Assembly (NCBI GenBank): GCA_003285105.1
Contig: CP030158.1
Coordinates: 3,144,664 to 3,208,663 of the forward strand
DNA length: 64,000 nucleotides
DNA from: Roseithermus sacchariphilus
GTDB lineage: Bacteria; Bacteroidota; Rhodothermia; Rhodothermales; MEBIC09517
Direction of reading: 5' to 3'
In this document: in pieces, positions 1-64,000 of the stretch
Layout: every line of letters starts with the position of its first letter
Numbering within the stretch: the first letter of the stretch is position 1
Made by a program: the position numbers and the translations under genes
Notes under the pieces: model-generated
The model's input: only the letters and a program-made list of their open reading frames with translations
Databases searched by the model: none
What the model was told of the DNA's origin: nothing

Positions 1-155
1 ATACTTGCTGCCTACAACCTAGCACAGCCGATCGAGGGTGCACGGGAATTCCCCCTGAACGGTAGCGTGTGCCTCACGATCCGTTCATATCGAAAGGCGA
101 GTCGTTCCTCATTTCTTCAAGAAGAACCGCCGGGGGAACGGGCCGGGGGGAGGCG
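1..155. other. Intergenic start of window, no gene seen
   Basis: I see no supportable coding frame, RNA or strong hairpin here. It lies downstream of the minus-strand M1-like gene and could hold its transcription end, but no convincing stem followed by a T-run is present. Confidence 0.5.
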
Positions 156-2666
156 TCAGCGCGTGCCGGGATACGCGGCGAGCCGGGCGTCGAGCAGGTC
201 CTGGAGCAGGCGGTGGGGTTCCCGGGCGCGGTGGGCTTCCAGCGCGGCCCGGGCGCGTTCCTGCCCGGAGGCGGCCAGGCTGAGGATGGCGGCTTCCCGG
301 ATGCGGACGCCGGGGTCGTCCAGCAGGGCGATGAGCCGGTTCAGCACGGCGCGGTCGTCCGCGTGGGCAGCCAGTGCGGCGATGGCCTGCGTGCGGACCG
401 CGACGGCATGGTCGGGCCGGGTATGGGCCACCAGCAGGTCGATGCGCTCTCGCCGCGGCAGGTCGAGGTGGTCGACGACGGCGAGGGCGGCGCGGCGGAT
501 CACTTCGCCGGCGGAGGGGGTCACGAGCGCCGACCGGGCGATGGCGACGGCGTCCGGGGCCTGCATGGTGGCCAGGGCACGGACCGCCGCGGCCTGTACG
601 CGGTAGCTGCGGTCGGACTCGGCCCGGCGGCGGGCACAGCGGGCGGCTTCGGCCGAGGCGGTGCGGCGGCCCAGCGCCTCCAGCACGGCCTCGCGGACGA
701 TCGGGGCCTCGTCATCACAGGCCGCCAGCAGCACCGGCTCGGTGGCGTGGGCGGACGGCAGAGCCCCGATCAGGCGCAGGATGGCGGCCCGAACGGCCGG
801 GTCGGTTTCGCTCTGCAGGGCCGTACGCAGGCCGATGAACAGCGCCGGGTCATCCAGGAAGGCCTGGAGGGCCCGGGTGGCTTCCAGACGATGCCCGGGC
901 CGGGGGGCATAGCGGAGCTGGGCCACCCAGGCCGCTGCCGGCTGGTCCAGCCGGAGATCGCGCAGGACCTCCCGATCCGGGTCGAGCAGCACGAAGCGCG
1001 GCGGCATGGTCGCGGGCAGCGTGAACGAATGGGTTGGGCGGTGGAGGCCGAGGTCGTGCCGGTCGATGCCCAGGAGCGTATGCACCTCGGCGGCCAGGTC
1101 CACGGTGAAGACACCGGGCACCCAGTCGCCCGTCTGCACCTGCTCGATGGAGAGGGTCAGCGCCTCGGATCGGGCGTCGTAGCCGTAGCGGGCATCCAGC
1201 ACCGGCAGCCCGGCGCTGTAGACCCACTGGTCGAAGACCTCGGTCAGCGAGCGGCCGGCGGCGGCTTCCATGGCCCGGCGCAGGTCCTCGGTGTCCGCCG
1301 TGTCGAAGGCATGGCGGCCGAGGAACGAGGTCAGGCCCGACCAGAACGCGTCGTCCCCCAGCTGCACGCGGAGCATGTGCCAGACCCAGGCCCCTTTGCC
1401 GCGGCTGTGGGCGTCGGCCATCTGGTCCGGCCACGTCCAGCGGTCCCACACCAGCGGGCGGTGGTAGCGTGCGGTTTCGTCGAGGTAGGCCTGTTGCAGG
1501 TCGGCCAGGGCCTCCAGGTAGGCCCGGCGGCCGTGGGTGGCCTCCAGGTAGGCCGCGGCCAGAAAGGCGGCCAGGCCGTCGGTCAGCCACAGGTCGGTCC
1601 AGTACGTGGGCGATACGACGTGCCCGGCCCATTGCCGGGCGACGGCCTCGGCCAGTTCGGCATCGCCCGTGTCGTCCACCAGGGCGCGCGCGTCTCGCAG
1701 CCGCTCCTCGTCGATCAGCAGCAGCCCGGTGCCGTCCCGCAGGCCCGGGTGGAAGTCGCGCAGGGCAGCCACGGCCAGCCGGGGCCAGGGATACGCCATC
1801 CCCAGCCGCTCCGAGAAGAAGCGCAGCATTTCGGGGATGCGCCCGAAGGTCGGTTCGAACGCGGCCCGGCGGCCGGGGGGCAGGTAGGCGACGAAGGGAA
1901 GCCGACGGCCATTCGGAAGGCGCAGCGTGTCCTGCACGGCCTCGAAGGCTCCGATGGCCAGCAGCACCTGATCGGCGCGGTGAGGCTGGTCCTGAAGGAG
2001 GCGTACCCGCGAGCCGTCGGGCACGGCCTCGGTGGCTACCGTCCGCCCGGCAGCCACCACGGTGTGCGTGGGGGGCACCGTCACGATCAGCTCCGAGGTG
2101 ATGTTGTCGGCCGGATGTTCCAGCAGAGGAAACCAGTAGCGCGCCGCCGAGGGGCCGCCTTCGGTCCAGATCTGCGTCGTGCCGGGCGCGGAACCCGGTC
2201 GCACGAAGAGCCCTTGCCGGGGTGTGGCAGTGTAGAAGATCTCCAGGCGGATGGGGGTGTCGAGCGACAGATCGAGGGTGTCGAGCGCGATGAGCAGCGA
2301 GTCTCCGGGGTGAGAGGTGGCCGGTACGCGCGTTGCGGCATGGTCCAGCCGTCCGGCGCGTACGCTGTCGACGGCGAGGCCGGCCGCCGCCAGGACGAGG
2401 GTATCCGGGGGCGGGCGCAGGGGCGTCAGGGTCAGCGTGGCGAGGGCCGTCAGGCGGCCTGCGGCCGGGTCGAACGTCAACGCCAGCCGCAGGTGCTCCT
2501 GGTCGAAGGCGGGGTGCGGGGCGTCATGGACGGGGCCGGAGACGATGGGGGGCGCGTAGGGCACCGGGGCCTCGCCAGAGGGCTGTGCGAGGAGGGTGGC
2601 CGGGACGAGCAGCGACAGAATGATCGCGCCGGGGAGCCGCAGGACGTCAGGACATCGGCGTGCCAT
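156..2666 (-). CDS. M1-aminopeptidase-fold protein with HEAT repeats, active site lost (pseudoenzyme)
   Basis: 836 residues with a hydrophobic N-terminal export signal (about 1-28). Residues 50-500 align by eye with M1 aminopeptidases, and residues about 620-836 look like HEAT repeats, a common helical extension of M1 proteins. The zinc site is missing: the position of HEXXH reads EAVAR (340-344, followed by QW), the third ligand Glu is Asp363, and the catalytic Tyr two residues before the conserved KG is Arg422. The GAMEN exopeptidase loop reads roughly GTGLL (312-316). The fold-defining surroundings (QW, DLWLTDGLAAF, KGAWVWHMLR) remain, so this is a real frame rather than a wrong translation. 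It overlaps the upstream flippase-like gene by 20 bases, suggesting translational coupling. A scaffold or binding role is inference; peptidase activity is unlikely. Confidence 0.85.
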   Translation of the reverse strand: MARRCPDVLRLPGAIILSLLVPATLLAQPSGEAPVPYAPPIVSGPVHDAPHPAFDQEHLRLALTFDPAAGRLTALATLTLTPLRPPPDTLVLAAAGLAVDSVRAGRLDHAATRVPATSHPGDSLLIALDTLDLSLDTPIRLEIFYTATPRQGLFVRPGSAPGTTQIWTEGGPSAARYWFPLLEHPADNITSELIVTVPPTHTVVAAGRTVATEAVPDGSRVRLLQDQPHRADQVLLAIGAFEAVQDTLRLPNGRRLPFVAYLPPGRRAAFEPTFGRIPEMLRFFSERLGMAYPWPRLAVAALRDFHPGLRDGTGLLLIDEERLRDARALVDDTGDAELAEAVARQWAGHVVSPTYWTDLWLTDGLAAFLAAAYLEATHGRRAYLEALADLQQAYLDETARYHRPLVWDRWTWPDQMADAHSRGKGAWVWHMLRVQLGDDAFWSGLTSFLGRHAFDTADTEDLRRAMEAAAGRSLTEVFDQWVYSAGLPVLDARYGYDARSEALTLSIEQVQTGDWVPGVFTVDLAAEVHTLLGIDRHDLGLHRPTHSFTLPATMPPRFVLLDPDREVLRDLRLDQPAAAWVAQLRYAPRPGHRLEATRALQAFLDDPALFIGLRTALQSETDPAVRAAILRLIGALPSAHATEPVLLAACDDEAPIVREAVLEALGRRTASAEAARCARRRAESDRSYRVQAAAVRALATMQAPDAVAIARSALVTPSAGEVIRRAALAVVDHLDLPRRERIDLLVAHTRPDHAVAVRTQAIAALAAHADDRAVLNRLIALLDDPGVRIREAAILSLAASGQERARAALEAHRAREPHRLLQDLLDARLAAYPGTR

Positions 2667-3764
2667 GGTCGGAAGGGACGGGCCGTTCGGGCTCGGTGGG
2701 TGAGGGAGGCCGGTGTGAGGACGAGGCGCGGGCGCGCAGCGTGCGGAGGCGGGCCCCCTGCTGCAGCAGACACAGCGCCCCGACGAGCGTGTAGAGCACC
2801 AGCTGCAGGGCGTGGCCCAGCACGGCGTAGCCGGCCGCGGCGGCGGCCTCGAAGCCGTAGAGGTGTACCAGCGTCTGGATCGTCACGTAATGATACGACC
2901 CGATGCCGCCGGGCGAGGGGATCACCATGCCGAGGGCACCGATGAGCATGATGCCCCAGGCGTCGAGCAGCGTGATGCCGTACGGTTCGGCCAGGTTCAG
3001 CATGCGGAAGGGCAGGTACGCCATCCCCAGATAGCAGCCCCACATCAGCGCGGTCGTGGCAAAGACGAACAGCCGCCGCCGGGTGTGCAGCAGCGTCACG
3101 AAGCCATCCCGGAAGGCATGGAACGCCGCGAGGGCGCGTTCCGTCCATCCCCCCGGAGCGGCGACTCGCTGCGGATGAGGACGCGCCGGTAGACGATCAG
3201 CACGACCAGCCCGAGCCCGACGATGGCCCCGACCACCAGACCGGGCAGGCGCGGGTCCAGGTCGGCGGGCCACAGGGCGGCCAGCAGCGCCCGGATCGGG
3301 CCGAGGTCGTGGAGGAAGACCAGGGGCAGCGAGGCCAGCGCCACCAGCAGCGTGACCAGGTCCAGCACGCGTTCGGCGAAGACGGTGCCGAAGACGCTGC
3401 TGAAGCGGAGGCGGGTCCGGGCGGCGGCATGGGCGGCCCGGACCGGCTCGCCCAGGCGCGGCGCGGCGTAGTTGACCATGTAGCCGATCATGATCGAGCT
3501 GAAGGCGAGCCCGAGCGGCAGCGTGGGGCGGGGGTGTCCGGGTTCGGGGGGGAGCGCCTCGATCAGCGCCTGCCAGCGCCAGGCCCGCACCAGATGGCTC
3601 AGCAGCGCCACGGCCACCATGGGGATCAGCCACCAGAGCGTGGCCTGCCGGAGCACCGCGCGGAGATCATCCAGCTCCACCCCCCGGAGGGCCAGGTACA
3701 GCAGGCCCCCGGCGAGCACGAAGCTGCCGGCCTGTAGCAAGAGGCTGCGGAGGCGTCGTAGCAT
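2647..3764 (-). pseudogene. Lysylphosphatidylglycerol-synthase-TM / UPF0104 family membrane protein, interrupted by a frameshift
   Basis: Two adjacent minus frames together make one polytopic protein of the LPG_synthase_TM (AglD/YbhN-like) family. The N-terminal frame runs from 3764 with several membrane helices and family features such as VNYAAPRLGEPVRA and FAERVLDLVTL. The C-terminal part lies in another frame and carries the conserved PSPGGIGSYHY segment and further helices. The switch falls at a run of six C (3149-3154; G6 on the coding strand). Adding one G gives LRGGWTERALAAF across the junction and a continuous reading of 372 residues. This may be a sequencing or assembly error in the homopolymer, a phase-variable tract or a true lesion. 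Members transport or flip lipids or glycans; the substrate here is unknown. It lies directly upstream of the M1-like gene. Confidence 0.75.
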
Positions 3765-3775
3765 GCTGGTGGGTG

Positions 3776-3817
3776 GGGAAAAACAAACGAAGCGGAAAGG
3801 AGGCCTTCCCGCTTCGT
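3776..3817 (-). terminator. Rho-independent terminator after lolA
   Basis: A 14-base stem (3787-3800 with 3804-3817, one mismatch) with a 3-base loop is followed on the minus strand by a T-rich stretch (GTTTGTTTTTCC). It lies just past the lolA stop and before the flippase-like gene, separating the two transcripts. Confidence 0.8.
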
Positions 3818-3837
3818 GACATGGGGACGTGGCGGCG

Positions 3838-4491
3838 CTACGAGCGCAGGTCGATGACCTCGGCGTGCTCCGGCGGGGTGAAGGTAAACGTGTCGGCCCG
3901 GAGCACCGGGTTCAACTGGATGTCCTCCAGGTGGAACGTCATGCGCGTTTCGTTGACGTCCGTGACCTCCATGCGGGTCACCAGATTGTCCCGATCCCGC
4001 ATCCAGATCGCGATGTCGGTGAAGAACGTGTCGGGGTTGCGGGGCTTGAGCCGGAGCAGGTAATGCGTCGCCCCGTCCAGCTGCACCGTCTCGGCGGAGG
4101 TGACCTCGTAGCGGTCGCTGTAGTTCAGGAAGAAGCTGTTGAGGGAGAAGGCCGTTTCATCCTCCACGTAATCATTGATCAGCACCTGGTTGGCGTCGGG
4201 CAGGTAGACCCAGGTGACCGTGCCGTCGGTGACGAAGGTCTGGGTGCCGGTTTCGACGCGGTACCGGTCGCGCTGGAAGACGATCGTGCCGCTGAACGTC
4301 TCCTCCCGATCGGAGTAGGGCGTCGTCATCGTCTGCTGGAAGCGGGCCTGGAGCGCATCGATGGTTTCATAGGTCGTCTTCAACCGCTCGAAGAGCGCGT
4401 GGGCGTCCTGGGCGAGGGCGGCAGATTGTCCAGTAAACAGGACGATGGCCAGCACAGCCAGCACACGGGCAGGGAAAGGACGCGAATTCAT
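3838..4491 (-). CDS. lolA: LolA-like outer-membrane lipoprotein carrier protein
   Basis: 217 residues with a typical signal peptide (hydrophobic 8-27, cleavage near ALAQ-DA). The mature part has the LolA/LolB half-barrel pattern: an N-terminal helix with LQARFQQT (residues about 48-55), alternating strands such as FSGTIVFQRDRYRVE, and a GTVTWVYLPDANQVL segment. The usual role is to carry lipoproteins across the periplasm from LolCDE to the outer membrane. The length suits the family. It appears to be transcribed alone, with a strong terminator behind it and a 298-base divergent spacer in front. The window encodes many lipobox lipoproteins that could be clients; that link is inference. In Bacteroidota, LolA homologues can be multiple, so the exact paralogue is uncertain. 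Confidence 0.88.
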   Translation of the reverse strand: MNSRPFPARVLAVLAIVLFTGQSAALAQDAHALFERLKTTYETIDALQARFQQTMTTPYSDREETFSGTIVFQRDRYRVETGTQTFVTDGTVTWVYLPDANQVLINDYVEDETAFSLNSFFLNYSDRYEVTSAETVQLDGATHYLLRLKPRNPDTFFTDIAIWMRDRDNLVTRMEVTDVNETRMTFHLEDIQLNPVLRADTFTFTPPEHAEVIDLRS

Positions 4492-4789
4492 GGGCTTGAG
4501 AGAGGGCTGGGGAGAGGCCGTCGGTCGGGATGTCTGTGGGCAAACCGTGTGCCTGCGGGGCGGTCTGGTCGGAACCTGCCGGGCAGGCCGGGCATGTCAG
4601 ACCGGGAGCCTGAGTTCGCCGGTGTCGGTTGCTTTTTGCACGGGAGGAAGGATCCGCGGCACATAACGTAGCAGGGTCCCGTTGTGTTCGATGTAGTGCG
4701 TGCCCCGGGGCGAATCCGTGTGATTTTTATCCCCCCGAAGGCCGCGTTCGAGGTCACCCACCGTTTCGCATACAGCATAGCGCAGAATC
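4492..4789. other. Divergent intergenic spacer between lolA and the DUF326-like gene
   Basis: 298 bases between two divergent starts, so both promoters should lie here. I see no motif strong enough to name, only a mildly A/T-richer patch near 4720-4735 (GTGATTTTTATC). No RNA or coding frame is supported. Confidence 0.45.
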
Positions 4790-5224
4790 ATGACAGACGC
4801 TACATCACTCACCCCGATGCAACGGGTGGCCCAGGATAGCCTGACCGTGCACCGCCTCTGCCTGGAGGCAGAGGGCCGGGCGCTGTCGGGCGCGTGGACG
4901 CCGGAGCCCGGACAGCTCCGCGCTCTGCGCGATGCCGCGGACGTGGCTCTGGCCACGGCGCACCTGGTGCTGCGCGGCTCCCCGTACCACGAGGGGCTGT
5001 GCCGGTTGTGCCAGGAGGTGGCCCGTGCCTGCGCCGATGCGCTCGGGTCGCAGGAGCACGGCGATGCGCAACTCCGGGCCACGTACGCCGCCTGCGTCCA
5101 CCTCACACAGGTCTGCCGCATCCTTCTCGGAGAGGCACCCGACGAGACGGAGAACGACCACGACGAGGCGCTGGTCGAGACGTTTCCGGCCAGCGATCCG
5201 GTATCCCCTCCCACGGAGCTGTAA
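4790..5224 (+). CDS. Cysteine-containing four-helix protein, DUF326/Csp-like, with a C-terminal PASDP tail
   Basis: 144 residues, no signal peptide. The central part (about 17-113) has the helical cysteine pattern of DUF326/copper-storage (Csp) proteins: C24, then LCRLCQEVARACADAL (C71, C74, C81), then C102 and C109. Copper-storage members bind many Cu(I) ions inside a four-helix bundle. This one has only six Cys, fewer than classical Csp proteins, so its copper capacity would be small. The C-terminus carries ETFPASDP, a tail motif recurring in small bacterial proteins of unknown function. It stands alone between divergent lolA and convergent thpR. Metal binding is inference from the pattern; the family call is moderate. 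Confidence 0.6.
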   Translation: MTDATSLTPMQRVAQDSLTVHRLCLEAEGRALSGAWTPEPGQLRALRDAADVALATAHLVLRGSPYHEGLCRLCQEVARACADALGSQEHGDAQLRATYAACVHLTQVCRILLGEAPDETENDHDEALVETFPASDPVSPPTEL

Positions 5225-5265
5225 GGGCCATCGCCGCACCCGGACGCTTCACCTCCGGCCCCGCC

Positions 5266-5820
5266 TCACGCGGCGTGCGGGTCTGCGTGGAGCGGGTAGG
5301 TCGTCAGGGGGTGGTGCTGTGCTCCGTCCGGTCCGAGTCGGCTGGCATAGAGCGTGAAGGCGTCGATGCGCATCGGTTCGATGCGGACGTCGGCGTGGCG
5401 GGCGCGGAAGCGGCGTACCCGGCGGGCGTCGGGGCGCGAGAGGCGGGCGAGGGTGATGTGGGGATGGAACGGCCGCTCGTCCGGCGGCAGACCGACGCGC
5501 GTGAGGGCGGCTTCGACGGCGGCGTGCAGCCGCATCAGCGCTGGCGTCTCGTCGATGCGGGCGAACAGCACCCGCGGCCGTCGCAGGGAGGGGAAGACCC
5601 CCAGCCCCGTCCCGCGCAGCACGATGGGGGCCGCCTGCACCGTCGCCAGTCCGGCCCGGATGGCCTCCACCGCCTCGTCCGGGACCTCGCCGATGAAGCG
5701 TAGCGTCAGGTGATATTGATGCGGCGGCGTCCATCGTGCCGGCAGGGTGTCGTCCCGCAGGGCGGCCAGGGCCTGCCGGGTGGCATCCGTGACGTCGAGG
5801 GCGACGAAGAGGCGGGGCAT
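5266..5820 (-). CDS. thpR: RNA 2',3'-cyclic phosphodiesterase, 2H superfamily (ThpR/LigT)
   Basis: 184 residues from the chosen Met (MPRLFVALDV). An upstream in-frame Met at 5859 would add 13 poorly conserved residues. The two HxTx motifs that define the 2H phosphoesterase family are present: HLTL (37-40) and HITL (121-124). The first is in the typical context YHLTLRFIGEV, the second in PFHPHITLAR. Members hydrolyse 2',3'-cyclic phosphate termini on RNA and can ligate tRNA halves in vitro; the cellular role is unclear. The length fits the family. It is divergent from the cpYpsA-like gene with a 59-base gap and convergent with the DUF326-like gene. Confidence 0.9.
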   Translation of the reverse strand: MPRLFVALDVTDATRQALAALRDDTLPARWTPPHQYHLTLRFIGEVPDEAVEAIRAGLATVQAAPIVLRGTGLGVFPSLRRPRVLFARIDETPALMRLHAAVEAALTRVGLPPDERPFHPHITLARLSRPDARRVRRFRARHADVRIEPMRIDAFTLYASRLGPDGAQHHPLTTYPLHADPHAA

Positions 5821-5879
5821 GGGGCGGGAAGGCTCGGCGCAACCGTCGGAATCAACCATTCAGGGAGCAGCGAACGCAC

Positions 5880-6335
5880 ATGCCGCTCAAAAAGATCATC
5901 TCCGGCGGGCAGACCGGCGTCGACCGCGCGGCGCTGGATGCGGCACGAGAGGTCGGGCTATCCATCGGAGGCTGGTGCCCTCGCGGGCGCCGGGCCGAGG
6001 ACGGGCCGATCCCGGAGACGTACCCCCTCGTGGAGACGCCGTCGGAAGCGTATGGGCAGCGCACCGCCTGGAACGTGCGGGACAGCGACGCCACGCTGGT
6101 GCTGGTGGTCGGTGAGCCGGAGGGAGGGACGGCCCTCACCATCCGGGAGGCGGTGCGGCAGGGGAAGCCGCATTACGTGCATCGGCTGGGGGATCCTCCG
6201 TCCGGCACGGTGCAGCGCTGGCTCAACGGGCAGGCGGGCCCGGTGTTGAACGTGGCCGGTCCGCGAGAGAGCGAGGCCCCCGGCGTGTACGAGGCCGTCC
6301 GGGCGTTCCTGCGGGCGATCTGGGCCGCCCCCTAG
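5880..6335 (+). CDS. Circularly permuted YpsA-type (putative molybdenum carrier) Rossmann-like protein
   Basis: 151 residues beginning MPLKKIISGGQTGVDRAALD, the glycine-rich nucleotide-binding start of the cpYpsA / putative molybdenum carrier family. The middle holds GGWCPRGRRAEDG and ETPSEAYGQRTAWNVRDSDATLVL, also typical. The family belongs to the SLOG superfamily, whose members bind nucleotide-derived ligands. The molybdenum label is a historical annotation and no molybdenum gene is nearby. It ends 4 bases inside the convergent aminotransferase gene and is divergent from thpR. No other conserved context is visible. Fold confidence is high, function unknown. Confidence 0.85.
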   Translation: MPLKKIISGGQTGVDRAALDAAREVGLSIGGWCPRGRRAEDGPIPETYPLVETPSEAYGQRTAWNVRDSDATLVLVVGEPEGGTALTIREAVRQGKPHYVHRLGDPPSGTVQRWLNGQAGPVLNVAGPRESEAPGVYEAVRAFLRAIWAAP

Positions 6336-7486
6336 CCGGCCGCCGCGTGCAGGGCGTCCAGCAGCGCCTGCATGTCGTCCTCATCGTTGTAGACGTGGGC
6401 GGAGACGCGAATCGCCTCGCCCCGCACCGAGACGACCACGTGGCGCGCCGCCAGCGCGGCCAGGAGTCGCTCGCGGGGACGGCCCGGCGGAAGGCGCAGT
6501 CCGACGAGGTGTGCACTCCGCCAGGCGGCGTCCTCGACGGCATAGCCGAGCGTTCGAGCCTCCGCGATGAGGTCGTCGGATAGCCGGCGGCCGTAGTCCT
6601 GGATGGCGGCCACCCCCCAGTCGGCAAGCTGATCCAGCGCCGCGCGCAGCATCGGGACCAGGATGAAGTTGGAGCGCTCGCCGACGTCGTAGCGCACGGC
6701 GCCGGGCTGGTAGGCGTCCACGTAATCGACCAGGCCGCTGAAGACCTCGCTCCCGCGGCGGGTGATCCAGTTCTCCTCCAGCGGCCGACCGTCGTCGAAG
6801 CGGGGGCCGAAGTAGGCCACGCCCAGGCTGTACGGCCCCATGAGCCACTTGTACCCGGCACACACGAGCGCATCCGGCTGGAGGGCCTGCACGTCGAACG
6901 GCAGCGCGCCGACCGACTGCGTGCCGTCGACCACCAGCGCCGCCCCCACCTCCCGGGCACGGCCCCCGATTCGCTCCAGGTCGAACCGCGTCCCGTCGGT
7001 CCAGTGCACGTGCCCGAGGGCGACGATGGCCGTGCCGGGCGTGATGGCGTCCAACAGGCGCTCGTTCCAGCGGCGGCCCCGTTCCGGGCCCGCAGGTGCC
7101 GGGACGGTGTGGACGACGGCCCCGCGTTCGGCGGCGAGGCGACGCCACGGATAGACGTTGCTCGGGAACTGCTCGCCGGCCACCACGATGCGCGCGCAGC
7201 GGGGCACGGGCAGGTTCTGCGCGGCCGTGGCCAGCCCGTAGGAGGCCGAAGGGATCAGGGCGATGCGGGACGGGTCCGGCGCGTTGACCAGCGCCGCAAA
7301 CCGCTCGCGGACCCGGTCGCTCTCCGCAAAAAAGGCCGCGGCGTCGATGGTCGCCGGATTGCGCTTGCGCCGGATTCCGGCGATGCCGGCGGCCTCGACC
7401 TGCCGCAACAGGGGCGACATGTAGGCGGTGTTCAGATAATGCAGATCCTCCGGCAGGGAGAACCGGTGCTTCTGGCAGGTGAGCAT
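6332..7486 (-). CDS. PLP-dependent aminotransferase class V family protein
   Basis: 384 residues with the class V (cysteine desulfurase/isopenicillin-epimerase-like) layout: an N-terminal LHYLNTAYMSPLL region, a substrate/phosphate area around 75-90, the cofactor-ring Asp at DGTQSVGALPF (D187), and the Schiff-base lysine in CAGYKWLMGPY (K213). The small C-terminal domain ends with IRVSAHVYNDEDDM, as in related proteins. There is no conserved catalytic Cys loop of the NifS/SufS type that I can identify, so a desulfurase call is not supported; the substrate is unknown. The start MLTCQKHRF is immediately followed by family-like sequence. Its 3' end overlaps the convergent cpYpsA gene by 4 bases. 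Confidence 0.85.
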   Translation of the reverse strand: MLTCQKHRFSLPEDLHYLNTAYMSPLLRQVEAAGIAGIRRKRNPATIDAAAFFAESDRVRERFAALVNAPDPSRIALIPSASYGLATAAQNLPVPRCARIVVAGEQFPSNVYPWRRLAAERGAVVHTVPAPAGPERGRRWNERLLDAITPGTAIVALGHVHWTDGTRFDLERIGGRAREVGAALVVDGTQSVGALPFDVQALQPDALVCAGYKWLMGPYSLGVAYFGPRFDDGRPLEENWITRRGSEVFSGLVDYVDAYQPGAVRYDVGERSNFILVPMLRAALDQLADWGVAAIQDYGRRLSDDLIAEARTLGYAVEDAAWRSAHLVGLRLPPGRPRERLLAALAARHVVVSVRGEAIRVSAHVYNDEDDMQALLDALHAAAG

Positions 7487-7517
7487 GCCCCGGTACGTCG
7501 TTGCGTGATACCCGCCC

Positions 7518-7904
7518 TCAACCTACGCGCCGGAACGCAGGGATGCTACACGGGCTGCTGGCTGTGGGCTGCTGGCTTCTCGCTGCGGGGTCGCCCGGTG
7601 GGCGTCGGGCGGCGGCGCTGTGCCAGGCCGAGGCATCGAGGCGGTCGGGGGCGTCCGATCGTGGCGGCTTCGGGGCCGGATGGAGGGGCGGCGGCGGAGG
7701 GGCTGGACGGCGAGGCCGGTGGAGGGGCGGTTTCGTCCGGTGGGGCGGGGGCGGGGTGATGCGCCGCTCGACGTCGATGAGCCGCACCGGAGGCGACGGG
7801 GCGAGCAGGCGGTCGAGGTAGATGCTGAAGTTCAGCAGGAACAGCCCGAGGGCCGTCAGGCCCAGGAGTGGAACGAGCCAGGTGGATGTGGACGGATGAG
7901 CCAT
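7518..7904 (-). CDS. Small single-pass membrane protein with proline-rich tail, hypothetical
   Basis: From the chosen Met (MAHPSTSTW) the product has 128 residues; an in-frame Met 13 codons earlier is less likely. A single membrane helix spans about 9-28 (WLVPLLGLTALGLFLLNFSIYL), then a Pro/Arg-rich stretch from about 47 onward. The arrangement resembles the anchor and periplasmic spacer of TonB-like proteins, but no TonB C-terminal domain follows. The last 25 or so residues are encoded across a heptamer repeat array (7553-7587) and look like read-through of non-coding repeat, so the ancestral end may have been upstream. It sits between the aminotransferase and another small membrane protein on the same strand. 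Function unknown. Confidence 0.45.
   Translation of the reverse strand: MAHPSTSTWLVPLLGLTALGLFLLNFSIYLDRLLAPSPPVRLIDVERRITPPPPHRTKPPLHRPRRPAPPPPPLHPAPKPPRSDAPDRLDASAWHSAAARRPPGDPAARSQQPTASSPCSIPAFRRVG
7553..7587. repeat. Heptamer repeat array, GGCTGCT family (5 units)
   Basis: Five consecutive 7-base units read on the plus strand: GGCTGCT, GGCTGTG, GGCTGCT, GGCTTCT, CGCTGCG. The same family forms a longer array at 42964-43054. Here it lies in the 3' end of the proline-rich membrane protein frame. Confidence 0.7.
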
Positions 7905-7974
7905 GGGCGACCTCCGTGGGACGGGTGAGCGGAACGCCGGCACGAGGCCGGGCCGCCCCCGGGGCCGCCCCTCG

Positions 7975-8268
7975 CTAGTCGGAGGAGGAAGGCTCGGGGC
8001 GCCGACGGTGGCGATGGGCGAAGAGGTCCTCCCCGGCTTCGACGCGGCGGGCGGCCCGGGTGAACAGGTAGGCCAGCGCCGCGACGCCGATCAGGATGGT
8101 GGCGACGAACGGGACCCAGAACACCAGGTCGTCCGCCACCCGTTCCCAGGGATGCAGAAGCGTCTTGTCCAGGAGCCACGCCAGCAGCCCGAGGCCCGTC
8201 AGCACCAGGAGCCCGGCTGCGCCTTTCAGCATCAACGCCGGAAGCCGGGGGTTATTGTGTGTCGTCAT
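7975..8268 (-). CDS. Small two-helix membrane protein, hypothetical
   Basis: 97 residues with two predicted membrane segments: about 12-34 (LMLKGAAGLLVLTGLGLLAW) and about 45-68 (DLVFWVPFVATILIGVAALAYLF). The C-terminal tail is charged (RRVEAGEDLFAHRHRRRP). I do not recognise the family. It lies 11 bases after the hisF stop on the same strand and 70 bases before the proline-rich membrane gene, so it could be co-transcribed with either. The frame is short but has a clear bilayer-spanning pattern and sensible start, supporting a genuine gene. Confidence 0.55.
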   Translation of the reverse strand: MTTHNNPRLPALMLKGAAGLLVLTGLGLLAWLLDKTLLHPWERVADDLVFWVPFVATILIGVAALAYLFTRAARRVEAGEDLFAHRHRRRPEPSSSD

Positions 8269-8279
8269 CGTCCCGGAGG

Positions 8280-9059
8280 TCAGGCGGGGATCGGAGCCGG
8301 CCGCACGGCGATGCCGGCCTCCTGCAGGAACTGCTTGGCTTCCGTGATGCTGTAGGTGCGGAAGTGGAAGATCGACGCGGCGAGCACCGCATCGGCCTGC
8401 CCTTGCACCAGCGCGTCCCGGAGGTGCTCCAGCGTGCCCGCACCGCCCGAGGCGATCACGGGAATCCGTACGCGCTCGCTGATGGTCCGCAGCAGATCCA
8501 GGTCATAGCCGTCCTTCGTGCCGTCGCGGTCCATCGACGTCACCAGCAGCTCGCCGGCGCCGCGGCGTTCCGCTTCCACGGCCCAGGCCACCGCGTCGAT
8601 GCCCGTGCCCCGGCGCCCGCCGTGGGTGAAGACCTCCCAGCGCGGCGGATCGTCGCTCGTCCGCTTGGCGTCGATGGCGACGACGATGCATTGCGAGCCG
8701 AACGCCTCGGCGCCCTCGGTGATGATCTCCGGATGCTTCAGCGCCGCCGAGTTGAGCGACACCTTGTCCGCCCCGGCCTGGAGCATCGCCCGGATGTCTT
8801 CGAGCGTGCGCAGCCCGCCGCCCACGGTCAGCGGGATGAAGACCTGGTCGGCCGTGCGGCGGACGACGTCGTGCATGATGCCGCGCCCCTCGTGGGTGGC
8901 CGTGATGTCGAGGAAGACGAGCTCGTCTGCCCCGGCCGCGTCGTAGAACCGGGCCTGTTCGACGGGATCGCCGGCGTCGATCAGGTCGACGAAGTTGACG
9001 CCTTTGACGACGCGACCCTGGTCGACGTCGAGGCACGGGATGATGCGCTTGGCGAGCAT
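8280..9059 (-). CDS. hisF: Imidazole glycerol phosphate synthase subunit HisF (cyclase)
   Basis: 259 residues from the chosen Met ([20 protein letters not shown]); an in-frame Met 15 codons upstream adds residues not typical of the family. This (beta/alpha)8 barrel has the classic N-terminal [15 protein letters not shown] with catalytic Asp, the second catalytic Asp in VVAIDAKR, and phosphate-binding [10 protein letters not shown] and [11 protein letters not shown] loops. With HisH it converts PRFAR and ammonia from glutamine to IGP and AICAR. It is last in the hisB-proC-hisH-hisA-hisF block, 72 bases after hisA. Confidence 0.97.
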
Positions 9060-9131
9060 GGCGGACGAGGCGTTGCGGAGCAGGACGGCGGCCGGGGGGA
9101 GCACGGCGGCGGAGCGCTGCGGCGGAGGGGG

Positions 9132-9929
9132 TCAGCAGGGATGCTGGAGGCCCGTCTTCAGCGGAGCCGTGGAGTACCGGTCGAGGTCGACGTGGTCCTT
9201 GTCGTGCCAGCACCAGATGTGCTGGCAGGGGAACCGGTTCTCGTAGAGGGCGCGGCCGATGATGACCGAATCGACGCGGTAGGGTTGCAGCTCCTTGATG
9301 CGGAGCAGGTCGCGGTAGCCGCCCACCCCCCCGGAGGCGGTGATGCGGGCCTTCTGGAGGCGCTCGCCGAGCGAACGGTAGGCGTCGACGTTCGGCCCCT
9401 GGAGCGTGCCATCGCGGCTGATGTCGGTGTAGACGATCCGCCGCACGCCGCGCCGTTCCATGTCGAGCGCCATCTCCACGGCGTCCAGGCCGCTGCCCTC
9501 GGTCCATCCCTGCACGCGCACCTCGCCGTCCCGCGCATCGATGCCGACGACGACGCGGCTACAGCCATACCGGGCAATGGCTTCCGAGACGAACTCGGGC
9601 TCGCGCGCAGCCACGGTGCCGAGGATGACGCGCGAGACGCCTGCCTCCAGCGCGGCGTCGATGTCGTCCATCGTGCGGATGCCACCGCCGAGTTGGATGG
9701 GGATGTCCAGCGCCTGGCAGATCTCCCGGATGACCGGGCGGTTGTCGTCCGCGCCGCCCCGGGCGGCGTCGAGGTCGACCAGGTGCAGGACGCGGGCGTT
9801 CTGGACGCGCCACAGCTTGGCCATCTTGACGGGGTCGGTGAAGTACACCGTTTCGTCCTCGTAGGACCCCTGATAGAGCCGTACGCAGTGGCCGCCTCGC
9901 AGGTCGATGGCTGGAATGACCAGAGTCAT
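9132..9929 (-). CDS. hisA: Phosphoribosylformimino-5-aminoimidazole carboxamide ribotide isomerase HisA
   Basis: 265 residues starting MTLVIPAIDLRGGHCVRLYQG, the HisA barrel start with its catalytic Asp (D9). IQLGGGIRTMDDIDAAL and YTDISRDGTLQGPN (second catalytic Asp) follow as expected. The enzyme opens the ribose of ProFAR by Amadori rearrangement to PRFAR, the step before HisF/HisH. The C-terminus, after IIGRALYENRF, carries about 30 extra residues (QHIWCWHDKDHVDLDRYSTAP) beyond the usual end, an unusual short tail. It lies between hisH (103 bases upstream, with a possible hairpin) and hisF in the same direction. Confidence 0.96.
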   Translation of the reverse strand: MTLVIPAIDLRGGHCVRLYQGSYEDETVYFTDPVKMAKLWRVQNARVLHLVDLDAARGGADDNRPVIREICQALDIPIQLGGGIRTMDDIDAALEAGVSRVILGTVAAREPEFVSEAIARYGCSRVVVGIDARDGEVRVQGWTEGSGLDAVEMALDMERRGVRRIVYTDISRDGTLQGPNVDAYRSLGERLQKARITASGGVGGYRDLLRIKELQPYRVDSVIIGRALYENRFPCQHIWCWHDKDHVDLDRYSTAPLKTGLQHPC

Positions 9930-9969
9930 AAGCAGGGGAGCGGATGCGGGCCTGTCCGGTGGGGCCGGG

Positions 9970-10010
9970 GCCCAAAAGAAAGGGCAGGAAGGTCGTCGCC
10001 TCCGCTGCCC
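9970..10010 (-). terminator. Possible terminator or attenuator hairpin between hisH and hisA
   Basis: GGGCAG (9982-9987) pairs with CTGCCC (10005-10010), with a small inner GG/CC pairing. On the minus strand the stem is followed by a pyrimidine/T-rich run (TTTCTTTTGGG). The stem is short, so it may be leaky and only reduce read-through from hisH into hisA-hisF. Confidence 0.35.
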
Positions 10011-10032
10011 GTGATACGCGTGTCGATGGGGG

Positions 10033-10710
10033 TCAGGTGGTCATCGCCGCGAAGTTCTCCAGGATACGGAGCCCGTTTCGCTGGCTTTTCTCGGGGTGAA
10101 ACTGGACCCCATAGACGTTGTTCCTCCCCACGATGGCCGGGAACGGCACGCCGTAGGTGGTGAGTCCCAGGACGTCCTCCGGCCGTTCGGGGGCGGCGTG
10201 GTAGGAATGTACGAAGTAGAAATACGCCCCGTCGTCCAGGCCGCGGAGCAGGGGGGCTTCCCGCTGGATCGCCACGGTGTTCCAGCCCATGTGGGGGACC
10301 TTGAGCACCGGCGCGTCGGCCTCGACGGGTCCGGCCGAGCCGTCGTCGGTGGCGCAGGCGGCCGAGGCCGGCTCGTAGGCCCCCTGGAAGCGGACGACCC
10401 GGCCCGGCAGGAGGCCCAGCCCGCGGTGCGCGCCCATCTCTTCGCTGACCTCGAAGAGCAGTTGCATGCCGACGCACACGCCCAGGAACGGCTTCCCGGC
10501 GGCGACGGCGTCCCGGATGGGCTGCTCCAGCCCCCGGCGGCGGATCTCGTCGGCGCAGGCTCCGAAGGCGCCGACGCCCGGCAGCACCACCCGCTCGGCC
10601 TGAGCAAGGGCCTCCGGGTCGTCCGTCCGCAGCACCGCAGCCCCGACGGCCTCGAACGCCTTCTCGATGGAGCGCAGGTTGCCGATGCCGTAATCGATGA
10701 TGGTAACCAT
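10033..10710 (-). CDS. hisH: Imidazole glycerol phosphate synthase subunit HisH (glutaminase)
   Basis: 225 residues, a class I glutamine amidotransferase with the complete triad: nucleophile C79 in FLGVCVGMQLLF, then H205 and E207 in GVQFHPEKS. VTIIDYGIGNLRSIEKAF at the N-terminus and KVPHMGWN in the middle are HisH signatures. It supplies ammonia to HisF. Between VVRFQGAY and the KVPHMGWN motif there is a longer acidic/alanine-rich loop (about 112-134) than in typical HisH. It sits between proC (upstream) and hisA (downstream) in one strand-wise block. Confidence 0.96.
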   Translation of the reverse strand: MVTIIDYGIGNLRSIEKAFEAVGAAVLRTDDPEALAQAERVVLPGVGAFGACADEIRRRGLEQPIRDAVAAGKPFLGVCVGMQLLFEVSEEMGAHRGLGLLPGRVVRFQGAYEPASAACATDDGSAGPVEADAPVLKVPHMGWNTVAIQREAPLLRGLDDGAYFYFVHSYHAAPERPEDVLGLTTYGVPFPAIVGRNNVYGVQFHPEKSQRNGLRILENFAAMTT

Positions 10711-10803
10711 GGAAAGGAGGGTTGAGTGCGAGGGTCCGGGCCGGAGCGTGCGAGGAACCGGGCCGGAGGGGAAACGCGCATCGGCCCCGACCCCGCACGC
10801 CGT

Positions 10804-11625
10804 TCAGTCGTTGCCGGCGAGTTCCTTCGAGCGGGCGGTGGCGGTGGCGACGGCGTTGATCAGCATCGTGCGCAGCCCGTGCGACTCCAGCTCGGCCACG
10901 GCCGCGATGGCCGTGCCGCCGGGCGTGGTCACCTCGTCCCGCAGGATGGCCGGGTGTTTGCCCGTGTCCAGGACCAGCTTGGCCGCACCGTAGACGGTCT
11001 GCGCCGCCAGCCGGAAGGCCGTCGGCCGGGGGATCCCCTGCTTGACGCCCGCGTCGGTCAGGGCTTCGATGAACATGTAGACGTAGGCCGGCCCGCTGCC
11101 CGAGAGCCCCGTGACGGCGTCCATCAAATACTCCGGCACGATCTCCACCCGACCCACCGACTCGAACATCTCCCGGGCGATCTCCAGATGATGCTCCCCG
11201 GCGTGGCGCCCCCGGGAGATCGCGGTCGCCCCCTCGTCCACGAGCATGGGCGTGTTCGGCATCGTGCGGATGACGGCCATGGGGCGACCGAAGGCGGCCT
11301 GCAGGTAGTCCGTCGTCAGCCCGGCCAGCACCGACACGATCATCGCGTCGGCCTCGACGTGGGTTCGGATCTGGGCGATCACGTCGCGGGCGTTCTGGGG
11401 CTTGATGGCGAGCACCACCACGGAGGCGCCCCGTACGGCCGCCGCGTTGTCGGTGCCGATCTGGATGTCGGGGAATTCGCTCTGGAGATCCGACAGCATG
11501 GCCGGGTTGCGGCGGGTGGCCCGGATCTGGCCCGGTTCGAGGCCGTGGCCGTGCAGCAACCCGCCCAGGAGCGCCCGGCCGATGTTGCCGGCTCCGATGA
11601 TGGCGACGGTCTGGTCGTTGAGCAT
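10804..11625 (-). CDS. proC: Pyrroline-5-carboxylate reductase
   Basis: 273 residues. It begins with a Rossmann motif (VAIIGAGNIGRALLGGLL, residues 7-24) for NAD(P)H, contains VVVLAIKPQ and MPNTPMLVDEGATAI, and has the ProC signature VTGLSGSGPAYVYMFIEAL and DEVTTPGGTAIAAVA in the C-terminal helical domain. It catalyses the last step of proline synthesis. The unusual point is its place: between hisB (118 bases upstream) and hisH (93 bases downstream) on the same strand, in the middle of histidine genes. No other proline gene is in the window. Confidence 0.96.
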   Translation of the reverse strand: MLNDQTVAIIGAGNIGRALLGGLLHGHGLEPGQIRATRRNPAMLSDLQSEFPDIQIGTDNAAAVRGASVVVLAIKPQNARDVIAQIRTHVEADAMIVSVLAGLTTDYLQAAFGRPMAVIRTMPNTPMLVDEGATAISRGRHAGEHHLEIAREMFESVGRVEIVPEYLMDAVTGLSGSGPAYVYMFIEALTDAGVKQGIPRPTAFRLAAQTVYGAAKLVLDTGKHPAILRDEVTTPGGTAIAAVAELESHGLRTMLINAVATATARSKELAGND

Positions 11626-11743
11626 GGATCAGAGGTCTTGCGAGGGGTGAACGTCGAAGGAATCACGGGTGGACGATGGCCGGACGGCGCCGATCGGCGT
11701 CACGCCGCCGGGGCTGATCGGCCCCCGTCGATGGGGCACCGGG

Positions 11744-12355
11744 TCATCCCGACAGGCGGCCTTTGGTCGAGAGCACGCGGGTGTGCGCGGGATCGCGGTA
11801 GATGGCGAGGTGCAGGGCGCGTGCGGCGGCCTTGAACATCGCCTCGATCTTGTGATGCTCGTTTTCCCCGTAGAGGACACTCAGGTGCAGGTTACACCGC
11901 ACCTGCTCGGCGAAGGCATACCAGAAGTGCCGTACCATCTCCGTGGACAACGCCCCGACGCGGTTCCGCTGGAAAGTGGCCTCATAGTGCAGGTAGAAGC
12001 GCCCCGAGAGGTCCACCACGCAGCGGGCGAGGGCCTCGTCCATCGGCACGTAGGCATGGCCGTAGCGGGCGATGTAGGCTTTATCCCCCAGGGCCTCGGC
12101 AAAGGCCTGGCCGAGCGTGATGCCGACGTCCTCCACGGTGTGATGATCGTCCACGTGCAGGTCGCCGTCGCAGCGGACCGTCAGGTCGAAGCGTCCGTGC
12201 CGGGCGAAGAGGTCCAGCATGTGATCCAGGAAGCCGATGCCGGTCTGGTTGCTGTACGTGCCCTCCCCGTCGAGGGTGAGGGTCACGGCGACGTCGGTTT
12301 CGGCGGTCGTCCGGCGGACGTCGGCGGTGCGGGGGGGGAAGTCGGAGGCGGGCAT
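11744..12355 (-). CDS. hisB: Imidazoleglycerol-phosphate dehydratase
   Basis: 203 residues from the chosen Met (MPASDFPPRTADVRRTT); an in-frame Met at 12400 would put the start inside the apparent promoter, so it is rejected. Manganese-ligand motifs are present: FLDHMLDLFARHGRFDL, DDHHTVEDVGITLGQ and ENEHHKIEAMFKA. The enzyme dehydrates IGP to imidazole-acetol phosphate. This is a stand-alone dehydratase with no phosphatase domain. It is first in the minus-strand his block and divergent from metG, with a promoter-like GTGCTATATT 36 bases upstream of the start. Confidence 0.96.
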   Translation of the reverse strand: MPASDFPPRTADVRRTTAETDVAVTLTLDGEGTYSNQTGIGFLDHMLDLFARHGRFDLTVRCDGDLHVDDHHTVEDVGITLGQAFAEALGDKAYIARYGHAYVPMDEALARCVVDLSGRFYLHYEATFQRNRVGALSTEMVRHFWYAFAEQVRCNLHLSVLYGENEHHKIEAMFKAAARALHLAIYRDPAHTRVLSTKGRLSG

Positions 12356-12390
12356 GGGGGCGAAGCGGGTGGCGGATGCGAAACCGGAAA

Positions 12391-12400
12391 AATATAGCAC
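12391..12400 (-). promoter_or_regulatory. Promoter -10-like element for hisB
   Basis: On the minus strand this reads GTGCTATATT followed by TTTC, about 36 bases before the chosen hisB start, in an otherwise GC-rich spacer. TATATTTTT also approaches the Bacteroidota -7 consensus TAnnTTTG. No clear -35/-33 element is seen. Confidence 0.5.
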
Positions 12401-12478
12401 GCCGCCGTTGGAAGAACCCGTGAAGGCGCAACGGAGTGCGCGTTGAGGCGTCCGGGAGCCTCCGCGAGGCGGGTGGCT

Positions 12479-12488
12479 GTGCTATATT
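12479..12488 (+). promoter_or_regulatory. Promoter -10-like element for metG
   Basis: GTGCTATATT on the plus strand, identical over 10 bases to the element found on the opposite strand for hisB, and 46 bases before the metG ATG. The duplication of the motif on both divergent sides supports a promoter reading. Confidence 0.5.
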
Positions 12489-12533
12489 GCCCGCTTCGCC
12501 ACCGACTGCTACCGATTGAACCGTGCCATCAGC

Positions 12534-14642
12534 ATGCCGGAGAAGACGTTTACCCGTACGCTCGTGACGGCGGCCCTGCCGTACGCCAACGGGCCGATCC
12601 ACATCGGGCATCTGGCCGGGGCGTACCTGCCGGCCGACCTCTACTGCCGCTACCGGCGGCTCACGGGGGATGACCTCGTGTTCGTCTGCGGCTCCGATGA
12701 GATGGGGGTGGCCATCCTCATGCGCGCCCTGGCCGAGGGCACCACGCCCCGGGCCATCGTGGATCGCTACCACCCGATGATCGAGGCCAGCTTCCGGGCC
12801 TTCGGCATGAGCTTCGACTACTACGGTCGGACGACCTCCCCCACGCATGCCGAGACGAGCCAGGATTTCTTCCGGCGCCTCGCCGAGCAGGACCTGTTCA
12901 AGCTCAAAACCGAGGAGCAGCTCTTCGACCCCGAGGCCGGGATCTTCCTGGCCGACCGCTTCGTGCGGGGCACCTGCCCCGTGTGCGGCTACGAGGAGGC
13001 CTATGGCGATCAGTGCGAGCGCTGTGGATCGTCCCTCAGCCCCACCGAACTCATCAACCCCCGCAGCGCGCTGACGCAGGCCACGCCGGTCCTGCGCGAA
13101 ACGACCCACTGGTACCTCCCGCTGGGCGACTTCCAGCCGCGCCTGGAGGCGTGGATCGGCACGCACCCGGAATGGAAGCCGAACGTGCTGGGGCAGATCA
13201 AGAGCTGGCTGAACGACGGGTTGAAGGACCGGGCCATCACGCGCGACGTCCCCTGGGGCGTCCCCGTGCCGGAGGATGTCGCCGAGGCCAGAGGGGTCGA
13301 TGTGCAGGGGAAGGTCATCTACGTCTGGTTCGATGCGCCCATCGGCTATATCTCGGCCACGAAGGAATGGGCCGCCCGGCAGGGCGATCCCGAGCGCTGG
13401 AAACGCTACTGGCGGGACGAGCAGACCCGGCTGATTCACTTCATCGGCAAGGACAACATCGTCTTCCATTGCCTGATGTTTCCCGCCATGCTCATGGGGT
13501 ACGGCGGGTTCGTGCTGCCCGAGAACGTGCCGGCCAACGAGTTCCTCAACATCGAGGGCCAGAAGCTCTCGACCAGCCGCAACTGGGCCGTCTGGCTCCA
13601 TGAATACCTGGAGGACTTCCCGCCCGATCTGCTGCGCTACGCCCTGGCGACGACGCTGCCGGAGACGAAGGACGCAGACTTCTCCTGGAAAGACTTCCAG
13701 ACGCGCGTCAACTCGGAGCTGGCGGACATTCTGGGCAACTTCGTCAACCGCACGATGACCTTCGCCCACCGCTTCTTCGACGGGAAGGTGCCGGCCCTGA
13801 CCGAGCCGAGCGAAGCCGACCGGGAGGTGCTGGCGCAGCTCGCGGGGTTCCCGGAGCGGATCGGGGCTTCGTACGATCAGTTTCGCTTCCGCGAGGCCGT
13901 CTTCGAGACGATGAACCTGGCGCGCCTGGGCAACAAGTATTTCAACGACACGGAGCCGTGGCACACCCGCAAGACGAATCCGCAGGCCTGTGCCAACACC
14001 ATCCACGTCTGTCTGCAGCTCTGCGCCGCGCTCGGCATCCTGATGGAGCCGGTGGTGCCGTTCGCCGCCGGGCGCTTGCGGGCCATGCTGAACCTGACGG
14101 GGGTGCGCTCCAGCCTGCCGGGGGAGGCGGAGGCGCACGCCCTCGGCTGGGCCGATGCCGGCCGGCCGTTGCTGGAGGTCGGGCACGCGCTGGGGGAGGC
14201 GGAGATCCTCTTTTCGAAGATCGACGACGACGTGATCGAGGCTCAGATCGCCCGGCTGCGGGGATCGGCCCCGACCTCGGCCCCGGAGGACGAGCCTGCG
14301 GCGCCCTACGAGCCCCTTCGGGACACGATCACGTTTGAGGAGTTCGCCCGGCTGGACCTGCGCGTGGGCCGCGTGACGGCGGCCGAGCCGGTGCCGAAGT
14401 CGAAGAAGCTGCTGCGGCTGGAGGTCGACCTCGGCTTCGAGCAGCGGCAGGTGCTGGCCGGGGTGGCGCAGCACCTGACCCCCGACGAGCTCCTCGGCAA
14501 GCAGGTGGTGATCGTGGCCAACCTCGCCCCGCGCACGATGATGGGGCTGGAGAGCCAGGGCATGCTGCTCATGGCCGAGGACCGCGACGGCCGCCTCGCC
14601 CCGCTGACCGCCGACGCCGAGCCGGGGGCGGTGGTGCGATGA
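12534..14642 (+). CDS. metG: Methionyl-tRNA synthetase with C-terminal tRNA-binding domain
   Basis: 702 residues from ATG (MPEKTFTRTL); an upstream in-frame TTG at 12516 is possible but unnecessary. Class I signature HIGH is at 23-26 in PIHIGHLAGAYLPAD, and the KMSKS equivalent is KLSTS (344-348) in EGQKLSTSRNW. Four cysteines (C148, C151, C161, C164) form the knuckle zinc site. An anticodon-binding helical domain follows (about 390-560). An EMAP/Arc1p-like OB-fold, about 600-702, contains FARLDLRVGRVTAAEPVPKS and ends with GMLLMAED. It charges tRNA-Met. Its stop overlaps the start of the downstream M1 peptidase (ATGA), so the two are translationally coupled. Confidence 0.97.
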   Translation: MPEKTFTRTLVTAALPYANGPIHIGHLAGAYLPADLYCRYRRLTGDDLVFVCGSDEMGVAILMRALAEGTTPRAIVDRYHPMIEASFRAFGMSFDYYGRTTSPTHAETSQDFFRRLAEQDLFKLKTEEQLFDPEAGIFLADRFVRGTCPVCGYEEAYGDQCERCGSSLSPTELINPRSALTQATPVLRETTHWYLPLGDFQPRLEAWIGTHPEWKPNVLGQIKSWLNDGLKDRAITRDVPWGVPVPEDVAEARGVDVQGKVIYVWFDAPIGYISATKEWAARQGDPERWKRYWRDEQTRLIHFIGKDNIVFHCLMFPAMLMGYGGFVLPENVPANEFLNIEGQKLSTSRNWAVWLHEYLEDFPPDLLRYALATTLPETKDADFSWKDFQTRVNSELADILGNFVNRTMTFAHRFFDGKVPALTEPSEADREVLAQLAGFPERIGASYDQFRFREAVFETMNLARLGNKYFNDTEPWHTRKTNPQACANTIHVCLQLCAALGILMEPVVPFAAGRLRAMLNLTGVRSSLPGEAEAHALGWADAGRPLLEVGHALGEAEILFSKIDDDVIEAQIARLRGSAPTSAPEDEPAAPYEPLRDTITFEEFARLDLRVGRVTAAEPVPKSKKLLRLEVDLGFEQRQVLAGVAQHLTPDELLGKQVVIVANLAPRTMMGLESQGMLLMAEDRDGRLAPLTADAEPGAVVR

Positions 14643-16294
14643 GGCCGGGTGCAGTTGCTTTCGTCGGGCTGTTCTTGCTCGTCGCCGGTTGCGGCGGCGG
14701 GCGTGCTCAGCCCAGAACCAGCCTCGACTCCGGGGGGCCGCTGCAGCCCGAGCAGGCCGCCTATGACGTGACGTTCTACGATCTGGCGCTGCGGGTCGAC
14801 CCGGCCGATCGGGCCATCGACGGGGTGCTCTCGGTGCAGGCCGACGTGCTGGCGCCGCTGCCCTGGCTGGTGCTGGACCTGGATACGCTGCTGGCGGTCT
14901 CGGCCGTGGAGGTGGACGGGCAGCCGCGCCCCTTCGAGCGGCGCGCCGGGCAGGTCTGGATCGACCTCGGCCGAGCCTATGCGCCCGGCGAGGCGGTCCG
15001 GGCGGCCGTGCACTATGGCGGGCGGCCGCGGGTGGCCGAGCGGCCGCCGTGGGCCGGCGGGTTCACCTGGGCGCGTACGGCCGACGGCGCTCCGTGGATC
15101 GCCACGTCGGTGCAGCTGCAGGGCGCCGACCTCTGGTGGCCCTGCAAGGATCACCCCTCCGACGAACCCGACTCCATGGCGCTCCACATCACCGTGCCGG
15201 AACCGCTGGTCGTGGCGTCGAACGGGCGGCTGCGGGGCGTCGTGCCGGAGGACGCCGGATGGCGGACCTACCACTGGTTCGTCTCGACGCCCATCAACAC
15301 CTACGGCGTCGCGCTCAATATCGCGCCCTACGACACCATCGAGGGGACCTACACGAGCATCACCGGAGAGCCGGTGCCGGTGACCTTCTGGGTGTTGCCC
15401 GAACGCCTGGAGGACGGCCGGCGGCTCTTCCCGCAGGTGCTCGATCACCTGGCCTTCTACGAGCGGCACCTCGGCCCGTACCCGTTCCGGGCCGATAAGT
15501 ACGGCGTCGCCCACACGCCCTTCCTCGGGATGGAGCACCAGACCATCATCGCCTACGGCAGCAACTTCCGCGACGAGCCGTACGGATACGACTGGCTCCA
15601 TCACCATGAACTCGGGCATGAGTGGTGGGGCAACCTCGTCACCGTGCGCGACTGGAAGGACTTCTGGATCCACGAGGGCTTCTGTACCTACATGCAGGCG
15701 CTCTACACCGAGGAGCGCTTCGGTGCGGAACGGTACCGGGAGGCGATGCGGGGGTACCGCGCCGCCATCCGCAACCGGCAGCCGCTGGCGCCGCGCACGC
15801 CGCGGACCACCACGCAGATGGTTGCCGATGCCGACGGACGCACCGACAACGACATCTATTACAAAGGCGCCTGGGTCCTGCACACGCTCCGCTTCCTCAT
15901 CGGCGATGAGGCCTTCCGCATCATGCTCCGTCGTCTGGCCTACCCCGACCCCGCCCTCGAAGCCAGCACGGACGGTCGCGCCTGTCGCTTCGTCTCCACC
16001 GACGACGTCGTGGCCGTGGCCGAGGCCCGGGCCGGTCGTGCGCTGGGCTGGTTCTTCGAGGTGTATCTCCGCCAGCCGGAACTGCCGCGCCTCCACGCCG
16101 AGGTCGACGGTGACGCGCTGACGCTGCGCTGGGAGGTGCCCGGCAACCGGCCCTTCCCGATGCCGGTCGAGGTGCAGATCGGCACGGAGCGGCGCCGCGT
16201 CGAGCTGCCGGACGGACGGGCGCAGGTGCCGATCCCCGAAGGCGCCGAGGTCGTGGTGGATCCGGACGGCTGGCTGCTCCGCGCCGATCGCTGA
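14639..16294 (+). CDS. M1 family metallopeptidase, lipoprotein
   Basis: 551 residues. The N-terminus has a lipoprotein signal with lipobox LVAGC (C18). The active site is complete: HELGH at 323-327 (H323, E324, H327), third zinc ligand E346 in FWIHEGFCTYM, a GMEHQ loop (297-301) in place of GAMEN, and the catalytic Tyr in DIYYKGAWVLHTLR. The C-terminal part is short, with no HEAT extension, giving about the size of compact M1 proteins. It should be an envelope aminopeptidase. It is coupled to metG by a 4-base overlap, an unexpected pairing. It makes a useful contrast to the catalytically empty M1-like protein at 156-2666. Confidence 0.95.
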   Translation: MRPGAVAFVGLFLLVAGCGGGRAQPRTSLDSGGPLQPEQAAYDVTFYDLALRVDPADRAIDGVLSVQADVLAPLPWLVLDLDTLLAVSAVEVDGQPRPFERRAGQVWIDLGRAYAPGEAVRAAVHYGGRPRVAERPPWAGGFTWARTADGAPWIATSVQLQGADLWWPCKDHPSDEPDSMALHITVPEPLVVASNGRLRGVVPEDAGWRTYHWFVSTPINTYGVALNIAPYDTIEGTYTSITGEPVPVTFWVLPERLEDGRRLFPQVLDHLAFYERHLGPYPFRADKYGVAHTPFLGMEHQTIIAYGSNFRDEPYGYDWLHHHELGHEWWGNLVTVRDWKDFWIHEGFCTYMQALYTEERFGAERYREAMRGYRAAIRNRQPLAPRTPRTTTQMVADADGRTDNDIYYKGAWVLHTLRFLIGDEAFRIMLRRLAYPDPALEASTDGRACRFVSTDDVVAVAEARAGRALGWFFEVYLRQPELPRLHAEVDGDALTLRWEVPGNRPFPMPVEVQIGTERRRVELPDGRAQVPIPEGAEVVVDPDGWLLRADR

Positions 16295-16334
16295 GGCCGC
16301 ACGACTCTGTGCGCGGCGTGTCGGAACGGGTCCG

Positions 16335-16373
16335 AAAAAAAAACGCCCCGGCCTTCTGCAGAACGCCGGGGCG
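16335..16373 (-). terminator. Rho-independent terminator after lpdA
   Basis: CGCCCCGGC (16344-16352) pairs perfectly with GCCGGGGCG (16365-16373). On the minus strand the stem is followed directly by nine T. It lies 75 bases past the lpdA stop. In the plus direction no T-run follows, so it acts mainly for lpdA. Confidence 0.9.
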
Positions 16374-16448
16374 GTTCGTCGTGTCGGGTTTCCGGGGCCG
16401 CGGCGGCGAGGTGCCGCTGCCTCCACCTTTTTCCTCCGGCTCGCGGCC

Positions 16449-17873
<1,425 letters not shown>

Positions 17874-18156
17874 GAGCTTGCCGTAGAGAATGATGCGTCG
17901 GTTGGAGGGGTGCGGCGGAGGTCCACCGTCGGGCAGGTCCGGGGCGGTGCGGGTGCGTGGCGGCGCCCGGCATTGAGGTGAGGCGGAGTGCATCCTGCGC
18001 GGGTTGGCACGTGCCCCGGGGCCGATCGGCCCGAACGGTATGCCGCCACCGGATCCTTGAAATAATACGCAATGGCCCCCATCGATGGGACCGGGACCCG
18101 ATAAGCTTCCATGAAAAAGGGGGCGGGCTACTGGGGCGGGACCCGCAGGGGGCGGG
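17874..18156. other. Intergenic region upstream of lpdA
   Basis: 283 bases between the end of the EnvC-like gene and the lpdA start. It should contain the lpdA promoter; AATAATACGCAAT around 18060-18072 is the only A/T-rich spot. It also carries one copy of an 18-base direct repeat. No gene is supported. Confidence 0.45.
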
Positions 18157-18165
18157 CTACTGGGG
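18119..18165. repeat. 18-base direct repeat at the 3' end of the EnvC-like gene
   Basis: GGGGGCGGGCTACTGGGG occurs at 18119-18136 and again at 18148-18165 (29-base period). The second copy contains the stop codon of the EnvC-like gene, so the first looks like a short duplication of the gene end into the spacer. Confidence 0.7.
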
Positions 18166-19365
18166 CCGTAACCAGGGGCGTGGATCGACGGCGCCCTGAT
18201 CGGACTGGAAGAGGGCGAAGAAGATGCCGCTGCCGCGCGGCTCGTTGTCCGTCCCGGCAAGGCCGATGATCTGCCCGGCCCGGACGCGGTCGCCTTCGGT
18301 GACGTAGAGCAGCGAGAAGTTGCTGTAGACCGTCAGGTACTCCCCGTGCTCGATGGCCACGTAGGTGCCGAAGTCGGGGATGACGGACACCTGCACGACC
18401 TGCCCGTCGAAGACGGCGCGCACCTGCGCGTTGGGGCGGGTGGCGATGAGGATGCCGGGGTTTGGGGTGCGGGTGCCGTAGACGGGGTTGACCAGATCGC
18501 CGAAGGGTTCGGTGACCACGCCGTCGCTGGGCCAGGGGAGCCGGCCCTTGTTCTGGCGGAACGAGCCGGTCAGCTCCAGGTATTCGGCGCGCGTGGCGGC
18601 GTCGGCGGTGTTGTTGCGCCGGGAGACCTCGGCGGCGAGGCGGGCCATCTGCTGCTCCAGCTCGCTCAGCGCGGCGCGGGTCTGCTGGATCTCCTGTTCG
18701 AGGCTGCTCCGCTGCCGGCGCAGGTTCGCGACGACGCGCTGGCGCTCCTGGCGGAGCTGGCTGAGGTTGCGTTTTTCCTCCTCGGCCGCCCGGAGCAACT
18801 CGCGGGTCTGGTTCTCCGTGGCCTCCAGTTGTTCACGCTGCGCCTGGAGCTGCCGCCCGGCTTGCTGGATCTCCTGGAGCTTGCTGCGGCGTTCTTCGGC
18901 GAAGCGCCGCAGGTACCGGGCCCGGATCAGCATCTGGTTGATGGATTCGGCCGCCAGGATGAGCGCGACGGCGTGCATCCGGCCGTATTTGTAGGCGTGC
19001 GCGGCCCGGCCCTGGTACTGGCGGCGCAGCTGCTCGATCTCGGCCTCCAGCGCCTGCAGCGAGGCGGTGATCTCCAGGTTCTCCTGGCTGAGCTGCGCCA
19101 GCCGCCGCTGGTAGGTCTTGATCAACTCCTCGCGGATGGCGATCTCCCGGTCGAGGTTCTGCAGGGTCTGGAGCGAGGCCTGTTCCTCCTCCCGGGTTTC
19201 CTCCAGCCGGTAGTTGCTTTCCTCGATCTGTTGCCGCAGCTCGCGCAGCCGGCGCTCGGTGGCGGCCCGCTCGGCCGCGGCGTCCTGCGCGTGGGCGGCC
19301 GGCACCGCCAGCAGCAGGAGCAGCAGGGCGGTCATGAGGCGCATGAAACCGGTCGGCTCACTCAT
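18157..19365 (-). CDS. EnvC-like murein hydrolase activator, coiled coil plus degenerate LytM (M23) domain
   Basis: 402 residues with a signal peptide (hydrophobic 9-25, cleavage after AHAQ). Residues about 30-240 form a long coiled coil with heptad Leu/Glu/Arg content. Residues about 275-400 form a LytM fold (WPSDGVVTEPFGDLVNPV, YVAIEHGEYLTVYSN, VDPRPWL). The zinc ligands are absent: the HxxxD position reads NPGIL and the HxH position reads FFALF. This matches EnvC-type activators, which stimulate amidases at the division site rather than cutting peptidoglycan themselves. It overlaps DUF4292 by 8 bases and is third in a TPR-DUF4292-EnvC operon. A 7-residue later Met start is possible. Confidence 0.88.
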   Translation of the reverse strand: MSEPTGFMRLMTALLLLLLAVPAAHAQDAAAERAATERRLRELRQQIEESNYRLEETREEEQASLQTLQNLDREIAIREELIKTYQRRLAQLSQENLEITASLQALEAEIEQLRRQYQGRAAHAYKYGRMHAVALILAAESINQMLIRARYLRRFAEERRSKLQEIQQAGRQLQAQREQLEATENQTRELLRAAEEEKRNLSQLRQERQRVVANLRRQRSSLEQEIQQTRAALSELEQQMARLAAEVSRRNNTADAATRAEYLELTGSFRQNKGRLPWPSDGVVTEPFGDLVNPVYGTRTPNPGILIATRPNAQVRAVFDGQVVQVSVIPDFGTYVAIEHGEYLTVYSNFSLLYVTEGDRVRAGQIIGLAGTDNEPRGSGIFFALFQSDQGAVDPRPWLRPQ

Positions 19366-20161
19366 CGAAGGTGTCCAGAATGCGTTCGGCAGGGATGCGG
19401 GTGGTCTGGCCGTTCATCCGCAGGCTGAAGGACAGGCCGGTCGGGTTCAGCGTCACCGACCGGTAATAGATCGTGGCCGTCGTCCGGTCCTTCGGCCGCC
19501 GGAAGATCATACGGCGCGGCAGGTAGAGCCCGTCGAACCCGTCCCAGTCGAGGTACACCCGGTCTTCCACCAGGGACCCGTCAGGGGCCCGTTCCTCGTA
19601 GCGAATCACGCGCCACAGGCCGGGATCGACGGTGTAGATGCGCCGTTCGTCGGGGCTTTTGAGGTAGTAATAGCTGCTGTCCGCCTCCACCTGCCAGGCG
19701 ACGTCGGGCTCGGGGGCCGGGAGGCCCAGCAGGGTGCGGAACAGGTCGTCCGCCGAGAACGGGGGCGGGAGGACGGTCCGGGCCTGGTCCATGGAGCCGA
19801 CGATGACCTCGCGGTCGATGCGGTTGTAGAGGTAGAAGCTGTCCGGCGTGACGAGCACGCGGGCCGCTTCGATGCCCATGCCGGGGCTGAGGCTGACGTA
19901 GAGGGAGTCTCCGCGGCGGTGCACGACGTCCCCGCTGAAGCGGCCGCTCTGCCAGGGGCTGTTGAGGGCGAAGTTGGCCCGTGCGCGGAAGGCTGTGAGC
20001 GAGTCCGGCAGAGGGCGCACCTCGGCCAGGATCTGGTCGACGGTGTGGAGGGGAAAGGCGGAAGGGCGGTCCGGGAGGCGGTCGGCGGCACGGCGAGCCC
20101 CGGCACAGCCGGTCAGCACCAGCAGGGTCATCAGGCCGAGGCGTCGGAGCAGGCGGGGCAT
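19358..20161 (-). CDS. DUF4292 lipoprotein (LolB-like fold)
   Basis: 267 residues from MPRLLRRLGLM; an upstream Met at 20200 would add 13 residues before the signal. Lipobox LTGC places the modified Cys near residue 19. The mature region, from FRARANFALNSPWQSGRFSGDV onward, shows the beta-rich half-barrel pattern of DUF4292, with SLYVSLSPGMGIEAARVLVTPDSFYLYNRIDRE split over successive strands. The family is related to LolB/LolA-type lipid-binding folds and in Bacteroidota is typically next to a TPR protein and an EnvC-like protein, exactly as here. A role in lipoprotein or lipid handling at the outer membrane is inference. Confidence 0.85.
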   Translation of the reverse strand: MPRLLRRLGLMTLLVLTGCAGARRAADRLPDRPSAFPLHTVDQILAEVRPLPDSLTAFRARANFALNSPWQSGRFSGDVVHRRGDSLYVSLSPGMGIEAARVLVTPDSFYLYNRIDREVIVGSMDQARTVLPPPFSADDLFRTLLGLPAPEPDVAWQVEADSSYYYLKSPDERRIYTVDPGLWRVIRYEERAPDGSLVEDRVYLDWDGFDGLYLPRRMIFRRPKDRTTATIYYRSVTLNPTGLSFSLRMNGQTTRIPAERILDTFDE

Positions 20162-20291
20162 ACCGGACAGGAAGGGTTTGAACGGAGGAAGGCAGGGCAA
20201 ACAGGGTGCCAGATCCCGGCGGACAGGCGTTACACGACGGTCCGACGGCCCGGTTGCACCGTGGGACGGTCGGTGGAGGCCGGGGGGGGAG

Positions 20292-22013
20292 TCACTCGTC
20301 CAGCCGGTCCAGCCTGGCCCGGAGGGCGGGGTTGTCCGGGTTCATCTCGAGCGCCCGGCGCCAGAAGGTTCGGGCGGCGGCGAGGTCCTGCCGGGCAGCC
20401 ATGACGTCGCCAAGGTGTTCGTAGGCCGCGGGGCCGGCACGGCCCGTGTCGATGGCTCGTTGCAGCCAGTCGGCCGCCTCCTCGGTACGGCCCTGCCGGA
20501 AGAGGATCCAGCCGAGGGTGTCCATGAAGGCGGGCTCGTCCGGTTGCCGGGCGAGGGCCCGGCGGGCCATGCGTTCGGCCTCGGCGAGGCGCTCGCCGCG
20601 CAGGGCCAGGCTGTAAGCCAGGTGATTCAGGGCCACGGGATGATCCGGGTCGGCACGGAGCGCTTCGGCAAAGAGGCTGTCCGCCCGGGCGGTATCCCCG
20701 TTGCGCGCGTGGATCGCGGCCATCGCGGCCATCGCGGCGGCACGCTCTCCGGCATCGTCGGTGCCGTCCTCTCGCATCAGGACAAGGGTTTCCTCGAACC
20801 GATGCAGGGCGGCCTCGGACCGGCCGGACTCCATCAGCCCGTAAGCGGCGATGCGGACGAGCGGCACCTGACCGGGAAAGAGGATCAGGCCTTCCTCGGC
20901 AAGGTCGGCTGCGCGGCGGGGTTGGCCGCTCTGGAGGTGGGCGGCGGCGGCCTGGAGCCAGAGCTGCGGGTCCCTCGGGTTGCGCTGAAGGGCGCGTTCC
21001 AGCCATTCGGCGGCCTGCGCATAGGCCCCGGCGCGGTAGTGGAGGTCGCCCAGCAGGATCATCGCCCCGGTGTGCTCCGGGTCCTGTTCCAGCACGCGTT
21101 CGAGCAGGCCAGCGGCCTCGGCCGTTGCCGCCGTGTCCGAGCCGGCCGAGGCGGCGAGTGAGGTGGCGCGAGCGTAGAGCCGATCGGGCGAGGCCGCTTC
21201 GGGCAGGGCGGCGTGGTGCGGGCGGTCGGGGCTCGCCGCCGGCCGTCCCAGCGATCGGTAGAGGGCCTGCAGCGCCTGCGCGGCCTCGGCATCGTCTGGA
21301 TCGGCCGCCAGCGCGGCCTCGTAGGCCGCCACCGCCGCGTCGGGGTCGTCCAGGCGCTGGTAGAGCTCGCCCAGCATTCGGAGATAGGCCGGGTTCGGCC
21401 CGTCCTGTTCGATCAGCGTCTGGAGCGTACGCAGCGCGCCGCGGTCATCACCCCGTTGCCGGTAGAGGTGCAGGATCTGCCGGAGCAGTTCCGGCCGTTC
21501 TCCCAGTTGCTCGATGGCCGTCTCGTACGCTGCGATGGCGTCCGTGTAGCGCCCGAGCGAGACGAGGAGGCGGGCCTGTTCGAGCCGGGCGTCGAGGTCG
21601 GACGGCTCGCGCTCGACGAGCCGGGCGTAGGCGGCGAGGGCGTCTTCCGTCCGTCCGGCATCCCGGTAGAGCCGGGCGATCCGATGCGCATAGTACGGGT
21701 TGTCCGGAGCTTCCCGCAGGGCCTGTTCGGCATAGAACAGCGCGTTGGCCACGTCGTCCAGGGCCGCGTAGGCGTCGGCCGCGGCGGAGAGGAGGGCCGC
21801 CTCGTGGGGGGCGAACTGCAGGGCCTCGTCGAAGAGCGCGAGCGCGGCCTCATGGTTGCCCAGATAGGCCTGCGTCAGCCCCCGGATGAAGAGCTGCTGC
21901 GCACGCGTGGTTTCCAGCGCCGACGGGGTGATCTGCTGGGCCACGACCGGCGAAGCGAAGGCCGGCAACCAGACGAGGAGCAGGATCCCGATCGGGCGAA
22001 GCAGCGGGGACAT
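20292..22013 (-). CDS. Periplasmic tetratricopeptide-repeat protein
   Basis: 573 residues from MSPLLRPIGILLLVW; the open frame continues upstream but this Met begins a proper signal peptide (cleavage near VVAQQ). At least ten TPR units follow, for example repeats with the pattern ALALFDEALQFAPHEA, ALFYAEQALREAPDNP, AVAAYEAALAADPDDA and AEWLERALQRNPRDP. TPRs are protein-binding scaffolds. Residues near 440 hold a small alanine/methionine repeat encoded by a 9-base tandem (about 20708-20735). It is the first gene of the TPR-DUF4292-EnvC set, 130 bases before DUF4292. The partner is unknown. Confidence 0.85.
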   Translation of the reverse strand: MSPLLRPIGILLLVWLPAFASPVVAQQITPSALETTRAQQLFIRGLTQAYLGNHEAALALFDEALQFAPHEAALLSAAADAYAALDDVANALFYAEQALREAPDNPYYAHRIARLYRDAGRTEDALAAYARLVEREPSDLDARLEQARLLVSLGRYTDAIAAYETAIEQLGERPELLRQILHLYRQRGDDRGALRTLQTLIEQDGPNPAYLRMLGELYQRLDDPDAAVAAYEAALAADPDDAEAAQALQALYRSLGRPAASPDRPHHAALPEAASPDRLYARATSLAASAGSDTAATAEAAGLLERVLEQDPEHTGAMILLGDLHYRAGAYAQAAEWLERALQRNPRDPQLWLQAAAAHLQSGQPRRAADLAEEGLILFPGQVPLVRIAAYGLMESGRSEAALHRFEETLVLMREDGTDDAGERAAAMAAMAAIHARNGDTARADSLFAEALRADPDHPVALNHLAYSLALRGERLAEAERMARRALARQPDEPAFMDTLGWILFRQGRTEEAADWLQRAIDTGRAGPAAYEHLGDVMAARQDLAAARTFWRRALEMNPDNPALRARLDRLDE

Positions 22014-22112
22014 GAGGCGGCGGCCGGGCCGGCCGGCGAGCGAAAGGAGACGACCGTGTGCAGAGAACGAGACCCCTCGGACGAGGTTTCGGGCGGATCG
22101 GGTGGGGGTCGT

Positions 22113-22151
22113 ATGCAAACGCCCGGCTCCCCATCGGGAAGCCGGGCGTTT
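22113..22151 (-). terminator. Terminator hairpin after the PorV-like gene
   Basis: A perfect 12-base stem pairs 22117-22128 with 22140-22151 over an 11-base loop. The minus-strand exit reads CGTTTGCAT, a short T tract. It lies 18 bases past the PorV-like stop and marks the end of the receptor/secreted-protein/PorV unit. Confidence 0.75.
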
Positions 22152-22169
22152 GTGCGAGGGCGGGCGCGT

Positions 22170-23318
22170 TCAGAGCAGCAGACTCACCCCGAAGCGGTGC
22201 ACGTCGTCCAGCGTCTTGATCCGGCTGAAGGCGTAGTCGAATTTGAAGCCGGTGCGGGAGTTGGGGAGGAAGAATTGCAGGCCGGCCCCCAGGTTGAACA
22301 GCGGCTGGCCGTCGCGCAGGTCCCCGCGGGTGATCGTCGTCGGGTTGCGATACGCATTCCCGATGCTGGTGTTGTCCGCGTCCGGGTTGCCCTCGACGAC
22401 CACGTCGTCACCGCCGCCGAAGGGGCTGCCCTCGATCATGAGGAGGTTCCCGCCGCCCCGGAGGAACAGCGTGTTGAAGATGGCCACCTCGCCCCCGAGG
22501 CGGACCTCCTGGTTGAAGTCCCGCGAGTCCCGCACGTCCAGCATGGCCGTGACGGCGGCCGCCTCGCCCCGGTAGGGGGTGATGGACGCGCCCACCTGAA
22601 ACTGGATGGGCAGCGAGAAGGGCTCCGTTTCCAGGAAGACCGGCACGTCGTCCGGGTTCTGCCCGGTTTCGGGGTAGGGGTCCGACTGGAAGCGGAGGTT
22701 GTCCCCGGTCATCTGCAGGTCCGGGCCGAAGTTGGAGATGGCCGCGCCGATGCGCAGGTTGTTCCAGTCGCTCGTGTAGAGCAGGCCGAGATCGAAGGCC
22801 ATCCCCGAGGCGCTGGACTTGTAGATCGACTCCCGGACGTACTTGGCCTGCCCGCCCACCGCAAACCTATCCGTCAGCTGCCGGGCATAGCCCAGGCCGA
22901 TGGCGACGTCATAGGCGCTGAAGGTCAGGCCCGTGCCGCGGGGCTGCTCGGGGGTCGTCTCGATCAGGTCGTCGCCGTAGTTGAGGTACGAGATCGAGAG
23001 GCCGATGCGGTTGTTGACCCCGACGGAAAACACCCCTGAGACGAAGTCGTGGCGCAGGTCGAGCAGCCACATGTTCGTCGTCAGCGTGACCTCGTGGTTG
23101 GGCACCCCCATCATGCCGGCCACGTTCCAGTACGTGGCCGTGGCGTCATTGACGACGGCGGTGTAGGCGCCTCCGAGGGCCGAGGCCCGCGGCCCGACGG
23201 GGATCTTGAGGAAGTTGGCGGCGGACTGGCCCACGTTGTTGAACTGCTGGGCAGCGGACGGGCCGACGCCGAGCAGGCCCACGAGCACGACGGCCAGGGA
23301 GTAGCGTAGAGCGTTCAT
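22170..23318 (-). CDS. PorV/PorQ family outer-membrane beta-barrel protein
   Basis: 382 residues from MNALRYSLAVVL with signal peptide (cleavage after PSAAQ). The PorV/PorQ (UPF0164) hallmark follows at once: GQSAANFLKIPVGPRASALGGAYTAV, here split as FLKIPVGPRASALGGAY and NDATATYWNVAGM. The rest is a FadL-like barrel with alternating strands and a C-terminal VHRFGVSLLL ending in a hydrophobic residue. PorV in the type IX secretion system shuttles cargo to the sortase; paralogues of this family are frequent and many have no defined role. It is last in a three-gene unit after a T9SS-type secreted protein, which suggests it may serve that cargo (inference). Confidence 0.88.
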   Translation of the reverse strand: MNALRYSLAVVLVGLLGVGPSAAQQFNNVGQSAANFLKIPVGPRASALGGAYTAVVNDATATYWNVAGMMGVPNHEVTLTTNMWLLDLRHDFVSGVFSVGVNNRIGLSISYLNYGDDLIETTPEQPRGTGLTFSAYDVAIGLGYARQLTDRFAVGGQAKYVRESIYKSSASGMAFDLGLLYTSDWNNLRIGAAISNFGPDLQMTGDNLRFQSDPYPETGQNPDDVPVFLETEPFSLPIQFQVGASITPYRGEAAAVTAMLDVRDSRDFNQEVRLGGEVAIFNTLFLRGGGNLLMIEGSPFGGGDDVVVEGNPDADNTSIGNAYRNPTTITRGDLRDGQPLFNLGAGLQFFLPNSRTGFKFDYAFSRIKTLDDVHRFGVSLLL

Positions 23319-23418
23319 GGTCTCAGTACGTTTGGATGCGCGGTCTGCGGTTGGGGCTGAGGCTGCGGGCAGAGGGTTGCCGGCGTCGGGCCGGCGCCCT
23401 CGCGCCCTCAACCGCCCG

Positions 23419-26400
23419 CTACTTGATCACGGCGAACTTGCCCGTTTGCTCTTCGCCGTCCGGGGTCTGTACGATGTAGAGGTAAATCCCGAAGGAAACC
23501 TCCTGGCCGTTGTAGGTCTGCAGGTTCCAGCTGGCGATGGACCCTCCTTCGTGCTCGATGACCTGCACCAGTTCGCCGGCCGTCGTGAAGATCTTGATGG
23601 TGCACCGCTCGGGGAGCTGGTGGAACTGCAACTGCCGCTGCACCCCGAAGCGCCCCTGCTCGTACGGGCTCGAGACGACGAAGGGGTTGGGCACCACCGT
23701 GATCTCGTTCATGTCCTCGGCCAGTTGCTCCTCCGAGAACTGCGGTCCGGTCACCGAGAATTCGAAGACGTCGGCGGCGGAGAGGGGTTTGTTGGTGCGG
23801 ATGTGGATGACATCTCCGCTCTGGTAGCCGCCGGCCGCCACGTCCACGTCGAAGTAGTACAGGTAGTCGTCCGGGTAATTGTACCCCTCGTCCACGATCA
23901 CGATGGCCTCGCCTTCATCCCACTGGCCGTTGCCGTTGCCACCGAGGATCTGGTCGAAGACCTCGCAATAGATCTGCACCTCGGACCCGTCGGGCAGGAT
24001 CTTGTAGATCTCGAAGGGAGCCGTGATCGGGCCGAAGGGGCTGGACCAGTCGAAGTAGGTCTGCGGTTCGTCGACGAAGCGGATCTCGAAGTCGAGCGCG
24101 AGCTGCTCCGGCGTCCCAGAGATGTTGCTCCGGGTATTGATGGACAGCGCCTCGTTCGTGGTCGTGATCTCGGCGATGCCGGCCGAGACGTTCTCCACGA
24201 TGACCCGGACGCCGTCGAAGATCGGGGCGTAGTCGGTGGCCGGATCGTAGAGGCCGACGTCTTCGACCGGGTTGCCACTGAGGTCTTCGACGACGGCCCC
24301 GCCCTTGCTCACCGTGTAGACCGTCTCGCCGTCGTCGGTGATGTCGAAGGTGATCTGGTAGGTCCCCGTCTGCAGGGCCGACGGATCGAACACCTGCACG
24401 TCGAACGACTCGATGTCGGCGTTGCCCTGCACCTTGCGGGCCACGCGGTCGGCGCGGCCGGCGACGAGGCCGGCGGGGCGTGCCATCGGGCGGACGCGCA
24501 CGGTGTTGTCGTTCGGCGCGTCGGGGTTGGCCAGGTTGATGGGCGTCTCCAGCGGGGGCACCGGTCCGTCCTCGCGGTCGTAGGCGACCACGGCGTAGAT
24601 GTACTCCTTGCCGTTCTCGACGTCGTTGTCCACGAAGCTGTGCCGGAGCCCGGAGTCGGAGCCGAGGTCGAAGAACCGCCGCAGTTCGCTCTCGCCGGCG
24701 ACGCCGTTGGGCAGGTCGTACGTGGCGCGGGGAATGAAGCCCCGCGTGGTGCCGTTGAGGTCGATGATGGGATCGCCCAGGGTCTGGCCGCCATCGTCGC
24801 TCCGGTAGATCTTATACCCTTCGAAGGCATTGTTGCCGGTGAGCGGGTCGCCCACGGTGCCGTCCGGGTAGATACCTTTCTCGGCCGTGTCGTCCCAGTA
24901 GAGCGTGACCTGCCCGTCGCCCGGCACGGCCACGACGCGCGGCATGGGCGGGGGGGAGGCGGCCCGGTACTCGTTGTTGAACAGGATCTGCGTCAGGATC
25001 GCGTTGTTGATGATGTCGGCCCGGCTGGATCCGTGCACCGAGGCGAAGGTGAAGGGCAGGCTTTCGCCGGGCCTGAGCGTGTAGGGTCCCGATCCGGCCA
25101 CGACGGTGATGTCCGGGCCGTAGGAGTTGGGGATCTGGAAGACGTCACCGGGGGCGGGGGTGACGTTGTCCGGCGGCAGGATCGGGATACCCTGGCGCGG
25201 GTCGTTTTCGTCCAGGTTCACCTTCAGGTCGCCCTTCATCTGGTCGTAGGCATCGGCGTCGGTCTGCGGGGCCGCCGAGTACTGGAAGATGTCCAGCGAG
25301 GTGATACCACGGGGCCGGCCCGTCTCCGGGTCGTTGGGGGTTTCCAGGAACTTCAGCCCCACCCAGCCGACCTTGTTCGGCACGAACCCCGCGGAACGAT
25401 CGTCGCCGTCCCACAGGTAGAGGGTGTTCCAGAGCAGCGAGTCCTCGCTCGTGTAGACGCCGTCGCTGTTGACGTCGGATCGGGGGTCGGCATCGGCATC
25501 CGGGACGCCGTCGCCGTCGCTATCCTTGCCGGGGGGGATCAGGTACGCATAGTCGTCCGTCCACTCGTTCGAGCCCTGCTCGGGCGCGTCGGGGTCGTCG
25601 TGGATGCCGACGTAGACGTTCTCGATCGTCTTGTCGCCGATGTTCGTGAACAGCATCCGGTAGATGATGAAGTTGCGGTTCACGAAGTCGTCCCACTGGA
25701 GCGCCCAGACGTCCACGCGGACGTTCATGGGGGCGGGGGCGGCGCCTTCGGTGGGGTCGTTGTCGGTGATGACGAAGTAGGCTTCGCGGGGGGCACGCAC
25801 CTCGCCACCGGCCACACCGGGGAAGCCGGTCGGGCCGATCTTCGCCGTGGCCGTGGCGACGGGGTCGAAGTTGGGGTTGTTACGGAACGCCGCCTCGGCG
25901 GCCGGCGAGAGCGTGTAGTTGCCGGTTCCGTCGGCGTTGTTGAGCTGCCTCATGGTTTCGATGGTCGGCCAGGAGGAAGGCCAGGAGGCCGGCTTGTCGC
26001 TGAAGGCGATGCCGATGTTCTGCACCTGGTCCGAGAAGCCGGCATCGAAGCCGCGCAACGGCTCAAACTCGTCGTCCGACGTGCCGCGGGCGGCCCCCCG
26101 GGTGGCCGAGGAGGCATACTTCACGCCGTCGATCGTGCCGACGATGAGCGGGGCGACCGTCCAGCGATAGGTGATGCCGCTGTTGAAGGGAAACTCGTAG
26201 CAGAGCTGGTCGCGGTCGTAGCCCAGCGTGCCGTTGTTACGGATGCGTGCGCGGACGTTGCCGATGTCCAGCACGCTCAGCTTCACGTCCGACGGGCCGG
26301 CCGCGTTGGTGGTGAGGATCGGGCCGTCGGGGGAGGTGTGGTAGTGAATCTGCCCGGAGCGGATCAGGTAGTCGTGGTACTCGGCCTTGGTCATGCCGGC

Positions 26401-26505
26401 GCCGGTCTTGTGCTGGCTGTGCGCGGCCGGGACGAGCAGCAGACCGGCCGCGAGCAGGCTCAGGCCGGAGAGCCACCGGCGCGGGCGAGCGGAAAAACGT
26501 CTCAT
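23419..26505 (-). CDS. Large secreted protein with FN3-like domain and type IX-style C-terminal sorting domain
   Basis: 1028 residues from MRRFSARPRRWL (signal cleavage near HSQ-HK); a Met 20 codons earlier is less likely. A Ca-binding Asp-rich loop similar to thrombospondin type 3 repeats lies at 327-356 (DSDGDGVPDADADPRSDVNS). A fibronectin-III-like domain spans about 521-645 (GQVTLYWDD, FEGYKIYRSDDGG, YIYAVVAYDRED). A second acidic loop is at 856-866. The last 95 residues (934-1028) match the T9SS type A sorting domain: EITVVPNPF, then TIKIFTTAGELVQ, and YLYIVQTPDG near the end. It is probably exported and surface-anchored. It lies between a TonB receptor and a PorV-like gene. No enzymatic motif is seen. 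Confidence 0.85.
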   Translation of the reverse strand: MRRFSARPRRWLSGLSLLAAGLLLVPAAHSQHKTGAGMTKAEYHDYLIRSGQIHYHTSPDGPILTTNAAGPSDVKLSVLDIGNVRARIRNNGTLGYDRDQLCYEFPFNSGITYRWTVAPLIVGTIDGVKYASSATRGAARGTSDDEFEPLRGFDAGFSDQVQNIGIAFSDKPASWPSSWPTIETMRQLNNADGTGNYTLSPAAEAAFRNNPNFDPVATATAKIGPTGFPGVAGGEVRAPREAYFVITDNDPTEGAAPAPMNVRVDVWALQWDDFVNRNFIIYRMLFTNIGDKTIENVYVGIHDDPDAPEQGSNEWTDDYAYLIPPGKDSDGDGVPDADADPRSDVNSDGVYTSEDSLLWNTLYLWDGDDRSAGFVPNKVGWVGLKFLETPNDPETGRPRGITSLDIFQYSAAPQTDADAYDQMKGDLKVNLDENDPRQGIPILPPDNVTPAPGDVFQIPNSYGPDITVVAGSGPYTLRPGESLPFTFASVHGSSRADIINNAILTQILFNNEYRAASPPPMPRVVAVPGDGQVTLYWDDTAEKGIYPDGTVGDPLTGNNAFEGYKIYRSDDGGQTLGDPIIDLNGTTRGFIPRATYDLPNGVAGESELRRFFDLGSDSGLRHSFVDNDVENGKEYIYAVVAYDREDGPVPPLETPINLANPDAPNDNTVRVRPMARPAGLVAGRADRVARKVQGNADIESFDVQVFDPSALQTGTYQITFDITDDGETVYTVSKGGAVVEDLSGNPVEDVGLYDPATDYAPIFDGVRVIVENVSAGIAEITTTNEALSINTRSNISGTPEQLALDFEIRFVDEPQTYFDWSSPFGPITAPFEIYKILPDGSEVQIYCEVFDQILGGNGNGQWDEGEAIVIVDEGYNYPDDYLYYFDVDVAAGGYQSGDVIHIRTNKPLSAADVFEFSVTGPQFSEEQLAEDMNEITVVPNPFVVSSPYEQGRFGVQRQLQFHQLPERCTIKIFTTAGELVQVIEHEGGSIASWNLQTYNGQEVSFGIYLYIVQTPDGEEQTGKFAVIK

Positions 26506-26581
26506 GGTCACCGTGGGATGTCGGGAATGGGAAGGTGCGCCCCGGCCGCCGGGCGACCGGGGCACGATGCGGGGGCACCGA

Positions 26582-29500
26582 TCAGAAGTTCAGCTGGACG
26601 CCCATCTCGAAGTGGCGCGGCGGGCCGTAGAAGTTGATGCGCTGCGCGTCCTCGAACTGCGTCCCCGGGTCCAGCGTGAAGTCCGGGGATCCGGTCGTGG
26701 AAAACACCGAGATCACGTTCGTGCGATCGAGCAGGTTGGTGGCCTCGACGAACGGCCGGAGGGTCAGGCGCCCCAGTTCATAGGTGTAGATCAGGCGCGC
26801 GTCGAGCTGCCCCGTCCAGGGCTGCCGGGCCGAGTTGGGCGGGCCGAGCGGGCGGCCGCGGCTGGAGGTGGGCGTGTAAGGCAGGCCGCTGCCGAACCGG
26901 CCGATCAGGTTGGCCGAGAAGCCCTGATAGCGCCCGTTCACGGTGAAGTTCAGCGTGTGCGGCTGGTCCCAGTCGAGCGGGCGGGACGACTTGGGCGGGA
27001 TCACCCCGAGCACGCTGTTGCTGTACCAGTCGTCGTAGGCGGCGGCGGCATCGTTGGCATTGCCGACGGCCCGGCTGAAGGTGTAGGCGACGGTGAAGCC
27101 CACATACTGCTCCAGGCGCTTCTCGGCGCGGACCTCGAAGCCGCGCGCGTTGGCGTAGTCGAGGTTGTCCAGGATCCAGTAGTAATCGCCGCTCTCACCC
27201 AGGATGCGGTTGTACGAGATGTAATCGTAGATGTCCTTGTAGAACAGCGAGGCCCCCAGCTTGAAGTTGTCCGAGACGAGGAACTCGGCGTCGAACTGGT
27301 AGAAGATCGTCTTCTGCGGGTCGATGTTCGGGTTGCCGATGAACGTCTCGAACCCGAGGTCGAAGCCGAAGGGGATGCCGAGCGAGGTCAGGTCCTGATA
27401 GCCCTGCCCGGGCACCCAGGTGCCCGTCCGGTAGCCCTGATACATCTGGTTGTATTCGGGGTACTGGAGGAACTGACCGTAGTTGAAGGACAGCCGGGCG
27501 CGGTCGGTGATGGGGAAGGCGATGCCCAGGCGGGGGCTGAGCCGCCAGTCCGTCTGCGCCGGTTCGGTGGGGATGGCCTCGTCCGGCGTCGCCGGCCGGC
27601 GCACGTTGGCCCCGGAGCTGTAGCCGACGACGGAGGCGATGTCCGGGTCCAGCACATCCAGGCGCAGCCCGGGGCGGACGACGAGGTTGCCGAACTCGAT
27701 CTTGTCCTCGACGTAGGCGGCCAGCTCGAACGGAGACGCCTCCACGTAGAGCTCATCCTGCGGATCCCAGGCCCGGAAGTCGGGGTCGTCCAGCGGGGTC
27801 GATCCGTCCCAGCGGGTGTTGGGGAAGACGTCGTACTGGAAGAGGTCCATCCGGCGATACTTCAGGCCGAAGCCCAGGAGGTTCCGGGGGTTGAGCTGGG
27901 CCGTCAGGTCGAAGCTGAACTGATAGTCCTTGATCTTCCGTTCGACGTACTGGCGGTCGGTGGGAGGGGCCTGAACGGGGATGGTGCCGCGGTTGAGCCC
28001 GCGGGCTTCCAGTTCCTCGTCGGTCAGGTTCTGCAGGCTTTTGATCTGGTCGATCATCTCCTGTGTCAGCCGCTGGCCGCGGAGGTAGTCCGGCGTGCCG
28101 TCGCCGTCGAGGTCCAGCGTGCGGGAGAGCATCAGCGGCTCGTCCAGGTCGGCCGTCAGCATGAAGGGGTAGTCCAGGTACAGCTCGATGTTGCTGTAGC
28201 CGTAGAAGTCGTAGTTGCTACCGCCGTCGGCGTCGGAGAGCCCTTCGGTGTTGAAGGCCCCGATGGTGAGCGCCCGGTTGAAGGCCCGCCAGAAGCGCTG
28301 CGGGTTGTCCGGGTCCTTCATCTCGTCATAGAGAAAGCGGTAGAACCGGTTGTCGGTGAGCGAGCCGCGCAGCTCGTAGAACACGGTCGGCGTCACCCGG
28401 TGGGTGAGCTGCAGGCTGTAGACGTCGATCTCCCGCTCGAACGTGTTGTTGTACTGCGGCAAGAACTTGTAGCTGTGGTCGTAGCCCCGGTATTCGTTCC
28501 GGGTCAGCTTGTAGCCCAGGCGCGCATCCAGGTCCGGGGTGATCTTGACGCCCAGGTTGGCCGTCACGCGCGTCAGGTCGTCGTAGAGGCCCAGGAAGTG
28601 CGTCATCTGGTAGTTGCGCACGCCCACGCGGCTCATCCGGTCCACGTCCACGCCCGCCTCGCGCAGGGCATCGACGAGCTCCTGCGTGATGACGTCTCCT
28701 TCTTCCAGATCAAAGACGGCCTCGGGCAGGTCGTCCGGTTCGAGGGGGGTGCCGCTGGCATCGACGAAGGTGTTGCTCACGGAGCGGTAGAACTCATAGC
28801 CTACCATGTCCTGCCAGGGAAAGACCGCCGGGCGGACGGGGCCCTGGAACTGGTTCTGATACGTGTCGGTGTCCCGGCGGTCCGCATTGAGGAAGAAGGT
28901 GATACGGTCTTTGAGGATCGGGCCGCTGAGGCTGGCTTCGAAGCGGCGCGTGCCCCAGTCGTTGCTGAACGGGCGTTTGTAGGTGAGGTCACGCAGTTCG
29001 CCCGTGGTCAGGTCGAGCCGGTCGCCCGTGGAGGCGACGGGGCCGCCCTTGCCCAGGCCCTCCAGGGTGTAGCCGTCCGTGCCGATACGCACCGAGCCGT
29101 GCCAGTCGTTGCTGCCGGCCGGCGTGTTGACGACGACGATCCCGCTCATGGCCTCGCCGTACTTGGCGCTGAAGCCACCCGTCATCACCTGCAACTCGTC
29201 GATGGATTGCCGGGCCACGTCGAAGCCGGCCCCCGTGCCGGAGAAGGGATCCTCCACGAGGACGCCGTCGACGATGTAGGCGATCTCGTTGCTCCGTCCG
29301 CCGCGGATGTTCGGCTGCCCGCCGGCCCCGTTGTCTACGACGCCGGCCGCCAGCGCGAGCACGTCCGAAAACCCTTCGACGGGCAACTCCTGGATTTCTT
29401 CACCCCGGAAGACGTTGGTCGTGGCGACCTCGTCCTGCTGGATGAGCCGCTGCCCCTGAACGACGACCTCCTCGAGCTCCACACCCGGCGACAGCTGAAA

Positions 29501-29800
29501 GTCCACCAGCGTGGTGAAGTCGCTGCTGACGGTCACCTCGCGCACGACCTGCGTGCCATAGCCGACGAACGAGGCGCGCAGCGTGTAGACGCCGGGGTCT
29601 ACGTTGAGGATGACATACTCGCCATTGAGGTCGGTGGCCGTGCCACGCGTCGTGCCGTCGATGACGATGGTGGCACCGGGAAGCGGATCGCCCGTGTCGC
29701 GGTCGGTCACGGTTCCGGCGATTTTGCCGCTTTGCGCCCGGGCCGAAAGGGGTAGCAACAGGGCGCTGCAGATCAGGGAAAGCAGTAGCTGTCTACGCAT
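26582..29800 (-). CDS. TonB-dependent receptor with carboxypeptidase-regulatory-like domain
   Basis: 1072 residues from MRRQLLLSLICSALLLP (signal cleavage near ARAQ). Residues about 25-105 are a carboxypeptidase-regulatory-like beta-sandwich (GTVTDRDTGDPLPGATIVI, then DLNGEYVILNVDPG). The plug spans about 110-235 (ELEEVVVQGQRL, GGQPNIRGGRSNEIAYIVDG, GGFSAKYGEAMSGIV). The rest is the 22-strand barrel ending in HFEMGVQLNF. Such receptors import or display large substrates with TonB energy. There is no SusD partner; instead a T9SS-type secreted protein and a PorV-like protein follow in the same direction. The substrate is unknown. A long spacer with an A/T-rich island precedes it. Confidence 0.93.
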   Translation of the reverse strand: MRRQLLLSLICSALLLPLSARAQSGKIAGTVTDRDTGDPLPGATIVIDGTTRGTATDLNGEYVILNVDPGVYTLRASFVGYGTQVVREVTVSSDFTTLVDFQLSPGVELEEVVVQGQRLIQQDEVATTNVFRGEEIQELPVEGFSDVLALAAGVVDNGAGGQPNIRGGRSNEIAYIVDGVLVEDPFSGTGAGFDVARQSIDELQVMTGGFSAKYGEAMSGIVVVNTPAGSNDWHGSVRIGTDGYTLEGLGKGGPVASTGDRLDLTTGELRDLTYKRPFSNDWGTRRFEASLSGPILKDRITFFLNADRRDTDTYQNQFQGPVRPAVFPWQDMVGYEFYRSVSNTFVDASGTPLEPDDLPEAVFDLEEGDVITQELVDALREAGVDVDRMSRVGVRNYQMTHFLGLYDDLTRVTANLGVKITPDLDARLGYKLTRNEYRGYDHSYKFLPQYNNTFEREIDVYSLQLTHRVTPTVFYELRGSLTDNRFYRFLYDEMKDPDNPQRFWRAFNRALTIGAFNTEGLSDADGGSNYDFYGYSNIELYLDYPFMLTADLDEPLMLSRTLDLDGDGTPDYLRGQRLTQEMIDQIKSLQNLTDEELEARGLNRGTIPVQAPPTDRQYVERKIKDYQFSFDLTAQLNPRNLLGFGLKYRRMDLFQYDVFPNTRWDGSTPLDDPDFRAWDPQDELYVEASPFELAAYVEDKIEFGNLVVRPGLRLDVLDPDIASVVGYSSGANVRRPATPDEAIPTEPAQTDWRLSPRLGIAFPITDRARLSFNYGQFLQYPEYNQMYQGYRTGTWVPGQGYQDLTSLGIPFGFDLGFETFIGNPNIDPQKTIFYQFDAEFLVSDNFKLGASLFYKDIYDYISYNRILGESGDYYWILDNLDYANARGFEVRAEKRLEQYVGFTVAYTFSRAVGNANDAAAAYDDWYSNSVLGVIPPKSSRPLDWDQPHTLNFTVNGRYQGFSANLIGRFGSGLPYTPTSSRGRPLGPPNSARQPWTGQLDARLIYTYELGRLTLRPFVEATNLLDRTNVISVFSTTGSPDFTLDPGTQFEDAQRINFYGPPRHFEMGVQLNF

Positions 29801-30481
29801 GGGGGCCTCTCCTGAGTGGATACGGGGATTGGGGATAAGGCATCGGGCAGGACGCGCTGCCGGGGGGACGCGAACGACGCGGTTCAGACCCTCGGATGCC
29901 GGGGCCGCCTGTGGACGCCGGCACGCCGTGCCGTCTGCCGGGCGGGTGGGGGATAGCCGGTGGGCGGCGGGCTCGCAAGCCGCCGGGTTCGAATGCGGGC
30001 GTGTGTACTCGGGCGGGCGAAGGTGCAAAAGATGAAGGGCACCTGCCGGGTAATCAAGCAGGGACCTGTGAAGCGTTGGGGAAAGTCGTTATGGAAGTTG
30101 AAGCCGGCATGATTGTTAATGATGGAGCTGTACTCGTCAAAATACCTGATTGAATGAGTTAAATGAATGATTCGAGAATGACTTTTAAGGATAAAGCGTG
30201 GGTCCAGGGGTGGGGTGTCATGGCTGAAACATGCTGAAATCCGGCACAGAACGCAAGGGGGAATCCGATCACCATCGAGATGGCGCTTCCGGGATACCTG
30301 GCGTGTCAGGGCGAGAGGGCATGCCCGCTCCCCGAGGGCCGAGGCCCGCGGCCCGGCGCGACGGGTCATGCAAGAGGCGGGGAATTGTCATACCTTGTGC
30401 GTGTCAAGATGGCGTGAAGCGTGGCCGGTGTGTCGTCGTCCGTCGCGTGTTCCGCATTCCCGTTTCCTTTTCTTCTGTCCC
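29801..30481. other. 681-base divergent spacer with an A/T-rich island
   Basis: No gene is supported. The striking part is 30090-30200, which is far more A/T-rich than the surroundings (60 bases at 30121-30180 contain about 22 G+C, roughly 37%) in an otherwise GC-rich region. Minus-strand text there includes CAGGTATTTTGACG and TTTATCCTTAAAAG, plausible promoter material for the receptor. A GC hairpin lies near 29966-29984. Short open frames across the region look random. Confidence 0.5.
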
Positions 30482-32419
30482 ATGGGCGATCAACACGTCA
30501 CGCAACAGCAGGACCGGCAGGCGCTGCGGCGGTTCACCCGGCAACTCATCCAGGACGTGCGAGCGCTGGAATACATGCTGCACGAAGGGGTCTTCGAGAC
30601 CGGCATCACACGCATCGGGGCCGAGCAGGAGATGGCGCTGATCGACGACTACTGGCAGCCCGCGCCCGTTGCCGAGCAGGTGCTGGAACAGAACACGGAC
30701 CCCCTCCTCGTCAGCGAACTGACGCGTTTCAACCTGGAGTTCAACCTACCGCCCCGGCGCTTCGAAGGGGATTGCTTCGGGCAGATCGAGCGGGAACTGA
30801 ACGAGATGCTGCACTACGTACGCTCGCTGGTGCAGCCGCACGGGGCGCGGGTGGCTCTGGCCGGCATCCTGCCCACGATCCACCTCTCGGACATGGTGCT
30901 GGACAACATGATGCCGCTGCCCCGGTATCACGCCCTCAACGAGGCGCTGATGCGGTTGCGGGGCGGCCCGGCCCAGTACCAGATCCGGGGCGTCGACGAG
31001 CTGTTCCTCAAGCACGACTCCATCATGCTGGAGGGGTGCAACACGAGCTTCCAGACGCACCTGCAGGTGGCCCCGGACGACTTCCCGCGCCTTTACAACA
31101 TCGCGCAGGTGGTGGCCGGTCCCTGTCTCGCGGCGGCCACCAACTCCCCGGTGCTCTTCGGCAAGCGGCTCTGGCGAGAGACGCGGATCGCCCTGTTCGA
31201 GCAGGCCGTGGACACCCGCAGCAGCAACCTCTACCTCCGCGAGATGTCCCCGCGCGTGCATTTCGGGACGGACTGGGTGCGGGAGTCGGTGATGGAGCTG
31301 TTCAAAGAGGACATCGCCCGGTTCCGGGTCATCCTGGCCACCGAGGACATGGAGGACCCCTTCGCCCTGTTGCAGCGCGGGGAGATCCCCCGCCTCCGGG
31401 CGCTGATGTTGCACAACGGGACGGTCTATCGCTGGAACCGGGCGTGCTATGGCCTCACCGACGGCAAGCCGCACCTGCGCATCGAGAACCGCATCCTGCC
31501 GGCCGGCCCCACCACGGCCGATGAGGTCGCCAACGCGGCCTTCTGGTTCGGGCTGGTGCAGGGCCTCGCAGCCCGTTACGACGACATCACGGAGGTCATG
31601 GACTTCGACGATGCCAAGGGCAACTTCGTCGCCGCCGCCAGCGTGGGCCTCGACGCGCAGATGACCTGGCTCGGCGGCCACCGGGCGCCCGCTCCGGAGC
31701 TCATCTGCGACGTGCTCGTGCCGCTGGCCGAGGAGGGGCTACGGCAGGCGAACATCGACGAGGGCGACATCGAACGCTACCTGGGCATCCTCGACGCGCG
31801 CGTCCGTTCGCAGCAAACCGGGGCGCAGTGGATGCTCGAATCGCTGGCGCGGATGCGCGGGCAGGGCACCCGCGCCGACCGGCTCAATGCCGTCACCGCG
31901 CACCTGGTGCGCCATCAGGAACGTGGCGACCCCGTCCACACCTGGCCGCTGGCTACGCTGGACCGCAGTACGTCGGTGCGCAACATGCAGGGCTCTCGCA
32001 TCGAGCACTTCATGACCACGGACCTGTTCACCGTCAACGAGGAAGAGCTGGTCGAGCTGGTGGCCTGCCTGATGGACTGGCGGCGCATCCGGCACGTGCT
32101 CGTCGAGGACGAGCAGCACCGCCTCGTCGGGCTGGTGACACACCGCAGCCTGCTGCGCTACCTCACCGAGTACGGTACGCTCAAGAGCGGCCTCGAACCG
32201 ATCCCGGTGCGGGACATCATGATTCGGAACCCGATCGCCGTGTCGCCGGAAACCCGCACCGCCGAGGCCATCGCCCTCATGCGGGAACGGAAGGTGGGGG
32301 CGCTGCCGGTGGTCCGCGACGGCCAACTCGTCGGCATCGTCACCGAGCGCGACTTCATCCGCATCGCCGGGGAGTTGCTGGACGACAGCATGCAGCCGGC
32401 GTCTGACGAAGCCTCATGA
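30482..32419 (+). CDS. Glutamate-cysteine-ligase-like (GCS2) enzyme fused to tandem CBS domains
   Basis: 645 residues from MGDQHVTQQQ; the frame is open further upstream but family sequence starts after this Met. Residues about 35-480 match the GCS2 carboxylate-amine ligase family: TRIGAEQEMALIDDYW, FNLEFNLPPRRF, NTSFQTHLQVAP, and LHNGTVYRWNRACYG. Members form amide bonds from glutamate using ATP. Residues about 505-640 hold a CBS pair (HFMTTDLFTVNEEELVE; then DIMIRNPIAVSPETRTAEAI with VGIVTERDFIRIA). CBS pairs commonly bind adenosyl ligands and regulate attached enzymes. The fusion suggests allosteric control of ligase activity by an adenine nucleotide or SAM (inference). The substrate is not provable. 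The ferredoxin gene follows in the same direction. Confidence 0.88.
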   Translation: MGDQHVTQQQDRQALRRFTRQLIQDVRALEYMLHEGVFETGITRIGAEQEMALIDDYWQPAPVAEQVLEQNTDPLLVSELTRFNLEFNLPPRRFEGDCFGQIERELNEMLHYVRSLVQPHGARVALAGILPTIHLSDMVLDNMMPLPRYHALNEALMRLRGGPAQYQIRGVDELFLKHDSIMLEGCNTSFQTHLQVAPDDFPRLYNIAQVVAGPCLAAATNSPVLFGKRLWRETRIALFEQAVDTRSSNLYLREMSPRVHFGTDWVRESVMELFKEDIARFRVILATEDMEDPFALLQRGEIPRLRALMLHNGTVYRWNRACYGLTDGKPHLRIENRILPAGPTTADEVANAAFWFGLVQGLAARYDDITEVMDFDDAKGNFVAAASVGLDAQMTWLGGHRAPAPELICDVLVPLAEEGLRQANIDEGDIERYLGILDARVRSQQTGAQWMLESLARMRGQGTRADRLNAVTAHLVRHQERGDPVHTWPLATLDRSTSVRNMQGSRIEHFMTTDLFTVNEEELVELVACLMDWRRIRHVLVEDEQHRLVGLVTHRSLLRYLTEYGTLKSGLEPIPVRDIMIRNPIAVSPETRTAEAIALMRERKVGALPVVRDGQLVGIVTERDFIRIAGELLDDSMQPASDEAS

Positions 32420-32491
32420 GCCGCCGGTCGGTCGCCGGTCGGGGAGCGCCCGCGTACATCCCTTTCGCAGAGTCATCGACGTAGGCCATCC

Positions 32492-32737
32492 ATGGAAACC
32501 CATCCCACCCACACCTTCGGCCCCCTCACCGTCACCATCGACCGCACGCTGTGCATCGGCAGCGGCAACTGCGTCAACCTCGCTCCGGGCGTGTTCCGTC
32601 TGGATGAGCAGAACCTGGTCACGTTCACCGACGCGCCCGAGCCGGACGCGCTGGATACGCTCATCGAGGCGTGTGCGGTATGCCCCGTTGCCGCCCTCAT
32701 CGTGACGGATGAAGACGGGCGGCAGATCGTGCCCTGA
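32492..32737 (+). CDS. Small single-cluster ferredoxin, probably [3Fe-4S]
   Basis: 81 residues. Cluster ligands are in CIGSGNC (C21, C27) and CAVCP (C61, C64). The first motif has Ser24 where a [4Fe-4S] ferredoxin has its second Cys, the pattern of single-cluster [3Fe-4S] ferredoxins often paired with cytochrome P450s. APGVFRLDE and the terminal PVAALIV are family-typical. C61 is an additional Cys three residues before the expected ligand C64 and could be spare or allow a different cluster. No P450 or reductase is nearby. It lies 72 bases after the GCS2-CBS gene and is convergent with the phytase. Confidence 0.88.
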   Translation: METHPTHTFGPLTVTIDRTLCIGSGNCVNLAPGVFRLDEQNLVTFTDAPEPDALDTLIEACAVCPVAALIVTDEDGRQIVP

Positions 32738-32758
32738 GGCGTTCGCCTTCCGGGGACA

Positions 32759-33838
32759 TCAGGGAAGCCGGGCCTCGATGGCGCGCCAGTCGTAGAGGTG
32801 GAAGGTGCGGTCGGTGGACATGGCGGCGACGGCGCCCCGGGGGAAGGTGGGGCCGAGGGGGTGGGCCGTGGCGTCTACGCCGTCCGTATCGCGTGCCATC
32901 CAGGGGATCTCGGCCAGCAGCGGGTGTGTGTGCGGCTGCCCCGGGATGCCCTCGCGGGGGTATACGTGTAACTCGCCCCCCTGCTGATCGGAGACAAGCA
33001 GGTAGCCCGTGGAGTCGGACGTAGCATACAGGGCGATGCCCTCGCGGTCGCCGACGAAGTGGTCCGTGCCGAAGACGGCCAGTTCGGCCTGTCCGCTGTC
33101 CGGGTGGGCATAATACTTTCGGATGCCAAAGCCCTCGTCGGCATAGTACACATACCCCAGCACGGGATCGACCGCGACCGCCTCGATCTCGGTGGAGCCT
33201 TCGAAGGATCCGAAGGCCCGTGCGAAGGAGAGGCCGAGCCGGTTCATCCCCTCGACCTCGTGCAGGCGGTACTGGTAGAGGTAGCCCGAGGGGCGGGGAG
33301 CGGTTTTCCGGCTGACGATCACGAAGGTTTCCCCGGTCCCCGGCGGCTGATACACCGCCACACCCATCACCAGGGCATGGTCGGGCTGGTCGGTAAATAC
33401 GGGCAGGCCGCCCCCGTCCACGGGTGTCATGTCCGGCAGGCGAAAGATCCGCAGCCGCTGCCGCCCGCGTTCGGTCACGATGGCCACGTCGATGGTGTCC
33501 GCGCCGAGGGGGACGCCATAGGCCACGTCGACGTTGTTAGGGCGGTCCAGCGCATCACGGCGCAGCGCCGTCTGCTCGGCGCCCGTCAGGTCGAAGACAT
33601 AGAGGCCGCCGGACGACTCCATTTTGTCGGTGCCGAGCAGAAGGCTCCGGGTCGGGTCTGTCGGATGGATCCAGAAGGCCGGATCGTCGCTGTCGTGCGG
33701 CACCGGGTCGGTGACGACCGTCGGGGCGAGGGGGTGTTCGGGCGGGCGAGAGGCGCAACCGGTCGAGAGGTACAGCGCGCAGAGGCACAGCGCGCAGAGG
33801 CGCAGCACCACAGCGAATGGGATGGTTCGGAGGGACAT
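32759..33838 (-). CDS. Beta-propeller phytase (3-phytase), lipoprotein
   Basis: 359 residues. Lipoprotein signal with lipobox LSTGC (Cys at about 28) is encoded partly by a 15-base tandem repeat. The mature part has beta-propeller phytase motifs: HDSDDPAFWIHPTDP, DRPNNVDVAYGV, STEIEAVAVD, YVYYADEGFGIRKYY and VGDREGIALY, rich in acidic residues that hold the catalytic calcium ions. The enzyme releases phosphate from phytate (myo-inositol hexakisphosphate). It lies 96 bases downstream of a TonB-dependent receptor on the same strand, separated by a strong hairpin, which points to an outer-membrane phytate or inositol-phosphate use locus. It is convergent with the ferredoxin gene. Confidence 0.92.
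   Translation of the reverse strand: MSLRTIPFAVVLRLCALCLCALYLSTGCASRPPEHPLAPTVVTDPVPHDSDDPAFWIHPTDPTRSLLLGTDKMESSGGLYVFDLTGAEQTALRRDALDRPNNVDVAYGVPLGADTIDVAIVTERGRQRLRIFRLPDMTPVDGGGLPVFTDQPDHALVMGVAVYQPPGTGETFVIVSRKTAPRPSGYLYQYRLHEVEGMNRLGLSFARAFGSFEGSTEIEAVAVDPVLGYVYYADEGFGIRKYYAHPDSGQAELAVFGTDHFVGDREGIALYATSDSTGYLLVSDQQGGELHVYPREGIPGQPHTHPLLAEIPWMARDTDGVDATAHPLGPTFPRGAVAAMSTDRTFHLYDWRAIEARLP
33773..33802. repeat. Tandem 15-base repeat in phytase signal peptide
   Basis: ACAGCGCGCAGAGGC is repeated twice in tandem, with a partial third copy (GCAGCACC), inside the phytase signal sequence. It encodes the duplicated LCALC run of the hydrophobic core. Confidence 0.65.
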
Positions 33839-33871
33839 CGGGCGGACTGGTAACGATAGAGGGAAGGACTG

Positions 33872-33914
33872 GAAACGAACGGTGGGGGTGCGGCCACGAC
33901 GACCGCACCCCCAC
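33872..33914 (-). terminator. Strong intercistronic hairpin between TonB receptor and phytase
   Basis: A perfect 12-base stem pairs 33882-33893 with 33903-33914 over a 9-base loop. The minus-strand exit CGTTCGTTTCC is only mildly T-rich. It may be a partial terminator or an mRNA-stabilising stem that sets different levels of receptor and phytase. Confidence 0.55.
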
Positions 33915-33934
33915 GTCGGGCGTCTCGTGTGGAG

Positions 33935-36847
33935 TCAGAGCGAGACGTTGACGCCCAGGAAGAACGTTCGCCCGGTGAGCTGGTAGCGGTCCAGACGGCT
34001 GCTCAGCCCCTGGTAGTATTGCTCCGGGGCATTGGTCAGGTTACGCACCTGTCCCGTGATGCGGACACCGCGATCGGAGAAGGTGTAGCCGACGAGCAGG
34101 TCCAGCGTCGTGCGCCCATCCTCCCAGCGGTCGAAGCGAGCGATGTCGGCACCGGCCGCGATCTCGTCTTCGTAGTCGAAGACGCTGGCGGCGCTGAGCA
34201 GCATGTCGCTGCGATGGCTGGCGGCCAGACGGATCTCCAGGCCTTCGCGCTGGAAGTAGAGCACGCCGTTGAAGACCTGGCTCGGCTGACGGAACAGAGG
34301 CAGCGTCTGGCCCGGGCGGGTGTCCAGCGTTACCTCCGATTCGATCAGCGCCAGGTTCAGGCTCGTTCCGAACCCTTTGAGCACGCCGGGCAGGAAGAGG
34401 AAGGCCTGATCGTAGATGAACTCCGCACCCCAGAGCCGGGCCCGGTTGGCATTGTCGAGTTGCTGGATCTGGAGTTCCTCGAAGAAAAGACCCCGAAACG
34501 TCACGTCGTTGTGCTCTTCTTCGTTGACGAAGATCTGGTTGTCGATACGTTTGAAGAAGCCGCCTGCGGAGATCATGCCGCCGCTGCCGAGATAATATTC
34601 GAGCGATGCGTCGAGGTTGAGAGACTCGAACGGGTCGAGGTCGGCATTGGCCTGATTCAGGCTGCCCACGTAGACGCCCGGCGTGGTGGTTTCCTCGTAT
34701 TCGAACTCCGCAGTAGCGGCCAGGTCGCGGTAATCGGGGCGGCCGATGGTGTGGGTCCAGGCCGCGCGGGCGACGAGGTGATCGGTCAGGAGCGCCTTAA
34801 GGTGGAGGGAGGGCAGCACGTGCGTGTACGCATGCTCCTCCCGCACGTCGTCGAAGGAGATGGCGTCTGCGTCGGCGTCTGCGGCGATGAGGCGGCTGTT
34901 GGCCGTGGTGGCGGTGTGCTCGACGCGCGCACCGCCCAGCAGGGTGAGGCGGCCGAGATTGACCTGACCCATCAGGTAGCCGGCCGTGACGGTCTCGCTG
35001 TTGCGGTAGTCGTCCTGTACGTCTTCGATGCGCGATCCGACCTCGTCGAGCACGATGCGGGTGGGATTGCTGAGGTTCTCGGACTGCCCGAAGAAGGTGG
35101 CAAAGGCCGCCGCGTCGCCGTGGTGGAAGGGCCGTTGGCCGCCCTGCTCGGGGACCCAGGGGTCGAGGCGGAACGTGCCGAGCGTGTAGGGATCGGTAGC
35201 CTGCACGCCGCCGGCGCCGAGTTCATACTCGGTCTGCGCCAGGTCGGCCTCGACCCGGCGGTCCCGGTAGCGGCCGCCGGCCTTCAGGTAGGCCGGGTAG
35301 TCACCCAGCATGAGGTCATAGCGCAGGTCCGCGCTGATCTCGTAGTTGTCCTCGAACACGTTGCGCCGGTTCAGGTTCAGAGAGCGCAGCACCATGATGT
35401 CCGGGTTGGCCGCGAACGCAGCCGCCTCCGGGGTTGCAGGACGAACGTCGAAGAGATAGCGGGACAGATCGTACCGCAGGGGAATCTGTTCTTCCGTATC
35501 GCCCGGATTCTCGAAGGTGCCGTCCGGCCCCGATTCGTCGGTCGTGCCGCGCGCGAAGGACCCGTAGACGTCCAGTTCCAGAGCGCCCCAGCGCTGGCGC
35601 GTGCCGAGCAGCACGCTGGTGAGGCGCTCCACTTCCTCGTCCCGGCTCAGGTCGAGCTCCATCGAGCCACCCGTCCAGAGCCCCGAGGTGGCCGTCTGGT
35701 CCTGCAGGTCGCCCTCGAAGGTGAGTTCGAACTCCGAGTTGAGCGCGACCTCCCGCGTTTGGGAGAAGAAGCTTTTCAGGTACACGGAGCGATCGTCCGA
35801 AAAACGGTACTCCAGGCTGGCATCGAGGCCGAAGCGGGCGCGTTCGTTGTCTTCCAGCTGGATTTCGTTCTCGTTGGGCAGGAAGAAGCCGTTTTCGTAG
35901 ATCCACTCATCCGGGTCCGTGACCGATACGGTGTAGTCTCGCTTGAAGTAGTTGGCCGAGAGCACCATGCCGAGCTTCTGCTGCGTGCCGAAGCGGCGCC
36001 CGACGGTGCCGGCGATGCGGAAGGGCACGTCGACGTCCCCGAAGTTTTCCGTGTTCTGGCGCTCGTGCATCAGCCCGTCGACGGAGAAGATGACGAACGG
36101 GCGCGGGCGTTCGAAGGCAGACAGGGTGTTGATGTTGAGCGTGCCGCCGACGGCGTTGGCCTCCATGTCCGGCGTGACGGCTTTGACGACCTCGATGCTG
36201 GAGATGACCTCGGTGGGCATCAGGTCGAGCGCGACGGCCCGGCTCCCGGCCGATGAGGCCAGGTTGGAGCGGTTGTCGAGCGTGACGTTGTTGAGGGTGG
36301 GGGAGATGCCGCGGATCGACACGAAACGGCCCTCGCCCTTGTCGGTCTCCAGCGCCACACCGGCGGCCCGCTGTGCCGCTTCGGCCACGTTGATGTCCGG
36401 CAGGCGTCCGAGGTCGTCGCTGGTGAGCACCTCCCGCAGGTTCGGAGATTGCCGGCGCTGGCTGATCGCGTCGAGCTGGCTCTTGCGGGTGCCGATGACC
36501 TGGATCTCTCCGAACTCGGTAACCTGGGGCGCGAGGAAGACGTCCAGCGTCACGGCCTGGTCGGGAAGCACCACGACGGCAACGTTCTTCGGCTCGAAGG
36601 AGAGGCTCCGGACCAGGATGGTCTGCTCACCGGCCGGAGCCCCGGGGATGCGATACCGCCCCTCGATGTCGGTGGCGGCCCCGATGGAAGTCCCGGTGAT
36701 GACCACCGACGCACCGACGATCGGCAGGCCGGTTTCTTCGTCGAGTACCTGTCCGGTCAGGGTGCCTCGTTCCTGGGCGGAGGTGGGTGTCGGGCATACG
36801 ACCCACAGCGCTATCAGGCAGAGTGAAAGCAAAGCGATACGGGGCAT
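33935..36847 (-). CDS. TonB-dependent receptor linked to phytase
   Basis: 970 residues from MPRIALLSLCLIAL (signal cleavage near SAQE); an earlier Met at 36892 is not preferred. A carboxypeptidase-regulatory-like domain covers about 25-107 (LTGQVLDEETGLPIVGASV). The plug covers about 110-240 (FGEIQVIGTRKSQ, RLPDINVAEAAQRAAGV, FVSIRGISPTLNNV, GGTLNINT). The barrel ends in TFFLGVNVSL. The plug wording is that of the large receptor subgroup often seen with carbohydrate or phosphate enzymes. It precedes the phytase gene, so transport of phytate or its breakdown products is the likely role (inference from context). Confidence 0.93.
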   Translation of the reverse strand: MPRIALLSLCLIALWVVCPTPTSAQERGTLTGQVLDEETGLPIVGASVVITGTSIGAATDIEGRYRIPGAPAGEQTILVRSLSFEPKNVAVVVLPDQAVTLDVFLAPQVTEFGEIQVIGTRKSQLDAISQRRQSPNLREVLTSDDLGRLPDINVAEAAQRAAGVALETDKGEGRFVSIRGISPTLNNVTLDNRSNLASSAGSRAVALDLMPTEVISSIEVVKAVTPDMEANAVGGTLNINTLSAFERPRPFVIFSVDGLMHERQNTENFGDVDVPFRIAGTVGRRFGTQQKLGMVLSANYFKRDYTVSVTDPDEWIYENGFFLPNENEIQLEDNERARFGLDASLEYRFSDDRSVYLKSFFSQTREVALNSEFELTFEGDLQDQTATSGLWTGGSMELDLSRDEEVERLTSVLLGTRQRWGALELDVYGSFARGTTDESGPDGTFENPGDTEEQIPLRYDLSRYLFDVRPATPEAAAFAANPDIMVLRSLNLNRRNVFEDNYEISADLRYDLMLGDYPAYLKAGGRYRDRRVEADLAQTEYELGAGGVQATDPYTLGTFRLDPWVPEQGGQRPFHHGDAAAFATFFGQSENLSNPTRIVLDEVGSRIEDVQDDYRNSETVTAGYLMGQVNLGRLTLLGGARVEHTATTANSRLIAADADADAISFDDVREEHAYTHVLPSLHLKALLTDHLVARAAWTHTIGRPDYRDLAATAEFEYEETTTPGVYVGSLNQANADLDPFESLNLDASLEYYLGSGGMISAGGFFKRIDNQIFVNEEEHNDVTFRGLFFEELQIQQLDNANRARLWGAEFIYDQAFLFLPGVLKGFGTSLNLALIESEVTLDTRPGQTLPLFRQPSQVFNGVLYFQREGLEIRLAASHRSDMLLSAASVFDYEDEIAAGADIARFDRWEDGRTTLDLLVGYTFSDRGVRITGQVRNLTNAPEQYYQGLSSRLDRYQLTGRTFFLGVNVSL

Positions 36848-37232
36848 GGTAGAGCGCGCGTCTGGGGATGGGATCGGGGGGATGGACCGCAAGCTACCCC
36901 GGCCGCCTCGCCTTCGATTTATGCCCGTGTTAAGGAGTCGTCATGGTTGTATTAATGCGGTTTGGCGGCGCCCCGACGGAGGGCTGGACCCGCGGCGGTG
37001 GGGGCCTCGGGTGCGGCTCGTCTCTCCGGGTGTGCCCGTCGTTGCACGGGACGGGCCGCTTGTGAAAAAGGCTGCAACTGAACGGGCGTGGTGCGGTAGG
37101 ACTGGAACAACAGGCCGGGTCCGCGGCTCCTTTTTCGGCGAACACGTTCGCCGCAACGCGGCGTGACCAGCGCGGCGTGTCCTCGGCGCGTCAAGAAGTC
37201 CTTCCCGTATTCCCCATCCGTACCCAGGAGTC
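36848..37232. other. Divergent spacer between phytase-locus receptor and RND efflux operon
   Basis: 385 bases without a gene. An A/T-richer stretch at 36914-36960 (GATTTATGCCCGTGTTAAGG, GTATTAATGCGG) may hold the receptor promoter. A perfect 18-base inverted repeat at 37136-37153 precedes the efflux operon. No phosphate-box motif could be recognised with confidence. Confidence 0.5.
37136..37153. promoter_or_regulatory. 18-base perfect inverted repeat, candidate repressor operator for the efflux operon
   Basis: CGGCGAACACGTTCGCCG has 8-base arms around a 2-base centre, 80 bases before the membrane-fusion gene. Its size and symmetry suit a TetR- or MarR-type dimer. On both strands it lacks a following T-run, so a terminator is unlikely. 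No regulator gene is adjacent. Confidence 0.4.
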
Positions 37233-38321
37233 ATGCCTACCTACGTCAAGCGCACCCTCGTGGCGGTCGGGTTGCTCGCCGTGCTGGGGGCGCTTGCCTG
37301 GCCCAAGTTGCCGTTCGGCGAACGAGATCGTAGCACAGCGGCGCCGATGGCGGCCGCCGGCGGTGGCGGGCTGCTGCGCGTGCACGCGCACATCGTCGAA
37401 CCGGAAACGCTCAGCGACAAGATCTTCGTCACGGGCACCCTGCGCGCCAACGAGGAAGTGCTGCTCAGCAGCGAAGCCTCGGGCCGCGTCACCGGGATCC
37501 ACTTCGACGAAGGCCGGGCCGTCGAGGCCGGGGCGCTGCTCGTCAAGATCAACGACCGCGAGCTGCAGGCTCGGCTGGAGCAGGTCCGGTATCGCCTGAA
37601 GCTGGCTGAGGACCGGGAGCGCCGGCAGGAGCAGATCCTCCAGCGGGGGGGCATCAGCCGGGAGGCCTACGAGGCGACGCTCAACGAAGTCAATGTGCTT
37701 CGTGCCGAGGAACAGCTCATCCAGGCCGAAATCGCCCGGACGGAGATCCGCGCGCCGTTCGACGGGGTCGTGGGGCTGCGCTACGTCAGCGCGGGGGCCT
37801 ACATCTCGCCCGGCACCCGCATCGCCACGCTGCAGGACCTCCGCTCCGTCAAGCTCGACTTTGCCATCCCCGAGCGATACGCCAACCGCGTCCGCATCGG
37901 CAGCCCCGTCTACTTCACCGTGACCGGCCTCGACGGGCGGTTCGAGGGCCGCGTCTATGCCTACGAGCCGAGCATCGAAGCCGGGACGCGGACGCTGCGC
38001 GTGCGGGCGCGGGCCGCCAACCCGGGCGGGCAACTGATCCCCGGTGCCTTCGCCAACGTCGAACTGGTCTTCGAAGAGATCTCCGACGCGCTCACCGTCC
38101 CCACCATCGCGGTTATCCCGGAGCTGGGCGGCAAAAAGGTGTTCGTCTACCAGAACGGCCAGGCCGTGCCGCGCGAGGTGGAGACGGGCATCCGCACCGA
38201 GAGCCGCGTGCAGATCGTGCGCGGCCTCAACCCGCGGGACACCGTCATCACCACCGGCATCCAGCAGCTTCGCGCCGGCCTCCCCGTGGAACTGACGGGC
38301 CTGGATCTGCTGGCCGACTGA
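37233..38321 (+). CDS. RND efflux periplasmic adaptor (membrane fusion protein)
   Basis: 362 residues. An N-terminal anchor helix (about 7-24) is followed by the lipoyl/barrel-sandwich halves (KIFVTGTLRANEEVLLSSEASGRVTGI split over 62-91; and TEIRAPFDGVVGLRYVSAGAY). Between them is a short alpha-helical hairpin (about 108-160), then a beta-barrel domain and a membrane-proximal end (ALTVPTIAVIPELGGKKVFV). Such adaptors bridge the inner-membrane RND pump and the outer-membrane channel. First gene of adaptor-pump-channel, 123 bases ahead of the pump gene. The compact hairpin suits the MexA/AcrA-related MdtA-like group. Cargo unknown. Confidence 0.93.
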   Translation: MPTYVKRTLVAVGLLAVLGALAWPKLPFGERDRSTAAPMAAAGGGGLLRVHAHIVEPETLSDKIFVTGTLRANEEVLLSSEASGRVTGIHFDEGRAVEAGALLVKINDRELQARLEQVRYRLKLAEDRERRQEQILQRGGISREAYEATLNEVNVLRAEEQLIQAEIARTEIRAPFDGVVGLRYVSAGAYISPGTRIATLQDLRSVKLDFAIPERYANRVRIGSPVYFTVTGLDGRFEGRVYAYEPSIEAGTRTLRVRARAANPGGQLIPGAFANVELVFEEISDALTVPTIAVIPELGGKKVFVYQNGQAVPREVETGIRTESRVQIVRGLNPRDTVITTGIQQLRAGLPVELTGLDLLAD

Positions 38322-38443
38322 AGCCCGGTGCCAGGAAGCGAGGGCGGTGGGTGGCCCGTTGACCGGTTTTCCCGTCTCTCCTTCGACCTCATGCCCTCAA
38401 CCCCGGGCCTGATCCTCCCTGCAGCATCCCCTACCGACGTGCC

Positions 38444-41400
38444 ATGAGCCTCTCCTCGCTGAGCATCCGCCGCCCTGTCCTGGCCCTGGTGATGACCATC
38501 GTCATCGTGCTGTTCGGGATCATCGGGTTCACCTTCCTCGGCGTGCGCGAGTACCCTGCCGTCGATCCCCCGGTCATCACGGTGAGCACCAACTACCGCG
38601 GAGCCAACGCCGATGTGATCGAGAACCAGATCACCGAGCCGCTGGAGGAGTCGATCAACGGCGTGGCCGGGATTCGCACGCTGACCTCCGTCAGCCGGGA
38701 GGGTCGCAGCACGATCACCGTCGAGTTCGACCTGGACACCGACCTGGAGGCCGCCGCCAACGACGTGCGTGACCGCGTCAGCCGGGCCATGGGCAACCTG
38801 CCGCCGGACGCCGAGCCGCCGCAGGTCTCCAAGGCCGATGCCGATGCGCAGCCCATCGTGTTCCTCAACGTCAAGAGCGACGAGCGCAACCTGCTGGAGC
38901 TGTCGCGCCTGGCCGATGAGGTCTTCAAGGAGCGGCTCCAGACGATTCCGGGCGTGAGTGCCGTGCAGATCTGGGGGGAGAAGGAATATGCCATGCGCCT
39001 CTGGATCGACCCGCAGCGCCTGGCGGCCTATCAGCTCTCGCCGCTCGACGTGCGCAACGCCCTCGCCCGCGAGAACGTGGAACTACCCTCCGGCCGCATC
39101 GAGGGCACCGACGTCGAGTTGACCGTCCGCACGCTGAGCCGACTGGAGACCGTCGAGGAGTTCAACGACCTCATCATCAAGGAGGACGGCGGGCAGGTCG
39201 TGCGCCTGCGCGACATTGGCCACGCCGAGCTGGGGCCGGTCAACGAACGCACCATCCTCAAACGCGACGGCATTCCCATGGTGGGCGTGGTGCTTCAGCC
39301 GCAGCCGGGCGCCAACTACATCGCCATCACCGACGAGTTCTACCGCCGCCTCGAACAGATCAAGAAGGACCTGCCCGAAGACATCGAGCTCGGCATCGGC
39401 TTCGACGTGACGGAGTACATCCGGGAAAGCATCACGGAGGTGCAGCAGACCATCCTGATTGCCTTCATCCTCGTCATCACGATCATCTTCCTCTTCCTGC
39501 GCGACTGGCGGACGACGGTCATCCCGGTGCTCGTCATCCCGGTGGCGCTGATCGGGACGTTTTTCATCCTCTACCTGGTGGATTTCTCGATCAACGTGCT
39601 CACGCTGCTCGGGCTGGTGCTGGCTATCGGGCTGGTGGTGGATGATGCCATCGTGGTGCTGGAGAACATCTACGCGAAGATCGAACAGGGGATGGACCCG
39701 GTACAGGCGGGCATCAAGGGGTCGCAGGAGATCTTCTTCGCCGTCATCGCCACTACGCTGGCGCTGGTGGCGGTCTTCCTGCCGATCCTGTTCCTCGGCG
39801 GGCTCACGGGGCGGCTCTTCCGCGAGTTCGGCGTGACGCTGGCCGGAGCCGTGATCATCTCGTCGTTCGTGGCGCTGACGCTCACGCCGATGCTCAGCAC
39901 GCGGCTGCTCAAGAAGCGCGAGCGGCACACCCGTTCCTACGAGGCCACCGAGCCGTTCTTCCGGCGGCTGACCGACGCCTACCGCAACTCGCTGCGGACG
40001 TTCATGGCGCGTCGCTGGCTGGCGTTCCCCGTCATCGCCGTCTGCCTCGGTCTGATCTGGCTGTTCTTCAGCATCCTGCCGCAGGAGCTGGCGCCAAAGG
40101 AGGACCGCAGCCGCATCCGGATGTTCGCCACCGCCCCGGAGGGGGCCACGTTCGAGTACATGGACCAGTACGTCGACGACTACATCGACCTGGTGCAGCG
40201 TACCGTACCCGAGGCCCGGGCCATCATCTCGGTGACGTCGCCGGGCTTTTCCGCCGCCGGCTCGGTGAACTCGGCCTTCTCGTTCCTCATCCTGGAGGAC
40301 CCCGAGAACCGCGAGCGCTCGCAGACGGAGATCGCCAACGCGCTGAACGCCGACCTGCGCAACCTCACCGCCGCGCGGGCTTTCGTCTCCGAGCCCGAGT
40401 CGATCGGCAACCGGCGGGGCGGGGCGCCGGTGCAGTACGTCATCCAGGCGCCGAACCTGGACAAGCTGAAGGCGGTGATCCCCGCATTCCTGGAGCGGGC
40501 GCAGCAGGATCCGGCCTTCACGTTCGTGGACGTCAACCTGAAGTTCACCAAGCCCGAGCTGCGCGTCCGCATCGACCGCGACCGGGCGCGCAACGCGGGG
40601 GTTTCGGCCATCGACATCGCCACGACGATGCAGCTCGCGCTGAGTGCGCAGCGGGTCGGGTACTTCGTGATGAACGGCAAGCAGTACCAGGTCATCGCTC
40701 AGGTGAGCCGGGAGGATCGCAATGAGACGCTGGACCTGCGCTCGCTCTACGTGCGCAACGCCGAGGGGGCGCCGATCCTGCTGGACAACCTGGTGACGGT
40801 GACCGAGGAGAGCAGCCCGCCGCAGCTCTACCGCGTGGATCGCTACGCCGCGGCCACCATCGAGGCGCGCCTGGCACCGGGCTACACCATCGGCGACGGC
40901 ATCGAGGCGATGGACCGCATCGCCGAGGAGGTGCTGGACGAGACGTATGCGACGACGCTGGCCGGCCCCTCGCGGGAGTTCGTCGACAGCTCGGGCGATC
41001 TGGCGTACGTGTTCGTGCTGGCGCTGGTGCTGGTCTTCCTGGTGCTGGCGGCTCAGTTCGAGAGCTTCCGCGACCCGTTCATCATCATGCTGACGGTGCC
41101 GCTGGCCGTGGCCGGGGCGCTGCTCTCGCTGTGGTACTTCAACCACACCATCAACATCTTCAGCCAGATCGGGATGATCATGCTCATCGGGCTGGTGACG
41201 AAAAACGGCATCCTCATCGTGGAGTTCGCCAATCAGCGCAAGGCCGCCGGGTTGTCGATCCACGAGGCGATCCTGGAGGCGTCCGTGGCCCGCTTCCGCC
41301 CGATCCTGATGACGGCGCTGTCGACGGTGCTGGGGATTCTGCCGATCGCGCTGGCGCTGGGTGCCGGCGCGGAGAGCCGCGTTCCCATGGGCGTCGCCGT

Positions 41401-41542
41401 CATCGGCGGCCTGCTGATCGGCACGCTGCTGACGCTCTACGTCGTCCCGGCGATGTACGAATACCTCACCCGCCGCACCGCCGCCCCGACGCTGGCCGCC
41501 ATGCAGCAGGACGAGGCGGAGCTGCACGCCGTGGGCGCGTGA
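38444..41542 (+). CDS. RND efflux pump, inner-membrane permease (HAE1/AcrB type)
   Basis: 1032 residues, the standard size. TM1 is at about 10-32, followed by the large porter loop, TM2-6 (about 335-560), a second porter loop and TM8-12 (about 855-1010). The proton-relay pair of TM4 is present as D400-D401 in GLVVDDAIVVLENIY. The second half carries LVTKNGILIVEFAN and FRPILMTALSTVLGILP, both typical for hydrophobe/amphiphile pumps rather than metal (CusA) pumps. It exports drugs, lipids or other amphiphiles by proton antiport. Second gene of the adaptor-pump-channel operon. Confidence 0.96.
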   Translation: MSLSSLSIRRPVLALVMTIVIVLFGIIGFTFLGVREYPAVDPPVITVSTNYRGANADVIENQITEPLEESINGVAGIRTLTSVSREGRSTITVEFDLDTDLEAAANDVRDRVSRAMGNLPPDAEPPQVSKADADAQPIVFLNVKSDERNLLELSRLADEVFKERLQTIPGVSAVQIWGEKEYAMRLWIDPQRLAAYQLSPLDVRNALARENVELPSGRIEGTDVELTVRTLSRLETVEEFNDLIIKEDGGQVVRLRDIGHAELGPVNERTILKRDGIPMVGVVLQPQPGANYIAITDEFYRRLEQIKKDLPEDIELGIGFDVTEYIRESITEVQQTILIAFILVITIIFLFLRDWRTTVIPVLVIPVALIGTFFILYLVDFSINVLTLLGLVLAIGLVVDDAIVVLENIYAKIEQGMDPVQAGIKGSQEIFFAVIATTLALVAVFLPILFLGGLTGRLFREFGVTLAGAVIISSFVALTLTPMLSTRLLKKRERHTRSYEATEPFFRRLTDAYRNSLRTFMARRWLAFPVIAVCLGLIWLFFSILPQELAPKEDRSRIRMFATAPEGATFEYMDQYVDDYIDLVQRTVPEARAIISVTSPGFSAAGSVNSAFSFLILEDPENRERSQTEIANALNADLRNLTAARAFVSEPESIGNRRGGAPVQYVIQAPNLDKLKAVIPAFLERAQQDPAFTFVDVNLKFTKPELRVRIDRDRARNAGVSAIDIATTMQLALSAQRVGYFVMNGKQYQVIAQVSREDRNETLDLRSLYVRNAEGAPILLDNLVTVTEESSPPQLYRVDRYAAATIEARLAPGYTIGDGIEAMDRIAEEVLDETYATTLAGPSREFVDSSGDLAYVFVLALVLVFLVLAAQFESFRDPFIIMLTVPLAVAGALLSLWYFNHTINIFSQIGMIMLIGLVTKNGILIVEFANQRKAAGLSIHEAILEASVARFRPILMTALSTVLGILPIALALGAGAESRVPMGVAVIGGLLIGTLLTLYVVPAMYEYLTRRTAAPTLAAMQQDEAELHAVGA

Positions 41543-41623
41543 GGACGTCCCGGCGGCGTGTGGCGTGCGCCCTCTCCGGAGCGATCCCGTCGGCCCGCGG
41601 GGCCTGCGATGTCCCGTGTTGCC

Positions 41624-41651
41624 CTTCGATCTTCGACCTTTGATCCTCGAT
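41624..41651. repeat. Heptamer repeat array, CTTCGAT family (4 units)
   Basis: Four successive 7-base units CTTCGAT, CTTCGAC, CTTTGAT, CCTCGAT lie in the 121-base gap between the RND pump and the TolC-like gene, ending 12 bases before its start. It is a different unit from the array downstream of tolC. Confidence 0.65.
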
Positions 41652-41663
41652 CTGCTTTCCCCC

Positions 41664-42986
41664 ATGCGTACCGGCTTTTTCGTCCTGTTCTTCGGCATCC
41701 TGGTGGGCATCCCGGCGGGCCGCCCGGCGGTGGCACAGCCGCTGCTCACGCTGGAGGAGGCCGTCGGGATGGTGACGCAGCGCAACTACACGGTGCAGAC
41801 GGCCCGCAACACGGCGCGGATCGCCGAGACGAACCATGCCCGGGGCAACGCCGGTTTCTACCCGACGCTGTCGTTCAGCGCCGGCTCGAACGGGAGCCTG
41901 GCCAACACGCGGCAGCAGTTCATCGGGCAACAGCCCGTCAATCGCACGGGGGCGCAGACCACCCGCTACAACGCCGGGCTACAACTCAACTGGACGGTGT
42001 TCGACGGGTTGAGCCGGCTGAGCACGTATGACCGCCTGGGCGCGGAGGCGGAACGGGCTCAGGTGCAACTGGCCGCCACGATGGAGGAGGTGGTGGCGGG
42101 TACGATGGTGGCCTACTACGGCCTGATCCGCCTGGAACAGCAGCGGCGGGTGCAGGAGGAGGCGGTGGCGCTCTCGGAAGAGCGGCTGCGGATCGCCGAG
42201 CTGCGGCGGGACCTGGGTTCGGCGTCCGAGCTGGAGGTGCGGCAGGCGCTGGTGGACCTGAACACCGACCGGGCCGCGCTGCTGCGGCAGGAAGCCGACC
42301 TGCAAAACGCCCGGGCGGCGTTCAACCGCCTGCTCGGGCGCGCCGGCAACCCGCCCTTCACCGTGGCCGACACCATCGTGGTCGACCCCTCGCTGTCGCT
42401 GGAGGCGCTGCTGCCCACGGCCCTCGCCGCGAACCCGTCGTTGAAGCTGGCTCGCACCGATCAGGCTGTGGCGCTCTACCGCCGCCGTGAGGTGGCCGCC
42501 GACTGGTTTCCGGCCCTCTCGCTCAACGTGGGCTATGGCTATTCCTTCCTCGATTCGGAGTCCGGCTTCCTCTCGTCCAGCCGCACGTACGACTTCACCT
42601 ACGGGGTGACGGCCTCCTACAATCTGTTCGACGGCTTCGCCCGCTCTCGCCGGGAGCAGACGGCCGACCTGGCGCTGCGCAACGCCGAGCTGGCCGTCGA
42701 GGATACGCGCATCGCCGTCGAAACGACGCTGCGGACGCTGTACACGACGTATCGGGTCAATCTGGAGCAGATCGCGCTGGAGCAGGAGAACCTGGCGGCG
42801 GCGCGGCTGAACGTGGAGATCGCGCTGGAGCGGTTCCGCCTGGGCACGATCTCGTCGATCGAGCTGCGGGAGGTGCAGGATGCGTTGATCCGGGCCGAGA
42901 GCCGCCTCATCGCCATCCAGTACGAAGCCAAGAGCGCCGAGGTCGAACTGCGCCGTCTGGCAGGGTTGCTGGCTGACGGCTTCTAG
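41664..42986 (+). CDS. TolC family outer-membrane channel
   Basis: 440 residues from MRTGFFVLFFGILVG (signal cleavage near AVAQP). The outer-membrane efflux protein layout is clear as two repeated halves: LTLEEAVGMVTQRNYTVQTARN and, later, SLEALLPTALAANPSLKLARTD, each followed by long amphipathic helices. YNLFDGFARSRREQTADLALRNA and RFRLGTISSIELREVQDALI are typical for the second half. It forms the trimeric exit duct for the upstream RND pump. The last codons (LLADGF) are built from units of a heptamer repeat array that continues past the stop. It is convergent with the SafE-like gene. Confidence 0.93.
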   Translation: MRTGFFVLFFGILVGIPAGRPAVAQPLLTLEEAVGMVTQRNYTVQTARNTARIAETNHARGNAGFYPTLSFSAGSNGSLANTRQQFIGQQPVNRTGAQTTRYNAGLQLNWTVFDGLSRLSTYDRLGAEAERAQVQLAATMEEVVAGTMVAYYGLIRLEQQRRVQEEAVALSEERLRIAELRRDLGSASELEVRQALVDLNTDRAALLRQEADLQNARAAFNRLLGRAGNPPFTVADTIVVDPSLSLEALLPTALAANPSLKLARTDQAVALYRRREVAADWFPALSLNVGYGYSFLDSESGFLSSSRTYDFTYGVTASYNLFDGFARSRREQTADLALRNAELAVEDTRIAVETTLRTLYTTYRVNLEQIALEQENLAAARLNVEIALERFRLGTISSIELREVQDALIRAESRLIAIQYEAKSAEVELRRLAGLLADGF

Positions 42987-43054
42987 CTGCTGGCTGCTGG
43001 CTTCCGGCTTCCGGCTGCTGGCTGACGGCTGACCGCTGACGGCTGACGGCTCAA
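42964..43054. repeat. Heptamer repeat array, GGCTGMY family (13 units)
   Basis: Thirteen contiguous 7-base units with no phase slip, beginning in the last codons of tolC and ending at the stop of the convergent SafE-like gene: GGTTGCT, GGCTGAC, GGCTTCT, AGCTGCT, GGCTGCT, GGCTTCC twice, GGCTGCT, GGCTGAC twice, CGCTGAC, GGCTGAC, GGCTCAA. Related to the array at 7553-7587. It replaces any ordinary terminator between the two genes. Confidence 0.85.
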
Positions 43055-43809
43055 TGCCGATGCATCGGCATCGCGGTGCTGTCTGGCGCGGGGCCGGGGT
43101 CGACCTGCTCGTGGTGGTCGTGGCCGTGGCCGGGGCCGAGGAGGTGCATGACGGGCTGGAGGTAGGGCGTGCCGCGGAGGATGGTGATGACGCCCAGCAG
43201 GACAACCACGAGGCCGCTGAAGACGTTGAGCCGGGCCCGCCAGAGCGGCCGCATCAGGAAGCCGGAGAGGGCGAGCACGTACAGCGCCGGGATGGTGGCC
43301 ACGCCGAAGACGGCCATGGTCAGCGCCCCGGCGGTGACGCTGCCGGTGGCCGCAGCCCGGGCGAGCAGTCCGTAGACGAGGCCGCAGGGCAGTAGCCCGT
43401 TCAGCAGCCCCAGCCCGAACGTCCCGCCCACGGTGTGGCGGCGCATGAACAGCGCCATCCCGCGTTGCAGGCCGGGGAGCTTCGCGAGCACGCCGGTGCC
43501 CTCGAAGCGACGCAGGACGCCCATCAGCCCCAGCCCGATGAGGATCATGACGAGGCCGGCAAAGAGGCTCAGGCCGTTCTGAACCGCTGTCATCGTTGCG
43601 CCCAGCACGGCCCCGATCCCGCCGACCACCGCGCCGAGGAGGGCGTAGGTCAGGGTCTTGCCCGTGTAGTAGGCGAGCTGGTGCAGATGCAGCCCCGCGG
43701 CGCGGTCCTGCGCGTTGGCGATGGCCAGGGCAAAGCCGCCGCACATGCCGACGCAATGGGCGCTGCCCAGCAGCCCGGCCAGGAAGATCAGGGTATAGTC
43801 GACGTTCAT
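43051..43809 (-). CDS. Sulfite exporter TauE/SafE family protein (UreH_2-like)
   Basis: 252 residues with about six membrane helices. The N-terminal LIFLAGLLGSAHCVGMCGGFALA motif (about 6-28) and NGLLPCGLVYGLLA (about 122-135) are the hallmarks of this UreH/SafE subfamily, with conserved Cys pairs in the membrane. The C-terminus is His-rich (GPGHGHDHHE and MPMHRH). Relatives are thought to move metals or sulfur compounds; some sit near cbb3-oxidase assembly genes, but none is here. The stop lies within the heptamer array. Its start overlaps the PabB-PabC stop by 4 bases, indicating translational coupling. Confidence 0.85.
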   Translation of the reverse strand: MNVDYTLIFLAGLLGSAHCVGMCGGFALAIANAQDRAAGLHLHQLAYYTGKTLTYALLGAVVGGIGAVLGATMTAVQNGLSLFAGLVMILIGLGLMGVLRRFEGTGVLAKLPGLQRGMALFMRRHTVGGTFGLGLLNGLLPCGLVYGLLARAAATGSVTAGALTMAVFGVATIPALYVLALSGFLMRPLWRARLNVFSGLVVVLLGVITILRGTPYLQPVMHLLGPGHGHDHHEQVDPGPAPDSTAMPMHRH

Positions 43810-45635
43810 GGAGTCGGCGTGGGAAGGGGAGACAGCGGCAGGGGCTCGGCGGTGATCAGCCGGGCCTCGCGCAGCCCCCAGACGGCGTTGCAGAGGAACA
43901 GCCGCTCGGCCCGGTCGAGGTCGTCGAGGGTGAGGACCTGCTCGGCGGCATCGGCGTGGGTCTCCAGCACGTGCCGACGGTAGACGCCGGCGAGGAGCCC
44001 GCAGCCGACGGGGGGCGTCAGGAGACGGCCGCCGTGCTGGAGGAAGACGTTGGAGCGCGAGCCTTCGGTGAGGTGGCCATGTTCGTTCAGGAACAGCACT
44101 TCGTCGAAGCCGGCCTCCCGGGCGCGCTGGTAGGCGGTTTCGTAGAACGCGCGGTGCGTGGTTTTGTGGTAGAAGAACACGTCGGTGGCGTCGATGGGCG
44201 TGTCGGCGAGCACGACGCGCAGCGGGCGGTCCGGCATCGGGGCGAGCGGTGCCGTGCTGAGATGGAGCCGTCCCCCGGCGTCGAGCGTGACGCGGACGCG
44301 GTGGGCCGTGCCGGGTGCGAAGGCCTCCGTCGCGGCCGCGACGGCCCGGCGGAAGGCGTCGGCGTCGAAGGGCCTGCCGAAGAAGCGCGCCGACGTGGCG
44401 AGCCGGTCGGCATGGAGATCCAGCAGGGCGATGCCGTCGGCCCAGCGCATGGTTTCGATGAGGTGGAACGGCCCGGGGTGCCGGTCGGCCTCCGGGGAGA
44501 GGAAGCGCGCCTTGAGCCGGCACTCCGCATATTCCTGGTCCGGGTCGGAGTCCCACACGATGCCGCTTCCGATCCCGAGCCGGCCGGCGCCGTCGCGCAC
44601 CGTGAGCGTGCGGATGGCGACGTTGAAGACGGCCCGGTCGTCCGGGCCGGCGTAGCCGATGGCCCCGCAGTACACCCCGCGCGGACCGGCCTCCAGCGCG
44701 CGGATCAGCGCCATGGCCCGCAGCCGGGGCGCGCCGGTGACGGAGCCGCAGGGAAACAGCGCGCGGAACAGCGCCGCATACGACGTGCCCGACGCCAGCC
44801 GCCCCTCGACGGTCGAGGTCATCTGGATCAGCGTCTCGTAGACCTCCGTGGCGAAGAGCGCCGGGACGTGCACCGTGCCGGGCTCGCACACGCGCGAGAG
44901 GTCGTTGCGCAGGAGGTCGACGATCATCAGGTTCTCGGCCCGGCTCTTGGCGTCCTCGGCCAGATGGCGACGCAGCGCCGCGTCCTCGGTGGACGTCTGC
45001 CCTCGCCGGATGGTGCCTTTCATCGGCCGCGTCCAGATCCGGCGGCCCTCCCGCCGAAAGAACAGCTCGGGCGAGAGGCTGAGGATCTCGTCCCGGCCGG
45101 TGTGCAGGTAGGCCGCATAGGGCACGCGCTGCCGGGCGCGCAGCGTGCGGTAGAGCCCCAGCGGGTCGCCGTGGAGATGGACCGCGACCTGGCCGGTGAA
45201 GTTGATCTGGTAGACGTCGCCCTCGCGGATATGATGCCGGATGGCACGGAGACGGTCCCGGTAGGCCTCGGGCGACCAGGAAAAGGCGCCCACGCTTGCG
45301 TGACCGACCCCGGCCGTAGCGAGCCAGCGCACCACGGCGTCGGCATCGAGGGGTTCGGGGGTTTCGTAGACGCCGAACCAGCCCACGGGCTCGGCGCTCT
45401 CGGCAGCCGCCGCCGCGCCCGCCGGCTCGAAGGCGAGGCCGGCCTCGTAGGACAGGTAGCCGGCCACGTAATATCCGGCTCCAACGGCATCGTCCAGACG
45501 GGCCAGCAACGCCGGCACCTCCGCCGGCGACGCCGCCGTCAGCACGCGCACCGGTTCGGTGAACAGCAGGCTCGTACGGTTCTCCGCATCGGGGCGGATC
45601 GTGTCGAGCAAAACGGTGCCGGGGGCAGGGGGCAT
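43806..45635 (-). CDS. pabB: Aminodeoxychorismate synthase component I fused to aminodeoxychorismate lyase (PabB-PabC)
   Basis: 609 residues from MPPAPGTVLLDTIR; the open frame continues upstream but without family sequence. Residues about 1-385 form a chorismate-binding PabB domain with TRPMKGTIRRG (202-212), MIVDLLRNDLSRVC and FPCGSVTGAPRLRAM. Residues about 390-609 form a fold-IV PLP enzyme like PabC, with the likely PLP lysine K491 in FFYHKTTHRAFYE and LTEGSRSNVFL. The fused enzyme would turn chorismate and ammonia into 4-aminobenzoate plus pyruvate for folate. The glutaminase PabA is not in the window. It is coupled to the SafE-like gene and divergent from the BNR lipoprotein. Confidence 0.93.
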   Translation of the reverse strand: MPPAPGTVLLDTIRPDAENRTSLLFTEPVRVLTAASPAEVPALLARLDDAVGAGYYVAGYLSYEAGLAFEPAGAAAAAESAEPVGWFGVYETPEPLDADAVVRWLATAGVGHASVGAFSWSPEAYRDRLRAIRHHIREGDVYQINFTGQVAVHLHGDPLGLYRTLRARQRVPYAAYLHTGRDEILSLSPELFFRREGRRIWTRPMKGTIRRGQTSTEDAALRRHLAEDAKSRAENLMIVDLLRNDLSRVCEPGTVHVPALFATEVYETLIQMTSTVEGRLASGTSYAALFRALFPCGSVTGAPRLRAMALIRALEAGPRGVYCGAIGYAGPDDRAVFNVAIRTLTVRDGAGRLGIGSGIVWDSDPDQEYAECRLKARFLSPEADRHPGPFHLIETMRWADGIALLDLHADRLATSARFFGRPFDADAFRRAVAAATEAFAPGTAHRVRVTLDAGGRLHLSTAPLAPMPDRPLRVVLADTPIDATDVFFYHKTTHRAFYETAYQRAREAGFDEVLFLNEHGHLTEGSRSNVFLQHGGRLLTPPVGCGLLAGVYRRHVLETHADAAEQVLTLDDLDRAERLFLCNAVWGLREARLITAEPLPLSPLPTPTP

Positions 45636-45813
45636 GGGCGTGGCACGAGCGGAGGGAACAGCGCAGGAACGAACGAGTCCCGTTCGGCGTCCCGCACGGC
45701 GTGTGAAGCATGGCTGAAAAACCCGGACGCCCCCGTGCGGGTTCGCCGTGTCGTTCGCTGGCGGGATTCTTCCCGCTGTCGTTCCCTTCGTCTCCGATTT
45801 CCCTCTGCTGCCT

Positions 45814-47037
45814 GTGCGCCGTTTCCATCCGATCTGCCTGGTTTTCGCACTCCTGCTGCTGAGCGGCTGCGGTGCGCCCCGAACCGAACCGCCCGGCTGG
45901 GACTGGGAGGTGCTCGCTCCGCCCGTCGGGGCCGGGAGCGCCCTGCCGCATCTGGCGACGGCCCCGGACGGCTCGGTGCTGTTGAGCTGGGTCGAGCCGG
46001 ACGATGCCGGCGGGCATCGCCTGCGGTGGGCCCGGTGGCAGGGCGAGGGATGGACGCCGGCCCGGACCATCGCGGCCGGGGACGACTGGTTCGTCAACTG
46101 GGCCGATTTCCCGGCCATCGCGGCGCGGGAGGACGGCGCGCTCGTGGCGCATTACTTGCAGAAGAACGGCCCGAGCCCCTACGCCTACGACGTGCGCGTG
46201 ACCCAGTCTGCCGACGGCGTGCGCTGGCGTCCGGCTGTGACCCCGCATACCGACGGGACGCAGACCGAGCACGGCTTCGTGTCGATCGTGCCCTGGACGG
46301 CCGATCGCGTGCTGCTGACCTGGCTGGACGGGCGCCACACCCTCGGCGGGGGGCACGAGGCCCACGGCGCGCGCGGGGCCATGACGATCCGCGCCGCGCT
46401 GCTGGATGCCGACGGGCAGCTCCACGAAGAGGCCGTCCTGGATGCCCGCACCTGCGACTGTTGCCAGACCGCCGCCGTGCGAACGTCCTCCGGGGCCGTC
46501 GTCGCCTACCGCGATCGCTCCGAAACCGAGGTGCGGGACATCAGCGTCGTCCGCTATCGCGACGGCCGCTGGAGCGAGCCGGTGCCGGTGCACCGGGACG
46601 GGTGGCAGATAGCCGGATGCCCGGTCAACGGGCCGGCGCTGGATGCCGCGGGCGAGGCGGTGGTGCTGGCCTGGTTCACCGCCGCCGGCGACGTGCCGCA
46701 CGTCCGGGTCGCGTTATCGCCGGACGAAGGCGCGCGGTGGTCCCTGCCGATCGACGTGGACGAGGGGGCTCCGCTGGGCCGCGTCGATGTGGTGCGCCTG
46801 CCGGACGGGTCGGCGGTGGTGAGCTGGATGGAGCAGGTCGACGGGCGTGCCGAGATTCGCCTGCGCCGCGTGGCCCCGGACGGGACGCCTTCGCCGAGCC
46901 AGGCCGTGGCAACGACCGCGGCGGCGCGTTCCAGCGGGTTTCCCCGGTTGACGCGGACGGCGACGCACCTGTACCTGGCCTGGACCGAAGCGGGAGAAGC
47001 GCCGGTGGTGCGCGTGATGCGAGCCGCCCTGCGGTGA
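45814..47037 (+). CDS. BNR/sialidase-like beta-propeller lipoprotein
   Basis: 407 residues from a GTG start that gives a compact lipoprotein signal (RRFHPICLVFALLLLSGC, lipobox Cys at about 19); the upstream alternative start, also GTG at 45748, adds 22 residues ahead of the signal. The mature part looks like a six-bladed propeller with BNR-type strands (APDGSVLLSWVEPD, VRVALSPDEGARWSLPIDV, LYLAWTEAGEA). A cysteine cluster, ARTCDCCQTAAV, lies mid-protein and recurs in related hypothetical proteins. Sialidase catalytic residues cannot be confirmed, so the enzyme name is avoided. It is convergent with the thioesterase gene and divergent from PabB-PabC. Function unknown. Confidence 0.75.
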   Translation: MRRFHPICLVFALLLLSGCGAPRTEPPGWDWEVLAPPVGAGSALPHLATAPDGSVLLSWVEPDDAGGHRLRWARWQGEGWTPARTIAAGDDWFVNWADFPAIAAREDGALVAHYLQKNGPSPYAYDVRVTQSADGVRWRPAVTPHTDGTQTEHGFVSIVPWTADRVLLTWLDGRHTLGGGHEAHGARGAMTIRAALLDADGQLHEEAVLDARTCDCCQTAAVRTSSGAVVAYRDRSETEVRDISVVRYRDGRWSEPVPVHRDGWQIAGCPVNGPALDAAGEAVVLAWFTAAGDVPHVRVALSPDEGARWSLPIDVDEGAPLGRVDVVRLPDGSAVVSWMEQVDGRAEIRLRRVAPDGTPSPSQAVATTAAARSSGFPRLTRTATHLYLAWTEAGEAPVVRVMRAALR

Positions 47038-47050
47038 AAACGCCGCCGGG

Positions 47051-47797
47051 TCAGGCGCGGGGCTCCCACACCGAACGGGCAAGGGCCAGGTCGCGGTCCG
47101 TCTCGGCGTGGCTGAGCCGGTGGGCAACGACAGGCCGGGGCGCCGGCGCTACGTCCAGGCTTTCGGCCACCACGGCATCGCCCAGCGTGGCCTCCGCCCG
47201 GAACTGGATCTCCAGTTCGGCGAGGCGATAGTCCGGCTCCAGCACCGGCGCGATGCCGTCCAGCGCCCAGGCGATGTATCGGACGTTGTTGAGGTGCTGG
47301 TTCATGTCCAGATCCGCATAGTGGACCTGGTAGGACTGACGCCGGGTGAATGCCTCCGGCGCAGTCAGGCGCTCGAAGGCTTCCGGCAGGGGGGAGGGGC
47401 GGTCGGGCAGGCGGATCTCCCGGATCATCGGCGGAATGCGGACCGGGCGCCGGCGGGTGCGATGCATCAGCAGCCAGGCGCTCGTCGCACGGCCCCAGAC
47501 GGTCCCGTCTGCCGTTTGCAGCAGAAAGGCCCGGTAGGCATAGAGCCCGTTCTCCCCCGTCGGCCAGGTGTGCAGGTGGACGTCCTCGCGCCAGGCCGGC
47601 TGCCGGTCGAGCACCACGTGCAGGCGGGACAGCACCCACGTCAGGTCGGCCTCGGCCAGGTGCTCCACCGAGACGCCCAGGTCCCGGGCATGATTGCCGG
47701 CGGCTTCCTGCAGGTAGTGGCACAGGGACGGCACGGAGGCCCGGGCGTGGGGGTCGGTTTCGTAGGAGCGGACGCGAAAGACTTCGTGCCAGACCAT
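47051..47797 (-). CDS. Acyl-ACP thioesterase (FatA/FatB-like, double hotdog)
   Basis: 248 residues. The first hotdog has the family start EVFRVRSYETDPHARASVPSL, SVEHLAEADLTWVLSRLHV and later TSAWLLMHRTRRRPVRIP. The second contains YADLDMNQHLNNVRYIAW, matching the catalytic Asp/Asn/His motif of plant-type thioesterases (D164, N166, H168). The enzyme cuts fatty acyl-ACP to free fatty acid. Bacterial members are often used to end or adjust acyl-chain synthesis. It lies 35 bases downstream of the M16 peptidase stop on the same strand and is convergent with the BNR lipoprotein. Confidence 0.92.
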   Translation of the reverse strand: MVWHEVFRVRSYETDPHARASVPSLCHYLQEAAGNHARDLGVSVEHLAEADLTWVLSRLHVVLDRQPAWREDVHLHTWPTGENGLYAYRAFLLQTADGTVWGRATSAWLLMHRTRRRPVRIPPMIREIRLPDRPSPLPEAFERLTAPEAFTRRQSYQVHYADLDMNQHLNNVRYIAWALDGIAPVLEPDYRLAELEIQFRAEATLGDAVVAESLDVAPAPRPVVAHRLSHAETDRDLALARSVWEPRA

Positions 47798-47832
47798 CGG
47801 AGGGGGGAGCTGGGTGCAGACGGGGCGGAGCG

Positions 47833-50736
47833 TCAGTTCTCCGTGGACGCCGGGGCCGCATCCGGTAGCAACACCGCCCGGACGTAGCGCGTCGTGTCCA
47901 GATAGGTGCGAGCGGCCTGCCGGATGTCTTCGGGCGTCAGCGAGGCAATGAGCTCCTCGTAGCGCAGCACGTCCAGCAGGTCCTCGTTCTCGTGCGAGTA
48001 GTAGAAGTCGAGGACGCTCAGCCAGAAGCCGTTCGTCTCCCGCTGCGTCTCCCGCTCGCGGCGCTGCTGTTCCTTCACCTTCGCCACGTCGTCCGGCGAC
48101 GGGCCCTCCGTCTTGAGGCGGTCGATCTGTTCGAAGACGGCCTGCACCAGCTCATCGACGCGATCGGGGTCGGTCGTGAAGCTGATGGTGAGGCTGTACG
48201 TGGAGTCCGGGCGGTCCGAGGTCGAGGGGCGCACGCTGACGCCGTAGACGCCGCCGCGCTCCTCCCGCAATTCCTCCCGCAGCCGGATGTTCAGGACCTC
48301 GGCCAGGGAGCGGAGGCGGTGGCGGTGCAGGCGGTCATAGACGAACGGCCCGTGGAAGTAGAGCAGCACCTGGCTCCGGTCGGCCAGGCCCTTGCGCACC
48401 GTCTTCTGGATCACCCCGTCCGGCAGGTCCGGTACGACGTCCCGCCAGGTTTCCTGCCGCCCGGAGGCCGGGAGCGAGCCGAGGTAGGACTGCGCCAGTT
48501 GGATCAGGCGGTCCACGTCGAAGGCGCCCACGAAGACGAACGTGAAGTCGCTCAGGTCGGCGAAGCGGTCCCGATAGACGGCCTCCGCTTCCCGGAGGTC
48601 GAAGGCCTGGATCTCGGAGAGCGTCGGCACGCGGCGGCGGAGGTGGTTGCCGTAGAGCGCGGCGTTCAGCGTGTCCTCCAGCGCGGCGCTCGGGGTGGCG
48701 GAGCGGTTGGCCAGGTACGCGCCGATCTGCTGCTGGAAGACCGCCAGGGCCGAGCTGTCGGCGCGCGGCTGCGTGACGTAGAGGTAGATGAGCTGGAAGA
48801 GCGTTTCGAGGTCCTCCGGCGATCCGCCGCCGTTGAAGCCCTCCTCCAGCTCGCCGATGTAGGGGGCGACGGATACCACCTTGCCGGCCAGGTGCTTCTC
48901 CAGCTGCGTCCGGTCGAAGGGGCCGACGCCACTCTGCGTGATGATCGTCGGGGCGAAGTCGGCTTCCAGGTACGCTTCGTCGCCGACGAGGGACGAGCCC
49001 CCGGGGCTGAAGGCGGTGAAGCGCACCTCGTCTTCCTTGAAGTCGGTCGGCTTCAGCACCAGCCGGATGCCGTTGGCCAGGCGGACCTCGGTGACGCCGA
49101 CCTCCGGGATCTCACGGCGTTCGACGACGGGTGCCGGAGGCGGGACCTCGGCCACCAGGGGCTGGTCGGAGACGGCGTCTTCGTAGGGGTCGATGGCGCG
49201 GGCGTCGACCGTCTGGAAGACGCCGGCCAGGTCGGCCTCGCTCGGGGGGGGCAGGTCGGGCTTCTCCGGCATGACGACCGTCACCACGCGGTTGCGCTCG
49301 GCCAGGAGGTCGGCTGCGCGCGCGTTGAGTTCGTCCAGCGTGATGGTAGACGCGTAGCGCCGTACCAGGTCGAACTCGTAGGCGATGCCGGGGATGGGCT
49401 CGCGCTCCAGGTAGTGGGCCACGTACTCACGGGCGTAGGCGGCCGAGTTGGTGGTGTTGCGCTCGTTGTAGGCCCGCTGGTAGGCGCGGACGATCTCCTG
49501 CTGCTGCCGGGCCAGCTCCGTCGCCGTGAAGCCATGCCGGCGGACGCGTTCGACCTCGGTCAGGAGGGCTTCCAGTCCGGTCAGGATGCCGCCGTCCTGC
49601 ACCTGCGCGCCGATGCTGTAGAAGGCCGCAGGGCGGGCGATGGCGCCGCGCGAGACGGCGGCGCCCAGGAACGGCGCATCCGGCCGGCGGGCGATCTCCG
49701 CGAGGCGGTTGTTGAGCATGTCGTTGAAGAACTGCCCGACCAGCATCCGCCGGTAGTCGTGCACCGTCGCCAGCGTGTCTGCCGGTTGCTTGTAGACGAC
49801 CTGCACCGTCGAGTAGGGATACTCGGGGTCGGTGACGATGGCATAGAGGGTTTCCTCGTGGCCGGGCACGTCGAAGTGCGGCCGGGCCGGGGCGTCGGCC
49901 GGGGCCGGGAGGGTGCTGAAATGCGTGCGGATGAGCGCCTCGGCCCGGTCCACGTCCAGGTCGCCGACGACCACGACGGCCATCAGGTCGGGGCGGTACC
50001 AGGTCCGGTAGAAGCGCTGGAAGGCGGCCGGGGGGGCGTGGCGGATCACCGTCGTGTCCCCGATGGGCAGGCGCTCCCGGTAGCGGGAGCCGTGCAGCAG
50101 CGCGGGCAGGGTCTTCTCCCGGATCCGCCCGGAGGCATTCTGATCCCGCAGCCGCCACTCCTCGATGATCACGCCGCGTTCCTTCTCGATCTCCTCGGGG
50201 TCCAGCGTGGCATAGGCCGCCCAGTCTTCCAGCACGTCAAAGGCCTTCTCGACGATGTCCGTGCTGTCGGTCGGAATCGTCAGCATGTAGACGGTTTCGT
50301 CGAACGACGTATAGGCGTTCACGTCCGGGCCGAAACGCATGCCCGTTCGCTCCAGGAAGTTGACGAGTTCCTGTTTCTCGAAACGGCGGGTGCCGTTGAA
50401 GAGCATGTGTTCGAGGAAGTGAGCCAGGCCGCGCTGGTCGTCGTCCTCCAGGACGGAGCCGGCGTTGACGGCGAGGCGCAGTTCGGCCCGGTTGTCAGGC
50501 TCGGCATTGTGCCGGATGTAATAGGTCAGCCCGTTCTCCAGCCGTCCCACCCGGACGGCGGCCTCGACGGGCAGCGGGGCATCGAGGTCCAGGGACGCCG
50601 CATCGGCGGGCGGCACGCTCTCGGTGCGAAGTGCCGCGGAGGGGGACGTGGACGTCGTGGGATGCGTACGCTCGGCCGAGGCGCACGCACCGATCAGCAG
50701 CGCGAGAAGGAGCGGGAAGAGACGAAGACGATGCAT
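47833..50736 (-). CDS. M16 zinc metallopeptidase, two-domain lipoprotein
   Basis: 967 residues with lipobox LIGAC (C18). The inverted zinc motif HxxEH is complete in the N-terminal half as HFLEH (H106, E109, H110), and the distal Glu is in ERGVIIEEW (E192/E193). The C-terminal half (about 530-960) repeats the M16 fold without the zinc motif, typical for pitrilysin-like proteins in which the second half builds the chamber. It should degrade peptides in the periplasm. The stop lies 35 bases before the thioesterase gene. A small membrane protein gene lies upstream on the same strand. Confidence 0.94.
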   Translation of the reverse strand: MHRLRLFPLLLALLIGACASAERTHPTTSTSPSAALRTESVPPADAASLDLDAPLPVEAAVRVGRLENGLTYYIRHNAEPDNRAELRLAVNAGSVLEDDDQRGLAHFLEHMLFNGTRRFEKQELVNFLERTGMRFGPDVNAYTSFDETVYMLTIPTDSTDIVEKAFDVLEDWAAYATLDPEEIEKERGVIIEEWRLRDQNASGRIREKTLPALLHGSRYRERLPIGDTTVIRHAPPAAFQRFYRTWYRPDLMAVVVVGDLDVDRAEALIRTHFSTLPAPADAPARPHFDVPGHEETLYAIVTDPEYPYSTVQVVYKQPADTLATVHDYRRMLVGQFFNDMLNNRLAEIARRPDAPFLGAAVSRGAIARPAAFYSIGAQVQDGGILTGLEALLTEVERVRRHGFTATELARQQQEIVRAYQRAYNERNTTNSAAYAREYVAHYLEREPIPGIAYEFDLVRRYASTITLDELNARAADLLAERNRVVTVVMPEKPDLPPPSEADLAGVFQTVDARAIDPYEDAVSDQPLVAEVPPPAPVVERREIPEVGVTEVRLANGIRLVLKPTDFKEDEVRFTAFSPGGSSLVGDEAYLEADFAPTIITQSGVGPFDRTQLEKHLAGKVVSVAPYIGELEEGFNGGGSPEDLETLFQLIYLYVTQPRADSSALAVFQQQIGAYLANRSATPSAALEDTLNAALYGNHLRRRVPTLSEIQAFDLREAEAVYRDRFADLSDFTFVFVGAFDVDRLIQLAQSYLGSLPASGRQETWRDVVPDLPDGVIQKTVRKGLADRSQVLLYFHGPFVYDRLHRHRLRSLAEVLNIRLREELREERGGVYGVSVRPSTSDRPDSTYSLTISFTTDPDRVDELVQAVFEQIDRLKTEGPSPDDVAKVKEQQRRERETQRETNGFWLSVLDFYYSHENEDLLDVLRYEELIASLTPEDIRQAARTYLDTTRYVRAVLLPDAAPASTEN

Positions 50737-50838
50737 GACAGCGCGATGCGTGGACGGGACGGAGCAAGGCGTACGCCCGAGCCTCGGATGGGTTTACGCC
50801 GCGGGACGAAAGGGCCGCCGGATCGGCCCCGGCAGGGG

Positions 50839-51102
50839 TCACCCCTTGCGCTTGCCGCTGGCCGGCGACAGGTCGATCAGCACCGCGATCACCATGACGA
50901 CGATCTGCAGCGTGCCCCACTCTCCACCGTAGACGTTGTGTACGACGGAGTACCAGAGCAGCGTGGTGGGAGCGAAGATAAAGCCCAGGATGGGCCAGAG
51001 CAGGCTCGAAAAAAGGCCGGCGAACCAGTCCGTGAACAGCCAGAGCACGACGGTCAGCACACGCGGGGCGAGGAGGGCGATGACGGCGAACAGGCAGGGC
51101 AT
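50839..51102 (-). CDS. Small membrane protein, conserved-looking hypothetical
   Basis: 87 residues with three hydrophobic stretches: about 4-24 (LFAVIALLAPRVLTVVLWLF), about 29-53 (LFSSLLWPILGFIFAPTTLL) and about 62-77 (LQIVVMVIAVLIDL). Features such as FTDWFAG, YGGEWG and a basic end (SGKRKG) suggest a defined membrane protein rather than chance. I recall similar short proteins in Actinobacteria and Bacteroidota but cannot name a family. It is followed on the same strand, after 102 bases, by the M16 peptidase. Confidence 0.65.
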   Translation of the reverse strand: MPCLFAVIALLAPRVLTVVLWLFTDWFAGLFSSLLWPILGFIFAPTTLLWYSVVHNVYGGEWGTLQIVVMVIAVLIDLSPASGKRKG

Positions 51103-51425
51103 GGTGCAGGGGGGCAGGGTCTGACGGGAGCAGGGTGAACGGGCAACCGCCCGCTACGCCGGCCGCCGGGTGGCGGGAACGGTCGCTCCGGTTCCCTACG
51201 CAGGCGAGGGGCCGCAGGTTGTCGGCCGCGCGGGAACGGGATGATCTCGTCCGTCCCTGCGGCTCGTTTCCGCGATCTGCGCAGGTCTCCCCGGGTGCGA
51301 CCGCAGGTAATAATCTGGTTTGCGGAGCCGCAACCCGTGCCTGCGTGGATCTACCGGGTGCCGGGTTCATACAAGGATTATCTCGCGCAGGATAGCCCCG
51401 ACGCTGGAGATCTGGAGATCTTGTC
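51103..51425. other. Divergent spacer upstream of DUF4174 gene
   Basis: 323 bases without a gene. AGGTAATAATCTGG near 51305-51318 is the best A/T-rich promoter-like text for the plus strand. An 8-base tandem CTGGAGAT CTGGAGAT lies at about 51403-51418 and supplies a GGAG ribosome-binding motif about 9 bases ahead of the DUF4174 ATG. Confidence 0.45.
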
Positions 51426-51896
51426 ATGCGGCGACCCGTCTATCTCGGACGTTTCGGCATCGTGCTGGCCGTCCTCTTCACCATCCCTGCTCCCTCGCTC
51501 ATGGAACCGACGGACGACGTCCTCAGCCCCTATCGGTGGAAACACCGGCTGCTGCTCATCTTCGCGGCCGACACGATGCATCCGGCCTACGAGACACAGG
51601 TCGCGCTCCTCGAAGGAGAGGAGGCCGCGCTCGCCGAACGGGACGTGCTCACGGCACACCTCTTCGCCGACGGCGGGAGCCGCCTGGGCGACCGCCGGCT
51701 GACCCATGACGAGGCCGAGGCCATCCGGCAGCGCTTTGGCGTGGCGCCCGGGCAGTTTGCCGTGATCCTCGTCGGCAAGGACGGCACGGAGAAGCGCCGC
51801 GACGACGCCCCGGTGAAGCCGGAGGTCCTGTACGCCGATATCGATGCCATGCCGATGCGGCGGCGTGAGATGCAGGCACGTGATGCCGGCGCGTGA
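51426..51896 (+). CDS. DUF4174 protein, exported thioredoxin-like
   Basis: 156 residues. A hydrophobic N-terminus (about 8-24) suggests export. The DUF4174 core starts at VLSPYRWKHRLLLIFAAD and contains YETQVALLEGEEAALAERDVL and a late FAVILVGKDGTEKR, with the Arg/Lys-rich REM end. The family is predicted to adopt a thioredoxin-like fold without a redox Cys pair; none is visible here. Its last codons lie in a 13-base tandem repeat shared with the next gene's start. A GGAG stands about 9 bases before the ATG. Function unknown. Confidence 0.8.
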   Translation: MRRPVYLGRFGIVLAVLFTIPAPSLMEPTDDVLSPYRWKHRLLLIFAADTMHPAYETQVALLEGEEAALAERDVLTAHLFADGGSRLGDRRLTHDEAEAIRQRFGVAPGQFAVILVGKDGTEKRRDDAPVKPEVLYADIDAMPMRRREMQARDAGA

Positions 51897-51915
51897 TGCC
51901 GGCACGTGACGCCCG
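51877..51915. repeat. 13-base tandem repeat spanning a stop-start junction
   Basis: Three successive copies of CACGTGATGCCGG with small changes (51877-51889, 51890-51902, 51903-51915). The second contains the DUF4174 stop, the third the GTG start of the hydrolase. A replication-slippage origin is likely. Confidence 0.75.
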
Positions 51916-52787
51916 TAGCCGCCCCCCGCTACCCCCCGAGCAAAGCCCGCGCGACCACCTTGTTGCACTACCGTACCTACGAGCGTGACCCGGCACAGGA
52001 CTGGGTCGTCTTCATCCATGGCGCCGGCGGGAGTTCGTCCATCTGGTTCAAGCAGGTGCGGGCGTTCCGCGAGCACTTCAACGTGCTGCTCGTGGATCTG
52101 CGCGGCCATGGCCGGTCGCAGGGGCTGATCCGTGCCGTCCGCGAGCGGCGCTACACCTTCGAGGCCATCGCGCGGGAGGTGCTGGAGGTCATGGACCACC
52201 TGGGGATCGAACGGGCGCATTTCGTCGGCATCTCGCTGGGATCCATCCTGATCCGCACCCTCGGCGAGATCGCACCGGAACGTCTCCAGACGATGGTGCT
52301 GGGCGGGGCGGTGACGCGGCTCAACGTTCGCTCGCGGTTCCTCGTGGCGCTGGGGAACCTGTTCAAACGCTTCATCCCCTATCTCTGGCTCTACCGCCTC
52401 TTTGCCTGGATCATCATGCCCCGCAAGCGCCATCAGGAATCGCGCCTGCTGTTCGTCAACGAAGCCCGGAAGCTGTGCCAGCAGGAGTTCATCCGATGGT
52501 TCCGGTTGACGTACGACGTCCATCCGCTGCTTCGCTTCTTCGAGGAGAAGGAGATGGCGGTCCCCACGCTCTACCTGATGGGCGAGGAAGACCACATGTT
52601 CTTACCCCCTGTCCGGCGCCTCGTCCGCAAGCATCGCCACAGCCGTCTGCACGTCATCCCCGGTGCGGGGCACGTCTGCAACGTCGATGCGCCCGAGGTG
52701 TTCAACACGCAGGCCATCGCCTTCATTGCGGCGCACCGGCAGGCCCGGTGGCCGGGCGGTGTGGCCGGGGTGGGCGCCCTCGGGTGA
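51906..52787 (+). CDS. Alpha/beta hydrolase
   Basis: 293 residues from a GTG start within the 13-base repeat. Oxyanion-region HGAGG (38-42), the DLRGHGRS loop (about 64-71) and nucleophile S110 in VGISLGSILI are clear. The acid is likely in LMGEEDHMFLPP and the base His in IPGAGHVCNVD. A long cap-like helical region (about 135-215) contains many aromatic and basic residues. The family covers esterases, lipases and others; the substrate cannot be read. It lies 9 bases after DUF4174 and 103 bases before the GspE-like pair. Confidence 0.9.
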   Translation: MTPVAAPRYPPSKARATTLLHYRTYERDPAQDWVVFIHGAGGSSSIWFKQVRAFREHFNVLLVDLRGHGRSQGLIRAVRERRYTFEAIAREVLEVMDHLGIERAHFVGISLGSILIRTLGEIAPERLQTMVLGGAVTRLNVRSRFLVALGNLFKRFIPYLWLYRLFAWIIMPRKRHQESRLLFVNEARKLCQQEFIRWFRLTYDVHPLLRFFEEKEMAVPTLYLMGEEDHMFLPPVRRLVRKHRHSRLHVIPGAGHVCNVDAPEVFNTQAIAFIAAHRQARWPGGVAGVGALG

Positions 52788-52890
52788 GGGCCTCGGCGCG
52801 TGCCAGCCCTTGAGATCCGGCGCCGGCGGCCGATGAAAGGCAGCAGGCGGCCGGCCGGCCGCGCGTCCCGGTAACCAGCGAGTCCCAGGG

Positions 52891-53907
52891 GTGGAAGATT
52901 TTCTGCGACAGCACCTCACCGATCGGGTGGTGATCGCGCTTCTGTTCGAAGAGGCGATCACGGTGGAGGACGTGCGCCGTGCCTGGGAGGCCTGGGAACG
53001 CAGCGGAGATGGTGGTCGCCGCCCTCCGCTGTGGCGGGTGCTGGCCCAACAGCCCGGCATCGACGTGGAGGCCGTCCGGGCGGCCGCGGCACGGGCCTAC
53101 GGCTTCGCGCAGGCGGACATCTCCCCCTATGCCACGCTGGCCTTCCTGGAGATGCACGCCTACCAGTTCTCCAGCGCCCAGTGGGAGCGCATGATCGAGC
53201 TGTGTGTGCTGCCGGTGGCGCAGCGTCTGCCCCAGGTGAGCAGCGGCGGCAACTGCTGGGTGTTCGCCACCTGCGATCCGCTCCGCCCCGAGGTGCATGC
53301 GTTCCTCGAAGCCATGAAGCAGGATCGCTTCGAGCTGGTCTATGCACCGGAGTCGAAGCTCGTGACGCTGTTTACCCTCCTGTTTGCGCCCGACGACGAG
53401 GAACTGACGCGGGAGGTCCCGACGCTGCTCCAGGACCGGCTCCCGGAGGATCCTTCGCCGGCGCCCCGGCCCGAGGGGCCGGCCAGGACGCTCACCTTCG
53501 GCGAATACCTCGAGTGGTTGCTCGAACGCGCCGTCGGATCGCCGGGGGAGCCGCTGATCGTGCAGGACGACGGCGGAGGGTGGACGCAGGTGATCCTTCC
53601 AGACGACGCCGCCGGGCAGCCCGATGACGCCGGGGTCCGCGTACGGCATGGGCCGTTCGTGCGCTACGTGCAGGAAACCCTTCTGGACGGGCACCCGGTG
53701 GCGGGTGAGGCCGCCCGGACCGTGCTGATCCAGCGGTGGCTGGAGGACGGCCTGCATCACTTCGAGATCCATCTGGACGCATCGCGGGGGGCAACGACCG
53801 GGGCCGCAGCGGATACATCGCCGGCACGCGGGGGGGCGGTGCTGCACATCCGGGCGGTGGACGTGGCGGCTCCGGCGTCGCCCCGGCCGGAGCGTGGGTT
53901 GCCTTAA
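52891..53907 (+). CDS. GspE/PilB N-terminal-domain protein lacking the ATPase domain
   Basis: 338 residues from a GTG start (EDFLRQHLTDRVVIALLF). Residues 1-165 are clearly homologous by eye to residues about 75-235 of the adjacent full-length ATPase: DRVVIALLF against DRVVIMLLY, PPLWRVLAQ against EPLWRLLAQ, and QDRFELVYAPES against LERFELKYAPES. Residues about 200-295 resemble the following N2-like region (TFGEYLEWLLERAV; LEDGLHHFEIHL). The frame then ends in a Pro/Ala tail with no Walker A, Walker B or zinc cysteines. It is therefore a partial paralogue, perhaps a regulator or stator-like partner of the pilus or secretion motor. It lies 127 bases upstream of that ATPase. Confidence 0.85.
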   Translation: MEDFLRQHLTDRVVIALLFEEAITVEDVRRAWEAWERSGDGGRRPPLWRVLAQQPGIDVEAVRAAAARAYGFAQADISPYATLAFLEMHAYQFSSAQWERMIELCVLPVAQRLPQVSSGGNCWVFATCDPLRPEVHAFLEAMKQDRFELVYAPESKLVTLFTLLFAPDDEELTREVPTLLQDRLPEDPSPAPRPEGPARTLTFGEYLEWLLERAVGSPGEPLIVQDDGGGWTQVILPDDAAGQPDDAGVRVRHGPFVRYVQETLLDGHPVAGEAARTVLIQRWLEDGLHHFEIHLDASRGATTGAAADTSPARGGAVLHIRAVDVAAPASPRPERGLP

Positions 53908-54034
53908 GACGGAGGCCATCGCGTCGATACCGGATCTGGAGCCACGGGCGAGGCTGCCGGCCCGTCGCGTGCGCTCCTCCGAGCGACCCAGGTCTATGGT
54001 CCGCCCACGCCGGCGGACATAACCCCACCGGAGC

Positions 54035-56053
54035 ATGCACGACCAGGCTGATCCGTCCGTGTCCCTGTCTCCCGTCGTAGCCGACGAGGGAAACGGAGCG
54101 TCTGAAAAAAACACCCCGGCGCCGGCGGGGCCGCCGGTAGCTGCCGCGGCACGCCCGCGCAGAGGAGGAACCGCCGCGGGCACGAACCTGCTGGACGACC
54201 CGCAGGAGGGGGGGGACTTCGCGGACGAGGAGTCCGGTGAGAGCACGTTCTCGCCGCTCAACCTGCGGGACCGCGTCGTCATCATGCTGCTCTACTATGA
54301 GACGGTGCGGACGGAGCAGGTCGAGCAAGCCTGGTACCGGTGGGTGCAGCTGCGCAAAAAGGGCCACCGCGAGCCGCTCTGGCGGTTGCTCGCGCAGACG
54401 GAGGGCGTCGACCGGGAAACGGTCTTCAAGGTGGCGGCTCAGGTCTATGCCTTCGAGGAGGCCCTGATCAAAAAGCCGGAGGTCATCAAGCTGATCCGTG
54501 AGTTCTGCGAGACCTTCTCCGAGGAGCAGTGGGAGGAGCTGAGCCGCCTCAAGCTCATCCCGATCCGGCAGGAGCGGGACAGCGAAGGGACGTTGCGCCG
54601 GATGGAGTTCGCCACGCACGACCCCACCCGGCCCGAGCTGCATCGCCACCTGCAGCAGCTCAAGCTGGAGCGCTTCGAGCTGAAATATGCCCCGGAGTCG
54701 CTCGTGGAAACGCTGATCCAGGAGGCATCGCCACGGCGGAACGAGTTCCTCGATCGGATGAACGAGGACCCGATGGCCTTCGACCTGGGCACCAGCTACG
54801 AGGAGGATCGGGGGGAGCTCATCGACGAGGAAGCGCTGGAGGCGGAGATCAGCCGCTCCACCCTCATCAACCTCTTCGAGGCCACGCTCGTCGAGGCCGT
54901 CCGCCAGGGCGTCTCGGACGTGCACATCTTCCCCAATGCCGACCGCCAGATCGAGATTCACTTCCGCGTGGATGGGGAGTTGCGGCGGTGGCACGTCGAG
55001 GAGCGGGTGCACCCGGAAGCCTTCCTGGCCGTCGTCAAGGACAACTCGACCAACGTGGACCGCTTCGAGCGCGATGCGGCGCAGGACGGCTTCATCCAGC
55101 GACGGGTGGACGGGACGCTCATCCGCTTCCGCGTCTCGGTGCTGCCCATCGCCAATGCCAACCAGGAGGTCCGCTCCGAGAGCATCGTCATCCGGGTGCT
55201 GGACGACCGCAAGGTCATCACCGACCTGCGCAAGCTCGGCCTGCTGGACACGGCCCTGGAGCGCTTCGAGACGGCCATCCGGCAGCCCCACGGCATGATC
55301 ATCCTGACCGGCCCGACCGGCTCCGGGAAGACGACCACGCTGTTCGCCGCGCTCCACCAGGTCGTCTCTCCGAAGGTGAACGTGCTGACCGTGGAGGACC
55401 CGGTCGAGTACATCATCCCCGGCGTGCGGCAGATCAAGCTCAACCACAAGCTGGGCCTGGAGCAGGCCCTGCGCGCCATCCTCCGGCACGACCCGGACGT
55501 GGTCATGGTCGGCGAGATGCGCGACCGGGAAACGGCCGAGCTGGCCATCAAGCTGGCCAACACGGGGCACCTGACCTTCTCGACGCTCCACACGAACGAT
55601 GCCCCGAGCGCCGTCAGCCGGCTCTACAAGATGGGCGTCGAGCCGTTCCTGATCGCCTACGCCATCAACCTGGTCGTGGCGCAGCGGCTGCTGCGGACGC
55701 TCTGCCCGCGCTGCAAGCGGCCGGCCGAGGAGGTGGACGACCTGCTGCTCGAACGGCTCGGGTTTACGAAGGACGAGATCGACGGCCTGACGCTGTACGA
55801 AGCCGGTCGGGATCCCTCGTGCCCCACCTGCCGGGGTGTCGGCTACAAGGGCCGCCGCGCCATCACGGAAACCATGCTCTTCTCGAAAGAGATTCGCCGG
55901 ATGATCGTCTCGGCCAAGGACATGATCGACGAGGATCAGCTGCGCGAGCAGGCGGTCAGGGAGGGGATGCTGACGCTCCGGGCGGCGGCCCGTGAGGTGG
56001 TTAAGCAGGGCGAGACGTCCATCGAGGAGCTCGTGCGCGTGACGGCGGGTTAG
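54035..56053 (+). CDS. GspE/PilB-type secretion/pilus assembly ATPase
   Basis: 672 residues. After a low-complexity acidic start, a T2SSE_N-like domain covers about 75-235 and an N2 domain about 275-390. The C-terminal RecA-like motor has Walker A GPTGSGKT (426-433), an Asp box (TVEDPVEYIIPGVRQ), Walker B near DPDVVMVGEMRD (486-497), and a His box (STLHTNDAPSA). Four zinc cysteines are C557, C560, C596 and C599. It powers type II secretion or type IV pilus extension; which one cannot be told, since no pilin, GspD or PilC gene is in the window. It overlaps the convergent histidine kinase gene by 4 bases. Confidence 0.95.
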   Translation: MHDQADPSVSLSPVVADEGNGASEKNTPAPAGPPVAAAARPRRGGTAAGTNLLDDPQEGGDFADEESGESTFSPLNLRDRVVIMLLYYETVRTEQVEQAWYRWVQLRKKGHREPLWRLLAQTEGVDRETVFKVAAQVYAFEEALIKKPEVIKLIREFCETFSEEQWEELSRLKLIPIRQERDSEGTLRRMEFATHDPTRPELHRHLQQLKLERFELKYAPESLVETLIQEASPRRNEFLDRMNEDPMAFDLGTSYEEDRGELIDEEALEAEISRSTLINLFEATLVEAVRQGVSDVHIFPNADRQIEIHFRVDGELRRWHVEERVHPEAFLAVVKDNSTNVDRFERDAAQDGFIQRRVDGTLIRFRVSVLPIANANQEVRSESIVIRVLDDRKVITDLRKLGLLDTALERFETAIRQPHGMIILTGPTGSGKTTTLFAALHQVVSPKVNVLTVEDPVEYIIPGVRQIKLNHKLGLEQALRAILRHDPDVVMVGEMRDRETAELAIKLANTGHLTFSTLHTNDAPSAVSRLYKMGVEPFLIAYAINLVVAQRLLRTLCPRCKRPAEEVDDLLLERLGFTKDEIDGLTLYEAGRDPSCPTCRGVGYKGRRAITETMLFSKEIRRMIVSAKDMIDEDQLREQAVREGMLTLRAAAREVVKQGETSIEELVRVTAG

Positions 56054-59000
56054 CCTGAGCCGGTGGCTGCCGGCGCGGCGGCGCCTCCGGCGTACCGGGA
56101 GCGCCGGGCGGTCAGTTCGTTCAGCATGGCCCGCAGGGCGGCCCCGATCGCCTCGATCTCCTCCCGTACCCGGTCGGCGTCGATGGCCTCGGGCTCCCGG
56201 CGGCGCACATGGGCCTCCAGGCCCTGGATGCGTTCGAGGAGCCGCACCGCACCGAACATCCCGACGGCCGACTTCATCTTGTGCGCCGCGAAGCCGACGC
56301 GCTCCCAGTCTGAGGCGGTGCCGGCTTCCTGCAGCGCGTCGAACTGCTCGGGCATCACCTTCAGGAACAGGTCGATCATCCGGACGACCCGCTCGGGTTT
56401 GCCGAAGGCGTTGGCCTCTACCTGTGCCATGTCGATCAGCCCCTCGGGCGCGGCGGGCTGGGCCTCGCCCGAAGCGTCGGGTGGCGTAGCGCCGGACGCC
56501 GAGGGGGATGCCGCGGGAGGCGAGGTGCGGCGGAGGTGGGCGGCCAGCGTGCGCTGGAGGTGGCGGGGGACGAAGGGTTTGGTGAGAAAGCCGTTCATGC
56601 CGGCTTCGAGCACCTCGGCGCGCCGCTCCGAGAGGGCCGAGGCCGTCAGCGCCAGGATGGGCAGGTCGGGGTCGACGCCGGGCAGCGCGCGGATGCGTCG
56701 GGTGGCCTCCAGGCCGTCCATCTCGGGCATGCGGATGTCCATCAGGATCACGTCGTAGCGGCTCTGGCGGACCTTGTCGACGGCGATCCGGCCGTTGTCG
56801 GCCAGGTCCACCTCCAGTCCCCAGCGCTCCAGCACGCCCCGCGCGACCATCTGGTTGAAGGGGTTGTCTTCCACCACCAGCACGCGCTTGCCCGACAGGT
56901 CCGGCAGCGCGTCCGGCTCGGCGTCGGCGGCGTGGGGAGGCACGGCGGGGCCTGCGGCCTGTGCGGCCCGTCCGAACGGCAGGGTGACGATGAAGGTGGA
57001 GCCGGCTCCCGGCGTGCTCTCCAGCGTGATCGCCCCGTCCTGCATCTCCACGAGCTGTTTCACGATGGCCAGGCCGAGCCCCGTGCCGCCGTAGGTGCGG
57101 GTGACGTCCGTCGCGCCCTGCGCGAACGTCTCGAAGATGGTCTCCTGGCGCTCCGGCTCGATGCCGATGCCGGTATCCTCGACGACGAAATCCAGCCGGA
57201 TCGTCGTGGGGTCGGCGGGTGCCGTGGCCGCGCGGCGCACCGTGACGTGGACGTGTCCTTTCTGGGTGAACTTGAGGGCGTTGCCCACGAGGTTCATCAG
57301 GATCTGATTGAGCCGCACCCGATCCCCCACGAGGTCGTTCGGCACGTCGTCGGCCACACGGACGGCCAGGTCCAGGCCTTTCTCCTGTGCGCGGAAGCGG
57401 AACATGGTTTCCAGCCCCTGGGCCAGGTCGCGCAGGTGGAACGGCTCGGCCTCGAACTCGATTTTGCCGGCGTTGATCTTGGACAGGTCCAGGACGTCGT
57501 TGATCAGAGCCAGCAGATTGTCGGCGGAGAAGCTGATGGCCTCCAGGTACTGCCGCTGGGCGTCCGTGGGGTGGGTGTCCAGCAGCAGGTTCGTCATGCC
57601 GATGACCGCGTTGAGCGGCGTGCGGATCTCATGGCTCATGTTCGCCAGGAACTGCTCCTTCAGGCGGGTCGACTCTTCGGCCAGGGTTTTGGCCTCGCGG
57701 AGGGCTTCTTCGGCTTCCTTGCGCTCGGTGATGTCGAGCCCGTAGGCCAGCACCTGATCGACCTCGCCGTCCGGTCCGAAGAGGGGCGTGAGGAACCGGG
57801 CGACGTGGCGGGGCCCGTCCGGGGTCGTGGTGGTTTCCTCGAAGGCGACGGTGCGCCGTTCCTCGATGCACTGCCGGAGCAGGTGCTGCCGCCGGGCGAT
57901 GCCGGCTTCGTCGAGGCCCTGGGCGGCGGGGTATCCGGCGTCGGTCTGGCCGAGGAGGGCCTGGCGGTGCCGCGCGTCCGGGGCGTAGCTGGGGTTGACG
58001 TAGCGGTAGCGCCCCCCGGTGTCCAGCACGGCCAGCTGGACGGGCATCGTCTCCAGGATCTGCTCATAGAAGAGCTTGAGGCGCTGAATCTCGGCCTCCA
58101 CGCGCTTGCGCTCGGTGATGTCGCGGAAGGCGCTGAGGTAGAGCGGCTGGCCTTTCTGGTAGATCTGAGCGGTGGAGACCAGGAGCGTCCGGCGGGAGCC
58201 GTCCCGGGCGCGGATGGTGGTTTCGGCGTTGCGGACGTGCGTGCCCCGGTGGATGGCCTCGATGCGAACGCGTTCGTCGGGGTCGGAGGCGGCCTCCGGG
58301 TAGAGCCGCAGGAGGAAGCCGGGCTGGTTGGCCTCGTCGCTCGTGTAGCCCGTGATCTCCTGCATCTTCGAGTTGAAGATGATGAAGTGACCGTCCGCGG
58401 TGCTCAGCGTGATGCCGTCCTCGACGGTTTCGATGACGGTGAAGAGCCGGATGACGCTTTCCTGAAGGGCCAGCTGGGCTTCCTTGCGCTCGGTGACGTC
58501 CCGCACGATGGCCTGCACGAGGGGCTGGGCGAGGGTGTCGACGAGGCTGGCGGAAACCTCGGCGGTGAAGCGGGAGCCGTCGCGGCGCTGGAAGGGGATC
58601 TCGTACGCCATGAAGCCGTCGGCCAGGACGCTTTCCCAGGCGTAGGTGACCAGGTCGTGGGCCTCGGCCGGGTGCAGCGCCTTCACGTGCGCCGGCAGCG
58701 CCGCCTCGTCGGGGTAGCCCAGCATGGCCAGGCCCCGGCGGTTGCACGTCACCGGGCGGCCGTCCGTGTCGAAGACCAGGATGCCGTCGTTGGCGTGCTG
58801 GAAGAGGCTGCTGAATTGCGCCTCGCGGTCCCGGTGGTGGGCCTCGGCGATGCGCCGGCGGGCGGCCTCCTCCTGCAGGTGCTGGTGGGCGAGGCACCCT
58901 TCCAGGGCGATGGCAAAGCGGTCCACGACGGGGACGAGGAGGTCCGGGGCGGGCAGGGCCTCCCCGGGGGCGGCCAGGAGGTGCAGGAGCCCCAGGTCCC

Positions 59001-59376
59001 GCAGCCGGAACAAGAAGATCGTGCCGTCCGTGGCGGCAAAGGGCGCCGCGGCGGCGGCGTACGCGTCCTCCTCCGGCATCAGCCGCCGGTGCGGTTGTCC
59101 GTAGGTCAGCAGCGATTGCAGCGTCCGGTTCGGGATGCCGGGCGGGGTCTGCAGCGCATCAGGACGCGCGCAGACGGGGAGCAGGCCTGTGTCGTCGGTG
59201 TCGGGGTGTAGCCGCGCGGCCGCGATCCACACCGCGGCGCGGACGGCGGGCAGGTGGGTGAGCAGGGCATCCAGAAAGCCGGTGCAGGCGTCGGTGAGGT
59301 CCAGGCTGCGACCGGCGGCGAGAGCCAGTTCGTAGAGGCGGGTTCCGGTGTCGGTGGGGGAGTCGGGCGGCACCAT
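56050..59376 (-). CDS. Hybrid sensor histidine kinase with GAF-like region, three PAS, receiver and Hpt domains
   Basis: 1108 residues from MVPPDSPTDTGTRLYEL. No membrane helices, so cytoplasmic. A GAF-like region (about 10-175) is followed by PAS domains at about 190-300, 305-425 and 430-555. The HisKA phosphosite is H582 in NMSHEIRTPLNAVIG. ATP lid motifs are NLVGNALKF, DTGIGI and GGTGLGL (about 695-768). A receiver (830-945) has the acceptor D880 in ILMDIRMPEMDG and K933 in LTKPF. A Hpt domain has H1032 in AHKMKSAVGMFGA. The protein can run a phosphorelay but the output regulator is not adjacent. The signal is unknown. Confidence 0.95.
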   Translation of the reverse strand: MVPPDSPTDTGTRLYELALAAGRSLDLTDACTGFLDALLTHLPAVRAAVWIAAARLHPDTDDTGLLPVCARPDALQTPPGIPNRTLQSLLTYGQPHRRLMPEEDAYAAAAAPFAATDGTIFLFRLRDLGLLHLLAAPGEALPAPDLLVPVVDRFAIALEGCLAHQHLQEEAARRRIAEAHHRDREAQFSSLFQHANDGILVFDTDGRPVTCNRRGLAMLGYPDEAALPAHVKALHPAEAHDLVTYAWESVLADGFMAYEIPFQRRDGSRFTAEVSASLVDTLAQPLVQAIVRDVTERKEAQLALQESVIRLFTVIETVEDGITLSTADGHFIIFNSKMQEITGYTSDEANQPGFLLRLYPEAASDPDERVRIEAIHRGTHVRNAETTIRARDGSRRTLLVSTAQIYQKGQPLYLSAFRDITERKRVEAEIQRLKLFYEQILETMPVQLAVLDTGGRYRYVNPSYAPDARHRQALLGQTDAGYPAAQGLDEAGIARRQHLLRQCIEERRTVAFEETTTTPDGPRHVARFLTPLFGPDGEVDQVLAYGLDITERKEAEEALREAKTLAEESTRLKEQFLANMSHEIRTPLNAVIGMTNLLLDTHPTDAQRQYLEAISFSADNLLALINDVLDLSKINAGKIEFEAEPFHLRDLAQGLETMFRFRAQEKGLDLAVRVADDVPNDLVGDRVRLNQILMNLVGNALKFTQKGHVHVTVRRAATAPADPTTIRLDFVVEDTGIGIEPERQETIFETFAQGATDVTRTYGGTGLGLAIVKQLVEMQDGAITLESTPGAGSTFIVTLPFGRAAQAAGPAVPPHAADAEPDALPDLSGKRVLVVEDNPFNQMVARGVLERWGLEVDLADNGRIAVDKVRQSRYDVILMDIRMPEMDGLEATRRIRALPGVDPDLPILALTASALSERRAEVLEAGMNGFLTKPFVPRHLQRTLAAHLRRTSPPAASPSASGATPPDASGEAQPAAPEGLIDMAQVEANAFGKPERVVRMIDLFLKVMPEQFDALQEAGTASDWERVGFAAHKMKSAVGMFGAVRLLERIQGLEAHVRRREPEAIDADRVREEIEAIGAALRAMLNELTARRSRYAGGAAAPAATGSG

Positions 59377-59536
59377 GGAGGTCCGGAGACGAAAGCAGGG
59401 GGACGCGGAGGCCGTCGCGGGGCGCATCGCGGCGCCGCGCGATCGGGCCACCCGGATCGCTCCGCAAAAACGTTGCCGAACCGGCCGTGGGATGCCCTGC
59501 GGGACCGTTGCCCGCCCCCTCCGCCCGGCCGAGGCG

Positions 59537-62350
59537 TCAACCGGTGCTCTGCATGGCCGCTGCGATGCCGTTGATGCTGAGGAACAGCGCCCGGCGCAGC
59601 GACGGCCGCTCCGCCTCCGGCGCCTGGCGGTAGCGGCGCAGCAGCTCCATCTGCAGCAGGTTGAGCACGTCGGTGTACGGGTTCCGCAGCGTGATGGACT
59701 TCTGGATCACCGGGTTGATGTCCAGCAAGTTCTCCTGCTCCGTGATGCGGAGGAGGGCATCCCGGGCCCGCTCGAAGTCGGCGGCGATGAGGTCATGGAT
59801 GGGGGAGGCGTGTCCGTTGGCATCGGCGAGCCGGGCATAGCGCGAGGCAATGGGCAGCCGGGCGCGGGCCATCTCCCGCTGGGCGTTGTTCACCACGGCC
59901 CGGAAGAAGTGCCAGGAGCGGTACATGGCGCGGAGCTGATCCAGCGTGCCGGGTTCGCCGTCGATCAGCGCCTGCAGCGCCTCCCCGATGCCGAACCAGC
60001 CGGGGACGTTGTAGCGCGTCTGCGTCCAGGCAAAGACCCATGGGATCGCCCGCAGGCTCTCGAAGTCCACCTCCCCACCGGTCTTGCGAGAGACCGGCCG
60101 GGAGGCGATGGGGAGGCGGCTGATGTGCTCGATCGGGGTGGCCTTCGTATACCAGGGCCAGAAGCGCGGGTCCTCGATCAGGCGACGGTAGGCGGCCATC
60201 GACCGGTCGGCGATGCGATCCATGAGGGCGTGCTCGGGGGCGCCCTCGGCCACGGGAACCGCCTCGTCGCCGTCGTAGGGGCGGCTGGTGGCGCGGATCA
60301 TGGCATTGACGATCTGCTCGACGTGCCGCCGGGCGATGTCGGAGAGGGCGTAGCGGAACGAGATCACCTCGCCCTGTTCCGTGAAGCGGATGCGGCCGCT
60401 CTGGCAGGCTGAGGGCATGGAGAGGATGGCCTGGTTGGCCCGTCCGCCGCCGCGCCCGACCGTGCCGCCGCGCCCGTGGAAGAGGCGAAAGTCGATGCCG
60501 TGCCGGCGGCAGACGCGACCGAGGCGGTCCTGGGCCTGGTGCAGCGCCCAGTTCGCCATCCAGTAGCCCCCGTCCTTGTTGCTGTCCGAATAGCCGAGCA
60601 TCATCTCCTGGAACTGCTCGCGCGCGGCGAGGTGACGCCGGTAGATCGGATGCGTGAAGAGCCGTTCCATGAAGGCGTCCGCCTCGGCCAGGTCTTCGAT
60701 GGTCTCGAAGAGCGGCACGAAGTCGATCGGGCAGTGGACGGTGTCCCCGTCCATCCGCCAGATGCCGGCTTCTTTGGCCAGCAGCATGACCTCGAGCACG
60801 TCGCTGACCTCGTGCGTCATGCTGATGATGTAGCTGCCGATGGAGAGCGGCTCGTGCGCGACGGCCTCCCGGATGACGGCCAGCGTGTCCATCACGGAGC
60901 GGGCCGGTTCGGGCAGGTCGGTGCCGCGGGGCACGAGGGGGCGCGGGTTGGCCAGCTCGGCCGACAGCACCCGCTGCCGCTCGGCCTCCGGCAGGGCGCC
61001 GTAGTCGTTCGTGACGCCGGCGAGCCGCAGCAGCGTCGCCACCACCTCCTCGTGGACGCGGCTGTGCTGGCGTACGTCCAGCGCCATCATGTGGAAGCCG
61101 AAGGTCTGCGCCTGGACGAGCAGGTCCGAGAGCGGCCCGGAGTGGGCGACCTCGCCGAGGCCGCAGTCATCCAGGCAACGGCGGATCAGGCGCAGGTCGG
61201 CGATGAAGTCGGCGCTGTTGTAGGCCTCGGCGGGGGAGGCAGCGGCGGAGGCGTCCAGCCGGGCACGCAGCCGCTCCAGCCGGGCGATGAGGTAGCTCAG
61301 CTTGAGGCGGAAGGGCTCGTGCTGGTACTGGCGCAGTCGGATGGGCTCGAGCGCAATCACCGCGGCGTCGGCCTCGATCGACGCCCGCAACGCGTCCGGG
61401 ACGGGCACCTGCTGGTCGGACACGCTCAGCTCCCGGCGGAGGTCGCGCAGGGCGGCCAGGTAGAGCTCCAGCGCGGTGCGCCGCTGCACGAGCAGCGTGT
61501 GGCGCGTCACGGCCGGGGTCACGTTGGGGTTGCCGTCCCGGTCGCTGCCGATCCAGGAGCGATAGCGCAGGAAGACGGGAAACTCCACACGGGCATCGTA
61601 ATACTGCGCCAGGGCCTGCTGGACGTCCCGGTAGATGCGGGGGATGGTGTTCCAGATGGTGTGGCGGACGAAGTACAGGCCGTGCTCCACCTCGTCCTCG
61701 ACGTGCAGGCGCTCGGGGCGGACTTCGTCGGTGGCGAGCAGCAGGCGGATCTGGTTGCGCGTCTCGGCGAGGATGCGGTCAGTTTCTTCCGGGGTGGGCT
61801 TTCCGTAGCGCAGGGTGTGCAGCAGCGCGGCGATGCGTTGCTGCTTGAAGAGGATGCTGCGGCGGCGCGCCTCGGTGGGATGCGCGGTCAGGGTGGGCTG
61901 GATGTCCAGGCGGCGCAGCAGCGCCAGCACATCGTCCAGCGAGGCGCCCTGCTGCTTGAGGGTGTGGATGGCCTCGGCGATGGATTCCGGGCGCGGGGCG
62001 TCCGGGCTGCTATGGAGGGCCCGCTCGCGGTTGATGCGGATGATCTCCTGCTGTTCGGCCTTGTTGATGAGGTGGAACAGGGCCGTGTAGCCGCGCAGCA
62101 GCCAGGTGATGGTTTCCAGGTCGAGCGGGCGGATACGGTGGGCTACTTCGGCGAAGGCGGAGGCGATCCGATCCGGCTCGGCGTCCCGGCAGAGCCGCCG
62201 CAGTTCGATCACGAGGTCGAAGACGTCCGGCCCGGCCTGCTCGCGGAGGGCCTCGCCCAGCATGCCCCCCAGGAGCGCAATGTGTTCGCTCAGGGGGGCG
62301 CTGATGCCGGCCTGACGGGTTTCTTCTTGCAGCGTCTGGGGGGTGCTCAT
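59537..62350 (-). CDS. ppc: Phosphoenolpyruvate carboxylase
   Basis: 937 residues, the normal bacterial length. Catalytic H157 is in LTAHPTEARRRSIL. The second signature GYSDSNKDGGYW and the flexible loop FHGRGGTVGRGGG are present, and the C-terminus ends NGIAAAMQSTG with the conserved terminal glycine. The enzyme fixes bicarbonate onto PEP to refill oxaloacetate. RSWIGSDRDGNPNVTP confirms the family. It appears to be transcribed alone; 174 bases separate its start from the upstream DUF2911 terminator side. Allosteric control by aspartate or acetyl-CoA is usual for the family, but I did not check the sites. Confidence 0.97.
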   Translation of the reverse strand: MSTPQTLQEETRQAGISAPLSEHIALLGGMLGEALREQAGPDVFDLVIELRRLCRDAEPDRIASAFAEVAHRIRPLDLETITWLLRGYTALFHLINKAEQQEIIRINRERALHSSPDAPRPESIAEAIHTLKQQGASLDDVLALLRRLDIQPTLTAHPTEARRRSILFKQQRIAALLHTLRYGKPTPEETDRILAETRNQIRLLLATDEVRPERLHVEDEVEHGLYFVRHTIWNTIPRIYRDVQQALAQYYDARVEFPVFLRYRSWIGSDRDGNPNVTPAVTRHTLLVQRRTALELYLAALRDLRRELSVSDQQVPVPDALRASIEADAAVIALEPIRLRQYQHEPFRLKLSYLIARLERLRARLDASAAASPAEAYNSADFIADLRLIRRCLDDCGLGEVAHSGPLSDLLVQAQTFGFHMMALDVRQHSRVHEEVVATLLRLAGVTNDYGALPEAERQRVLSAELANPRPLVPRGTDLPEPARSVMDTLAVIREAVAHEPLSIGSYIISMTHEVSDVLEVMLLAKEAGIWRMDGDTVHCPIDFVPLFETIEDLAEADAFMERLFTHPIYRRHLAAREQFQEMMLGYSDSNKDGGYWMANWALHQAQDRLGRVCRRHGIDFRLFHGRGGTVGRGGGRANQAILSMPSACQSGRIRFTEQGEVISFRYALSDIARRHVEQIVNAMIRATSRPYDGDEAVPVAEGAPEHALMDRIADRSMAAYRRLIEDPRFWPWYTKATPIEHISRLPIASRPVSRKTGGEVDFESLRAIPWVFAWTQTRYNVPGWFGIGEALQALIDGEPGTLDQLRAMYRSWHFFRAVVNNAQREMARARLPIASRYARLADANGHASPIHDLIAADFERARDALLRITEQENLLDINPVIQKSITLRNPYTDVLNLLQMELLRRYRQAPEAERPSLRRALFLSINGIAAAMQSTG

Positions 62351-62463
62351 GGAGTTCGAGGGGTCGGAATCGAGCGGGTGGAAGGAGCGGGTGTGAACGG
62401 GAATCCGCTTCGGGGGCGCGGAGGCGTCCCTGTCAAACTACTAACGCCGGAGGAACCGGTGCA

Positions 62464-62502
62464 AAAAGAGAAGCGCCGATCCCGCAGGGGAACCGGCGCT
62501 TC
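62464..62502 (-). terminator. Rho-independent terminator after DUF2911 gene
   Basis: GAAGCGCCG (62470-62478) pairs perfectly with CGGCGCTTC (62494-62502). The minus-strand exit reads CTTTTTGC. It lies 23 bases past the DUF2911 stop. Confidence 0.85.
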
Positions 62503-62525
62503 GCTGGAAGGAGGCGGGCGGCGGC

Positions 62526-63104
62526 TCACTGCGCCTGAACGGGGAGCGCGACGCGCGTCTGTCCCCACGTCATCGTGAGGTACGTCTGGCCGTTGCGATC
62601 CTCGAAGGAGATCGTGAAGGCCTCGTGATCCTGGTCGATGGTTTCCGCCGGAGCCGTCACGCGCAGCACGTCCTGCGAGGCATCGTAGCTGTAGGCGCCC
62701 CACTGGCCGAGGCCGCTGTTGAAGATCACGGTCCAGGTGTCGGGGCCGGGGATGGTAAAGACGGCATAGGTGCCGGCCGGAAGCGTCTCGCCGCCGACCG
62801 TCAGGTCGCCGGTGGTGGTGAGTTCGGTCGCCTCGTTGGCGCCGGTGCGCCAGACGGTGCCGTAGGGCACCAGGGCGCCGGCGTCTTCGGGGCCGAAGAG
62901 GGTGCGTCCCTTCTTGCGCGGGGATCCGTAGACGACCTTCACGTACGTGTCGCCCAGCATGGTCTGGGCCATGGCGAGCGGGCTGGGTCGAGGATCGGGC
63001 GGCGGCACGTGCTCCTGGGCGGCACTCGTCAGCGGGATCGAGGCGCAGAGCAGCGCAGCCACCAGCAGGGTGCTACGCAGAACAGGCAGAGTCAGGGATC
63101 GCAT
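62526..63104 (-). CDS. DUF2911 domain protein, exported
   Basis: 192 residues with a signal peptide (hydrophobic 12-26, cleavage near SAAQ). The DUF2911 core is present: VKVVYGSPRKKGRTLFG, YGTVWRTGANEATELTT, LPAGTYAVFTIPG and WTVIFNSG. The family is frequent in Bacteroidota, is predicted to be beta-rich and has no assigned function. It lies 102 bases downstream of the DUF6503 lipoprotein on the same strand and has its own terminator, so the two may form a short envelope operon. Confidence 0.9.
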   Translation of the reverse strand: MRSLTLPVLRSTLLVAALLCASIPLTSAAQEHVPPPDPRPSPLAMAQTMLGDTYVKVVYGSPRKKGRTLFGPEDAGALVPYGTVWRTGANEATELTTTGDLTVGGETLPAGTYAVFTIPGPDTWTVIFNSGLGQWGAYSYDASQDVLRVTAPAETIDQDHEAFTISFEDRNGQTYLTMTWGQTRVALPVQAQ

Positions 63105-63206
63105 GGTTCGAGAGGTCCGGTTGGGGGAGGGAAAGATGGGCGTTGAAAGCGAGAGGGCGGCCCGGGTTTCCTCCGGGGGCGTCCGGCGCTCCGCCTCGGG
63201 CGGTGG

Positions 63207-63980
63207 TCAGGGGGTCAGGGGACGGACCTCGATGTGCTCGAGACGGATCTCCGAGACGGGCTCCAGGCTGTCGGCCTCCATCAGCGTGTCGTAGCGCTCG
63301 ATGGGCGTGCCGGGGCCCGGCAGAGCAGGACTGGTGTAGTTCAGGTAGTCGGCAAAGCGGACGCCGCCGACGGTGCGCACGTTGACGGCCTGGCGAAAGC
63401 GGGTGCCGCCTCCGTTGACGTGGAAGTCGTAGGCCAGGTAGTCCATGGTGCCGTGCCGCCGGTGGAACCAGTAGACGAACCGGTCCTCGTAGTCCCGCCC
63501 GCCGCCTTCCGGGCGGAAGGTGACCTCGACCTCGTGGTACGGCTCTCCGCCGATGGTGGAGGGGCCGAGGTAGCGTTTGCGCACGGCCGGGTCGTTGAGC
63601 GGGAAGGGCAGCAGGGCAAAGTAGATGACCGAGTTGACCCCGGACTCGACGGCGGCGGCTTCTTCTTCCGTGAGCGGGACGCGGAGGCCGTCTACCTCCC
63701 GGTACAGGCCGTCGTTGGTGAGCACGTCGTGGACCTGATGCAGGGTGTCGGTCCCGAGCGAGTCGGTCATCCAGCGCTCATAGGAGAAGCGCCCGCCCTG
63801 GCGCCAGGCCCGGTAGCGGCGTCCGCGAAAGTCGAACGTGACCTCGGCGTGGGCCAGCACCGCCCCGCCGTGGACGGCGATGGCACGGTCGACGATGGCC
63901 TGCGGGTCGGGTTCGTCGTCGCAGGCGGCGAGCAGCAACATCGCCGGCAGGCAGAGCAGGAGGCCGGATGGAACGCGCAT
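63207..63980 (-). CDS. DUF6503 family lipoprotein
   Basis: 257 residues with lipobox LLAAC (Cys at about 20). After a short acidic linker (DDEPDPQ) the mature region has the family pattern: AIVDRAIAVHGG, EVTFDFRGRRYRAW, RFSYERWMTD, VNSVIYFALLPFPLND, and VEVTFRPEGGG with WFHRRHGTMDYLAYDF near the C-terminus. The fold is expected to be LolA/DUF4292-like beta-rich. Function unknown; an outer-membrane anchored binding protein is plausible. It is the last complete gene in the window, upstream of DUF2911. Confidence 0.8.
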   Translation of the reverse strand: MRVPSGLLLCLPAMLLLAACDDEPDPQAIVDRAIAVHGGAVLAHAEVTFDFRGRRYRAWRQGGRFSYERWMTDSLGTDTLHQVHDVLTNDGLYREVDGLRVPLTEEEAAAVESGVNSVIYFALLPFPLNDPAVRKRYLGPSTIGGEPYHEVEVTFRPEGGGRDYEDRFVYWFHRRHGTMDYLAYDFHVNGGGTRFRQAVNVRTVGGVRFADYLNYTSPALPGPGTPIERYDTLMEADSLEPVSEIRLEHIEVRPLTP

Positions 63981-64000
63981 GGCGTGAGGGGGGAAGGGAG

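Follow-up and report, generated by a model that had tools for sequence, protein, structure and literature searches.

A predicted GCS2-fold amide ligase fused to a CBS pair, and its AstE/AspA-type hydrolase partner in other lineages

When a putative amide ligase and a nucleotide-sensing domain pair are encoded in a single protein, the question arises of which amide is made and how its production is controlled. Such a gene lies in a stretch of 64,000 nucleotides of the Roseithermus sacchariphilus genome (CP030158.1, positions 3,144,664 to 3,208,663; hereafter the window). A preliminary description had read it as a GCS2-type ligase joined to a CBS pair and followed by a ferredoxin gene, and had proposed direct energy- or SAM-dependent control of a glutamate-derived product, perhaps gamma-glutamylcysteine or another low-molecular-weight thiol or amide. 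The features referred to in the text are as follows:

30482..32419, + strand: predicted GCS2-fold amide ligase with C-terminal CBS pair, 645 aa (open reading frame, Pfam, full-length homologs)
30515..31966, + strand: ligase domain, GCS2/YbdK fold, residues ~12-495 (PF04107, VIA-align)
30623..30631, + strand: E48-Q49-E50, G-x-E-x-E signature, Mg/ATP site by alignment (84/84 homologs; YbdK E17/E19)
31058..31066, + strand: H193-L194-Q195, HxH in YbdK (H136/H138) (H193 84/84, Q195 81/84)
31484..31492, + strand: E335-N336-R337, ExR of the predicted ligase active site (84/84; YbdK E237/R239)
31994..32176, + strand: first CBS motif, T/S-x-x-D/N signature lost (T553 H R S556; kept in 9/76 homologs)
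32201..32377, + strand: second CBS motif, G-h-h-T-x-x-D nucleotide signature (G618...T621...D624; 73/76 homologs)
32492..32737, + strand: ferredoxin-like protein, 81 aa (PF13370/PF13459)

Architecture, fold and active site of the ligase half

The reading frame opens with ATG at 30482 and closes with TGA at 32417-32419; an MG- start is common to homologs of the ligase-CBS protein, and no convincing terminators or promoters were found around the gene. In a Pfam scan the CBS family PF00571 matched in two stretches (96.1 bits) and PF04107 (GCS2) gave a weak, partial match (28.2 bits against a gathering cut-off of 21), while 24 of 28 members of the ligase family matched Pfam GCS2 at E<=0.01. The proposed fusion was borne out: it recurs as a single frame in many genomes, with Pfam and fold matches to both halves, and is therefore not a product of chance. 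The fusion itself is presumably visible in domain databases. A search of the open-access literature found no publication on a GCS2-CBS fusion or a GCS2-AstE operon, a mention in the 2009 Iyer amidoligase survey being possible; what seems to be new here is the partnership with an AstE-type hydrolase and a CBS pair with one pocket.

A PDB sequence search with the whole protein returned matches to the CBS part only, which marks the ligase half as divergent, and profile A3, built from 28 family members, had no sequence match among PDB chains at E up to 1. Predicted models of moderate confidence (mean pLDDT 63.6 for the whole protein; 71.7, with pTM 0.80, for the ligase domain) both found their best fold match in E. 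coli YbdK and its Salmonella relative, at Z 27.5-27.8 for the whole protein and Z 29.3 for the ligase domain (1r8g and 1tt4, by VIA-align), with residues 26-480 superposing on YbdK and, at Z 29.3, a deviation of 3.3 A over 332 residues. Plant glutamate-cysteine ligase (GCL), in a structure with a transition-state analogue, came next (residues 20-479; Z 24.8 for the whole protein and 26.4 for the ligase domain), followed by other GCLs and then by PafA (Z 20.5) and Dop (~20). Glutamine synthetases scored near 13, and a viral fold library held no match to the protein at E<=0.001. On these predicted models we regard it as settled that the ligase half has a GS-like GCS2 fold, closest to that of YbdK.

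Comparison by hhalign was weak, both against YbdK alone (E 0.13) and against YbdK with nine other GCS2 proteins (E 0.005), and the mapping of residues therefore rests on the fold match and on a MAFFT alignment that combines the ligase domains of 28 family members with E. coli YbdK and 17 canonical GCS2 proteins. In that alignment E48/E50 pair with YbdK E17/E19, E86 with E60, R148 with R115, H193 with H136, R235 with R182, W318 with W225 and E335/R337 with E237/R239, and R320, read by eye, stands beside YbdK R228 with an offset of one residue. All 84 aligned homologs keep G46, E48, E50, E86, R148, H193, R235, W318, R320, E335 and R337, with E79 kept in 83 and Q195 in 81. The superfamily is marked by a G-h-E-x-E (GhExE) signature and two active-site arginines (PMC2588565, from part of the text). 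Comparison with GCS2 enzymes found the ATP/Mg and arginine residues present; at the level of sequence the amide-ligase chemistry first proposed holds as a predicted activity, with all GCS2 catalytic positions kept, and the protein is probably an ATP/Mg-dependent carboxylate-amine ligase of the GCS2 fold. It resembles YbdK in fold and in every catalytic position, but differs in an identity of 14-15%, in Q for the second H of HxH, in the added C-terminal CBS pair, in the hydrolase neighbour of its relatives and in two large family-specific inserts (~157-187 and ~241-316), which flank the active site and are largely of low model confidence.

These inserts, together with the rank of PafA and Dop after the GCLs among structural matches, would suit a ligase that tags proteins or peptides as PafA does alongside Dop, with the hydrolase of relatives (below) as the eraser; PafA and Dop likewise share a GS-like fold and combine ligase and amidase activities within one superfamily. 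We consider such a role very doubtful. YbdK and plant GCL superpose better on the models, the Z of ~20 for PafA/Dop falling under YbdK and several GCLs, and no small conserved tag gene, Pup-like or other, was found among the neighbours compared (ORFs >=55 aa).

Nucleotide signatures in the CBS pair

Residues 505-633 match CBS pairs in the fold comparison (Z ~13), and motifs were counted in the 76 homologs with a CBS pair, the window protein included. By the G-h-h-T/S-x-x-D/N definition given in part of PMC6429129, the second motif of the window protein qualifies and the first fails, with S at position 556. At the adenine-side proline position of the first motif, 52/76 homologs have P and 20/76 have L, the window protein among the latter (L540). 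With the signature found in the second motif only, at most one canonical adenosine-nucleotide site is likely in the pair; a comparable case is the CNNM CBS pair, in which one of two cavities is described as usable for nucleotide (PMC6429129, same partial text). The nucleotide-sensing pair of the preliminary description thus survives in part: one canonical pocket is predicted, its signature widely kept, and the pair is not expected to be closed altogether, though the other pocket has lost its motif. In CBS-pyrophosphatase and CNNM, too, a CBS pair bearing an adenosine-type signature is appended as a regulator, but their catalytic or transport domains are unrelated, and it is one intact motif that the window family retains. 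Ligases that lack the CBS pair exist in family f23 of the organism's own phylum, in the Gemmatimonadota sample and on actinobacterial plasmids, which argues that the chemistry can do without CBS control.

Genomic partners and distribution of the family

The ferredoxin gene does follow the ligase gene, as first described, but its membership of the system did not hold: a ferredoxin-like gene adjoins the ligase in 2 of 83 loci (the window and L051 only), and it was rejected as a partner, being a chance or local neighbour. The conserved neighbour, missed at that stage, is an AstE/AspA hydrolase gene, present in 38 of the 83 loci, always downstream and on the same strand. Leaving aside the ligase itself, this is the sole family that lies near the gene in sense orientation in more than one fifth of the 83 loci; it adjoins the ligase or its tandem copy, with several start/stop overlaps (e.g. 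-4). PF24827 scored above its cut-off in all seven hydrolase representatives scanned, and in the hydrolase alignment A4 the motifs HGNE and D-x-N-R are conserved, as are the His of D-x-H and a Glu of ExGxH, with H65, E68 and H167 of the zinc motif invariant. We assume for these four motifs the zinc and substrate roles that they have in aspartoacylase. The first member falls below the equivalogs for both AstE (58.3 vs 305.65 bits) and aspartoacylase (56.5 vs 180).

Searched with the A4 profile at E<=1e-30, the hydrolase occurred in 49 of 296 own-phylum genomes, of which 47 also carry the ligase (47/88 vs 2/208; Fisher p 1.5e-27, kinship ignored), and in 40 of 246 genomes of the planctomycete sample, 39 of them with the ligase (39/57 vs 1/189; p 3e-30, kinship ignored). 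The hydrolase is nearly confined to ligase genomes; the reverse does not hold. The window's genome yielded no such hydrolase, and neither did the 30 sampled genomes of the window's order, 20 of which have the ligase; a ligase-hydrolase pair therefore cannot be the whole story there. In four of four f23 genomes tested, the gene immediately after the ligase, by coordinates, is a more divergent PF24827 member. Neighbour comparison found no third gene conserved with the pair across phyla, and the loci without hydrolase held nothing recurrent (145 neighbour ORFs listed, 10 scanned). At one planctomycete-sample locus without a linked AstE, a carbon-nitrogen hydrolase gene was seen just downstream (L104:8370-9218, +).

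RimK was also considered as a partner of the GCS2-CBS ligase and was rejected, as it is located elsewhere, beside another AstE. This arrangement of a RimK ATP-grasp ligase and an AstE was counted in 19 of 35 genomes (by eye from coordinates), the AstE being a distant paralogue (it matches the A4 profile at E 3e-7 to 4e-12) and a Zn_protease gene preceding in the one case typed; L180:1832-4222 and similar loci carry such a Zn_protease - RimK - AstE operon, often in genomes with the GCS2-CBS ligase. The two arrangements are alike in that an ATP-dependent ligase adjoins an AstE/AspA hydrolase, but they differ in the ATP-grasp fold of RimK and in the distance of its AstE. Two unrelated folds of ATP-dependent amide ligase are thus coupled to AstE-type hydrolases, which supports a make-and-break logic.

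Amines are capped and later uncapped in LysX/LysK and PuuA/PuuD. A protecting-group step of this kind, in which the ligase would attach a glutamyl group to an amine as a cap, to be taken off by the AstE-type enzyme after intermediate steps, is in keeping with the ligase-hydrolase operon and with the parallel RimK and AstE operon. We nevertheless judge it unlikely, given that no third gene travels with the pair across phyla and that the ligase persists without the hydrolase.

Ligase matches were found in 88 of 296 sampled genomes of the own phylum. Profile searches found the protein in 57 of 246 genomes of the planctomycete sample, drawn from the phylum of a Phycisphaerales genome, some of the matches being partial. 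In the Gemmatimonadota sample, drawn from the phylum to which a Gemmatimonadetes genome belongs, 36 of 150 genomes matched, of which one match was CBS-only and four were ligase-only. In 16 of the 88 own-phylum genomes, all of family f23, the protein ends near residue 490 without CBS (five f23 loci checked). A conserved in-frame TGA in f23 homologs was entertained and rejected: it is the ordinary stop of the CBS-less protein, which the match overruns. This family is probably Chlorobiaceae, although no diagnostic gene was found to show it. Further relatives without a CBS pair are carried by plasmids of Streptomyces, Tsukamurella and Nonomuraea (38-39% identity) and of Natrinema (28%). When presence of the CBS pair is mapped on a tree built from 84 ligase domains, a single change suffices; as the two groups that lack CBS form long branches joined to each other, there may have been two changes. 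Hydrolase linkage requires at least 12 changes on the ligase tree, in which family f14 clusters with Fodinibius sediminis, a Balneolaceae member, so that Rhodothermales is the probable order of the window.

A synthase of gamma-glutamylcysteine or another low-molecular-weight thiol, under energy or SAM control, was the product assignment first suggested and is the reading that we find most improbable. Membership of GCS2 and the nearness of the YbdK fold speak for it, as does the gamma-glutamyl:cysteine ligase activity of YbdK (Lehmann 2004, by its title, as cited in the part of PMC2588565 consulted). The family resembles EgtA and the plant and bacterial glutamate-cysteine ligases in superfamily and in the architecture of the ATP/glutamate site, but the cut-offs of all NCBIfam thiol-ligase models, including the EgtA, GCS2-type GshA and YbdK equivalogs, lie far above the scores obtained. 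Its sole NCBIfam match is NF010043, glutamate--cysteine ligase, at 12.7 bits against a cut-off of 409, and the thiol assignment was accordingly not upheld. In addition, the linked hydrolase is of a type that cleaves N-acyl amino acids. If f23 is indeed Chlorobiaceae, as we infer, a further objection is that these bacteria lack glutathione and use N-methyl-bacillithiol instead (PMC6282198, from part of the text).

Several single loci and stretches are worth recording in their own right. Tandem complete ligase-CBS genes followed by an AstE-type gene occur at L058:6666-10541 and L059:6016-9895; the copies fall in two different tree clades, which points to an old duplication and makes a heteromer possible. 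At L083:7175-8647 (-) an extra ligase copy without ~277-433 (the E335/R337 half) retains its CBS pair and sits beside a complete copy, and a contig of a viral collection (L144:4001-4912) has part of a ligase gene at its end (35% identity), which may be host DNA. The window genome's other GCS2 gene is split across two frames (L081:7270-10788; G000:C1 ~2375270-2378790), through either decay or sequencing error, and adjoins a RimK-like (RLAN) ATP-grasp gene, apparently frame-split too, and a C39-like peptidase gene. Within the window, a TonB-dependent receptor gene (33935-36892, -) precedes a phytase-family gene (32759-33838, -) on the same strand, possibly as a phosphate-scavenging pair, and open frames of >1000 codons opposite long genes at 23317-29755 look spurious, as high-GC DNA predicts.

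A candidate make-and-break system

The explanation that we favour, and hold to be somewhat probable, is that a nucleotide-gated GCS2-CBS ligase makes a glutamyl-type amide which an AstE/AspA hydrolase breaks in most other lineages. The kept active-site residues point to activation of a carboxylate and joining of an amide: the ligase would phosphorylate a carboxylate and then join it to an amine, the likeliest carboxylate being the gamma-carboxylate of glutamate or that of a glutamate-like group. The C-terminal CBS pair, with its one canonical adenosine-nucleotide pocket, may tune this activity. The product would be cleaved, in most other lineages, by the AstE/AspA-type zinc hydrolase of the following gene, whose linkage is observed, making ligase and hydrolase a make-and-break pair for one amide. 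In the window's order, where the hydrolase is missing, the product would be either permanent or cleaved by something else. Taken more widely, the family could represent a nucleotide-gated make-and-break system for an undescribed glutamyl-type amide or tag, spread over at least the Bacteroidota group, Planctomycetota and Gemmatimonadota, with only the ligase left in the window's order, a proposal that we put forward only tentatively.

In three phyla, between about a quarter and a third of the genomes sampled have the ligase gene, and its product is unassigned. Plasmid relatives are labelled 'glutamate-cysteine ligase family protein' in NCBI annotation, and our analysis suggests that 'glutamate-cysteine ligase' annotations of the GCS2-CBS family should not be taken as thiol synthesis. 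Because the ligase recurrently pairs with a hydrolase and keeps one intact CBS pocket, both the metabolite and its energy control are open to direct test.

Follow-up and report, generated by a model that had tools for sequence, protein, structure and literature searches.

The locus described here raises the question of what a PilB/GspE-type protein could do without its ATPase engine, and why it should be encoded directly ahead of a complete motor of the same family. The window, by which we mean the whole stretch of DNA analysed, comprises 64,000 nt of Roseithermus sacchariphilus (CP030158.1, 3,144,664–3,208,663, forward strand), and all coordinates given below are window-based. The short protein, P0001 (52891–53907, plus strand; 338 amino acids with an assumed GTG start), is composed of an N1 and an N2 domain and has no RecA domain. 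Its neighbour, P0002 (54035–56053, plus strand; 672 amino acids), is a full motor, with N1 at residues 79–224, N2 at 271–395 and RecA at 396–672. We tentatively favour a reading in which P0001 is an old, functional, ATPase-less N1–N2 paralogue and would be a trans-acting N-domain subunit of PilB-type motors, with a regulatory or accessory role.

Over 183 aligned positions, P0001 and P0002 share 39% identity in their N1 regions (E 3e-33), far above chance. P0002 carries all five motifs of the assembly ATPases (Walker A, Asp box, Walker B, His box and Zn motif), matches T2SSE with 347 bits over residues 274–668 and has PilB and GspE as its closest solved relatives; its Walker A motif, GPTGSGKT, was located by motif scan at residues 426–433 (55310–55333, plus strand). 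By contrast, the same five motifs are all absent from P0001, which is therefore a paralogue and not an assembly ATPase. The preliminary description of this DNA had likewise seen a first protein lacking the RecA domain and a complete second one.

An AlphaFold2 model of P0001, generated from the window sequence and the sequences of relatives, has a mean pLDDT of 79, with N1 mostly above 90, N2 mostly between 65 and 88, and a disordered linker. The N1 domain (residues 10–167; 52918–53391, plus strand), assigned by structural match, is GSPII/MshEN-like and lacks the c-di-GMP motif; using VIA-align, it superposes on the solved domains of MshE (5htl, Z 12.6), XpsE (2d28, Z 11.7) and PilB-N (7lko, Z 11.3). 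The N2 domain (residues 201–326; 53491–53868, plus strand) is degenerate in sequence and hardly recognizable as such (hhalign E 6e-4, probability 28%), yet its model matches the N2 domains of PilB and EpsE (5it5, Z 10.2; 1p9w, Z 10.0; 5tsh, Z 10.0). As modelled, P0001 thus keeps a complete N2 fold despite the degeneracy of its sequence. The earlier view that the N-terminal region and part of N2 had been retained holds for the N-terminal region; 'part', however, has to be replaced by the whole of N2 as a fold. The protein ends 12 residues past N2, at the point where RecA would be expected to start. Profile searches reveal little of this: P0001 scores 15.9 bits against the Pfam MshEN model, under the cut-off, and the same model run over the entire R. 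sacchariphilus genome gave zero N1 matches above threshold. NCBIfam and PDB sequence searches with P0001 returned no match.

The two genes are separated by 127 bp (53908–54034, plus strand), a gap too small to harbour a remnant of a RecA domain. A promoter scan of this gap gave no sigma-70-type match, in a phylum where such scans are uninformative; because no sigma-70-type promoter was found between them, the two genes are predicted from sequence to be probably co-transcribed. Downstream and convergent with P0002, overlapping it by 4 bp, lies a gene for a hybrid histidine kinase, identified by its domains (56050–59451, minus strand). The adjacency to this kinase, noted previously, is real, but the kinase is not a conserved neighbour: it is absent from this position in the syntenic loci of relatives, and we rejected it as the tandem's partner. 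The outer flanks, recognized by synteny, encode an M16-like protease (47833–50736) and an 87-amino-acid membrane protein (50839–51102) upstream (47833–51102, minus strand), and ppc, DUF2911 and DUF6503 genes downstream (59537–63998, minus strand).

N1 matches are present in 76 of 114 Rhodothermales genomes. ATPase-less N1 or N1–N2 proteins, counted from the reading frames surrounding N1 matches, occur in at least 36 of the 114, spread over at least seven families, so that the short form is conserved; in at least 23 genomes it directly adjoins a motor, which answers the suggestion that the same tandem be sought elsewhere. The gaps between short form and motor are often 5–30 bp. The named relatives are all Bacteroidota metagenome-assembled genomes, several of them labelled Rhodothermales, Rhodothermia, Rhodothermaceae, Rhodothermus or Salinibacteraceae. 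Two shapes of short form are found: N1 only (n = 32), and N1 plus N2 (n = 9, P0001 among them), all nine of the latter stopping at the N2/RecA border. In families f2 and f5, the short form has no N2. None of the 41 short forms scanned contains a RecA-domain motif (Walker A, Walker B, Asp box, His box or Zn), and 36 of 37 motors have all catalytic and Zn motifs. In a set of 394 Bacteroidota genomes, all N1 matches listed from beyond the Rhodothermales lie in frames of motor length, at about 590 amino acids or longer. At one locus (L111 2476–5115, genome G082), two N1–N2 proteins are encoded one after the other next to a DUF4174 gene, and the stretch analysed there contains no motor.

The arrangement is embedded in a conserved gene order: M16 protease, 87-amino-acid membrane protein, short form, motor, ppc, DUF2911 and DUF6503. 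This block is found, variably complete, in families f1, f2, f5, f7, f11 and f13; the upstream flank is syntenic in L103, L106, L069, L073, L054 and other loci, and the downstream flank in L112, L114, L116, L117, L121, L056, L088, L069, L059 and others. In a tree of the N1 domain based on 146 columns, short forms cluster: 26 N1-only proteins share one side of a 99/92 branch, the N1–N2 forms are placed elsewhere and P0001 groups with f13 forms (92/67). P0002 falls outside the f2/f5 tandem-motor clade. The short-form/motor arrangement is thus conserved by position. On the same 146 columns, a single origin for all short forms is weakly rejected by the AU test (p 0.04). Judged from these alignments, the short forms may have arisen once or more than once, a single origin being weakly disfavoured.

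Could P0001 instead be a relic, left by duplication and truncation and now being lost? Its divergence from P0002 and an N2 nearly unrecognizable by sequence would fit such a fate, as would the AU test, in which a sister relationship between P0001 and the N1 of P0002 is not rejected (p 0.18, 146 columns), so that an old lineage-specific duplication stays compatible with the data. Recent truncation as the source of P0001 is unsupported, and the ATPase is missing from the short homologues at this locus as well. Against decay stand conservation across the order, the domain-precise end, synteny, the confident N1 model and a coding GC pattern. In addition, dN/dS is 0.16–0.25 among related short forms and 0.04–0.11 among motors, in pairs drawn from relatives of P0001, which argues that the short form is not decaying; by this measure, the related short forms are under purifying selection and evolve faster than the motors. 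We consider the relic reading largely refuted and very improbable, and the earlier preference for function over decay is upheld.

A functional P0001 might be a stable structural subunit that caps or anchors P0002 in a hetero-oligomer. Such a role would suit the tandem order and its short gaps, and in solved PilB rings each N2 rests against the RecA domain of the adjoining subunit (PMC11656802), so that an N1–N2 protein would possess a possible docking face. However, the two partners have been lost independently (L116, L117 and L121 versus L070, L073, L088 and L090): three f13 genomes have a short form without an adjacent motor, and other genomes have a motor without a short form. This counts against an obligate hetero-complex. 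The highly degenerate N2 sequence of P0001 and the lack of N2 in the f2/f5 short forms also weigh against a structural role. We regard a structural subunit as rather unlikely.

The relation of the pair to pilus machinery bears on a further alternative, in which an orphan motor and its N-domain partner would form an ATP-dependent switch for a non-pilus process. No PilC, pilin or stator gene is located beside the tandem. The R. sacchariphilus genome encodes three motors of the PilB type. Its two PilC genes lie in pilus-type operons at 2.09 and 2.48 Mb, at a distance from the tandem at 3.20 Mb, and the two operons include genes for PilM-like proteins (L032 15248–17242 and L031 1177–2343); that the pair lies away from secretion genes had been recognized at the outset. 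In genome G058, which is nearly complete, PilC in the pilus operon (L123 9186–10791) is cut to 92 amino acids and the motor there has no N1 domains, whereas the short-form/motor tandem is intact elsewhere in the genome. This state may reflect a deletion or an assembly fault; unless the assembly is wrong, the pilus platform is perhaps dispensable for the tandem. A precedent for signalling by a PilB motor exists in Myxococcus xanthus, where PilB has such a role for exopolysaccharide (PMC5544727). However, N1 proteins and PilC strongly co-occur across the order (both in 71 genomes, only one of them in 5 and 4, neither in 34; Fisher p about 3e-19, for all N1 proteins including motors and not the short form alone), linking the wider N1 family to pilus machinery. 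The intact catalytic and Zn motifs of nearly all motors also weigh against a signalling pair, which we judge to be unlikely.

Other motors of the order handle N1 in ways that bear on the favoured reading of P0001 as a trans-acting N-domain subunit. R. sacchariphilus itself encodes a 1127-amino-acid motor with two N1 domains in the 2.48-Mb pilus operon (L032 7341–10724), and double-N1 PilB-type motors are found in other families (L045, L080, L081, L082, L083 and L119). The gene comes after those for pilin-like proteins and PilC in R. sacchariphilus and in other genomes. In the N1 tree, the first of the two N1 copies makes up a clade that is not sister to the short forms, a point that counts against the favoured reading, as do the independent losses and the state of G058. 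Their occurrence in the same genomes indicates that an extra N1 per motor is in use in these bacteria. In two f8 genomes (L047 4649–6588 and L048 6268–8363), a motor-like ATPase of about 435 amino acids, in which no N1 was detected, is immediately preceded by a short N1 gene. Taken together, the fused double-N1 motors and the split f8 arrangement suggest that N1 is a separable module in Rhodothermales.

How might such a module act? The N1 of P0001 would bind the partners of motor N1 domains, either a stator of the PilM/GspL type or a motor's N1 ring, and would thereby control the engagement of the PilB motor with the pilus platform. Since it has no RecA domain, P0001 could neither hydrolyse ATP nor support productive hexamer closure, and would modulate rather than drive. 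The idea first proposed, that it may cap, anchor or regulate a motor, likewise stays an inference. A stand-alone MshEN domain sensing c-di-GMP on behalf of the motor would be another way to regulate it, and the N1 fold does match c-di-GMP-bound MshEN (Z 12.6). MshEN receptors, however, carry two 24-residue motifs of the RLGxx type (PMC5013675), and a relaxed form of the published motif was found in 0 of 42 motors and 0 of 43 other N1 proteins. With the motif missing from all 85 N1 proteins scanned, a role for c-di-GMP is highly improbable, and we rejected it.

A feature of the f2 and f5 short forms is their C terminus, which ends in Ala-Ala in 23 of 26 proteins, against 0 of 15 short forms elsewhere (the Ala-Ala forms are at L035, L036, L037–L044, L051–L057, L059, L060, L065, L069 and L071). 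The background is low: 10 of 302 neighbouring genes (3%) and 1 of 46 closed motors. The pair is preceded by Arg, Lys or Gln, the tail before it is mostly poorly conserved, and in the predicted model of one Ala-Ala short form the tail is unstructured. P0001 ends in ERGLP, without such a tail. In ssrA-type ClpXP degrons the crucial part is a terminal Ala-Ala (PMC7652416), a ClpX gene is present in all eight genomes checked, and within the order tmRNA tags have -AMAA as their last residues, except for one -AMTA (L094 808–1191, genome G052). By analogy, these observations suggest that the level of the f2/f5 short forms, P0001 excluded, is set by ClpXP-type proteolysis. A fuller version of the favoured reading, which we hold to be doubtful but possible, is that a dedicated motor-derived, ATPase-less N-domain protein controls Rhodothermales PilB-type motors by competing with or completing the N1 ring, and that an ssrA-like tail makes the f2/f5 forms short-lived, which would place a pilus or secretion motor under proteolytic control.

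The closest precedent for such a tail is sigma-AntA, in which Ala-Ala ends 67 of 71 orthologues, a frequency comparable to that of the f2/f5 short forms, and proved to be a ClpXP degron (PMC7142297). Sigma-AntA is, however, a different protein, and degradation of the short forms is only predicted, with P0001 lacking the tail. With respect to architecture, P0001 has the same folds in the same order as the N1 and N2 domains of PilB/GspE (5htl, 2d28 and 7lko; 5tsh, 1p9w and 5it5) but lacks the RecA/C-terminal domain and the c-di-GMP motif. Thermus PilF also combines extra N1 domains with a PilB motor, and its GSPII-A does not bind c-di-GMP; there, however, three GSPII domains are in tandem in cis, an arrangement reported only from Deinococcus–Thermus, whereas the N1–N2 of P0001 is a separate protein (PMC11731258). 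PilZ and FimX resemble the proposed role of P0001 in that they act on PilB in trans, PilZ by binding PilB N1, but they have unrelated folds, whereas P0001 is itself a motor paralogue (PMC11656802, PMC8389850). Myxococcus PilB is a motor that acts beyond pilus assembly, in exopolysaccharide signalling, as the pair considered here might; an ATPase-less partner is not described in the accessible part of that account (PMC5544727). A literature search, largely without subscription journals, returned no description of a conserved ATPase-less N1–N2 paralogue paired with a motor. The folds, and motors with several N1 domains as in Thermus, are therefore known parts; for the pair of an ATPase-less N1–N2 protein and a motor that search gave no earlier account. 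What the N1 domain of PilB does is described as poorly understood (PMC11656802), and a natural, conserved, engine-less N1–N2 protein provides a ready-made probe for N1 binding partners. If proteolysis indeed sets the level of the short form in some lineages, it would constitute a new switch for a pilus or secretion motor.
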